From contig WFOE01000245.1 of assembly GCA_015488215.1 (NCBI GenBank), forward strand, positions 1-38,319: a stretch of 38,319 nucleotides of DNA. The letters are read 5' to 3'. Of the stretch, positions 1-38,319 are shown piece by piece. The notes below the pieces were generated by a model. That model worked only from the letters and a program-made list of their open reading frames with translations, was not told where the DNA came from and did no database searches. Numbering within the stretch: the stretch's first letter is position 1; the number at the start of each line of letters is the position of its first letter. A program made the position numbers and the translations under genes. The DNA is from Planctomycetales bacterium. GTDB lineage: Bacteria; Planctomycetota; Planctomycetia; Pirellulales; S012-138.

Positions 1-199
1 CTCGAGAAGGCGAAGGAGGCACCGGGCGCTGGGGAGGCTGAGGACGCGGAGGTTGCTTCCGCTTCTGGGCCGTCTTGGCCCCCTGGCCGGCCAGTTGGGT
101 AAAAAGCCAAACAATAAACCCAATGGCCATCGCCGCGACGGTAACCCAATCGCCGCCCTTGGCCAACAGGCAGTCGGAGCAGGCAACGGCTGGAATCAT
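1..199 (-). CDS. small single-pass membrane protein, third gene of the nfeD-floA operon (partial)
   Basis: The frame opens with an ATG whose last bases overlap the floA stop codon (ATGA overlap at 196-199), so it is translationally coupled to floA. It runs off the left edge of the window. The 66 visible residues begin [10 protein letters not shown], with a C-x2-C pair at residues 7 and 10. One hydrophobic segment follows at about residues 19-36, and then a basic, proline-rich tail rich in Lys, Gln, Arg and Pro. I do not recognise a family. Bacillus yqeZ-yqfA-yqfB has the same order (NfeD, flotillin, small protein), but I cannot show homology to YqfB from this fragment. A role near the FloA microdomain is inferred from position only. 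Confidence 0.72.
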
Positions 200-1260
200 G
201 AGGCAGTTCCTTCGCGGGCCGCCGCCGGCGTGGCTCCCGTGCCGGCAATCGAACGCCGCATGTCGGTGTCGGCCTGGAGATTGCGCAAGCGGTAAAAGTC
301 GAACACGCCCAGTTTGCCTTCGCGGAACGCTCGGGCAATGGCCCGAGGCACTTCCGCCTCGGCGGCCACCAGGGCGGCTCGGGCTTGTTCGATCTTGGCA
401 ATCATTTCCTGTTCTTTGGCCACGGCCATCGCCCGGCGGCCTTCGGCTTTGGCCCGGGCCACGTGCGTATCCGCTTCGGCCTGGTCGGCCTGGAGCCGCG
501 CGCCGATGTTGGCTCCCACGTCGATATCGGCAATGTCAATCGAGACGATCTCATAGGCGGTTTGCGAGTCCAGTTTGCGGGCCAGCACCGCCTTGGAGAT
601 GCGGTCCGGGTTCTCCAGCACCTCTTTGTGGCTTTCGGCCGAGCCGATTGCGCTGACAATCCCCTCGCCCACCCGGGCAATAATCGTTTCCTCCGTGGCT
701 CCGCCGATGAGCTGGCGGATGTTGGCCCGAACGGTAACCCGGGCCCGGGCCTTCAACTGGATGCCGTCTTTGGCCATGGCGTCCAGGGATTCGCGGGGGC
801 CGCCGCGGGCCGGGCAGTCGATCACCTTGGGATAGACGCTCGTTTGCACCGCTTCCAGCACGTCGCGGCCGGCCAGGTCGATGGCCGTGGCCAGACGAAA
901 ATCCAAATCGACAATCTTGGCCTTCGAGGCGGCAATCATCGCCCGAATCACCAGCGGCACGTTTCCTCCGGCCAGATAGTGGGCTTCCAGCGCCTTGCTG
1001 GTCACGCCGGTTTCGTCCCCCAGTCCCGCTTGCACGGCCATAATCTTGGCCCGCACGATTACTTCCGGATTCACCCGCCGGAACTTCATGCCAATCAGGT
1101 CCAGGATGCCGATGCCGGCCCGGGTGGAAATCGACTGAATCCACAGGCTGAAGAACCGGGCGAACACCACCAGCACGATGACGGCAAAGATGAGCAGGGC
1201 CACCAGCCCCACGATGGTCAGAATCTCCCACGTGCCGAGTTCCTGAGCCAGCAAAGCCAT
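196..1260 (-). CDS. floA: flotillin-like protein FloA (SPFH domain)
   Basis: This 354-residue protein matches the FloA/YqfA family, which scaffolds functional membrane microdomains at the inner face of the cytoplasmic membrane. It has a long N-terminal hydrophobic hairpin-type segment (about residues 10-38). The SPFH region carries the FloA-typical phrases [33 protein letters not shown]-like and [17 protein letters not shown]. An Ala/Glu-rich coiled coil follows at about 255-310 ([20 protein letters not shown]). I chose the ATG at 1260 because GAAGGGA lies about 6 bases upstream; an in-frame GTG at 1281 would add seven residues and is less likely. It lies downstream of nfeD and its stop overlaps the next start. 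The NfeD-FloA pairing is a known partnership and supports the call. Confidence 0.95.
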
Positions 1261-1432
1261 GGCGGTCCCTTCTTTTTCCACGAGACAGGCGCAACCCCCG
1301 AAGCGTTCCCGCCGTACCCGGGCGTTGCGTCGGACGGTTCCGGCGCTCAGGTGCTTTTTGCCGCGGTGCCCTCAGGTGGCGCAGAACCGAATCCACAGGC
1401 ACCGTGTGGTGTACCGCAGCACGGGGGCGGTG

Positions 1433-2041
1433 TCAAGTTTCCTGGTCGCCCAGCTCCAGCCCCAACTCGTCCACCGGTTTGGAAAGCAGGTCTTCTTCCG
1501 CTGGCTGGTCCGCCGGTCGGGTTTGGGCCAGGTGTTGTTGCAGTTCCTGTTCGTCCAGCGGTCGCACGACGATCCGGTTCCCTTTCACTTCGACCACGCG
1601 CACCCACTGGCCCGGATCGATGGCCACTCCCTGGCTGATGGCGTCGTAAACGCGGCCTTCCACTTCGATGGCCCCGCTGGGCAGCATGGGCGAGCGGGCG
1701 CGGCCTACCTGGCCTTCCAGCCGCTTCAGGGCTTCCAGTTCGGGATCATGCGGTTTCAGGTCTTCTTCGTCCGGCACGTCCAGCAGCACGCGCCGGCCGA
1801 TGGGAGTGCGGGGCCACCACTTCAGCGCCTGGACCACCGCCACTGGCACAATCACCATGTTCACCACCAGCAGCAACACGCCGTGGCTGGAACTGCTCAT
1901 AAAGCCCAACACCACTGAAGCCACGATAGCCACCGCGGCCAGAAAGCCCAGAATCCCTCCGGAGGGGATGAACAGTTCCAGCACGATTAACCCCAAGCCC
2001 ACCACCACCAGCACCAGAGCCCACAGTAGTTCGACACTCAC
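1433..2041 (-). CDS. NfeD family membrane protein
   Basis: A 202-residue NfeD-like protein. Three or four hydrophobic segments fill residues 3-80, including the family hallmark around LIVLELFIPSGGILG. A linker follows, then a C-terminal soluble OB-fold-like domain (about 115-170) with the pattern LEGQVGRA...LPSGAIEVEG...YDAISQG...I..G..VRVVEVKGNRIVVRPL. The tail is acidic. I start it at the GTG at 2041 (VSVELLWALV), because the extra in-frame residues upstream look non-coding and the first membrane segment begins here. NfeD proteins are partners of SPFH proteins, and floA is the next gene, about 170 bases downstream. A TAGAAT-like -10 lies near 2137-2142 on this strand, without a good -35. 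Confidence 0.9.
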   Translation of the reverse strand: MSVELLWALVLVVVGLGLIVLELFIPSGGILGFLAAVAIVASVVLGFMSSSSHGVLLLVVNMVIVPVAVVQALKWWPRTPIGRRVLLDVPDEEDLKPHDPELEALKRLEGQVGRARSPMLPSGAIEVEGRVYDAISQGVAIDPGQWVRVVEVKGNRIVVRPLDEQELQQHLAQTRPADQPAEEDLLSKPVDELGLELGDQET

Positions 2042-2275
2042 GGTCGGTTCTCCCGTGGAGGAAGGCGATTGTTTCCCCAGGCTCGGGCAAACGGCCAGGC
2101 GACCGCTCCCCGGTGCCCGTCCCCCCAGCCCACTCATTCTAACACACCACCGCCCCTGCGACGACGAGACCTGGCCGGAAGGTCCGGTCACCTGTTGTCG
2201 TTTCGGGGGCAAGTAACAAGCGGTAGGTGACCAACCGCCAGCTCCGGGCTGGAATGGGCTTGGCGTTTGCGGGCT

Positions 2276-2304
2276 TTGACAGGCGGCGTTGGGCTATCTA
2301 TAGA
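2276..2304 (+). promoter_or_regulatory. sigma70-like promoter with palindromic -10
   Basis: TTGACA (2276-2281), a 17-base spacer and TATAGA (2299-2304) form a near-consensus promoter pointing at the Minf_1886 gene, about 100 bases upstream of its start. A perfect 14-base palindrome CTATCTATAGATAG (2294-2307) covers the -10, so it could also be an operator. The palindrome is seen directly; regulation is inferred. Confidence 0.7.
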
Positions 2305-2407
2305 TAGGAAGCTGGACTGGCCCGAATTCGCACAGAAGCATGTTTCGGTTGCTGCATCGAGTGCGTGTGTTGGCTCAAACCGTTCCTCCCTTAGCATCTT
2401 CCTGCCG

Positions 2408-2878
2408 ATGACACCTATGGCGCTGGTCGATCCTTCCCATCCTTTGGTCAAGCTCGTCCAGGAAGACGGCCGTTATCCGTTGCAGGCCTACCTGTTTTTG
2501 TTCGAGGCGTTGGAATACGCGCAGACCAAGCTCGGCTTCGGCACCGAGGCCGAAAGCGAACCGCTTCCCGGCGAGGAAGAATCCGAAGAGAGCGAGCCGG
2601 ACGACCAGCCGCACCGGCACGTCACCGGACAAGAGCTGTGCGAAGCCATCCGGCAATATGCCCTGGAACAGTTCGGTTACATGGCCCGCTGCGTGTTCCG
2701 CTGCTGGAACATCCATTCTACGAGCGATTTCGGCGAGATGGTCTATAACCTGATTCGCATTCGCCAGATGCGAAAGACCCGGCAAGACCGCCGCGAGGAC
2801 TTCGACGACGTTTACGATTTCGAAACCGCGTTTGAACACGTCCCACAGTTCCGTTTGCCCTGGAGCCGAAGTGCCTGA
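2408..2878 (+). CDS. Minf_1886 family protein (planctomycete/verrucomicrobial conserved protein)
   Basis: This roughly 156-residue protein matches the Minf_1886 family of unknown function, found in Planctomycetes and Verrucomicrobia. Typical features are DGRYPLQAYLFLFEALEYAQ near the N terminus, an acidic loop (EEESEESEPDD), HVTGQELCEAIRQYALEQFGYMA and W.I..T.DFGEMVYNLI. The C terminus holds a DDVYDFETAFE stretch. Two ATGs (2408 and 2417) are possible; neither has a clear Shine-Dalgarno site, and the upstream in-frame extension to 2267 would begin before the promoter found at 2276-2304, so I reject it. The gene is monocistronic, with fur starting about 230 bases later from its own promoter. 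The function is unknown. Confidence 0.85.
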   Translation: MTPMALVDPSHPLVKLVQEDGRYPLQAYLFLFEALEYAQTKLGFGTEAESEPLPGEEESEESEPDDQPHRHVTGQELCEAIRQYALEQFGYMARCVFRCWNIHSTSDFGEMVYNLIRIRQMRKTRQDRREDFDDVYDFETAFEHVPQFRLPWSRSA

Positions 2879-2989
2879 AAGGCTGTCGCCAAATCTCCGG
2901 CCGCGATTGCCACGCTCAAGGATTGAAGCGGCGCCGCAGGGTTTGGTGACACGCCGTAAGAAGCCCCGTCCACCAGCGGCCGGGGTCGC

Positions 2990-3019
2990 TTGATTGCCGG
3001 GCGTTTTTTGGTCTAGAAT
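2990..3019 (+). promoter_or_regulatory. probable promoter of the fur-like gene
   Basis: TTGATT (2990-2995), an 18-base spacer and TAGAAT (3014-3019) lie about 90 bases upstream of the Fur-family start. The match is good but not perfect, and I did not see a clear 19-base Fur box over it. Confidence 0.5.
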
Positions 3020-3108
3020 AATATGACGAATCGGGGGCATCCGCCCTTGCGGATGTCCGGCCAGGGTCGTCTGCTCGCACCGGGGCCGCAGGGCCCGTAA
3101 GTTCTTTT

Positions 3109-3603
3109 ATGGAAAACAGTTTCGCCCTTCGCAAAGTCGAAGTCTCCCTGTCCCCGCAGGAACGGTTCGAGGAATACCTGCAGAGCCGGGGCAAGCGGAT
3201 GACCCATCAGCGCCGGGTGATTCTGGAAACGGTCTTTGCCCAACACGAGCACTTCGACGCCGACGGGCTGTGGGAAATGGTCCAGCAGGCCGGCCATCAG
3301 GTCAGCCGTCCCACAGTCTATCGCACTTTGAACGAGCTGGAAGACTGCGGTCTGCTGCGGCGGATGCAGTTGGGAAACCGGCGCGTTTACGAACACGACT
3401 ACGGCTACCCGGATCACGACCACCTCTACTGCGAACGCTGTCATAAGCTGTTCGAGTTCCAGTGCGAAGAGTTGGAACGCATCCGCGAGGCGGTGGCCCG
3501 TGAGTACCAATTTCGGGCCAACGGGCACCGGTTCATCATCACCGGGGTTTGTGCCCAGTGCTCCCAAGGACGCCGCCGCCCGCGCCGGCTGGAGCTGGTT
3601 TAA
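3109..3603 (+). CDS. Fur family transcriptional regulator
   Basis: A 164-residue metal-dependent regulator of the Fur/Zur/PerR family, acting as a cytoplasmic DNA-binding dimer. The winged helix spans about residues 17-95, with the Fur phrases RMTHQRRVILETVF and VSRPTVYRTLNELEDCGLL. Metal-site elements are the HDH motif (103-105) preceding LYCERC (C108, C111), FEF, and the C-terminal C148-x2-C151 pair; together the two CxxC pairs make the structural zinc site. An Arg-rich tail (GRRRPRRLELV) ends the protein. Which metal or peroxide it senses cannot be read from the sequence. No metal-uptake gene is adjacent; the CusAB-like cluster 12 kb away is not obviously its target. Confidence 0.93.
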   Translation: MENSFALRKVEVSLSPQERFEEYLQSRGKRMTHQRRVILETVFAQHEHFDADGLWEMVQQAGHQVSRPTVYRTLNELEDCGLLRRMQLGNRRVYEHDYGYPDHDHLYCERCHKLFEFQCEELERIREAVAREYQFRANGHRFIITGVCAQCSQGRRRPRRLELV

Positions 3604-3744
3604 GACCGCCTGTTTGCTCGTCCTCTTGCTTGGGAGTATCTTCCATCCTCGAAGCTGTCGGTGCTGGCAGTTTCGCTCCATTTCGGATGGACCGCAGAGG
3701 AACCCTTCGGGCAAACTGACGCGGCCACCCGGCGAGCCGTTACA

Positions 3745-4040
3745 GGTCTTGCGTCTTGGGTCTTGTGTCTTGAGCGAGGAGCTTCCGCTCCAATGCAAGA
3801 ACAAACGCCAATTCTTGGAAACGAAGAGCCGGGGACTTCAGCCCCCGGAGGAAAAGGGAGGAAAAGCACGAGCGAGCGTTTTCTTCCGCTTTCTCCGGCT
3901 CTCCCCGGACTGAAGTCCGAGGCTCGCCAACGACACGACGGAACACCCTACCAGCAATCTTGCCGCGGCGCGTCGTGGTCAATCGCCGCGGGTTCCTGCC
4001 GGCCCAAGACCCAAGACGCAAGACTCAGGACCTTTTTGTC
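3745..4040. repeat. REP-like multi-hairpin intergenic element, copy A
   Basis: The gene-free interval 3604-4221 is filled by a composite repeat. It is bounded by inverted copies of a CAAGAC-rich word: CAAGACCCAAGACGCAAGAC at 4005-4024 and its reverse complement at 3746-3765. Inside are three hairpins: GGAGC-TTCC-GCTCC (3778-3791), an 8-pair stem with one mismatch and a TTCA loop (3829-3848), and CGGAC-TGAA-GTCCG (3906-3919). The stretch 3787-3830 reappears in reverse complement in copy C, and 3849-3925 resembles copy B. A 12-codon frame at 4112-4150 has no support as a gene. Confidence 0.8.
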
Positions 4041-4221
4041 CGAGGCTCGCCGAAGTGCCGCGTAGAGTCGCCTGCTGATTGTTCAATGACTACTGACTGG
4101 GGACTTAGCCGATGAAAACGCTCTTCTGCTTCGCAGCCTCCGGCACCTAGTGGCCGATGGGAATACAAGGGCCGGTAAGCTACCTTGGGTAGTTGCATTT
4201 CCCCGCTGGAGAAGGATGCCC

Positions 4222-5862
4222 ATGTTTTCTTTTGCTTCGACCGCAGCTTTGCTTGCCGGCGTGCTTAGCGGCACGGTGGTGGTCGTCTGTCCCGGACCGT
4301 GGCAGAAAGAGCTGGCCCCCTGGGTGGCCAAACGCACCGCCGAGGGCCATCGCGTGCTGGTGCTTCGCTACCGGGGCGAAGAGGCCGAGGAGCTTGCCGG
4401 ACGGATTCGCCCACTGCTGCAACGATCCGGCCAAGCCGGCTACGTGCTGCTGGTGGGTGACCCGAGCCCCCAAGCCGCGGCCGGAGAACACGAGCCCGCG
4501 ACTCCCAAAGGCCGCAGAGAACCCGGCGTGCCGGTGTTCTATCGGGCAAGCCGCGTGGTGCCGGGAGTCAAGCTCATCGCCACCGACGCTCCCTACGGCG
4601 ACCTGGACCGCGACGGTTGTCCCGATGTGGCCGTGGGCCGCTGGAGCGTGACAAACACGGCGGAGCTGCGCGCGGTGGTGGCCAAAACACTCGCGGCGGC
4701 TCCTTCCGACAAACTCCGCAACCCGGGGCCGGAACAGCTCGTGTTTTGGGCTGGTCATGGGGGCTTTGGCGCCGTGACGGATCGGGTGATTCAGACCTGC
4801 ACCCGCATGGTGCTGGCCGGCGAATTGCCGCCGGAGTGCCCGATTACGCTCATCCCCGCCCAGTGGCGAGCCGGTTCTTCCCGCGGGAATCGGTCCGGGA
4901 AAATCCGCCCCCAGTCGGCTTTGCGGTTTTGGGTTTACATGGGCCACGGGCTGCCCTGGGCGCTTCGTCCCTGGCCGGGCAGAGAGTGGGAGGCCGCTTC
5001 GCTCCTGAGGGCCGGCTCGGTCGCCCCCCGGGCAACACTGGCCGTGCTGTTCTGCTGCGAAGCGGGCATGATGGACCAAGGGCCGGCGTGCCTGGCCGAG
5101 CAACTGCTCCGGCATCCCCAAGGACCGGCGGCCGTGCTGGCCGGTTCGCGGATTACCATGCCCTACGGCATGGCAGTGCTGGGACGCGGGCTACTGCAAC
5201 ACCATTTTGCCGGCACTTCGCCGCAGCAGGAGAACACCCTGGGCCGCATCTTTCTGGCCGCGCAGCGCCGGGCGTTCCATCGGGAAGACAATCCGCAGCA
5301 CGATCCCACGGCCCGCATCATCGACCAGGCCGCCCGCTGGCTGAACATCCACCCGCACCTGAAGCGCGAGCGGCGCGAACACGTCTGGCTGTTCAATCTG
5401 CTGGGGGATCCCACGCTGTCGCTGCCGCGCGTCCCCCGGATGGAACTGCAAGTGCCCCAACAACCCACGGCCGGCGGCCTGCTCGTCTGCCGGTTGCGTT
5501 CTCCTCGGCCAGGGCGAGTTACCCTGGAGCTTTACCCCCCGCTGGGCGAAGCGGTCGCCGCGCCGCAGTCCGGTTCGGACAACCCCGCCCGGGCGTCTTC
5601 CTCGCAGGGTGCCGGAGCGGAAAAGACTGCCTCGGACGTAGTCGTCTTTCGTCGCCGGTGTCTGTTCCGCCGCCACCTTGCCCGAAAAATCGCACCGGAC
5701 GAAGTGAACGCTTGGGTCCAGGTGCAGACCCCTCTGGAAGGCGTACGCCCGGGACGATACACGCTGCTGCTACGGGTCCAAGGGGACCAGGGCCAAGCCC
5801 GAGGCTGGACCAGCGTACGCGTGGCTCCTGCCGAACCGGCCGCCGCCACCATGGCGCCGTAA
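4222..5862 (+). CDS. secreted C25 (gingipain-type) caspase-fold peptidase-like protein
   Basis: A 546-residue protein starting at an ATG preceded by GGAGAAGG; an upstream ATG at 4216 overlaps that site. The N terminus is hydrophobic (residues 4-22), consistent with export. The central region resembles peptidase family C25: the DVAVGRW element near residues 135-141 that precedes the catalytic domain, a catalytic-type VYMGHG histidine at about H242, and an LFCCEAG strand end with the presumptive nucleophile at about C279 (C-x2-G). LFNLLGDPTLSL (about 390-400) is the usual close of the C25 domain. A beta-rich C-terminal domain follows (VTLELYPP, GRYTLLLRVQG). The His-Cys dyad appears intact, so activity is possible but unproven. 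It precedes two other secreted planctomycete proteins on the same strand. Confidence 0.72.
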   Translation: MFSFASTAALLAGVLSGTVVVVCPGPWQKELAPWVAKRTAEGHRVLVLRYRGEEAEELAGRIRPLLQRSGQAGYVLLVGDPSPQAAAGEHEPATPKGRREPGVPVFYRASRVVPGVKLIATDAPYGDLDRDGCPDVAVGRWSVTNTAELRAVVAKTLAAAPSDKLRNPGPEQLVFWAGHGGFGAVTDRVIQTCTRMVLAGELPPECPITLIPAQWRAGSSRGNRSGKIRPQSALRFWVYMGHGLPWALRPWPGREWEAASLLRAGSVAPRATLAVLFCCEAGMMDQGPACLAEQLLRHPQGPAAVLAGSRITMPYGMAVLGRGLLQHHFAGTSPQQENTLGRIFLAAQRRAFHREDNPQHDPTARIIDQAARWLNIHPHLKRERREHVWLFNLLGDPTLSLPRVPRMELQVPQQPTAGGLLVCRLRSPRPGRVTLELYPPLGEAVAAPQSGSDNPARASSSQGAGAEKTASDVVVFRRRCLFRRHLARKIAPDEVNAWVQVQTPLEGVRPGRYTLLLRVQGDQGQARGWTSVRVAPAEPAAATMAP

Positions 5863-6046
5863 CGGCCGCGCAGTTCCCCGCTTCCTCGGCGTGCACCGCC
5901 TGGCACAGAGGTGCCCGGCATCATCGACTGGGAAGCGGCGTTTGGTCAAAAACCTTGCTAGGGCCGGGGGGCTTGGTGCAAAATTGGCCTTAGTCTGCCG
6001 GAAGTGGCCGCCCTCCGAATGCTCCCTCCTGCAAGGAGTCCCGCCT

Positions 6047-8497
6047 ATGCGTGGCCGTCCGCTTGCCTCTTTGTGGCTGGTGGTGTGGATGCTGGCCACA
6101 TCGGTCGCCTGGGCCGAAAACCGGCCGGAGCCGGAGCAACTGCGTATTCTGCCCGAGGTGGTTTCGCTCACCGGTCCCGAGGCTCGCCAGCGTCTGCTGG
6201 TCCATCGGTTCCGCGGGGAACTGAGCCTGGGCAGCGTCACTCAGCCGGTGGAGTGGAAAGTGGAACCTACCGGCGTGGTGGAAATCGACCAGGGACAACT
6301 CATCCCTTTGCGCAACGGTCAGGCCGTCGTCACGGCCATCGTCGGCAAGCAGCAGGCCACCGCGAAGGTGACCGTGCAGGAGATGGACCGGCCCTGGCAG
6401 TGGAGTTTTCGAAACCACGTGCAGAGCGTGCTGACGAAAAAAGCCTGTAACTCCGGAGCCTGCCACGGAGCGGCGGCCGGGAAGAACGGCTTTCGGCTTT
6501 CGCTGCGCGGTTACGATGCCGCCGGAGACTACGACGTGCTGGTCCGCCAGGTGCGCGCCCGGCGGGTGGTCCCCAGCGACCCGGGCCGCAGCCTGCTGTT
6601 GCTCAAGCCCACCGGGGCGCTTCCGCACGGCGGGGGCGTGCGGCTGGACGTGGCTTCGCGGGAATATCGCGTGGTGGCCGAGTGGATCGCCCAGGGGATG
6701 CCCGCCCCGCAGGAAGACGATCCGCGGATCGTGCGGCTGGAAGTGCTGCCGCAGCAGATGCAGTTGACCAAAGGGAGCCGCGAGCCGCTAGTGGTGCTGG
6801 CCCATTTCAGCGACGGCCATACCGAGGACGTGACGGCCTGGGCCAAGTACAGTTCCACCGAGGCAAGCGTGTGCCAGGTGGACGAACAGGGCACCGTGGA
6901 AGTGATGGGCTACGGCCAAGGGGCGGTGACTGTCTGGTATCTGAACAAACTGGTGGTGGCCCGGGTGGTGGTCCCCTATCCGAACCAGGTGCCGCCGCAG
7001 GTGTTCGCCCACGCGCCGGTGAACAATTTCATCGACGAGCTGGTACTGGAAAAGCTGCGGCAACTGAACCTGCCCCCTTCGCCCCCTGCCGGAGACGAGG
7101 AGTTCCTGCGCCGGGCTTACCTGGACACGATAGGCGTACTTCCCAGCGAAGAAGAAGTCCGACGGTTCCTGGCCGACAAAAGCCCGGACAAACGCAAACG
7201 CTTGATCGACCAACTGCTGGCCCGGGAGGAGTTTGTCGATTACTGGGCCTATCAGTGGAGCGATCTGTTGCTGGTCAACAGCCGCAAGCTCCAACGGCCC
7301 GCCATGTGGGCCTACTATCGCTGGATTCGCGATCAGGTGGCAGCCAACACGCCCTGGGACCAGTTTGTCTGGCAACTGGTGACCGCCCGGGGCAGCACGC
7401 TGGAAAACGGAGCGGCCAACTTCTACGTGCTGCACCAGGACCCGCTCGACGCGGCCGAGACGGTCAGCCAGGCTTTCTTGGGGCTTTCGATCAACTGTGC
7501 CAAGTGCCACAACCACCCGCTGGAAAAGTGGACCAACGACCAGTACTTTGCCATGGCCAACTTGTTCGGCCGCGTGCGATTGAAGAAAGCGCCGGGCACC
7601 GGGCACTTCATCGTGTACGAGGATCGCCGCGGCGACGTGATCCAACCGCTGCGGGGCAAACCACAGCCGCCGCAGCCCTTGGACGGCGAGCCGCTTCCGC
7701 TCCACGGAACCCAGAACCGCCGCGAGCATCTGGCTCGCTGGCTCACCTCGCCGCAAAACCCCTACTTTGCCCGGGCCGTGGTCAATCGGGTGTGGGCCAA
7801 CTTCATGGGCGTCGGTCTGGTCGAAGCGGTGGACGACCTGCGCATCTCCAACCCGCCCAGCAACGCCAGGCTGCTTGATGCCTTGTGCCGCTACCTGGTG
7901 GAACACGACTGGGACTTGAAAGCCCTCATGCGGCTTATTCTCCAGTCGGCCACGTACCAGCGGAGTAGCGTACCGCTGCCGGAAAACCAGGCCGACCGCC
8001 GCTTCTACGCCCGGTACTACCCCCGGCGGCTCAAAGCCGAGGTGCTGCTCGACGCTCTGAGCCAGGTGACCGGGGTGCCCACTCCGTTCAAGGGCTATCC
8101 CAGCGGATACCGCGCGTTGCAACTGCCCGACTCGAACGTGGACAACTACTTCCTGAAAACCTTCGGCCGCCCGAAGCGGGAAACCACCTGCGCGTGCGAA
8201 CGCTCCCAGGAGCCGAGCATGACCCAGGTGCTCCACCTGTCCAACGGGCAGACGATTAACCAGAAGCTCAAGAGCAAAGGGAACGTGCTCCAGCGGTGGC
8301 TTGCGGCTGGGTGGAGCGATGAAAAAATCCTGGAGCAGTTGTACCTGCGGGCGCTGAGCCGCCTGCCTGCGGCCGAGGAAAAACGGCGCATCCTCCAGGC
8401 GTTGAAGGAAGCCCAACGTAAAGCCCCGCGCCGCGAAGTGCTGGAAGACCTGTTCTGGAGCGTGCTGACCAGCCGCGAGTTTTTGTTCAACCACTGA
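6047..8497 (+). CDS. secreted DUF1549/DUF1553 protein with two haem c motifs and a Big-2-like domain
   Basis: 816 residues, starting at an ATG 9 bases after AAGGAG. A signal peptide (residues 1-23, cleavage after AWA) targets it for export. A Big-2-like segment at about 30-110 is followed by a planctomycete cytochrome-like domain with CNSGACH (134-140) and NGFRLSLRGYD. A second Big-2-like domain lies at about 228-310. Then come DUF1549 (about 327-510, YLDTIGVLPSEEEVRRFL) with a classical CAKCH (484-488) and DUF1553 (about 555-790, including NRVWANFMG and the QVLHLSNG region). This domain order is abundant in planctomycetes; the biochemical role is unknown, and haem attachment is inferred from the CxxCH motif. 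The next large gene also carries a cytochrome-like domain, so the two may work together. Confidence 0.92.
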   Translation: MRGRPLASLWLVVWMLATSVAWAENRPEPEQLRILPEVVSLTGPEARQRLLVHRFRGELSLGSVTQPVEWKVEPTGVVEIDQGQLIPLRNGQAVVTAIVGKQQATAKVTVQEMDRPWQWSFRNHVQSVLTKKACNSGACHGAAAGKNGFRLSLRGYDAAGDYDVLVRQVRARRVVPSDPGRSLLLLKPTGALPHGGGVRLDVASREYRVVAEWIAQGMPAPQEDDPRIVRLEVLPQQMQLTKGSREPLVVLAHFSDGHTEDVTAWAKYSSTEASVCQVDEQGTVEVMGYGQGAVTVWYLNKLVVARVVVPYPNQVPPQVFAHAPVNNFIDELVLEKLRQLNLPPSPPAGDEEFLRRAYLDTIGVLPSEEEVRRFLADKSPDKRKRLIDQLLAREEFVDYWAYQWSDLLLVNSRKLQRPAMWAYYRWIRDQVAANTPWDQFVWQLVTARGSTLENGAANFYVLHQDPLDAAETVSQAFLGLSINCAKCHNHPLEKWTNDQYFAMANLFGRVRLKKAPGTGHFIVYEDRRGDVIQPLRGKPQPPQPLDGEPLPLHGTQNRREHLARWLTSPQNPYFARAVVNRVWANFMGVGLVEAVDDLRISNPPSNARLLDALCRYLVEHDWDLKALMRLILQSATYQRSSVPLPENQADRRFYARYYPRRLKAEVLLDALSQVTGVPTPFKGYPSGYRALQLPDSNVDNYFLKTFGRPKRETTCACERSQEPSMTQVLHLSNGQTINQKLKSKGNVLQRWLAAGWSDEKILEQLYLRALSRLPAAEEKRRILQALKEAQRKAPRREVLEDLFWSVLTSREFLFNH

Positions 8498-8527
8498 TAC
8501 TTGGGCTTGCGGCCTGCGCCTTGCGCG

Positions 8528-8785
8528 GGTGCTTCCGCACCTGTGCGGGAAGGAACGCTCCTAGCAAGAATACGCTCCCACGTAAGAATAAGAGCCGGTT
8601 CTGGCAAGTGGCCAGTCGCCGACTTTGGTCGGAGGAGGCGGCAGGACCGCCTGCCACTAGGTGTTTTCGTACCGAAGGAAAAACAATCGTTGCAATACCC
8701 AACGGCGAGCCCCGAGCTTCAGCTCGGGGAGGAAACACACAGCAGACGCTTTTCTTCGGCTCTCCCCGGACTGAAGTCCGAGGCT
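8528..8785. repeat. REP-like multi-hairpin intergenic element, copy B
   Basis: The interval 8498-8909 lacks a credible gene and holds hairpins GGTGC-TTCC-GCACC (8528-8541), CCGAC-TTTG-GTCGG (near 8621-8634), CCCCGAGC-TTCA-GCTCGGGG (8710-8729) and CGGAC-TGAA-GTCCG (8768-8780 region). The order TTCC hairpin, TTCA hairpin, TGAA hairpin is the same as in copy A. The last hairpin with its GGCTCTCC...AGGCTCGC flanks is nearly identical to copy A. Confidence 0.8.
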
Positions 8786-8909
8786 CGCTGGGACAAGCTC
8801 GAGTTTGCCGGACCCAGAGGTATTCGCAAAGCGGCATGCTCAAACACGTTCGGCCGAAGTATTTCGAACTCCCAAAAGTCGGAATCCCAAGAGCTAACGG
8901 AACCCCCCG

Positions 8910-11900
8910 ATGAAACCCATTCGTACCACAAGCTGCCTGTTGGCGTGGCTGCTGCTGGGCATGGGGCCTTCGGCCCTGTGGGCCCAGGCGGTGGTGGCTC
9001 CCGAGCCGGGAAAGCCCGATGCGGGAAAAAAAGCGGCTCCCCAAGCGGCCGGCGAAGCGGTGGATTTCCACCGCCAGGTGCTTCCCCTGCTGCGCAAATA
9101 CTGCCAGGGATGCCACAACGCCGAGGATCGCGAAGGAGGCCTGAGCCTAGATTCCTACCAGGACCTGCTGGCCGGTGGGGAGAACGGCGCGGTGCTCGCC
9201 CCCGGGGACAGCGGCCGCAGCCGGCTGTACCTGGTTCTGGTGGGCAAAGCCGAACCGGCGATGCCGCCCGAGGGGAGCGACCCTCCCAGTAAGCAAGAGT
9301 TGGAGCTGCTGCGGCGCTGGATCGACCAGGGGGCTCGCGGTCCCCAGGGCAAAGCCCCCCCAGCGGTCATCCTGGCCGTGCCGAAAGTGCCGGTGAAGGT
9401 TCGGCCGCGGGATTCGATTCTGGCCGTCGCCTGGAGCCCGGACGGCAAGCTGCTAGCCCTGGGCCGTTACCGCCGCGTGGAGCTGGTGGACCCCGTAACG
9501 CAGGACCCGGTACGCACGCTCACCGGGTTGCAAGGCGGGGCCAACGCCTTGGCCTTTTCGCCCGATGGCACCCGCCTGGCCGCCGCCGGTGGCGAGCCGG
9601 GGCTGGAAGGCCAGGTGATCCTGTGGGACACCAAGCAGTGGAAACCGGCCGCCACGCTTCGCGGCCACCGCGATAGCATCTACGCCGTAGCGTTCTCGCC
9701 CGACGGCAAGCTGCTGGCCACGGCCAGCTACGACCACCGAGTGCTCATCTGGGACCTGGCTTCCGGCAGCGTGCGCCACACGCTCAAAGGGCACAACGCC
9801 CCGGTGTACGATCTGGCCTGGTCGCCGCGAGGGCCGTTCCTGGCTACCGCCTCGGGCGACCGCACGGTGAAGCTCTGGAACGCCGTGGCCGGAAAACGGC
9901 TGGAGACCTTCGGCCAGCCGCTTAAGGAACAACTGACCGTGGCGTTCAGCCCCGACGGGCGGCAGGTCGTAGCCGCCGGGGCGGACAACCGCCTGCGGCT
10001 CTGGCACCTGGGCCCCAAAGCGGCCGAGGGGACCAATCGGCTGCGTTACTCCCGGTTTGCCCACCAACGGACAATTATTTGCGTGGTCTGGTCCCCCCGC
10101 GGGAACCTTCTGGCCAGCAGCGCCGAAGGGGGCGAGGTGAAGCTCTGGGACACCCGCACCCTGCGCGAGCTGCGGCTGCTGGAGCCCCAGCCGGATTGGG
10201 CTCCCGCGGTGGCCTTCTCGCCGCAGGGGGGGCGCCTCGCCGTGGGACGTCTGGACGGCACCTGGGCCATCTACGACACGGCCACCGGCCGCCGCGTGCC
10301 TCCGCCGGCCCCGCAGCTCCAGGCCGTGCATCCCTGGGCCTACCAGAACGGCCAGGTGGTCAAGCTCCGCCTGCAAGGGAAACACCTGCGTGGGATTACC
10401 GCAGGTGCGGTTTCGTTCCCTGGGGCCAAAGTGGAAGTGCTACCGAAAGCCCAGGACCGCAGCAACGAAGCCTGGCTGAAAGTGCACGTGCCGGCCGAGG
10501 TTCCCCCGGGCAAGTACACCCTGAGCGTGAAAACCGCCGGCGGGCAAAGCAACAAACTGGACGTGTACGTGGATACGCTGGCCCAACGGGAAGAAAAAGA
10601 ACCGAACAACTCCCCTCAGGCGGCCCAGCCCTTGGCTCTGGAAAGCGGCATCTGGGGCACGGTGGCCCGGCCGGGGGATGTGGACTACTACCGCATCCAG
10701 GTCCGGCCGGGGCAGAGTGTGGTCATGGTGCTCGAAGGGGCACAGTTGGGTTCCAAGCTCAACGGGGTGCTGGCGCTGTTCGATTCAAAGATGCGGCTAT
10801 TGGCTTCCAGCAACGATTTCGACCAGGAGGCCGATCCGGTCCTTTTCTACCGCTTTGCCCAAGGCGGCACGTACCTGGTACGGGTAACCGACCTGCAAGC
10901 CAGCGGTTCCAAAGACCACCGCTACCGGCTTTCCCTGGGCTGTTTTCCGCTGGTAACCGGAGCGGCGCCGCTGGTGGGCCAGGCGGGCAAGGAACTGACG
11001 GTCCGCCTGGTGGGTTTCAACCTGCCTGAGTCGGCGGCGGTCCAAGTGAAACTGCCCGCGAAACCCGGCAAGGTTGCGGTGCCGGTGGACCGACGGCGGT
11101 TCCGCGTGCGCAAAGCTCCCCAGGTGGTGGCCGTCGATTGGCCGGTGGTGCTGGAAAAAGAACCCAACGAGCAGCTCTCCCAGGCCGTGGCACTATCGGT
11201 TCCCGGTGGGGCCAGCGGGCAACTGCACTACCGCGAAGGCAAGCCCGATGCGGACCTGTATCGCCTGGAACTGAAAGCAGGACAACAGGTGGTAATCGAA
11301 ACCCTGGCTGCCCGGTACGGCTCCCCGGCCGATACGCGAATCGAAGTGCTCGATGCCCAGGGGCGCACCGTACCCCGGCTGCTGCTTCAGGCGGTGCGGG
11401 ACTCGTACATCACGTTCCGGCCCATCGACTCGGACCAGAACCAGGCCCGGGTGGCTAACTGGGAAGAGATGGAACTGAATCAATACATGTACTTCGGCGG
11501 CGAGGTGGTGCGGCTGTACCGGCTGCCGCAGGGGCCAGACTCGGGCTTTTTGTTCTATACCACCGCGGGCAAACGGCGCTGTTACTTCGACACCAGTCCC
11601 AAGGCCCACGCCCTGGACGAACCGTGCTTTATCGTCGAGCCGCACCCGCTCGGCACCCGACTGGTGCCCAACGGCCTGCCGGTCTTTACCGTGTATTACG
11701 AAAACGACGACGATGCGATGCGCTACCACGGCCGCGACTCGGTGCTGCACTTCACCGCGCCGAAGGACGGCACGTATTACGTGCGGGTGGAGGACGCCCG
11801 AGGGTTGGGCGGCCCGCGGTTCACTTACCACTTGGCGGTGCGGCCTCCCCGGCCCGATTTCACCGTGACGTTCAGCGGCCGCAACCCGCAGGTGCCGCGC

Positions 11901-12554
11901 GGCAGTGGGCGGCAGTTGGTCTTTACGGTGCGTCGCCGGGACGGGTTCGAGGGGCCGGTGCGGATTACCTTCCGGGGACTACCGCCGGGGGTGCACGTAA
12001 CCCAGCCGCTGGAGATTCAGGCCGGGCACGAGCGAGCCTGGGCCGTGCTTTGGGCCGAGGAGAACGCCCCCGACCCGAAAAACCACCCGCCGGTGGAAAT
12101 CTTCGCCGAAGCAAGGGTCCAAGGCCGCACGGTGCGCAAGGCAGTGGGCCAGTTGGGCCGCATCCAGCTCAAGGGGAAGGACAAAGTGCTGGTCAAGCTG
12201 GAACCTGCGGTCATCACCATCCAGCCGGGCACCACGGTTACCGCCAAGCTGAAGATTGTCCGCAACGGGTTCAAGCAGCGCGTGACCTTCGATGTGAACA
12301 ACCTGCCGCACGGCGTGTATGTGGACAACATCGGGCTCAACGGTGTGTTGATTCCGCCCGGGTCCACCGAGCGGACCATCTTCTTGACTGCCCGACCCTG
12401 GGTGCCCCAGGGCGAGCGCCCCTTCCACGCCTTGGCCAAAGTGGCCGGCAACCCGTGTTCGGCCCCGGTGGTGATTCGCGTGGTGGCCCCTTCGGCCACG
12501 GCGGCAGCGAAGCAGACGGCTCCCCAAACGGCAGCCAGTGCGGCCGACAAGTAG
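8910..12554 (+). CDS. giant secreted cytochrome c / WD40 / PPC-domain protein
   Basis: 1214 residues. A signal peptide (1-25, ending LWAQA) is followed by a planctomycete cytochrome c domain (PSCyt1-type) at about 50-145 with CQGCH (65-69) and the AMPPEG element. About seven WD40 repeats span 165-458, visible as recurring AFSPDGKLLA...VLIWD units. An IPT-like beta-domain (about 470-560) follows, then at least two bacterial pre-peptidase (PPC) domains, each opened by an EKEPN motif (about 565-690 and from about 745), and long beta-rich regions to the C terminus. The stop is preceded by an Ala/Thr-rich tail. The start ATG lies in a CCCCCG context without a strong ribosome site. It probably acts in the periplasm or at the cell surface; the haem site is predicted, the function is unknown. 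It follows the DUF1549/DUF1553 gene, a pairing common in planctomycetes. Confidence 0.92.
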   Translation: MKPIRTTSCLLAWLLLGMGPSALWAQAVVAPEPGKPDAGKKAAPQAAGEAVDFHRQVLPLLRKYCQGCHNAEDREGGLSLDSYQDLLAGGENGAVLAPGDSGRSRLYLVLVGKAEPAMPPEGSDPPSKQELELLRRWIDQGARGPQGKAPPAVILAVPKVPVKVRPRDSILAVAWSPDGKLLALGRYRRVELVDPVTQDPVRTLTGLQGGANALAFSPDGTRLAAAGGEPGLEGQVILWDTKQWKPAATLRGHRDSIYAVAFSPDGKLLATASYDHRVLIWDLASGSVRHTLKGHNAPVYDLAWSPRGPFLATASGDRTVKLWNAVAGKRLETFGQPLKEQLTVAFSPDGRQVVAAGADNRLRLWHLGPKAAEGTNRLRYSRFAHQRTIICVVWSPRGNLLASSAEGGEVKLWDTRTLRELRLLEPQPDWAPAVAFSPQGGRLAVGRLDGTWAIYDTATGRRVPPPAPQLQAVHPWAYQNGQVVKLRLQGKHLRGITAGAVSFPGAKVEVLPKAQDRSNEAWLKVHVPAEVPPGKYTLSVKTAGGQSNKLDVYVDTLAQREEKEPNNSPQAAQPLALESGIWGTVARPGDVDYYRIQVRPGQSVVMVLEGAQLGSKLNGVLALFDSKMRLLASSNDFDQEADPVLFYRFAQGGTYLVRVTDLQASGSKDHRYRLSLGCFPLVTGAAPLVGQAGKELTVRLVGFNLPESAAVQVKLPAKPGKVAVPVDRRRFRVRKAPQVVAVDWPVVLEKEPNEQLSQAVALSVPGGASGQLHYREGKPDADLYRLELKAGQQVVIETLAARYGSPADTRIEVLDAQGRTVPRLLLQAVRDSYITFRPIDSDQNQARVANWEEMELNQYMYFGGEVVRLYRLPQGPDSGFLFYTTAGKRRCYFDTSPKAHALDEPCFIVEPHPLGTRLVPNGLPVFTVYYENDDDAMRYHGRDSVLHFTAPKDGTYYVRVEDARGLGGPRFTYHLAVRPPRPDFTVTFSGRNPQVPRGSGRQLVFTVRRRDGFEGPVRITFRGLPPGVHVTQPLEIQAGHERAWAVLWAEENAPDPKNHPPVEIFAEARVQGRTVRKAVGQLGRIQLKGKDKVLVKLEPAVITIQPGTTVTAKLKIVRNGFKQRVTFDVNNLPHGVYVDNIGLNGVLIPPGSTERTIFLTARPWVPQGERPFHALAKVAGNPCSAPVVIRVVAPSATAAAKQTAPQTAASAADK

Positions 12555-12768
12555 AATAACGCAGGCTTTGCTTGGCAGTAGCCGTTGGTCCTTGAGGGGG
12601 GAATGCTGTCGCTTTCCTGCGGATGCCATGCCTGTCGCCCGGGTATCCTAGTCCGGTGCCCCGGGTCAGGCGAGCTTTTGCAGAACTGGAGATTGCCGCC
12701 GGGGCATGGTAGTCTCTAGGAAGAGTCTCCCTGGTACACCCTGGAGCCTGACAAGAGGATTCGGCACG

Positions 12769-13338
12769 TTGACCGCCCAAGTGGCCTGCCCTCACTGCGG
12801 GGGTTTGCTGGAAGTGGACCCGGCCCTGGCCGGACAGCAGATGAGCTGCGGCCTCTGCGGCGGGGTGTTTCAGGTGCCGGCGATGGAACAGCCGGCCAAT
12901 CCGTGGGGTGCGGACCCTTGGGCTCAAGGGGCGACTGCAACACCTCCGGTCCAACCCACTGCCCCGGGCGATGCCTGGCCGCCGGGAGCTGCCGCACCGG
13001 CCGTGGAGCCGCCGCAGCCGGGGGCCGCCGGTTTTCAGATGCCCGTCCCGCCGAGCCCCGCTCCCGAGGTGGCTCCGCCGGAAACCGGAGCTACCGGCGC
13101 GATCCCCACAAGCGCCAGTTCTCCGACTGCCCCGGCAAGCACCGCACCGCAAGTAGCCCCGGTGCCGGTTCTGCCCACGGAATCACAAGCGGCGGCCCGG
13201 AAGAAAAAGCCTCTGCACAAGCTCACGCCGGAAGAAAAAGAAGCCCGCCGGCGACGGCGGAACATCATCTACATGGTGGGTGGGTTTTTGTTCCTGCTGG
13301 CCTCGTTGCTGCTCATCCTGGCCCTCACCGGCGGGTAG
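12769..13338 (+). CDS. zinc-ribbon protein with Pro/Ala-rich linker and C-terminal membrane anchor
   Basis: 189 residues if started at the TTG at 12769, which has AGAGGA about 8 bases upstream; an ATG at 12706 would add 21 unconvincing residues. The N terminus has CPHCGG and, 18 residues later, CGLCGG, a two-knuckle zinc ribbon of the kind found in MJ0042/DUF-type planctomycete proteins. A low-complexity Pro/Ala linker of about 100 residues follows, then a strongly basic segment (KKKPLHKLTPEEKEARRRRR) and a single C-terminal hydrophobic helix (about 168-187, MVGGFLFLLASLLLILALTGG-like). The layout suggests a tail-anchored inner-membrane protein with the zinc ribbon in the cytoplasm. Partners are unknown. 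Confidence 0.82.
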   Translation: MTAQVACPHCGGLLEVDPALAGQQMSCGLCGGVFQVPAMEQPANPWGADPWAQGATATPPVQPTAPGDAWPPGAAAPAVEPPQPGAAGFQMPVPPSPAPEVAPPETGATGAIPTSASSPTAPASTAPQVAPVPVLPTESQAAARKKKPLHKLTPEEKEARRRRRNIIYMVGGFLFLLASLLLILALTGG

Positions 13339-13487
13339 TTGGCCACCGGGATGGGCGCAAGTGCAGCGTTGGCCGGGACTTCCGCACTTTCTCCTGACCA
13401 GGGCAGGAAGCCGCATCCGCTCTGTAACCTTCTTGCCCTCAATAGGTTAGGGAAAGAGGCCGCTTAGTGCTCCGCCCGGCGGTGGTA

Positions 13488-13556
13488 TCCCGGCTGAAGA
13501 CATGTCCGGCCGAGCCGGGAATGCCCTCAAGTGCCCGGGAAACCGGCACTTATAGT
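13488..13556 (+). promoter_or_regulatory. two hairpins followed by a TATAGT box upstream of the zincin gene
   Basis: The 325-base gap 13339-13663 holds two neighbouring hairpins. The first pairs TCCCGGCT with AGCCGGGA (13488-13520, 17-base loop). The second pairs AAGTGCC-C-GG with CCGGCACTT around a GAAA tetraloop with one bulged C (13529-13551). TATAGT (13551-13556) follows directly and could be a -10 box, but no TTGACA-like -35 is present. They may instead terminate the upstream gene; there is no T-run. Confidence 0.4.
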
Positions 13557-13663
13557 GTACAGTTGTGCGTTCATCAGGGGGCCTTCTAGCATGGAGCGTA
13601 GGGAGAGGATGCGGCGGAACCAACCGGACCGAAAGAGCTGGTTCCCGCTGGAGGTTCCCTACC

Positions 13664-14356
13664 ATGAAGCGACACCACTGCCAGCGCAAACCACGCACGG
13701 CGCCCGTGCGACCAGCACGCGACATGCGAGCCTGGGTTCGGCGGATGGCGTTCGGGCGGCGGTTGCGGATTCCGGCTCGGGATACCCGCGGGCCGTACTG
13801 CCCGCCGGAAGACTGGTACGAACCGACCGGCCAGCCGGGCTACCGCGTGGTGGTCCAGCCGCCGGGACCGGGCTATCGGCATGTGGTTACCCCGGAAGAA
13901 GTGCAGCAGCGTTTGGCCCAACTGCCCGAGGAACTGGTCGAGCCGCTGGAAGTGGTTCAACTGAGCCGTCTGACCCGAAAGAAACGCTCCTTCCCCTGCT
14001 ACGGCATGCAATGGGGCAGGACGATTTACCTGTATCCGATGGAAGCCGATCTGTGCGAGGTGTTCACGCGGCCGCCCAAGCCGGCCCAGTGGAACGAAGC
14101 CCGCATGTTCGGCGGTCGTTGGATCCAGGACGGCACACTCTGGCGATTGCAGTGGACCGAGGAGACGATTAAGGACTTCTACCTGAACAACATCCTGATC
14201 CACGAACTGGGCCACCTGCTCGACCAGCGCAACACCAACTGGCGGGATCGGGAACGGTTTGCCGACTGGTTCGCCATTCACTGGGGCTATCGGCCCACTC
14301 AGGCCCAGCGCCGAGCTCGGCTTCGCCGCATGGCCCGGTCGGCCGAGTGCAACTGA
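13664..14356 (+). CDS. small zincin-like metallopeptidase
   Basis: 230 residues, starting at an ATG 9 bases after GGAGG. The N terminus is basic and not a clear signal peptide. The only strong signature is a zinc-metallopeptidase site: HELGH at residues 180-184 continuing into LLDQRN, then ERFADWFA (E197, D201), which supplies a likely third ligand in the Glu-zincin manner. The preceding region includes YGMQWGRTIYLYP and FGGRWIQDGTLWRL, suggestive of a beta sheet placing the helix. I do not recognise a named family. The gene is convergent with the BFD-like gene, whose stop codon is only about 20 bases away. Confidence 0.78.
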   Translation: MKRHHCQRKPRTAPVRPARDMRAWVRRMAFGRRLRIPARDTRGPYCPPEDWYEPTGQPGYRVVVQPPGPGYRHVVTPEEVQQRLAQLPEELVEPLEVVQLSRLTRKKRSFPCYGMQWGRTIYLYPMEADLCEVFTRPPKPAQWNEARMFGGRWIQDGTLWRLQWTEETIKDFYLNNILIHELGHLLDQRNTNWRDRERFADWFAIHWGYRPTQAQRRARLRRMARSAECN

Positions 14357-14377
14357 TTCGGCTTTCGGGAAAATCGC

Positions 14378-14665
14378 TTACGGTTCCACCGGTGTGGCTC
14401 CCGGCGGGGGCGTGCCGCGTCCGCTGCGGACGTATTCGGCCCGGCCCCGGCGGTGTTCTTCCCAACTGGGCTCTTCCAGCGCGCGGCCTTCCATTTCGGC
14501 CTGGTAGAGCCGCCGGAGCAGCTCGCGGCACCAGCCGCAACCGGTCCCGGCGCCGAAACACTCGCTCAACTGACTGGCTCGGCGCGGGCGATGCAGCCGG
14601 ATGAAGTTGATTACCTTCCGCTTGGTTACGTGAAAGCACAAGCAGAGTTCGTCATCCAGTTCCAC
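14378..14665 (-). CDS. BFD-like [2Fe-2S] protein
   Basis: A 95-residue protein whose first half matches the BFD-like [2Fe-2S]-binding fold. It has LCLCFHVTKRKVINFI at the start, with C8 and C10, and then C43-x2-C46 (GTGCGWCRELL) after a 32-residue gap, which is the family C-x-C...C-x2-C spacing. An extra Cys at 36 lies in between. The C-terminal half (about 55-95) is charged and proline-rich and looks unstructured. It lies 51 bases downstream of the TorD-like gene on the same strand and is probably cotranscribed. The cluster is inferred from cysteine spacing; the partner (bacterioferritin, oxidoreductase or molybdoenzyme) is unknown. Confidence 0.85.
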   Translation of the reverse strand: MELDDELCLCFHVTKRKVINFIRLHRPRRASQLSECFGAGTGCGWCRELLRRLYQAEMEGRALEEPSWEEHRRGRAEYVRSGRGTPPPGATPVEP

Positions 14666-14716
14666 GGCTCGGGTTCTCCCAGACTGGCGCGGTCCGGTCG
14701 CGGGGCTCCTCGGCGA

Positions 14717-15337
14717 TCAATCCACCGCGGGGGCAAGTTGCCGGGCAAGTTGTTCGGTAAACTGTTGGCTCATCGTGGCCAGATGGCGGTAAAACGGCTC
14801 GCTGGCCTGTTGGGCCACCCAGCGGTAGCAAGCCGTGGCCCAGAGCAGGTGACGTTGCAGGAAGCGGGCGCTCATTTCGGCCAGCTCCTGGGTCGCTTGC
14901 GAATCGGGCTGCGCTTGAGCCAGCTCGCAAAGCGAAAACAAATAGCCTTGGGTTAACCACTGCAAGCCCAGGTGGTCCGGCGGCACGTGGATGCCCAGGG
15001 GCTCCGGTTCCCAGCCCAAAAGTTGCCACCACTGCTGCATGGCCGGGGCACTCGGCCCTTGGAACTGTTCCTGTTGCCAGACCGATTGCACCGGGGGGCG
15101 ATGTCCCCGAGGACCGACAAACAACCGGCAATACTGTTCGGCCAAGGGAGCAATCCAGCCCTCCAACTCCTGGGGAGATTCCACCTGGGGGAGCCAGCCG
15201 CCGGCTTCCACGTAGTGGCTGCGCAGCGGCTCCTGGACAAGCTGTTGCAAGGCCGGAGCGTCCAGTTCCCGAAGCCACAGCCGGCCCAACAGACGGCACA
15301 CGCCGGCCCAGGCTTCCCACGGTGGGTTTACTTGCAT
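14717..15337 (-). CDS. TorD/DmsD-family molybdoenzyme chaperone
   Basis: 206 residues from an ATG at 15337; a TTG eight codons earlier is also in frame. The all-alpha TorD-like signature is visible: LAEQYCRLFVGPRGHRPPVQSVW (about residues 74-96, quoted here only as the key YxRLFVGP...PPxxSVW pattern), WQLLGWEP.PLGI..PPDHLGLQ and a C-terminal helical region (FLQRHLLWATACYRWV). Members of the family hold molybdoenzyme apoproteins and their Tat signal peptides in the cytoplasm during cofactor insertion. No molybdoenzyme is in this window; its only operon partner seen is the BFD-like protein downstream. Its client is therefore outside the window. Confidence 0.87.
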   Translation of the reverse strand: MQVNPPWEAWAGVCRLLGRLWLRELDAPALQQLVQEPLRSHYVEAGGWLPQVESPQELEGWIAPLAEQYCRLFVGPRGHRPPVQSVWQQEQFQGPSAPAMQQWWQLLGWEPEPLGIHVPPDHLGLQWLTQGYLFSLCELAQAQPDSQATQELAEMSARFLQRHLLWATACYRWVAQQASEPFYRHLATMSQQFTEQLARQLAPAVD

Positions 15338-15477
15338 GGTTTTCGCACACTCTTCGGGCAAGGTGTCCGGTCCCCTGATTGCAGTGTAGAGCAGCGCAAG
15401 CCGACTGTCAGCCCGACCACCGGGGCGGCTGCAAGCTATACTTGGTTACCGCAGGGGCCTATCTGAAAGGGAAAACG

Positions 15478-15825
15478 ATGTCTTCGCTTGCAACCGCCTT
15501 GCCCGATCTGGATTCGCAGCGGCCGCTTGCCGCGCCGGAGCAGGTGTGGCGACAGACGTTTCTCCGCTGGCCCGAAGGGCTCCCCCGCCGGGGAGTGCTG
15601 GTGACCCGGTTCGGCGAACCGATTCCGTTTTCCAACTTCTGGGCTTCGGCCGAGCTGCTCCTGCTGGAGCGGACCAACCCGGACTCGCTGGGCAGCCGCA
15701 AGATCCTGCTCTCGTTTGCCGAAGTGGCGGCCGTGAAGTTTACCGACGTGCTCAAGCCCAAGGCGTTCGTGCCTCTGGGGTTCGAAGCCCCGGCGAAGAA
15801 GAAATCTTCCGCGGACCCATCCTAA
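15478..15825 (+). CDS. conserved hypothetical protein (115 aa)
   Basis: Starts at an ATG preceded by GAAAGGGAAAACG. The 115-residue product is acidic-neutral and lacks a signal peptide or membrane segment. Visible features are VWRQTFLRWPEGLPRRGVLV and VTRFGEPIPFSNFWASAELLLLERT, followed by SRKILLSFAEVAAVKFTDV, alternating short strands as in a small beta barrel. The tail is Lys/Ser-rich. I do not recognise the family. It is divergent from the TorD gene; a TATACT box at 15437-15442 may be its -10, without a good -35. It is convergent with the CPV/CC-x-GC protein gene. Confidence 0.75.
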   Translation: MSSLATALPDLDSQRPLAAPEQVWRQTFLRWPEGLPRRGVLVTRFGEPIPFSNFWASAELLLLERTNPDSLGSRKILLSFAEVAAVKFTDVLKPKAFVPLGFEAPAKKKSSADPS

Positions 15826-15877
15826 GTGGCTACAGGACCTCTCCGGTCTGGTGCATTCGGCACAGGACGCGAGTCTT

Positions 15878-15912
15878 GCCGGGCACGTTTTTCTCCAAAA
15901 AGCGAGCCCGGC
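15878..15912. terminator. bidirectional terminator between convergent genes
   Basis: GCCGGGC (15878-15884) pairs with GCCCGGC (15906-15912), and within it TTTTT and AAAAA pair around CTCC. It lies between a plus-strand gene ending at 15825 and a minus-strand gene ending at 15984, so either transcript could end here. Confidence 0.55.
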
Positions 15913-15983
15913 CCCAGCACAAGGCCAGGACCGGACTCAGGAGGAGGGAGCAAGCCTGGTAGTTCCTTCGGCCTACCGCCGGC

Positions 15984-16445
15984 TTATTGTGCCGGGGCAG
16001 TTTTCTTCAGCGCGGCGCGGTAGCGGCCTTCGAGCCACTGGTGGTACTTTTGCGGCTCGGCGGCGATTTTGCGCAGGCAGCCCGGGCAGCAGACGTAGAA
16101 CATCTCGCCCCGGACCGGTGCTCCCTTGGCGTTGGGCGGCAGCGGCTTTTTCATCACGGGGCAGATGCCCTGGGCGGCGCGAAAGTTGGCGTGAATCTGC
16201 TGCCACGCCCGCGGGTTAATCCGCCCGCGCAGACAACCGCGGCAGCAGACGTACACGGTTTCTTTGCCCACGCTCACTTTGATGGGCGTGCCATGTTCGC
16301 CCAGTGGCTTGCCCGACACCGGGCAGATGCGTTGCACGGCAATCCGCACCTGGTCGTGCTGGGTCAACTGGGGCTGCTGGGCCACGGCGGTCGCGGCCAA
16401 AGCGGTACCGAGCAGAGCAGCGGCAATCCATGCTCGAAACATCAT
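15984..16445 (-). CDS. secreted protein with two CPV...CC-x-GC metal-site modules (TRASH/YHS-like)
   Basis: A 153-residue exported protein starting at an ATG preceded by AAAGGAG; a second ATG follows directly. The signal peptide covers about 1-21 (ending TAVAQQ). The mature part has two homologous modules: ICPVSGKPLGEHGTP...VYVCCRGCLRG and ICPVMKKPLPPNAKG...FYVCCPGCLRKI. Each has CPV at its start and CC-x-GCL about 30 residues later, a pattern like TRASH/YHS metal-binding domains. It lies on the same strand as, and downstream of, two Cys-rich exported proteins and the CusA/CusB-like pump. A metallochaperone or metal-scavenging role in the periplasm is inferred from context. Direct repeats GTCGTATCCA lie just upstream of the ribosome site (16472-16505). 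Confidence 0.8.
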   Translation of the reverse strand: MMFRAWIAAALLGTALAATAVAQQPQLTQHDQVRIAVQRICPVSGKPLGEHGTPIKVSVGKETVYVCCRGCLRGRINPRAWQQIHANFRAAQGICPVMKKPLPPNAKGAPVRGEMFYVCCPGCLRKIAAEPQKYHQWLEGRYRAALKKTAPAQ

Positions 16446-16471
16446 CGTTTGCTTCTCCTTTATCCAGACGG

Positions 16472-16505
16472 GTCGTATCCAGTCGTATCCAATTGAGTCG
16501 TATGG
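16472..16505. repeat. iteron-like direct repeats upstream of the CPV/CC-x-GC gene
   Basis: GTCGTATCCA occurs twice in tandem (16472-16481, 16482-16491), with a third partial copy GTCGTATGG at 16497-16505. They sit about 27 bases upstream of the start at 16445, where a regulator could bind. No other copies were noticed; the rest of 16506-16730 shows nothing else. Confidence 0.45.
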
Positions 16506-16730
16506 GGCTTGCAAAAACCGGCATCGTGCAGGGAAAACTCTTTCCGGCGGCAGGAATCTCCAGATGGGGCACATCTTGCCCGGCGAGTCTCAAGCCCTTG
16601 GGGACTTCATGCCCGATGCGACGTGTTCAAAGCCGGAGGCTTGAGGGACCGCCGCTTCCACACCGCGCAGTCTTTTCCGGCGCACAGCGTCCCGTAGGGG
16701 GAGTGCGCCTTTTCAAGAGAGGGCCACCCA

Positions 16731-17210
16731 CTAGCAGAGATAGCGGCACAAGACTACGTGAAGCCCTGCCGGATGTGCCGGGCAAGGGGCAGAAGTTCCA
16801 GCCGGAACCGAGCGAGACTCCGGCCTGGGGGGCACGAGCCCTGTTTCGGCAAGCTGCTCAGGGCCGACTTGTTGCATCTGGCCGGAATGGGCTTCGGCCA
16901 GCGTGGCCGGAGCGGGAGCTTTCAGCACGCCGCAGGTGCAGCCGGACGTGCCGCGGCACGGACAGGAGGGGACACTTTCCTGCTCAGAGCAAGTGGTGCC
17001 GCAACAAGTCCCGACCTGGCGCGATGCCACCATCTTGCTGCAACAATGGCCCGGCTGGTCCAGTTCCTGGCTGCAGCAGTCGGTGCAGCAGGGCAACCCC
17101 AGCACGGGCATCGCCAGCCAAAGCACAGCCAGCCATACGCCCAACAGACGCCCAACGATGTGGGTGGCAGCTCGCACGGCAGGGGTCGTCCTGAACACGG
17201 GCAGCAACAT
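16731..17210 (-). CDS. Cys-rich secreted protein (paralogue 1)
   Basis: A 159-residue protein starting at an ATG preceded by GAGGGAG about 8 bases upstream; a GTG at 17216 is too close to that site. A basic start and a hydrophobic stretch (about 19-39) look like a signal peptide or anchor. The mature part has 16 cysteines, mostly paired: CCTDCC, HCCSK, TCCGTTC, CPCRGTSGCTC. It ends in LCRYLC, a C-x3-C at the extreme C terminus. It follows the cusA-like gene on the same strand. The cysteine pattern and C-terminal motif match the products of 23288-23686 and 36468-36818. Metal binding is inferred; no family name is recognised. Confidence 0.75.
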   Translation of the reverse strand: MLLPVFRTTPAVRAATHIVGRLLGVWLAVLWLAMPVLGLPCCTDCCSQELDQPGHCCSKMVASRQVGTCCGTTCSEQESVPSCPCRGTSGCTCGVLKAPAPATLAEAHSGQMQQVGPEQLAETGLVPPRPESRSVPAGTSAPCPAHPAGLHVVLCRYLC

Positions 17211-17233
17211 GGACACCGCTCCCTCAGTGTAGT

Positions 17234-17246
17234 CGGTATTTTACCG
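17234..17246. promoter_or_regulatory. palindromic operator-like site upstream of Cys-rich paralogue 1
   Basis: CGGTA-TTT-TACCG is a perfect palindrome with a 3-base centre. On the minus strand it overlaps a TAAAAT that could be the -10 box, and a TTGACC lies 22 bases further upstream. The spacing is too long for a standard promoter, so a regulator that realigns the promoter is possible. Nothing here proves this. Confidence 0.35.
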
Positions 17247-17399
17247 ATTTTCCTTCACCGCTACAGGTCAATCCGCAGGGTTTTGGCAAGTCGTCCTTGT
17301 GTTTTTCACGGCGGGGGACTCGTCCTGAAACCGTTTGCTGTGGCATAACGGCACTTGCGGGCTTGGGACAAACATTCTTCCTCCAGGCAATCGGCCGGT

Positions 17400-20300
17400 T
17401 TACGTCCCCGGGGCGCCGGCTAGGGGTGCCGCAACAGGCTCGGCGGCCGGTTCGTTCACCCGGCGGCGGCTCACCTGGAGCAGGAACTCCTCGATCCAGC
17501 AATACGAAACCGGGGCGATAAACAGCGTAACCAGCTCCACCACCATGCCGCCGAACACAGGCAAGGCCATCGCCCGGGCCACGTCGGCCCCGCGGCCGGT
17601 GGAAACCAGCACCGGTACCAGGGCAATGAGCGTGGTGAAGGTGGTCATCAAACAGGGGCGGATACGCTTCGAGCCGGCCTCGATCGTCGTCTCGCGGATT
17701 TCTTGCAGCGTGCGGGGCTTTCGCCGGGCAAACAGTTGCGAAAGATAGGTGGCCATCACCACCCCGTCGTCCACGGCGATGCCGAACAAGGCGATAAAGC
17801 CCACCCACACGGCGGTGTTCATCTCCACCTGGCCCAGGGCCAGGGCTATCATTCCGCCGGAGAAGGCGATGGGAATCCCGGAAAAGACGATTAGCGAAGT
17901 GCTCAACCGCCGGAACTGCATGTAAATCAACAGCAAGTTAATCAGCAGCACCGCCGGCAGAATGATGAACACCAGCCGCCGGTTGGTTTCCACCTGGTTC
18001 TGGAAGCTGCCGACCAGCTCGGGCACGAATCCCTGGGGCAGTTTCAGCTTGCCTTCGGCGATGGCCCGTTCAATCGAAGACTTGACCGCCATGGCCGTCT
18101 CCAGGTCGCCGCGGCCTTCGCGGGGGGAGAAGGAGACGTGGGCCACGAGCCGGGCATTCTCGCTCTGGATGGCCCCCGGCCCCCAGATGCTTTGAATCTT
18201 GGTCAGCCGCTCCAGCGGCACCACATCGCCGGTGGGGGTCACGACAGGGAGCTTACCCAGCTCTTCCGGCGACTGGCGGAATGCCTTGAGGAACCGCACC
18301 TGGATCGGATACCGCTCGCGTCCTTCCACGGTGGTGGTAACGTTCATACCGCCCAGGCCCGCTTCGACCAACTCGTTGACCATTGAGACGGTCATCTGGT
18401 ACCGGGCGGCTTCTTCACGGTCCACTTCGAACTCGATGTAGGGCTTGCCCACCACGATGTCCGGCTTGACCACCGAGCCGTCCACGTAGGGGTGGTTTTG
18501 CAGGAATTCGGAAACGGCCTCGGCGGCCCGGGTCAGCCCTTGCAGGTCGTCCCCGTAGATGCGCACGGCCATCGAAGCCCGAATGCCGCTTTGCAGCATG
18601 ACCACGCGTCCTTCGATCGGCTGCAACGGCGACGCCTTGGTAATGCCCGGCAGCGTGGCCACACGGTTGATTTCATTCCAGATGTCCTGGGCCGTTACAC
18701 CGGGACGCCACTGGTCCCGGGGCTTGAGCATCACGTAGGTTTCAATCATGGCCGCGGGAGCGGGGTCCAGGGCCGACTCCACCCGACCGATCTTGCCCAG
18801 CACGTTTTCCACCTCGGGAATCTGCTTGATGAGCGTGTCCTGAAGCTGCAACACGCGCATCGCCTCGCTGAAGCTGGCCGCCGGGTAGAGCATCGGCATG
18901 TAGAACCAGCTTCCCTCGTCCAGCGCAATCCAGTCGTCGGTCTTCAGCCCGTCGTGCAAGTGCTTGAACTCCACGTAGCCGGGCAGCTCGTTCAGGTCGG
19001 CTCCTACGCTGCTGGCCAGTTGTTCCAGGGGCTTGAGCATCACCGGGAATCCCCACCAGGCGGCCCCGCCCAGGAACAGAATCAACAGCAGCAGCAACAC
19101 GAACAGTCCCTTGTGGTGCAGCAGCCAGCGGAGCGTGGGCTGATAGACGAACAAGATTGCGCGGCTCACCGGGTTTTGTTCCAGCGGCTTGACCCGTTCG
19201 CCCACGATCCAGTAGCCGGCAAACGCTCCCAGGGCGGCTCCGCCGACCCAGGCAGCCACCACGGCCCAGGTGCCGTAGGCGGCCAGCATCGGCTGCCAGA
19301 CCAGGCCCACCAGAGCCAGGGCCAGGGCCAGCCCCACGGCGCCGCCGGCCCATTTGAGCCAAGGCCGGTCGCCCAGTCGGGCGAAAAAGATGCGGCTCAA
19401 AAGGGGTACCAGCGTCACGGCCACGATCAGGCTGGCCACCAGCGAGAACGTCTTGGTCCAGGCCAGGGGGCTGAACAGCCGGTGGTCGCGGCCGGAGAGG
19501 AAAAAGATGGGCAGAAAGCTGATCACCGTGGTGCTCACCCCGGTGATGACGGCCGGAATCACCTCGACGGCCGCCTCGTAGATGACCCGAAGCCGCTCTT
19601 CGCGGTCGCGGCCGCCCCGGGCCTCCCATTCGGCCAGGTGGCGGTAGATGTTTTCCGAGACGATAATCCCCATATCGACCATCGTGCCGATGGCGATGGC
19701 AATCCCGGCCAGCGACATAATGTTGGCGTCCACGTTGAACCACTTCATGCCGATAAAGGCCATCAGCACGGCCACCGGCAACGTGGAGGCGACCACGATG
19801 CTGGCCCGAATGTGCAGCAGGAACAGCACTACCACCAGGATGGTGATGATGATTTCCTCCTTCAGCGCCGTGGTAAGCGTGGCCACCGTCTCGTCGATCA
19901 GCCAGGTGCGGTCATAGACCGGCACAATCTTTACCCCGCCCAGGTTCGGTTCCAGTTGCTTGATTTTTTCGCGCACCTTCTGGATTACGTGACGGGGATT
20001 CTCGCCCAGCCGCATCACCACCACGCCGCCGACGGCTTCGGAACCGTTCAGGTCAATCGCCCCGCGGCGGAACTCCGGCCCCAGTTGCACCTGACCCAAG
20101 TCCTTAATCCGCACCGGCACGCCGTCGCGGGTGGCCACCACGGTTTGCTCGATTTCGCGCAGGGTTTCCGGCAGCGTCTTGCCCGAGCCGATGAACCCTC
20201 GCCCCCGCAGGATGTGCTCCATGCCGCCCACTTCGACCGTTTTGGCCCCGACGTCGATGTTGCTTTGCCGCACGGCCTGGATCACCTGCCGCAGCGTGAC

Positions 20301-20897
20301 GTTGAAGAACCGGAGCTTGTCCGGATCCAGCTCGATCTGGTACTGCCGCACGTAGCCGCCCACGGAGGCCACCTCGGCCACTTCGTTAATCGACTCCAGG
20401 GCGTACTTGATCACGAAGTCCTGCAAGCTGCGCAGCTCGGCCAGGTCCATGTCCGGCGGCCCCTGGAGCACGTAGTAGAAAATCTGCCCCAGGGCCGTGG
20501 CGTCCGGTCCCAGCTCCGGGGTCACTCCCTGGGGGAGCTTGCCGGCCACGGTGTTGAGCTGTTCGGCCACGCGGCTGCGGGCCCAGTACAGGTCCACGTT
20601 GTCGTCGAAGGTGACCTGCACGAAGGAGAAGCCGAACATGCTCTTGCCACGGACGCTGCGCGCCCCGGGCACCGACTGCAAGGCGACCGAGAGCGGGTAG
20701 GTAATCTGGTCTTCTACGTCCTTGGGCGAGCGGCCGTTCCAGGTGGTCAGAACGATTACCTGGTTGTCGCTCACGTTGGGGATGGCGTCCATCGGCACGC
20801 TGTTGGTGCAGTACCAGCCGTAGATGACCACCACGGCCGTGGCCAGCAGCACCAGCAGGCGTTCGCGGATACAGAACTGGGCGATTTTGGAAAACAT
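17400..20897 (-). CDS. CusA/CzcA-family heavy-metal RND efflux pump
   Basis: 1165 residues, an inner-membrane proton-driven antiporter of the HME-RND family, with the expected two-fold six-helix layout and large periplasmic loops. The start ATG encodes MFSKIAQFCIRERLLVLL. The proton-relay helix reads AIGTMVDMGIIVSENIYRH, with D408 and E415. M667 (YMPM), M717 (AAMIET) and M767 (VVMLQSG) align with the copper-site methionine triad of E. coli CusA (573, 623, 672): spacings are 50 and 50 against 50 and 49. This favours Cu(I)/Ag(I) over Zn/Co. An extra hydrophobic segment of about 90 residues (510-600) sits after TM6. It is 58 bases downstream of the CusB-like gene. No outer-membrane factor is in the window. 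Confidence 0.95.
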   Translation of the reverse strand: MFSKIAQFCIRERLLVLLATAVVVIYGWYCTNSVPMDAIPNVSDNQVIVLTTWNGRSPKDVEDQITYPLSVALQSVPGARSVRGKSMFGFSFVQVTFDDNVDLYWARSRVAEQLNTVAGKLPQGVTPELGPDATALGQIFYYVLQGPPDMDLAELRSLQDFVIKYALESINEVAEVASVGGYVRQYQIELDPDKLRFFNVTLRQVIQAVRQSNIDVGAKTVEVGGMEHILRGRGFIGSGKTLPETLREIEQTVVATRDGVPVRIKDLGQVQLGPEFRRGAIDLNGSEAVGGVVVMRLGENPRHVIQKVREKIKQLEPNLGGVKIVPVYDRTWLIDETVATLTTALKEEIIITILVVVLFLLHIRASIVVASTLPVAVLMAFIGMKWFNVDANIMSLAGIAIAIGTMVDMGIIVSENIYRHLAEWEARGGRDREERLRVIYEAAVEVIPAVITGVSTTVISFLPIFFLSGRDHRLFSPLAWTKTFSLVASLIVAVTLVPLLSRIFFARLGDRPWLKWAGGAVGLALALALVGLVWQPMLAAYGTWAVVAAWVGGAALGAFAGYWIVGERVKPLEQNPVSRAILFVYQPTLRWLLHHKGLFVLLLLLILFLGGAAWWGFPVMLKPLEQLASSVGADLNELPGYVEFKHLHDGLKTDDWIALDEGSWFYMPMLYPAASFSEAMRVLQLQDTLIKQIPEVENVLGKIGRVESALDPAPAAMIETYVMLKPRDQWRPGVTAQDIWNEINRVATLPGITKASPLQPIEGRVVMLQSGIRASMAVRIYGDDLQGLTRAAEAVSEFLQNHPYVDGSVVKPDIVVGKPYIEFEVDREEAARYQMTVSMVNELVEAGLGGMNVTTTVEGRERYPIQVRFLKAFRQSPEELGKLPVVTPTGDVVPLERLTKIQSIWGPGAIQSENARLVAHVSFSPREGRGDLETAMAVKSSIERAIAEGKLKLPQGFVPELVGSFQNQVETNRRLVFIILPAVLLINLLLIYMQFRRLSTSLIVFSGIPIAFSGGMIALALGQVEMNTAVWVGFIALFGIAVDDGVVMATYLSQLFARRKPRTLQEIRETTIEAGSKRIRPCLMTTFTTLIALVPVLVSTGRGADVARAMALPVFGGMVVELVTLFIAPVSYCWIEEFLLQVSRRRVNEPAAEPVAAPLAGAPGT

Positions 20898-20955
20898 GGC
20901 TCAGGTTCCATGTTGTGCGAGTCGAGTGTCGGTTTTGCCCGGCGGGGCCGGACTT

Positions 20956-23103
20956 CTAGTGCACGTGGGCGGCAGCCACGGATTTGGTTTTCTTCTTCCT
21001 GGACGGGGCGTCGTTGCTGGCGGTTTTGCTTTTTTTCTTGCCCTTGACCCACCGCTGCGGCACGGCGTTGGTAATCTCGTGCACCTTTTCGGCGCAGCGG
21101 CGCATCTTGTGGCCCCAGTAGGGATTGGCCGGTTCGTCGTCGGCCTGGAGCCAGTCGCCGTATCCGCCGGGAACCATCGAGCAGAAGAAATGCACCAGCC
21201 GCATCGGCTTGCCCTGCACCCGCACGCGCACGGCCAGGCGGAGCATGGCCCGACTGAGCTTTTTGAACGTGACGCGCGCTTCGGCCAGGGTCTGCTCGCT
21301 CATCCGCTCGGCGGCGGTTTCCAGTTCAATGAGGAACGGATGCACCGCAAGCGGCACTTCTTTCAGTTCCCGAAGCTCCCGGGCCGAGTGGGCCAGGCGG
21401 CGCAGCGTGTTCACTTCCACCGGCTTGTCGTCGGCCAGAAGCTGCTGGGTGCGCAAGTAGCTCTGAAGCACCTGCTGGTAAAGCTCGGCGGCCCGGCCCG
21501 AAAGCTCGGTTACCGAAGCCACTTCCAGCGGCAAGGGACGGTTCTTGGGCGGTTCGGCCCGGCTCGGGTCGATTACCGACGGCTTGAGCTGCAACTGCAT
21601 CTGCGAATCGATCAGGAAATTGCCGCTTCGGGCCACGTGTTCGCCCGGGACGATTCCTTCCCAGACGACAATCTCTTCTTCGTTGACCAGCGGGCCGAGC
21701 GTCACCCGGCGGATTTCAAACCGGCCCGGGTCGGTTTCCACATAGACGACCGAATGACCGCCCACGGCCAGTACCGCGTCGCGCGGGATGACCACCACCT
21801 TGGGCAGCGGCACCGGGCGATCGGCATAGCCCAGTTCGCGCGTGGGCACCAAGGGCACTCCGCACACCGGGCACGGACCGGCCGTATCGCGGATGATTTC
21901 CGGATGCACCGGGGAAATCCACTTGCCGGCCAGTTCCGGATCGTAAAGCTGCGGTGACTCGTATCCAGGCGGAAAGACCGGCACCTGGATCGTGGCCACG
22001 GCGTAGTCGCCGATCTTGAGCAGCCCTTCCGGGTTGGGGAACACGACGCGCACGTCCACCGTGCGGGTCTTTTCGTTGACCACCGGGTCGATGAAGGCCA
22101 CGCGGCCTTCGAACGTGCGGCCCGGAATCGACTGCACCGTGGCTTGCACCTTCTGCCCGTAGCGCACCAGCGCGGCTTCTTCCGGGTACAGTTGCACCTT
22201 GAGCCACACGGTGGACAGATCGGCCACTTCGTAAAGCACCTGGCCGGTCTTCACATACTGTCCCTCCAGCTTCGGTTTGCGGATCACCGTGCCGGCAATG
22301 GGCGAGTAGAGCTTGATGTGCGTTTCGGCCTTGCCCCGTTGCAGGATGCGGTCCACCTGTTGCGGGGTGAGGGCGAAGCGGACAAGCAGCTTTTCCCGGG
22401 CCCCTTCGTACAGTCCGCGCTGGGTCTGCACCAGGTTGGGGAAGTTGGACTTTTGGGCCTGCTTCAGCGCTTCCCAGGCTCGCAGCAGCTCCACCTGGGC
22501 CGAATAGAGTTCCGGGGAGTAGATTTCGGCCAGCACGTAGCCCTTGGGGACGAACATGCCCGTGTAGTCGGCGTTGAGTTTTTCGATCCGGCCGTCCACG
22601 TGCGAGGAGATGATGGCCTGCTTCCCCTCGTCGAAGTCGATGAAGCCCACGCCGCGGATGGTGCGGGTTACAGCCTCGTAGCGAGCTACCGCGGTCTGGA
22701 TACCGGCGATGCGTTTGGCCAGCGGGTCAATCACCACGGCCAGCGGGTCTTTGTCCCCCAGCCCCTGCTGGGTGGGTTCCAGTTTCATGCCGCACACCGG
22801 GCAGCGTCCCGGCTTGGGCCGGGGCGGGGTACACAACATGGGGCAGACGTACATGGTGGTTTGCCCCACGGCGGATTGTTCCTCCCCTGCGGTGTCCTCT
22901 TCGCTCTTGAGATAGCCGTGCTTTTGCAGCAGCCCGATGCCGGCCATCACCGCCACCAGGGCGACAACCAGCGCCACCGGGAACACCACCAGGCGAAACA
23001 CCGGGGCGATCAAACGCACGAGCAGGAATCGACTGGAGCTGCCCCCACTCTCCGGAACCGAGGGCGCCGGCGACGAGGCGGAGTGTTCTGGCTTGGAGTT
23101 CAT
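20956..23103 (-). CDS. CusB-like periplasmic adaptor with two heavy-metal-binding modules and a DUF3347-like tail
   Basis: 715 residues, started at the ATG at 23103; an extension to 23211 is unsupported. An anchor helix lies at about 27-58. The first heavy-metal-binding module (84-111) reads MYVCPML...CPVCGMKLEP, with Leu in place of the usual CPMHP histidine. The barrel-sandwich, lipoyl and beta-barrel domains follow (IISSHVDGRIEKL, SPIAGTVIRKP, VDVRVVFPNPEG). A second module, WISPVHPEII...CPVCGVPLVP, is inserted at about 394-426 and lacks the first Cys. The C-terminal part (about 530-690) has HFFCSM (638-643) and NPYWGHKMRRC as in DUF3347-type copper-binding domains. It would link the CusA-like pump to an outer-membrane channel. 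The tail is Lys-rich, ending AHVH. Confidence 0.93.
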   Translation of the reverse strand: MNSKPEHSASSPAPSVPESGGSSSRFLLVRLIAPVFRLVVFPVALVVALVAVMAGIGLLQKHGYLKSEEDTAGEEQSAVGQTTMYVCPMLCTPPRPKPGRCPVCGMKLEPTQQGLGDKDPLAVVIDPLAKRIAGIQTAVARYEAVTRTIRGVGFIDFDEGKQAIISSHVDGRIEKLNADYTGMFVPKGYVLAEIYSPELYSAQVELLRAWEALKQAQKSNFPNLVQTQRGLYEGAREKLLVRFALTPQQVDRILQRGKAETHIKLYSPIAGTVIRKPKLEGQYVKTGQVLYEVADLSTVWLKVQLYPEEAALVRYGQKVQATVQSIPGRTFEGRVAFIDPVVNEKTRTVDVRVVFPNPEGLLKIGDYAVATIQVPVFPPGYESPQLYDPELAGKWISPVHPEIIRDTAGPCPVCGVPLVPTRELGYADRPVPLPKVVVIPRDAVLAVGGHSVVYVETDPGRFEIRRVTLGPLVNEEEIVVWEGIVPGEHVARSGNFLIDSQMQLQLKPSVIDPSRAEPPKNRPLPLEVASVTELSGRAAELYQQVLQSYLRTQQLLADDKPVEVNTLRRLAHSARELRELKEVPLAVHPFLIELETAAERMSEQTLAEARVTFKKLSRAMLRLAVRVRVQGKPMRLVHFFCSMVPGGYGDWLQADDEPANPYWGHKMRRCAEKVHEITNAVPQRWVKGKKKSKTASNDAPSRKKKTKSVAAAHVH

Positions 23104-23287
23104 GGCGGATCCGTTTCGTTTCAGAACGGGGAATAGGAATCGGTTTCGTCGGCAAACCGCGGCAATCGGTCGGTTCGTGGCAAGCTCGCGGGAAGCCGAG
23201 TTTATTGCCAATGGCGCACGCCGAAGCAGAATCGTGACGGCATTGCCAGCATGGCCCGGAGGAGAGAGCCCGGGCGGTGCGCCTGGA

Positions 23288-23686
23288 TCAACAGCGCCAG
23301 ATGCAAAGCTGAATCAGAAGCAGAGTGCCGCTTTCGCCGGCCGCTTCGCTCTGCGGTTCCTGGGCTCCGCGGCGGCCGGAAAGTTCCGCATCGGCAACGA
23401 GCGGAACCAGAAGCGCCACGGCCGGTTCGGAGTCCGCGTGGCGAGTCTCTTGCTGAGGCCGAGGCACCGGGGCCGGCTGTTGCGGCTGCGTGCAACCGCA
23501 TGAGCGACGCGTTTGTCCCTGGTTCCCCTTGCAACAGCAGCCGGAATCGGCCGTGTTGCAGCAGCATGCCCGCTTGGCCGTTTGATGGCAAGCGGGGCTG
23601 CCCACGGCGCAAAGCCCCACCGGCGGCCGCACCGTGCCTAGCACGGCCAGCAGCAGGGTCAACGCTTTGAGCAGCCGGGACAGCAT
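23288..23686 (-). CDS. Cys-rich secreted protein (paralogue 2)
   Basis: A 132-residue protein starting at the ATG at 23686. A signal-peptide-like start (MLSRLLKALTLLLAVLG) is followed by 12 cysteines, most in clusters: CAVGSPAC, ACCC, GCCCKG, SCGC. The C terminus is LIQLCIWRC, a C-x3-C at the very end, as in the other two Cys-rich proteins. It is the first gene of the metal island: the CusB-like gene starts about 185 bases downstream. A sigma70-like promoter lies directly upstream (23724-23752), which supports it as a real gene. A periplasmic copper buffer or chaperone is a reasonable inference but untested. Confidence 0.72.
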   Translation of the reverse strand: MLSRLLKALTLLLAVLGTVRPPVGLCAVGSPACHQTAKRACCCNTADSGCCCKGNQGQTRRSCGCTQPQQPAPVPRPQQETRHADSEPAVALLVPLVADAELSGRRGAQEPQSEAAGESGTLLLIQLCIWRC

Positions 23687-23723
23687 AATTGTCACGCTCC
23701 GCTGACAGAAAACTTCCTCATTT

Positions 23724-23752
23724 ACTCTACGGTCGGCAGGAAACCAGGTCAA
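23724..23752 (-). promoter_or_regulatory. promoter of the Cys-rich/CusBA cluster
   Basis: On the minus strand TTGACC (23747-23752), a 17-base spacer and TAGAGT (23724-23729) stand about 40 bases upstream of the start of Cys-rich paralogue 2. It could drive the whole minus-strand island. The spacer contains no obvious dyad. Confidence 0.6.
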
Positions 23753-23879
23753 GCTTTTCCTAAAACGCAAAACGCGAACTTGCGGAGCGGCTGGAAGAAA
23801 CCGGTTTGTCTCGACCCTGGGACCCAGGGGATGGCCTGTATCCGTTTAGCGACCAAGGAGCCGCCTCCACCGATAAAGT

Positions 23880-24065
23880 CGGGCGGCTCGCCCAGTACAA
23901 GAATCGGCGTTTATTCTTGCCTGGAGCGGTAGCTCCCAGTCGCCGACGGCCGTGCCGTCCTCCGCCGACGGAAGTCGGGCGGCTCGCTTTCCTCCCCGAG
24001 CTGAAGCTCGGGGCTCGCCGGTTGCGAGAATTGGCGCTTGTTCCTGCATCGGTGCGGAAGCACCG
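23880..24065. repeat. REP-like multi-hairpin intergenic element, copy C (inverted)
   Basis: This copy is the reverse complement of copy A's left part. The hairpin CCCCGAGC-TGAA-GCTCGGGG (23994-24013) is followed by GAATTGGCG, TTGTTC, TGCAT and GGTGC-GGAA-GCACC (24051-24064), in the order expected for an inverted copy. Upstream, GTCGCCGACGG...CCGTCGGCGG-like stems resemble copy B. The gap 23753-24098 otherwise shows no gene. Confidence 0.8.
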
Positions 24066-24098
24066 CGCAAGACGCACGGCGCAAGCCGCAAGACCTTT

Positions 24099-24341
24099 CT
24101 AAGTGGCGGCCCGACGGGGAATCGTGATCGAATAGAGAATGGTGATTGCCCCCAGCGAGAGCAGGCTCCAAGGGGCCCAGTCCGGGGGGATAAACTCCTT
24201 GGGGCGCGTTTTGGCCTTTGCCCAGGGCAGGCTGGATTTTTCCACCACCCGCTGCCGCAGCAGTGCCTTGTCCATCACCAGGCACTGGGCACCCAGCAGC
24301 AGGGTGAACAGCCCCACGGCCCAAAAAAACGCTCGCCACAT
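24099..24341 (-). CDS. small two-helix membrane protein
   Basis: An 80-residue protein starting at an ATG with AGGAGG about 11 bases upstream. It has two hydrophobic segments: about 4-22 (FFWAVGLFTLLLGAQCLV) and about 58-72 (LLSLGAITILYSIT). A basic stretch lies between them (KAKTRPKEFIPPDWAPWS). The sequence resembles short conserved membrane proteins of planctomycetes, but I cannot name the family. It is divergent from the coiled-coil gene at 24575. The REP-like copy C lies just downstream. Its function is unknown. Confidence 0.7.
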   Translation of the reverse strand: MWRAFFWAVGLFTLLLGAQCLVMDKALLRQRVVEKSSLPWAKAKTRPKEFIPPDWAPWSLLSLGAITILYSITIPRRAAT

Positions 24342-24574
24342 GGTTCGGGAACCTCCTGATCCACCGGGGGAGAAAGCGATTCACGACAGAGAGTGCTCCT
24401 TAACTCGTTATCGGCCAGGGCCACCGACAGGTTGTTGCCCGGTACATTCCGAAGGCAGGTTCTTCGGCCGGAAAAGTCTTGTTTTGCCGGTTGCAATGGT
24501 TTTGAATGAAGAAAGTGGTCATCTCACACTTTTGCTGGCCGTTCGTTGCCACAAAGGAGCAAGGGGGAGCCGCG

Positions 24575-25774
24575 ATGAACAGCCGAGGGGGGGTTCTGCT
24601 TGCGCTGGCGATTCTGGCTACGGGCACATCGGCCGTTTGGGCTCAGGATACGGAGTGGGCTCTTGGCGTGCTCAAAAAGGAGGGGTTGGTCCAGCAGGGC
24701 AACATCTGGGTGCTGAAAGAAGAGTTGCGCCTGCAGGAGGAAATGAAGCGGTTCGACGAGGTGGTCCAACGCGTCCTGCCGATGCACCGGCGATTCAAAG
24801 ACGCCGTGGCCAAGAACGGCCAGCGACTGACCACCCGACTGAAATCGGTGCAACAAGAACTGGAACAGGTGGAGCGGGAACTGGAATCCTCGCGCCTGTT
24901 ATCAGCCAGGGCCAAACGGGTGCTGCGGGCCAAACGGAACCGACTGCGGCGGGAACTGGAATCCCTGGAACGAACCACCTGGTGGTGGACACCCAAACGG
25001 GTCCGAGGGAACGCCACGCTCAACCGCCTGGCCAAGGAATACGCTCCCGAACACCAGAAGGCCGCCGCTTATTTCTACCTCATCTGGAAGCTGGATTCCT
25101 CCTGCAAGATCAAGTATCGCTCGCTGGCCAGGTTCGCACCCGTGCAAACAGCTTTGGGAAAACTCGGTAAGCAGATGCGGTTGGGGCCCCTGGGCGACCA
25201 CGCCAAAAAGTTTCGCGACATGGAACCGGAACTGAACGAGATCATGCGCGGGCCGGTTCCCGTTTTCTTCGAGGATGGCTACTTCTGGACCTATATCACC
25301 GTGCGGGAAAAGCTCGTGCTGGTCCGGATCACCGAGACTCCTTACTCCAGCCTGTTGCTTTCCAAGAAAGTGGCCATGGAGGTGGGGATTAAGTGGGACG
25401 AATCTCTCAGAGGAACTTCCACCCTATCGGGCCGGGACGAACGGGGGCGAAGCTTCAATTACCAGCTTTTCAAAGGGCCTGAAGAAAACATTCTCATCGG
25501 CGGGAATCGGATTCCCAAATCGCTCATCCGGGTCATCGACGAAGACGACCCGGATACACCCTCGATCCTCTCGCTGGGCTGGCTCCGGCACACCAAGCGT
25601 TTCGGGGTGTACTTCTACAAGGATATGCTCATCCTTGGCGTTGGTTATCAGCCGCAGAAGTTCGGCTACCAAGTATATGCGCACTCGCCCAGCGCCTCCG
25701 CGGGCCCTGGCCCGGTGCGGGTGCCGCCGGTGACGAATCGGGCCAACGAGCCGGAAGTGTACGTACCGTTCTAA
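24575..25774 (+). CDS. secreted protein with N-terminal coiled coil, unknown family
   Basis: 399 residues from an ATG preceded by GGGGGAG; an upstream ATG at 24506 would add 23 unlikely residues. The signal peptide is clear (MNSRGGVLLALAILATG..., cleavage after VWAQ). Residues about 40-145 are charged and heptad-like (KEELRLQEEMKRFDEVVQ, VQQELEQVERELESSRLL), predicting a coiled coil. The rest is a mixed domain with aromatic patches (FFEDGYFWTYITVREKL, YFYKDMLILGVGY). A short Pro-rich end closes the protein. I recognise no domain. A weak promoter (TTGTTT-N17-TTGAAT, about 24478-24506) may serve it. Confidence 0.78.
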   Translation: MNSRGGVLLALAILATGTSAVWAQDTEWALGVLKKEGLVQQGNIWVLKEELRLQEEMKRFDEVVQRVLPMHRRFKDAVAKNGQRLTTRLKSVQQELEQVERELESSRLLSARAKRVLRAKRNRLRRELESLERTTWWWTPKRVRGNATLNRLAKEYAPEHQKAAAYFYLIWKLDSSCKIKYRSLARFAPVQTALGKLGKQMRLGPLGDHAKKFRDMEPELNEIMRGPVPVFFEDGYFWTYITVREKLVLVRITETPYSSLLLSKKVAMEVGIKWDESLRGTSTLSGRDERGRSFNYQLFKGPEENILIGGNRIPKSLIRVIDEDDPDTPSILSLGWLRHTKRFGVYFYKDMLILGVGYQPQKFGYQVYAHSPSASAGPGPVRVPPVTNRANEPEVYVPF

Positions 25775-25857
25775 GTGGCGTTTCGGCCGGGCCGGACCGG
25801 GGCTGACGCGGCCGAACCCCGGGACCTACAATGGAGGAAAAGGAGGTCCTCCCGTCG

Positions 25858-27222
25858 ATGGCTGCCCATGGTCGCAAAGACGCTGCCGCCCAGGCCGAGG
25901 GCGGCACAACCCAGGCCGAGGCGTTCCGCCGCGCCTCGGAGAAAGTGCGCTCGTTCCCCCGCGGCCCAGGCGTCTATCTGATGAAAGACCGCCAGGGCCG
26001 GGTCATTTACGTGGGCAAGGCCAAAAACCTGCGGTCGCGGGCCGGGAGCTACTTTCTCAAGGCTGCCGCCGAAGACCGCCGCACGGCCGACCTGGTGCGC
26101 GAAATCTGGGACATCGACTACCTGACGGCCGACAGCGAAGTGGACGCACTCCTGCTGGAATCGCGGCTCATCAAGGACATCCAACCCCGGTTCAACGTCG
26201 AACAAAAGGACGACAAAACCTATCCCTACCTGGAGATCACCACCCGGGAAGATTTTCCCCGCGTGCGATTCACCCGCGAGCCGCAGCCGGGTTCCCGGCT
26301 CTACGGGCCGTTTGCCAGCGCCAAGTCGTTGCGGGGAGCGATCCAGGTGCTGCAGAAGATTTTCAAGTTCCGCACCTGCGAGCTGGACATCCGGGCCGAG
26401 GACCCCAAGTGGCAGTGGTTCCGCCCCTGCCTGCTGGCTGCTATCGGCCAGTGTACCGCTCCCTGCAACTTGCGCATCTCCAAGGAAGACTACCGCCGCG
26501 ACATTCAGCGGCTGCGGATGTTTCTGGACGGCAAGAAGGAGCAGCTTCTGGCCCAACTGCAGCAGGAGATGCAGGAGGCGGCCAGACGCTGGGAGTTTGA
26601 ACAAGCGGCCCGGCTGCGCGACGAAATCCGAGCCCTGGAAACACTCGACCAGCGAGGGCAACTGGATACCCACGTGCAGCCGGAAGTGTTCTACATCGAC
26701 CCGCAAAAGGGGCTGCGGGGCCTGCGCCGCGTGCTGAAACTGGACCGGGAACCCCGGGTCATCGAGGGGGTGGACGTGGCCCACCTGGGTGGCAGCGACA
26801 CCGTGGCCAGCCTGGTGCAGTTCATTGACGGGCTGCCGTTCAAGCCCGGCTACCGCCGCTTTCGCATCCGCGGGGTGGACCAGGTGGACGATTACGCGTC
26901 GATTGCCGAGGTGGTGTATCGCCGCTTCCGCCGCCTGAAGGAAGAGGACGAAGTGTTTCCGGACCTGCTGCTGGTCGATGGCGGCCGGGGCCAGCTCAAC
27001 GCGGCCCTGGAAGCCCTGGACCGCCTCGAATGTACCCGGCCGGCGGTCGTGGCCCTGGCCAAACGCGAGGAAGAACTCTACCTGCCTGAGCGCAAAGAGC
27101 CCTTACGCCTGCGCCGAAGCAGCTTCGCCCTGCGGCTGCTGCAATACGTGCGGGACGAAGCCCACCGGTTCGCCCAGCACTATCACCACATCCTCCGCCG
27201 CAAGAGCACACTGGGGCAATAA
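25858..27222 (+). CDS. uvrC: UvrC-type excinuclease subunit without C-terminal HhH domains
   Basis: 454 residues from an ATG preceded by AAGGAGG; an ATG at 25831 would add nine residues. It has the UvrC domain order: GIY-YIG nuclease (33-110, GVYLMKDRQGRVIYVGKAKNL, E101 in ESRLIKDIQPRFN), a Cys cluster C174, C191, C199, C203 (FRTC...RPC...GQC.APC) matching the Fe-S cysteines of UvrC, a UVR helical pair (about 225-262) and a C-terminal RNase-H-like nuclease (D306, D374 in LVDGGRGQL, D433/H436 in RDEAHRFA). It then stops at LRRKSTLGQ, where E. coli-type UvrC continues into two helix-hairpin-helix motifs. No such sequence follows in any frame I checked. Nucleotide-excision repair is the expected role; damage recognition may use another partner. 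Confidence 0.9.
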   Translation: MAAHGRKDAAAQAEGGTTQAEAFRRASEKVRSFPRGPGVYLMKDRQGRVIYVGKAKNLRSRAGSYFLKAAAEDRRTADLVREIWDIDYLTADSEVDALLLESRLIKDIQPRFNVEQKDDKTYPYLEITTREDFPRVRFTREPQPGSRLYGPFASAKSLRGAIQVLQKIFKFRTCELDIRAEDPKWQWFRPCLLAAIGQCTAPCNLRISKEDYRRDIQRLRMFLDGKKEQLLAQLQQEMQEAARRWEFEQAARLRDEIRALETLDQRGQLDTHVQPEVFYIDPQKGLRGLRRVLKLDREPRVIEGVDVAHLGGSDTVASLVQFIDGLPFKPGYRRFRIRGVDQVDDYASIAEVVYRRFRRLKEEDEVFPDLLLVDGGRGQLNAALEALDRLECTRPAVVALAKREEELYLPERKEPLRLRRSSFALRLLQYVRDEAHRFAQHYHHILRRKSTLGQ

Positions 27223-27390
27223 CGGGGCCACTCCGGAGCAGTCTCGCTATCGCTCCGGTACGGCGAGGCCCGGGTGATGTTGACGCTAGCAACGGCTTCG
27301 TGGTATCACCACCGCTGCGCCGCGGGAGATGGGGCCCGAGGTCCGCGGTCGCGTAAGTCCGGCTTGTGCGCCAAGGGATGGAACCCGGTG

Positions 27391-28905
27391 ATGAAAGTGC
27401 CGCTGGTGGACCTGCAAGCCCAGCACGCGGAACTGGCCCCGCGGCTGGAACAAGCCGTGCTGGACGTGTTGCGAAGCGGCCGGTACGTGCTGGGACCGGT
27501 CGTCGAGCGGTTCGAGCGGCAATTCGCCGCCTGGTGCGGCCGGCGGTTCTGTGTCGGGGTCAACAGTGGCACCAGCGCGCTGCATCTGGCTCTGCGGGCC
27601 TTGGGTATAGGGCCCGGCGACGAAGTGATTACCGTCTCGATGAGCTTCGTGGCCACGGCCTGGGCCATAAGCTACACCGGTGCCCGGCCCGTGCTGGTGG
27701 ATATCGACCCGGTCCGCCGTACGCTGGATCCGGCCGCGTTGCTGGAGGCGATCACGCCGCGCACCCGGGCCATCGTGCCGGTTCATCTTTACGGCCAGGG
27801 AGCCGATATGGAGGCCATTTGCCAGATTGCCCAGGCCTATCGGCTGCCGGTAATCGAGGACGCCGCCCAGGCCCACGGGGCCGAGATTCAAGGCCGCCGG
27901 GCCGGCCGCTGGGGGCACCTGGCCTGCTTCAGCTTTTACCCGGGCAAGAATCTCGGCGCCTGCGGCGAAGCCGGCGCGGTCGTCACCGACCATCCCCAAC
28001 TGGCCCGACGCCTGCGCCAACTGCGCGACCACGCCCAGGCGAGCCGTCACGATCACCGCACCTTGGGCTACAACTACCGTATGGACGCTCTTCAGGCGGC
28101 CGTGCTGGAAGTAAAGCTGCAACGCCTGGAGCAGTGGAACCGCCGCCGCAGCCGATGGGCTCGGCTCTATGACCGGCTGCTGCGCCCCTTTGCCCAGGTG
28201 CAGCGCCCGGCCTGGTTCCCGGAAAGCCCTTCGGCCTGGCATCTGTACGTGGTGCAGGTGCCGCATCGGGACCTAGTGTATCGTTACCTGCGCGGTCGCG
28301 GAATCGAAGCCGGACTGCACTATCCCCGGCCCATCCACCTGCAACGAGCCTACGCCCACCTGGGGCTGGGGCCGGGCTCGCTCCCCATGACCGAACGCTT
28401 GGCGGCCACCTGTTTGAGCCTGCCGCTGCACCCCTACCTGAACGAAGAACAAGTCCAGTACGTCTGCCGCGAACTGAAGACGGCCCTGGACCTGCTCCAG
28501 CGAGGAGGGCCCGAGGCGCTGGAACCGCACCTGCCGGAAGAACGCCCCGCGGCCCCGGAACCCTCGCCGGAAGAACAGCCCGAGCAGCCGTTCCCCTTCC
28601 AGGCGGAATACGACGACGAGGAGGAGCTTTGGCTGGACCGGCACCTGGGAACCGAGGAGTTTCCGCCGGCGGCTGCTTCGTCGCGTTGGGCTGGCCTGGC
28701 CGCCCACGCCGCAGGAGAGTCCCAAGCCGAGGCAGAGACGGGCTTCCGGCTCTGGGAAAGCTCCCGGCCCCAGGCGGAACCCCAGCAGGCGGCCTGGCTC
28801 CGCAGGCGTTTTGCCGCAACCGAAGCCGACCCGGCCGAGCCGCTCTCCCCGGTGGAACCGGCCCGGGCGGAACGTTCCGCGGAACCCGACTCACCGACCC
28901 CGTGA
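27391..28905 (+). CDS. DegT/DnrJ/EryC1/StrS-family PLP aminotransferase with acidic C-terminal extension
   Basis: 504 residues from an ATG at 27391. Residues 1-372 form a complete DegT-type fold: VPLVDLQAQ start, GVNSGTSALHLAL (57-69), PVHLYGQGADM, EDAAQAHGA (D157) and the PLP-lysine segment SFYPGKNLGA (K186), then GYNYRMDALQAA. Such enzymes transaminate keto-sugars or similar ketones with glutamate. Residues 373-504 are an extension rich in Glu, Pro and Ala with no fold I recognise. A TTGACG at 27280 with weak GTATCA 17 bases later may be a promoter. It is the first of four genes in series, followed by comA-like (20 bases later). The substrate is not visible; sugar assignment is only a family expectation. 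Confidence 0.9.
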   Translation: MKVPLVDLQAQHAELAPRLEQAVLDVLRSGRYVLGPVVERFERQFAAWCGRRFCVGVNSGTSALHLALRALGIGPGDEVITVSMSFVATAWAISYTGARPVLVDIDPVRRTLDPAALLEAITPRTRAIVPVHLYGQGADMEAICQIAQAYRLPVIEDAAQAHGAEIQGRRAGRWGHLACFSFYPGKNLGACGEAGAVVTDHPQLARRLRQLRDHAQASRHDHRTLGYNYRMDALQAAVLEVKLQRLEQWNRRRSRWARLYDRLLRPFAQVQRPAWFPESPSAWHLYVVQVPHRDLVYRYLRGRGIEAGLHYPRPIHLQRAYAHLGLGPGSLPMTERLAATCLSLPLHPYLNEEQVQYVCRELKTALDLLQRGGPEALEPHLPEERPAAPEPSPEEQPEQPFPFQAEYDDEEELWLDRHLGTEEFPPAAASSRWAGLAAHAAGESQAEAETGFRLWESSRPQAEPQQAAWLRRRFAATEADPAEPLSPVEPARAERSAEPDSPTP

Positions 28906-28924
28906 GGAGAATCCCCCCTAGCAA

Positions 28925-29821
28925 ATGGAACCGGCGGTCATGGACGACCTGGCGTTTTCGGCCGTGAAACTGCCCGACTGGCTTGCCCAGCCCAAGCCCC
29001 GGCAACAGGGGCTCACGTGCATCCTGGACAAAGGGCTCCCTCCGGCCGCGGTGGCCGAGCTGCTGCGGATTGCCGGACGGTGGATCGACGTGGTCAAGTT
29101 GGGCTGGGGCACGGCTCGCCTTACTCCACAAGCGGTGCTTCGGGAAAAGCTGCACCTGTATCGCACGCACCAGGTGCGCGTCTGCACCGGAGGCACGTTG
29201 CTCGAAGTGGCCTGGCTGCAAGGGGCCGCTTTGCCGCTGCTGGAACAAGCCGCCTCGTTGGGTTTCGATTGCGTAGAGGTTTCCTGCGGCGGCACGGAGC
29301 TTCCCGAACGGGAAAAGCATCGGCTCATCGGGGTGGCTTGCCACCTGGGCCTGGAACCCTGGAGCGAAGTGGGCAAGAAAGACCCGGGCCGCGATGCTCA
29401 GCTCTCCCTGCAAGATCGGCTGGACCAGGTAGAACGCGACCTGCAAGCCGGAGCCGCCCGGGTCATCTTGGAAGGGCGCGAATCGGGCACCGTGGGCATT
29501 TACGGTTCCGACGGCTCCCCGCAGCAGGAGCTGCTGGACCGGCTGGTGGAACGCTTCGGCACCGAGGTGCTGGTACTGGAAGCTCCCCGCAAGTCGCAGC
29601 AGGTGTGGCTCATGCGCCGCTTCGGTTCCCAGGTGAACCTGGCCAACGTCCCGCCGGAAGAAGCCCTGCCGGTGGCCACGTTGCGGGCGGGACTTCGGGC
29701 CGACACGCTCCAGCAGCACTACGGCCCCGGTGCCGTGGAGCAGTTCCGGGGGCCGGAGTTCCAGGTCCGGCAGTGGCTCCGGCACTGGAGCCAGCCCCGG
29801 GTGAAAGTTAGCGACAAGTAG
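28925..29821 (+). CDS. phosphosulfolactate synthase family (ComA-like) protein
   Basis: 298 residues, first ATG at 28925 (another at 28940). It matches the ComA family, TIM-barrel enzymes that add sulfite to phosphoenolpyruvate to give (R)-2-phospho-3-sulfolactate, Mg-dependent. Signature elements are GLTCILDKGLPP (about 29-40), IDVVKLGWGTARL (54-66), VRVCTGGTLLEVA, GFDCVEVSCGGTELP and the KDPGRDAQLSL region. The family includes coenzyme M enzymes in archaea, spore sulfolactate enzymes in Bacillus and plant HSA32, so the substrate must not be taken for granted. Its neighbours (aminotransferase, ATP-grasp, methyltransferase) suggest a shared pathway. No ComB phosphatase or ComC dehydrogenase is visible here. 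Confidence 0.88.
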   Translation: MEPAVMDDLAFSAVKLPDWLAQPKPRQQGLTCILDKGLPPAAVAELLRIAGRWIDVVKLGWGTARLTPQAVLREKLHLYRTHQVRVCTGGTLLEVAWLQGAALPLLEQAASLGFDCVEVSCGGTELPEREKHRLIGVACHLGLEPWSEVGKKDPGRDAQLSLQDRLDQVERDLQAGAARVILEGRESGTVGIYGSDGSPQQELLDRLVERFGTEVLVLEAPRKSQQVWLMRRFGSQVNLANVPPEEALPVATLRAGLRADTLQQHYGPGAVEQFRGPEFQVRQWLRHWSQPRVKVSDK

Positions 29822-29941
29822 CCCCATGCCGCGCGGAACGTCCCCACCGCGGCAGGACCGTTTTCCCCTGGTGTGCCGTGCAGGTGGGGAATGGTTCCGC
29901 GGCCCGAAACTCAACCAGACAGCTTCGCAAGGAAACTCGCC

Positions 29942-31096
29942 ATGCGCGTGTTGGTTACTGGAGCCGGTGGCAGCATCGGCATCGACGTGTGCCGCTCCCT
30001 GAGCAACACGGTGGGGGTGGAACTGATCGGGGCCGAAGCCAACCCCTGGGGAGCGCGGCTGGCCCGGCGATTTTGCGCCCGGGTGGTTTTGCTCCCCCGA
30101 GCCGACCAGGTGGCCCCGGAAGCGTTCTACCGGGCGTTGGAACGGCACGTGAAGCGGCTGGGCGTGGATTTTCTGTGGGTCAATCCCGATCCGGAACTGC
30201 AAGCCGTGGCCCGCTGTGGCTGGCGGCCCCCGTGCCCACATGCCCTGCCCGGAGCCAGAGTGCTTCCAATTTGCCTGGACAAAGAAGCCACCGGGCGGCG
30301 GCTTCAAGCGGCCCAACTAGCCCCGGACACCCAGGCGTTGCGAGTCGGTTTGCCGGCCCGGGCGGACGGCCCCGGGACCGAAACGCCCCCGGCCGACGTA
30401 GCCCGGCTGGCCCGGAACTTGTTGCCGCAGGTGGAGCGGGCATTCGCCCACTTGGGCGTGCCACTTTGGGTCCGTCCGGGAAGCGGGGCCGGCGGGATTG
30501 GCTCGCTGCGGGCGGACCATCCCCAGGAAGCCGCCTTCTGGATTGCATTGTGGTCGGCCCGGCGAGCCGTAAGGGACTGGGTGCTCCAGGAATACCTGCC
30601 CGGGCGGAACTTCAACTGCACGCTCCTTTATTCCCGCGGCACGCTGTGCGCATGGGCGGCGATGGAGCGGCTGGGCTATTTCCTGGCCGAAGCGGCGCCC
30701 AGCGGAATCACCGGCCAGGTGAAGCTGTGCCGAACCGTGACGGAGGAACAGGTGCTGCTGGCGGCTCGCCGAGCCGTCGAGCTGTTGGACCCTCGGCCTC
30801 ATGGCGTCTATAGCGTCGATCTGCGCGAAGACGTGCAGGGACGCCCTCGCGTCACCGAAATCAACCCTCGCCTGGCCGGTCGCCCGTGGCTTTACACGCA
30901 GGCCGGCTGCAATCTGCCCGAGCTGGCTCTACGCTGGCTGACCCAGCCGCCGGCGGAGCGGCCCGATGCGGCCTGTTCGCCCCGGCCGGGCTGGACCTTG
31001 TACCGCCAACTGGATTGCGAGCCGACAATCCTTCCCCCCGGAGAATCTTCCCATGAGTACACAAACGCCTTGGCAAGAAATCCAACTGCAACTTGA
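29942..31096 (+). CDS. ATP-grasp family ligase-like protein
   Basis: 384 residues from an ATG with AAGGA 8 bases upstream. The N terminus is a Rossmann-like pre-ATP-grasp domain (MRVLVTGAGGSIGIDVCRSL). The ATP-grasp domain shows CLDKEATGRRL (111-121), PGSGAGGIGS (179-188) and LQEYLPGRNFNC (215-226). The metal-binding strand is RVTEINPRLAG (303-313). The layout resembles carbamoyl-phosphate-synthase-large-subunit-like or carboxylate-amine ligases that form an acylphosphate and couple it to a nucleophile. Its tail overlaps the methyltransferase start by 44 bases, so they are cotranscribed. The substrate is unknown. Confidence 0.85.
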   Translation: MRVLVTGAGGSIGIDVCRSLSNTVGVELIGAEANPWGARLARRFCARVVLLPRADQVAPEAFYRALERHVKRLGVDFLWVNPDPELQAVARCGWRPPCPHALPGARVLPICLDKEATGRRLQAAQLAPDTQALRVGLPARADGPGTETPPADVARLARNLLPQVERAFAHLGVPLWVRPGSGAGGIGSLRADHPQEAAFWIALWSARRAVRDWVLQEYLPGRNFNCTLLYSRGTLCAWAAMERLGYFLAEAAPSGITGQVKLCRTVTEEQVLLAARRAVELLDPRPHGVYSVDLREDVQGRPRVTEINPRLAGRPWLYTQAGCNLPELALRWLTQPPAERPDAACSPRPGWTLYRQLDCEPTILPPGESSHEYTNALARNPTAT

Positions 31097-31793
31097 TCTG
31101 GTGGCCCAGAAACACGACCAACAGCAGGGATTCACCCCCCGGCTGATTGCCTACCGGGCGCGTATGCTCAACCAACTGCTGGCCCCTGGCGTGGTGCTGG
31201 ACCTGGGTTGTGCCGACGGGCTGCTTACTGCCCATCTGGCCGCCCATCACCACCGGGTGATTGCCGTGGACGGCAGTCCGGTGCGCATCCAGCGCACGCG
31301 GGAACGGACCACCGGGCTGGCCAACGTTACGGTGGTGCAATCGTTGTTCGAACACTTCATTCCCTGGCCGGAACTGAAGCTGGACGCCGTCATCCTGGCC
31401 TGCGTGCTGGAACACGTGCCGCAGCCGGTGGAGCTGCTACGCCGCTGCGCCGGCTGGCTCGCCCCCGGGGGGAAGCTGGTGGCCGTGGTGCCTCATGCGG
31501 AAAGCCTGCACCGCCGGGCGGGCGTGCTGATGGGACTGCTGGGCCACCTGTGCGAACCGGACGAGTCGGACCGCCGCCTGGGGCATCACTGGTGCTACAC
31601 GCGCAAGCTGCTGGCCGAACACTTCGAGCAGGCCGGGTTGCAGGTGGTGCAAAGCGGCGGCTACCTGCTCAAGCCGCTTCCGAACCGGCAGATGGCCTCG
31701 CTTACGCCGCAACTCGTGGATGCCTATTTCGAACTCGGGCAGCAGTTCCCGGACCTGGCCGCCGAAATCTACGCCGTGGGCCAGGTGCGCTAA
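31053..31793 (+). CDS. SAM-dependent class I methyltransferase
   Basis: 246 residues from an ATG after GGAG. It begins within the end of the ATP-grasp gene (44-base overlap in another frame), which implies coupling. The class I fold is clear: motif I VVLDLGCADGLLTAHLA (about residues 47-63), VIAVDGSP as the acidic end of strand 2, a LDAVILACVLEHVPQPVELLR motif IV-like segment, and LAPGGKLVAVVPHAE. Product class (O-, N- or C-methyl) is not visible. It is the last gene of the DegT-ComA-ATP-grasp series. A terminator follows at 31806-31826. Confidence 0.92.
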   Translation: MSTQTPWQEIQLQLDLVAQKHDQQQGFTPRLIAYRARMLNQLLAPGVVLDLGCADGLLTAHLAAHHHRVIAVDGSPVRIQRTRERTTGLANVTVVQSLFEHFIPWPELKLDAVILACVLEHVPQPVELLRRCAGWLAPGGKLVAVVPHAESLHRRAGVLMGLLGHLCEPDESDRRLGHHWCYTRKLLAEHFEQAGLQVVQSGGYLLKPLPNRQMASLTPQLVDAYFELGQQFPDLAAEIYAVGQVR

Positions 31794-31805
31794 CGGCCAC
31801 ACGAA

Positions 31806-31826
31806 ACACCGTCGGACGGTTTTTTT
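31806..31826 (+). terminator. intrinsic terminator of the DegT-ComA-ATP-grasp-methyltransferase series
   Basis: ACCGT-CGG-ACGGT (31808-31820) followed by seven T residues (31820-31826), 15 bases after the methyltransferase stop. The stem is short but the U-tract is good. Confidence 0.7.
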
Positions 31827-31894
31827 CTCCGGGGAGCTGGAGTATAACCGGCACAGGGACGGCGTAGGTCCTCGGGTGGCGGTTCTAAGAGCGT

Positions 31895-31961
31895 GTCACA
31901 AAAACTTCCAGCCTCGCTCGAATCCTCGAGCGTGGCGTTTGCGGTCGGAAGTTTTTGTGAC
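31895..31961. repeat. 67-base nested inverted repeat (possible MITE-like element)
   Basis: GTCACAAAAACTTCC (31895-31909) and its exact reverse complement (31947-31961) bound an inner hairpin CGCTCGA-ATCC-TCGAGCG (31915-31932). The outer arms resemble short transposon ends (GAGCGTGTCAC start), but no transposase is present and no clear target duplication was seen. No T-run follows, so it is not an obvious terminator for either strand. Confidence 0.6.
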
Positions 31962-31997
31962 CGCCTGTAAACCTTCCGGCAGCGAAAGGGTGCGGCC

Positions 31998-33596
31998 TTG
32001 ACCGAAGCGGGCTCTCGCCCTTGGTGGCGCAACGTGTTCCCCCTGGCTGTGTTCGCGGCCCTGTGGCTGCTTTTGTGGGCGGTAATCTGGCTGCCGCCGG
32101 ACTGGCCCCGCGATTTCCGCTGGGTGGCCACCTACGCCGTTTCGGCCGTGATGTTGCTGGCCGTGGGCGTGTGGTTCTGGTTCTTTGCTGCTTTCAAACG
32201 CCGGACCCGGCTGGGCGTTTCTCTGGTGGTGTTGCTCGTTCTGGCGGGCGTAGTCGCCGCGTTTGAGCTGGAAGGGTTCGACGGCGACCTGGGTCCCATC
32301 GTGCGCCTGCGTCGCTGGAACCGGCCCCAGGTGCCGCAGGATCGCCTGCTTGTGCGCCCGGCCAAGCCGCTGGAGGTGGCAAGCAGCGAAGCGGACTGGC
32401 CTGGTTTCCTGGGGCCTCAGCGGAACGGAGTCGTCCCTGGCTGGGAGGATCAGGCTCGCTGGGACACAGCTTCCTGGGAACGTCTGTGGTCGGTGGAACT
32501 GGGCAAGGGATGGTCCTCATACGCCGTGGCCGGTGGTTTCGCTTTCACCCAGGAAATGTACGGCCAGCGCGAGTACGTGGTTTGCCTGGAAGTGACCTCG
32601 GGACGGGTGATGTGGCGCAGCGCTCAGGCTCCCGAAGAAGAACGGGCCGCCCAGGGGTTCCGCTCCCGGCTGGGAGGCGACGGCCCTCGGGCCACCCCCA
32701 CGGTGGTCGATGGCCGAGTGTATGCGTACAGCTCGCAGGGAGTGCTCAGTTGCTTCGAGGCTGCGACCGGCCGGCGGCTTTGGCACCGCGCTGTGCTGGC
32801 CCCTTACGGCAACCAGCCGCCCCGTTGGGGCTGTGCTTCTTCGCCTCTGGTGGTGGACGGGCTGGTGGTCGTCGGTGGCGGAGGGGGGCGGAGCCCTGCG
32901 TTGCTTGCGTTTCACGCTCGGGACGGCAAACCCGCCTGGCAGGCCGGGCCTCGCGGCGGCAGTAGCGACGTGTACGATTCGCCTGCGGTGGCCACCTTGT
33001 GTGGGGTGCGGCAGATTCTTTACGTCAGCGACCAGCAAGTGGCCGGTTACGAAGTGGCCACGGGCCGAGAGCTCTGGCACCACCGCTGGCCCTGGCCCGC
33101 CGCCCAGCACCCCAAGGTGCCGCAGGCGCTGGTGGTCGATTCGACCCGGGTGGTGATTGCCGCCGGTTACGATTCCGGCACCGCCTTACTTGAGCTGCGG
33201 CGCAACGAGCAAGGAAAGCTCCAACCGCGGCTACTCTGGAAAAACCGCAACCTGAAGCCCAAGTTCACCAACCCGGTGGTGTACCAGGGGCACCTGTTCG
33301 GTCTGGACATGGGGATTCTCACCTGCCTGGACCTGAACAGCGGCCGCCGCCGTTGGAAGCGAGGACGTTTCGGCCATGGGCAACTGCTGCGGTTGGGTTC
33401 GGTGTTGTTGATCCAAGCCGAGTCGGGCGAACTGGCCTTGGTCCGGGCCGATCCGCGGCGTTATCGCCTGTTGGGCCGGGTGCCCGCCTTGGCCGACAAA
33501 ACCTGGAACGTGCCGGCGGTGGCCGGCCCTCTGGTACTGGTGCGCAACGACCGGCAGGGGATGTGCTTCCGCCTGCCCGAAACGAAAGCGGAGTAA
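31998..33596 (+). CDS. membrane-anchored PQQ-type beta-propeller protein
   Basis: 532 residues from a TTG start preceded by GAAAGGG. Three hydrophobic segments (about 13-33, 42-62, 71-90) lead into an export-facing domain. From about 130 there are repeated beta-propeller blades with the PQQ/DUF1649-like pattern, e.g. WPGFLGPQRNGV, GRVMWRSAQ, GRVYAYSSQGVLSCFEAATGRRLWHR, ATGRELWHHRWPW and VYQGHLFGLDMGILTCLDLNSGRRRWKRG. In planctomycetes such proteins are usually annotated as PQQ-binding-like beta-propellers; binding of PQQ is not shown, as the dehydrogenase active-site residues are not apparent. It is separated from the preceding operon by a terminator and the inverted repeat. Confidence 0.87.
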   Translation: MTEAGSRPWWRNVFPLAVFAALWLLLWAVIWLPPDWPRDFRWVATYAVSAVMLLAVGVWFWFFAAFKRRTRLGVSLVVLLVLAGVVAAFELEGFDGDLGPIVRLRRWNRPQVPQDRLLVRPAKPLEVASSEADWPGFLGPQRNGVVPGWEDQARWDTASWERLWSVELGKGWSSYAVAGGFAFTQEMYGQREYVVCLEVTSGRVMWRSAQAPEEERAAQGFRSRLGGDGPRATPTVVDGRVYAYSSQGVLSCFEAATGRRLWHRAVLAPYGNQPPRWGCASSPLVVDGLVVVGGGGGRSPALLAFHARDGKPAWQAGPRGGSSDVYDSPAVATLCGVRQILYVSDQQVAGYEVATGRELWHHRWPWPAAQHPKVPQALVVDSTRVVIAAGYDSGTALLELRRNEQGKLQPRLLWKNRNLKPKFTNPVVYQGHLFGLDMGILTCLDLNSGRRRWKRGRFGHGQLLRLGSVLLIQAESGELALVRADPRRYRLLGRVPALADKTWNVPAVAGPLVLVRNDRQGMCFRLPETKAE

Positions 33597-33629
33597 CCCC
33601 GTGTCGGACCAGGAGCGTTTCGGCACGGC

Positions 33630-35458
33630 TTACTGTTGAGGGGACTGCGTTGTCGCAGCGGCGGAGACGGCCCCCGAACCGGCGGTGTGGTTGCGGTTCC
33701 CTCCGCGGCGGAAGTTGGCGTGCAGGCTTTCCCAGTCGATGACCAGCCGTCCGCCGGTTTTTTCGTGTTGCTTGGCCCAGTCCAGCAGCAGGTCCAGGCA
33801 GGCGTGGTCAATGTAAGTCAAGTGCTCGAAATCCACGTGCAGTTCCACGTCCGGCGGCACTTCTTCCAGCACAGAGGCCAGCTTGGGCAGGCGAATGAAC
33901 GTGGCCGCCCCTTCCAGGGAGAGCCGGGCGGTGCGTTTCTCCTCATCCACTTCGAGCCTCGCTTCCAGGTGCGAGAAGGTGTAGAGCAGCTTCAGGGCCG
34001 ACGCGACCAGCCCGGCAATAATCCCGCTGAGCAAGTCCACCGCCACGATTGTGGCCACGGTAATGCCGTAGATGACCACTTCGCTTTTGCTGTATTCCCA
34101 AAGCCGCCGGACGGCCGCGGGATTCATGAGTTTGTAGCCGGTGTAAACCAGAATAGCGGCCAGGCTGGCCTGCGGGATGTAGTTGAGCACTTGGGGCAGC
34201 GCGACCACAAAGGCCAGCAACCACACCCCGTGCAGAATAGCCGACAGGGGCGTCTTGGCTCCCGCCTGCACGTTGGCCGAGCTACGCACAATCACGGCGG
34301 TCATGGGCAACGCGCCCAGCAGCCCGCAGGTCATGTTGCCCACCCCCTGGGCGAATAATTCCCGGTCGTAGTTGGTCCGCGGTCCGCTGTGCATCCGGTC
34401 CACGCCGTAGCACAAAGCAGGGTTTCAGCGCTGGCCACCGCGGCCAGCACCACGGCGGTCAGCCAGATGGAGGGTTGGCGGATTAGTTCCCACCACTCCG
34501 GCCCGGGGAAAGTCAAACTATCGGCCAGGTTTTCCGGCACGTCCACGTTGATAATCTCCAGCTTCATCACGGCGGCGAACACCGTAGCTACCACCACAGC
34601 CACCAACGGGGCGGGAATGACCTTTAGCGGTTTCGGGGCAAACCGTAACCAGAACAGAATCGTCAGAATCGTAATCACGCCGGTCAGGGCGGCCAGATGG
34701 TGGTTGCGGGCGTCGGGGTGCAGCGGGATGTTTTCGTCTACCGAAACCGGGGTGTTCCCCTCAGAAGCGCCGTTTTGGGTCTTGGGCGCCTCCGACTCCT
34801 CGGACACGATGGGCCCCAACCCCTTGTACACCGCCTGGGGGATGGTAATCAGATTGCGCAGTCCGCCCCGTTTGGGCTTGTCGTCCACCATCACGTGGAA
34901 CTGGCTGGAAAAGATCAGCACGCCGATTCCAGCCAGCATCCCCTGGATCACCGCGGGAGAGACGGCCCGAAACCACTGCCCGGTGCGCAGCAGTCCAGCC
35001 AACACCTGCATCGCCCCGGCCAGAAAAACCACCAGCCCTAAAGCAACGATGGAAAAGGTAAAGGCGTCGGCTTCCAGCGCGGCCCGGGCAGCCGGGTCGG
35101 AGGCTTTTTCGCCCAGTTGGGCCAGGTAATAGCTTTCGCGCTGGTCCATCACAAAGTCCATCACGATCACTGTCAACCCGGCCGCCGGACCGCTGACCGA
35201 AAGCGGAGAGCCGGTCAGAAAACCCACCACCAACCCGGCCACAATGCCGGTGATGAGTCCCTGGGCCGGATGCACGCCGGACGCCAGGGCAATGCCCATG
35301 CAAAGCGGCAATGCCACCAGGAACACCACCAGCGAAGCCAGGAAGTCCTGCCGGGGGGCACTGAAGATATGCACCCCCGAGCCGGCCAACAGCCGCTGGA
35401 GGAGCTTTCCCGAATTGTTTTTCTTCGCCGAAGTTGGGGCAGATGGTTGCTGGCTCAT
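33630..35458 (-). pseudogene. SulP family anion transporter with STAS domain, broken by a one-base frameshift
   Basis: Two frames form one SulP protein. The N-terminal part (from 35458, MSQQPSAPTS, or a GTG at 35506) has the SulP helices, e.g. FLASLVVFLVALPLCMGIALASG. It leaves frame after ASAETLLCATA. The C-terminal part resumes as VDRMHSGPRTNYDREL, the normal continuation, followed by FAQGVGNMTCGLLGALP and a STAS domain (LSLEGAATF, LTYIDHACLDLLLDW). Restoring one G to CGGCGTGG at about 34403 yields ATAVDRMHSG without a break. So this is either a sequencing error or a true frameshift. Its neighbour is a carbonic anhydrase, which suggests bicarbonate as substrate, as in BicA-type SulP proteins; sulfate is the alternative. 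Confidence 0.87.
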
Positions 35459-35575
35459 GGTTTCAAAAAACGATTTCGTCGTGCGGGGGATTTGGGGTTG
35501 TTCCACCGGGAACCAGGACGATTCTCCCCGGCGGTGCGTCTCAAACGCTCAGCCCAAGCGGGGGCCGGGAGCAGA

Positions 35576-36190
35576 CTACAGCGGGGCGAACTGCTCGCTC
35601 TGCGGATCGTAGGCCCGCACCTCTCCGCTGACGAAGTCGTACACCCAGGCATGCACCTGCAACTGGCCCCGTTCCAGCGCTTCGGCCACCGCCGGGTGGC
35701 TGCACACGTTTTGCATCTGCACCACGGCGTTCACCTCGATGGCCTTATTGAGCCGCTCTTGGGGGTCTTGGATGTCGCCGTATCGGCTTTCCATAATCTC
35801 CAGCGTCCGCCGTGCGTGCAGCAGCCATTGTTGCACCGCCGGCAAGGAGTCGGTGGCTCCCGGAGTGAGCAGCGCATTGACCGCCCCGCATTGGGCATGG
35901 CCGCAAACCACAATGTGCGGCACCTTCAGCGCCCGGACGGCGTACTCAATCGTGGCCGCCTCCCCTCCGCCGGAAGCTGAATAGGGAGGAACCAGGTTGC
36001 CCGCGTTGCGCAGCACGAACAGCTCCCCCGGCTGGCTTTGCGTCAGCAACGAAGGCACCACCCGAGAATCCGAGCAGGTGATAAACAGCACCTGGGGGTG
36101 CTGGCCCGCGGCCAACCCTTCAAACAGCGACCGCATGGCCGGATAGGTTTCGTTTTGAAAGCGGTGGATACCGGAAAGCAGGCTTTGCAT
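35576..36190 (-). CDS. beta-class carbonic anhydrase
   Basis: 204 residues from an ATG preceded by GGAG. All zinc ligands of the beta class are present: C39 and D41 in TCSDSRV, H98 and C101 in GHAQCGA. The family phrase ELFVLRNAGNLVPPY and a substrate-cleft GGGEAATIEYAV follow in the usual order. It catalyses reversible CO2 hydration in the cytoplasm. It lies upstream of the SulP gene on the same strand, 117 bases before that start, and would supply or consume bicarbonate carried by it. No clear promoter was found upstream; 36191-36437 shows nothing else. Confidence 0.96.
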   Translation of the reverse strand: MQSLLSGIHRFQNETYPAMRSLFEGLAAGQHPQVLFITCSDSRVVPSLLTQSQPGELFVLRNAGNLVPPYSASGGGEAATIEYAVRALKVPHIVVCGHAQCGAVNALLTPGATDSLPAVQQWLLHARRTLEIMESRYGDIQDPQERLNKAIEVNAVVQMQNVCSHPAVAEALERGQLQVHAWVYDFVSGEVRAYDPQSEQFAPL

Positions 36191-36437
36191 AACAACTCCA
36201 TGAACCGTTTGAGGAATGGCGAAAACGTTTATCCGTCTTGGAAGGACAAGGAATCCCCACGAACAGCCGGGACCCTAACACACTGCGATCCGAAACGGTG
36301 CTGCCGCGTTTTACCAGGCTTTGTTTGCAGCGAGTAGCAACTTGCCTCGTCTTGCACCGGGTACCCGTCCGCCGCCGGCTGATTTCAGTCTCCCAGCACG
36401 GACGAGCCGCTGTTATGTTCCTGGGAAACGCAGCAGG

Positions 36438-36463
36438 TGAAGAAGAAGAACAAGCCTCGCTTG
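36438..36463 (-). terminator. terminator of Cys-rich paralogue 3
   Basis: On the minus strand CAAGC-GAG-GCTTG (36451-36463) is followed by TTCTTCTTCTTC. It lies 4 bases after the stop codon. The U-tract is interrupted by C residues, so strength is uncertain. Confidence 0.5.
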
Positions 36464-36467
36464 AGCT

Positions 36468-36818
36468 CTAACAGCGCAGAGGCGCACACAGACCGTTGGA
36501 CCACCGGTGCCCGGCGGTCCTCGCTAGCAAAAGCTGTGGGCGAGTCTTTACCGATTTGCCGCAGAGAGGCTTTCGAGTCCAGAACCGCTGCTCCGCACGG
36601 CGAACACACCTGGCACGTTTACTGCCGCCTTGTCCTCCGGCGACCAGCAACGTGGAGCAGCTTGCCCCGTGGGGTTCGGAAAGCAGTTCCTGCTCAAGAG
36701 AATCTTCGCAGCAGGCGGCACTGCAAGCACAGGTCCCGCCCCCGCCGATTGCCAGCACCACGGCAAGCAGCAAAAGCCGCTGGACTATCCAAATGCCAGA
36801 GAGGCCGTGTTCGATCAT
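36468..36818 (-). CDS. Cys-rich secreted protein (paralogue 3)
   Basis: A 116-residue protein with a hydrophobic N-terminal segment (about 10-26, IVQRLLLLAVVLAIGGGG), then CACSAACC, further single cysteines and a terminal LCAPLRC (C-x4-C). It has 9 cysteines in all. The same features occur in the products of 16731-17210 and 23288-23686. The gene has a near-consensus promoter upstream (36876-36904) and a hairpin with a U-rich tail directly downstream, which supports expression. It lies downstream of nagA with 188 bases between. The function is unknown; metal or thiol chemistry is inferred. Confidence 0.68.
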   Translation of the reverse strand: MIEHGLSGIWIVQRLLLLAVVLAIGGGGTCACSAACCEDSLEQELLSEPHGASCSTLLVAGGQGGSKRARCVRRAEQRFWTRKPLCGKSVKTRPQLLLARTAGHRWSNGLCAPLRC

Positions 36819-36875
36819 TCGCTGGAAACCGGTTGCCGGTTATCGTCTCGGTGGGGGGAATTCACGACACGTCCC

Positions 36876-36904
36876 TATATAGTCGGGCGGTACCAGAGCG
36901 TCAA
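36876..36904 (-). promoter_or_regulatory. sigma70-like promoter of Cys-rich paralogue 3
   Basis: On the minus strand TTGACG (36899-36904), a 17-base spacer and TATATA (36876-36881) precede the start at 36818 by about 58 bases. Both hexamers differ from consensus by one base each. Confidence 0.75.
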
Positions 36905-37006
36905 GGCGGAGAACGACTCGGGCCTGTTCCGGGCTTTTGGGCAATCTCGTTTACTCCGCGAGAGCAAATCGGGCCTCCCTGGCAGGAAAACATTCTGGGC
37001 TCTGGC

Positions 37007-38185
37007 TCACTTGGGCAACTGGCCGTGGACCACCTGGCCCTGGAGCACCGTGGCCACCACGTCCAGCTCGGCGGCGGGTTCCTCCGAGCCCAGGTCCGGC
37101 AACCGAAACACCACTAGATCGGCTGCGGCTCCCACCTGGAGCCGGTCCACCCGCAGCCCCAGCACGCGGCAGGGATTCCTCGTGGCCATGGCCACGGCCT
37201 GGGCCAGCGACACGCCGGCAAACCGCATCACGTTCACCACCCCCGCCCCCAGCGGGCGCGAGGCTCCGGCAAGCAGTTGCCGCTGCCCGGCGATGACCAG
37301 CCGCCCATCAGGCAGAATCTCCAGGCGGCAGCCGCTGGAGTCGTATTTCCCGGGCGGTAGTCCAGCCAGCCCCGAAACGTCGCTTACCAACACGCAACGC
37401 CGCACCCCTTTGGCCCGGACGAACACCCGCACCACCTCCGGCGGCAGATGGTGTCCATCCACAATGAGCGAAGCGGACAGACGGTCCTCGCCCAGTTGCA
37501 TCCACAAATAGTTGGGATGCCGCGGCAACGTGCGGTGGGCCCCGTTGCCCAGGTGGGTGCTCAAGCTCGCTCCGGCGTCCACCGCCCGCAGAATCTGCTC
37601 GCCCGTGGCAGCGGTGTGGCCGATGGCGATTCGCACGCCGGAAAGCACTGCCCGGCGAACGAACTCGGCACTCCCGTCGTATTCCGGCGAAAGCGTCATC
37701 AACCGCACCCGTCCCCCGGCGGCCTGCTGCCAGCGGCAGAAAAGCTCCCAGTCCGGGCGGCGGCAGTGTTCGGCCGGATGGGCTCCCCGCGGGCCGTCTT
37801 CCCGCGAAATGAACGGCCCTTCCAGATGCACCCCCGGCACGCTGGCTGCCACCTGGGCGTCTTCGCGACACGCCTGGTCGATTGCCCGCAGCGCGTGCTC
37901 GAACACCTGGGGGCTTTGCGTGGTGAGCGTGGGACAAAGCCGCGTCACGCCGAATTGCCAGTGCCGGCGGACGATCTGCTGCACGTGCTCTGCGGTCAAT
38001 TCGGCCGAGGCGAACTCCTGTCCCCCATAGCCGTTGACCTGAATATCCACCAGTCCCGGGGCCACCCACAGCTCTTCGCCCAGGCCGGGAGGTCGCGTGA
38101 GCGTTTCCAGCTCCACCAGGCGCTCCTGCTCCCAAACCACCCGGGTCCAGCGGCCGGTGTCGTAGCGTCGGGCCAGAAGTTCCAC
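37007..38185 (-). CDS. nagA: N-acetylglucosamine-6-phosphate deacetylase (NagA-like)
   Basis: 392 residues starting at a GTG with GAGGA 9 bases upstream. It is an amidohydrolase of the NagA type, hydrolysing GlcNAc-6-P to GlcN-6-P and acetate. The metal-site and substrate motifs are VDIQVNGYGG (47-55, in place of the HxH), HLEGPFIS (E122), IGHTAAT (H190), THLGNGAH (H211), DGHHLPPE (H245/H246) and LVSDVSG (D269). THLGNGAH differs from the common THLFNAM. No nagB, PTS or hexokinase neighbour is seen in the window. Its upstream side runs into the window end (38186-38319), where a TAAAAT could be the -10 of a promoter. Confidence 0.93.
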   Translation of the reverse strand: MELLARRYDTGRWTRVVWEQERLVELETLTRPPGLGEELWVAPGLVDIQVNGYGGQEFASAELTAEHVQQIVRRHWQFGVTRLCPTLTTQSPQVFEHALRAIDQACREDAQVAASVPGVHLEGPFISREDGPRGAHPAEHCRRPDWELFCRWQQAAGGRVRLMTLSPEYDGSAEFVRRAVLSGVRIAIGHTAATGEQILRAVDAGASLSTHLGNGAHRTLPRHPNYLWMQLGEDRLSASLIVDGHHLPPEVVRVFVRAKGVRRCVLVSDVSGLAGLPPGKYDSSGCRLEILPDGRLVIAGQRQLLAGASRPLGAGVVNVMRFAGVSLAQAVAMATRNPCRVLGLRVDRLQVGAAADLVVFRLPDLGSEEPAAELDVVATVLQGQVVHGQLPK

Positions 38186-38277
38186 AATCGGCAGTCCTCG
38201 GCAAAGGGGCGCTCTTCGTAACCAGAAACAAACCTTGCGGCAGCGATTTTACCACGAAGCGGCCCCCGCGGGTGCCC

Positions 38278-38319
38278 CGATGCGGAAGCCTCTGACGCAA
38301 GATGCCAGATGCCACTTGC
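38278..38319. repeat. possible fourth REP-like copy, cut by the window end
   Basis: GATGCGGAAGCCTC followed by GACGCAAGATGCC resembles the GGTGCGGAAGCACC and GCAAGAC words of copy C. The stem is not intact in what can be seen, so this is weak. Confidence 0.3.

Follow-up and report, generated by a model that had tools for sequence, protein, structure and literature searches.

Cysteine-rich candidate nascent-chain metal sensors in a planctomycete Cus-type efflux operon

The question raised by this locus is what two small cysteine-rich proteins, Cys1 and Cys2, are doing beside a CusAB-like pump. An earlier note on the window (the whole stretch of planctomycete DNA analysed, 38,319 nts) suggested that they could be metal buffers or carriers feeding the adaptor. 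The evidence points elsewhere. Sensing in cis fits better than buffering because the linker is fixed in length but free in sequence, the stop codon comes directly after a C-terminal motif and is followed at a fixed distance by a nucleotide element, and the genes head their transcription units. It is likely that both are cis-acting co-translational sensors of the exported metal in a Cus-type Cu(I)/Ag(I) efflux operon.

The operon and its counterparts in relatives

The run of five consecutive minus-strand genes in the earlier note stands, with boundaries refined (all coordinates below are of that strand). The order is cys1, cusB, cusA, cys2 and the gene for a double-TRASH protein. The first gene, cys1 (23288..23686; 132 aa, type B), is separated by 184 nts (23104..23287) from cusB (20956..23103), whose 715 aa product is a CusB-like periplasmic adaptor with an HlyD_D23 domain (PF16576, E=4e-64) and two stretches of heavy-metal-binding domain, HMBD (PF19335). 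The 1165 aa product of cusA (17400..20897) is an RND pump scoring 864 bits against the 701-bit cut-off of the CusA/CzcA model TIGR00914. The copper-site Met triad claimed for it, M667/M717/M767, is borne out by alignment to solved CusA, where it matches E. coli M573/M623/M672, and is invariant in 41 of 41 aligned pumps. Since the pump has this triad, Cu/Ag is the metal that we infer to be exported, and the locus is probably a planctomycete operon for Cu(I)/Ag(I) export. At the positions D405, E939 and K984 (CusA numbering), which we take to be the proton-relay residues, the first is kept, the second is Asp and the third Cys, both in the window and in relatives.

The last gene (15984..16445; its start is refined to 16445, not 16574) encodes an exported protein of 153 aa, the ‘CPV/CC-x-GC’ protein of the earlier note, which is a pair of TRASH-like CPV...CCxGC domains. 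It matches PF08394 in two stretches (29.1 bits, cut-off 27) and shares the CPV...CCxGC motif with the TRASH/Arc_trans_TRASH domains of that family, from which it differs in being an exported form with two copies. Its predicted fold is confident (mean pLDDT 88), and a fold search of the model against the PDB gave nothing significant. It is a probable metal carrier or storage protein and a better candidate for metal carriage than Cys1 or Cys2. Within the operon Cys2 (16731..17210; 159 aa, ATG start) is an additional leader, placed before this TRASH gene.

The same gene order is found at 40–67% identity in many planctomycete genomes, so the arrangement is not due to chance. Recurrence of the Cys-rich genes beside cusBA in planctomycete genomes had been set beforehand as a check, and they do recur there: the operon of relatives has a Cys-rich gene, then cusB, cusA, the double-TRASH gene and a gene for an outer-membrane factor. 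Almost every close CusB (identity at least 42%) has a leader immediately ahead of it; none of the CusB paralogues at 39–40% identity is preceded by one, and two CusB loci at 32–33% carry divergent family members. When 398 genomes were scanned without bias for a DNA pattern, there were 14 hits, and the reversed control produced 0. Seven of these loci were opened and all of them precede cusB; the remainder are loci already mapped. Other members of the family precede genes for TRASH proteins, HMA chaperones or Cys-rich metal proteins. That the window provides no outer-membrane factor also holds: a search for profile matches to OEP (PF02321) found none on the contig, OEP genes being elsewhere in the genome (contigs C40, C64, C253, C235 and C237). 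Because relatives encode the factor right after the TRASH gene, its absence here is a local loss or relocation.

Architecture of the cysteine-rich family

Cys1 has 12 cysteines and Cys2 16, and both have hydrophobic N-termini suggestive of export, in keeping with the earlier description of small, cysteine-dense, exported proteins. Neither has a match to any Pfam or NCBIfam family, and both are members of a planctomycete protein family that had gone unrecognised. The set analysed comprises 46 members below 75% identity; much of it was collected by proximity to a TRASH or cusB gene, and as the members are related, p-values are inflated. A hydrophobic signal-like segment lies ahead of a cysteine cluster in all 46. 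The cluster itself, with 8–23 cysteines per member, is highly variable in length, and the number and spacing of its cysteines are poorly conserved.

What is constant is the distance from the last cysteine of the cluster to the C-terminus. It is 67.8 ± 2.6 residues, within 62–73 in 45 of the 46 (67 in Cys1, counted from C65, and 66 in Cys2), when shuffling of the mature region gives an SD of 26 and a minimum of 18. Exactly 65 residues before the C-terminus there is an abrupt rise in cysteine density, from 0.07 to 1.43 per 5 residues, and the fixed spacing is robust to the cut used. The linker is near random in sequence (pairwise identity 10.9%, versus 9.1% when shuffled) and fixed in length; selection has therefore been on its length, not its sequence. 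At its end a motif, [LF]C[RC][WFYL]xx, is flush with the stop codon in 42 of 46 members, at exactly −6..−3, and occurs just once elsewhere. In Cys1, which ends ..LIQLCIWRC, it is LCIWRC (23291..23308), abutting a TGA, and in Cys2, which ends ..HVVLCRYLC, it is LCRYLC (16734..16751), abutting a TAG. The stop codons of the family (27 TGA, 10 TAA and 9 TAG) mirror the background, and arrest specific to one stop codon was rejected for that reason. AlphaFold predicts for Cys1 no folded mature domain, giving a mean pLDDT of 56 and just a signal helix and a C-terminal helix (118–131). Where leaders are in tandem, type A then type B, each copy retains its own stop-proximal motif. Kinship with LpqS, a mycobacterial copper-induced lipoprotein (NF052429), was considered for the weak C-terminal similarity of Cys1 to it (E 0.005–0.09) and rejected as chance, the weak match being in one of 24 members (17 bits, with a cut-off of 35).

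These features bear on the view that Cys1 and Cys2 are exported to buffer or chaperone periplasmic Cu(I)/Ag(I), being thiol counterparts of CusF/SilE that hand metal to the CusB HMBDs and whose C-terminal LCRW is a docking or extra metal-binding tail. The family members do look exported, have 8–23 cysteines and always adjoin genes for HMBD-CusB, TRASH or HMA proteins; moreover, in one relative the next gene encodes an exported protein with 32 cysteines, which indicates that thiol buffers do occur in such settings. A buffer, however, needs no invariant 67-residue spacer of free sequence, stop-pinned motif or stop-positioned nucleotide element, and the poor conservation of cysteine number and spacing and the separate stop-proximal motif of each tandem copy also speak against it. 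CutF was likewise first proposed to be a Cu-binding component (PMC8456105), with its leader role shown later. We judge the buffer reading unlikely. A dual role, in which the nascent chain senses in cis and the released mature product buffers periplasmic metal, would accommodate a cysteine cluster larger than that of CutF or CruR as well as the ruler and the stop motif, which favour a leader; but the predicted disorder points to rapid breakdown of the kind reported for CutF (PMC9973294), and such a role is rather doubtful.

The post-stop element and a proposed mechanism

Beyond the stop codon there is a further conserved feature. TGCGC, a short palindromic GC sequence, is present at +17..+24 past the stop in 25 of 46 leaders, compared with 1 of 500 control ORF ends, and its rate at that position is about 40 times that elsewhere in the intergenic regions concerned. 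It follows leaders of both types, A and B, and is placed relative to the stop codon although the spacing to the next gene differs between the two types. In the window GGCGCAC is only 5 nts past the stop of cys1, as against the usual +21 of the family, and after cys2 the same sequence (16703..16709; +22..+28) is a divergent TGCGC[GA]C element. The regions between leader and next gene are 184–285 nts long. RNA-based mechanisms in these regions were considered as well. RNAalifold, run on 15 type A and 13 type B regions, gave no covariation-supported structure, so a conserved stem-loop or Shine Dalgarno sequestration after the leader was rejected; the mean folding z of the 46 post-leader regions is only −1.1. 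Attenuation by an intrinsic terminator was also rejected, terminator-like hairpins being present in just 3 of the 46, and there is no Rfam match within the window.

Conceivably neither feature has to do with translation, the C-terminus being a sorting or anchoring signal and TGCGC a transcription factor site on DNA or an RNA-processing site. The palindromic nature of the element would suit this, and arrest at LCRW is hypothetical. Set against it are the positioning of the element by the stop codon in both leader types despite different distances to the next gene, and its enrichment over the surrounding intergenic sequence. We know of no sorting signal of the LC[RC][WF]xx-end kind. This explanation is very improbable.

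A co-translational sensor, the preferred reading, might operate as follows. The signal peptide would target the leader to SecYEG. With the ribosome at the final codons (LC[R/C][W/F]xx-stop), the cluster's last cysteine would always be about 67 residues behind, and since this may be enough chain to span the ribosome tunnel plus the translocon, the cluster would have just come out into the periplasm. If metal were bound at this point, as opposed to no binding or to disulfide formation, the force exerted on the nascent chain would change, and with it the time that the ribosome spends on the C-terminal motif at the stop codon. This occupancy would then set expression of what is downstream, cusB after Cys1 and the double-TRASH gene after Cys2, with the decision made within the 184–285 nt intergenic region where many relatives have TGCGC 21–24 nts beyond the stop. 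For the leaders we infer not only arrest but also metal sensing, the direction of the response, the identity of the metal and export.

Some observations count against the leader reading. The PP/RAPP motif to which metal-sensing leaders have so far been tied is lacking, only about half of the members have the post-stop element, which in the window itself is displaced (cys1) or divergent (cys2), the searches for conserved RNA structure and terminators were negative or nearly so, and 8–23 cysteines exceed the need of a minimal sensor and would suit a buffer too.

A more elaborate proposal, possible but put forward tentatively, is that the family represents a non-proline class of metal-sensing arrest peptide, often in tandem pairs, in which the fixed spacing of about 67 residues lets metal be read periplasmically just as the ribosome reaches the stop codon and the signal is passed to RNA polymerase paused at TGCGC, 21–24 nts downstream. 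The basis for polymerase pausing is the match of TGCG to what we take to be the consensus pause core together with a G at −10 in 15 of 25 cases (p about 5e-4, among related members). Such a sensor would couple translocation, translation termination and transcription. If the leader reading is correct, extracytoplasmic metal sensing would have a second arrest chemistry, and nature would have supplied a clean ruler experiment on nascent chains as they pass through ribosome and SecYEG. Many Cys-rich proteins that are likely to carry a metal-binding annotation may then have regulatory roles.

Comparison with known systems

With CusCFBA/SilCFBA the operon shares a CusA with the Met triad, a CusB adaptor and, in OEP-bearing relatives, the tripartite design. 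The arrangement is nonetheless unlike CusCFBA, as had been claimed: among the five proteins there is no match to the CusF metallochaperone (PF11604), the double-TRASH protein being present in its place, CusB has two HMBDs, the relay Lys is Cys and the window is without an outer-membrane factor.

Metal-sensing leader peptides with proline-based C-terminal motifs have been described in Bordetella (2022; PMC9426467) and Rhodobacter (2023; PMC9973294), and the published leader census was filtered for such a motif. The present family lacks it, has no entry in Pfam or NCBIfam, and stands first in operons for metal efflux and trafficking in Planctomycetota, a phylum unnamed in the CutF paper (PMC9973294). 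Where CutF-like leaders have a Sec signal peptide, its members have the hydrophobic signal-like segment; in common with those leaders they have a cysteine metal motif, a conserved C-terminal motif and a position directly upstream, on the same strand, of a metal-homeostasis gene, with an intergenic distance of less than 1000 nts. Where CutF has CxxxC and a spacer of 45 residues, they have a large cysteine cluster and a spacer of about 67; many exceed 150 aa, none of the 46 has PP within the last 15 residues, and LC[RC][WF]xx is at the extreme C-terminus.

The CruR (DUF2946) leader of Bordetella pertussis, bp2923 (PMC9426467), is likewise the first gene of Cu operons, with an export signal (here the signal-like segment), a cysteine motif, a distance from cysteines to C-terminal motif that varies by no more than a few residues (though of different value) and a long intergenic region (162 nts, compared with 184–285 here). 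It precedes a TonB importer rather than an efflux pump. RAPP, RGPP, RAGP and RAPG are all absent from the last 40 residues of the 46 members, and the distance from cysteine to end is 67.8 ± 2.6 rather than the CXXC-RAPP spacing of 45. Against PF11162 (DUF2946), Cys1 and Cys2 gave no match at E<=1, and 24 members gave none at E<=0.1. Membership of DUF2946/CutF was rejected on the PP/RAPP and PF11162 results.

The known leaders offer a precedent. CutF of Rhodobacter capsulatus acts in cis only, and CutF-like genes are also found ahead of CusA/CusB/CusC genes (PMC9973294). In CruR the CXXC-RAPP spacing is kept to 1–2 residues over more than 2000 proteins and the addition of 5 residues abolishes the copper response (PMC9426467); its arrest has been demonstrated in vitro (PMC12992588). 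By analogy, the anatomy of the planctomycete leaders is that of the nascent-chain copper sensors CutF and CruR, minus the PP/RAPP motif and the 45-residue spacing.

Gene order, pump and recurrence of the operon

The five minus-strand genes described in the earlier note are in the order claimed. In transcript direction Cys1 (23686-23288), the first of two small Cys-rich genes, is followed by the adaptor gene cusB, whose product has two HMBDs (23103-20956), the pump gene cusA (20897-17400), the second Cys-rich gene, Cys2 (17210-16731), and a gene whose product carries two TRASH-like CPV...CCxGC domains, here double-TRASH (16445-15984). No outer-membrane factor was found on the window contig, again as claimed. 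About 410 nt upstream of Cys1 there is a gene for a small membrane protein of 80 aa with no Pfam match (24099-24341, minus), and minus-strand genes for a nitrate-reductase-delta/TorD-type chaperone (14717-15361) and a BFD-like [2Fe-2S] protein (14378-14665) adjoin the operon.

The CusA of the window is above the cut-off of the CusA/CzcA model. Its copper-site Met triad, M667/M717/M767, does align with M573/M623/M672 of E. coli CusA and is kept in all 41 homologous pumps aligned. E939 and K984 of CusA, which we take to be proton-relay residues, are replaced by Asp and Cys, respectively, in the window pump (altered sites at residues 1044 and 1082 of P0004, window 17400-20897) and in the 41 homologues, bar two truncated sequences that miss one or both relay sites. 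Judged from this alignment, the window pump and its close planctomycete relatives are a CusA sub-clade with predicted altered relay chemistry.

A search of 98 relatives gave full-length double-TRASH homologues at 40-56% identity. They come from about a dozen genomes and stand in a shared operon of Cys-rich gene, cusB, cusA (61-67% identity) and double-TRASH gene; in five loci that were checked, a gene for an OEP-type outer-membrane factor comes next (PF02321, E 1e-37 to 1e-49). A scan of named genomes gave 34 loci, nearly all in planctomycete MAGs (Pirellulales, Planctomycetaceae, Gimesia). Since the operon recurs in the loci of relatives, the check set beforehand, recurrence of the Cys-rich genes beside cusBA in planctomycetes, has a positive outcome.

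Architecture of the Cys-rich family

Neither Cys1 nor Cys2 has a match in Pfam or NCBIfam, but the two are built alike, and the Cys-rich proteins of relatives have this architecture too. It was assessed in 46 members below 75% identity, many of them found via neighbouring genes, related to one another and with predicted start codons. In every member a hydrophobic segment precedes a cluster of 8-23 Cys, whose length is highly variable. Counted from the last CxC/CC of the cluster, the C-terminus is 67.8 ± 2.6 residues away (62-73 in 45 of 46; 67 for Cys1 and 66 for Cys2) versus an SD of 26 (minimum 18.3) for shuffled mature regions; this distance is robust to the cut chosen, and Cys density changes abruptly 65 residues before the C-terminus. 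The linker is Pro-rich at its start and near random in sequence (pairwise identity 10.9% vs 9.1% shuffled). It ends in [LF]C[RC][WFYL]xx-stop, frequently as RCxxLCR[FW]xL-stop, positioned exactly at -6 to -3 in 42 of 46, with one occurrence elsewhere. Leaders, as members of the family are termed, of type A (RCxxLCRFTL-stop) mostly open an operon or precede a TRASH gene, and those of type B (xxLC[RC]W[LR][TVI]-stop) are directly upstream of cusB; Gimesia-like genomes have both in tandem. A leader-like ORF at L050 (5926-6375) continues for about 50 residues after LLCCWLK, which suggests that its stop codon was lost or that the leader has decayed. For Cys1, AlphaFold predicts just the signal helix plus a helix at the C-terminus; its model of the double-TRASH protein is a confident two-domain fold.

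Many leaders have TGCGC[GA]C starting 21-24 nt past the stop codon. TGCGC is present at +17 to +24 for 25 of 46 leaders but for only 1 of 500 other ORF ends from these loci (Fisher p about 1e-29, a value inflated because members are related), a rate about 40 times that in the remainder of the same intergenic regions. Within the window, Cys2 has a divergent GGCGCAC at +22 and Cys1 has GGCGCAC at +5 only. A search for conserved secondary structure downstream of leaders found none. TGCG matches the core of the consensus transcription-pause site; this, with G at -10 in 15 of 25 (p about 5e-4), is no more than suggestive of a pause.

The earlier suggestion that Cys1 and Cys2 could be metal buffers leaves these features unexplained and is unlikely to hold as the whole account: nothing about buffering calls for a spacer that is held at 67 residues while its sequence is free, for a motif fixed at the stop codon or for a nucleotide element at a set place past it. 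A dual role, leader in cis and metal buffer, is possible though doubtful. The double-TRASH protein and the CusB HMBDs are better candidates for metal handling.

Genes downstream of leaders

The reading of the family as leaders that would sense metal in cis as nascent chains, and so control downstream metal genes, can be set beside their genomic context. Almost all CusB homologues of at least 42% identity, among those with upstream sequence, have a leader no more than 1.3 kb away. Two cases deviate: at one locus, retrieved twice (L041/L076), the leader is farther upstream, in front of a TRASH gene, and at L079 the tail of the leader is divergent. No leader precedes the CusB paralogues of 39-40% identity, one of which is from the window's own genome. 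That genome has five or more additional HME-RND pump genes (contigs C194, C262, C174, C224 and C231); no leader is upstream of the C262 pump with its adaptor. A class-wide scan of 398 genomes for a nucleotide pattern describing the type A end, with gene context unused, gave 14 matches, and its reversed control 0; all seven loci opened precede cusB and the remaining matches are loci mapped before.

Family-profile matches outside cus operons are likewise upstream of metal genes. At L143 (6151-11800) a leader ending DRCAKLCRFLI-stop precedes genes for an exported protein with two HMA domains and for a MacB-like ABC exporter and membrane-fusion protein, a possible metal ABC exporter locus. Directly after the L142 leader is an exported protein (7457-7939) in which 32 of about 160 residues are Cys, in metallothionein-like repeats; it has no Pfam match. 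The third leader of the window's own genome (L054, contig C84, 225-1256), ending ALLCRWQC-stop, immediately precedes the gene for a TRASH protein that is His-rich and lipoprotein-like, and in another class (L136) one ending LVSRWTT-stop is before an HMA-like lipoprotein with MSCPKC. In a further locus from another class of the phylum (L139, 6643-8544), a RAPP-motif leader (GPPRAPPRPLYLSFQSFLI-stop), which has its last Cys 70 residues before the C-terminus and no Pfam match, is ahead of OMF-cusB-cusA; by its motif, a known kind of metal leader occupies the place of the new family there. A HAMP + SpoIIE phosphatase gene adjoins TRASH genes in several genomes (L132 766-2316, L133 11252-12793, L046 5495-6994).

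Proposed mechanism and known copper sensors

By analogy with the known sensors CruR and CutF, the Cys cluster would be about 67 residues behind when the ribosome is at the stop codon. As this exceeds the estimate made for CutF, in which the ribosomal tunnel takes up about 30 residues and the membrane about 17 (PMC9973294), the cluster would then be just beyond SecYEG, on the periplasmic side. Metal or disulfide chemistry at the cluster could alter ribosome dwell at LC[RC][WF]xx-stop, and changed dwell could in turn affect how the following gene is transcribed or translated. The direction of the response (metal-induced efflux being expected), arrest and the link to the TGCGC element are what we infer.

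The predicted anatomy of the planctomycete leaders is that of the nascent-chain copper sensors CruR and CutF. In CruR the CXXC-to-RAPP spacing is 45 and differs by no more than 1-2 residues among >2000 proteins; lengthening it by 5 residues abolishes the response to copper (PMC9426467), and arrest was later demonstrated in vitro (PMC12992588). CutF, initially proposed as a Cu-binding component (PMC8456105), acts in cis only, requires its signal sequence, Cys motif and C-terminus, and is undetectable as a protein in cells (PMC9973294). Membership of DUF2946, the CruR family, was rejected (no PF11162 match, no RAPP, other spacing), as was a CutF-like assignment as published (no PP, different spacing). 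The published CutF-like census demanded a PP among the C-terminal 15 residues and a length below 150 aa, which would have kept the family out of it. As far as anatomy tells, it would be a variant of the nascent-chain metal leaders, alike in its working.
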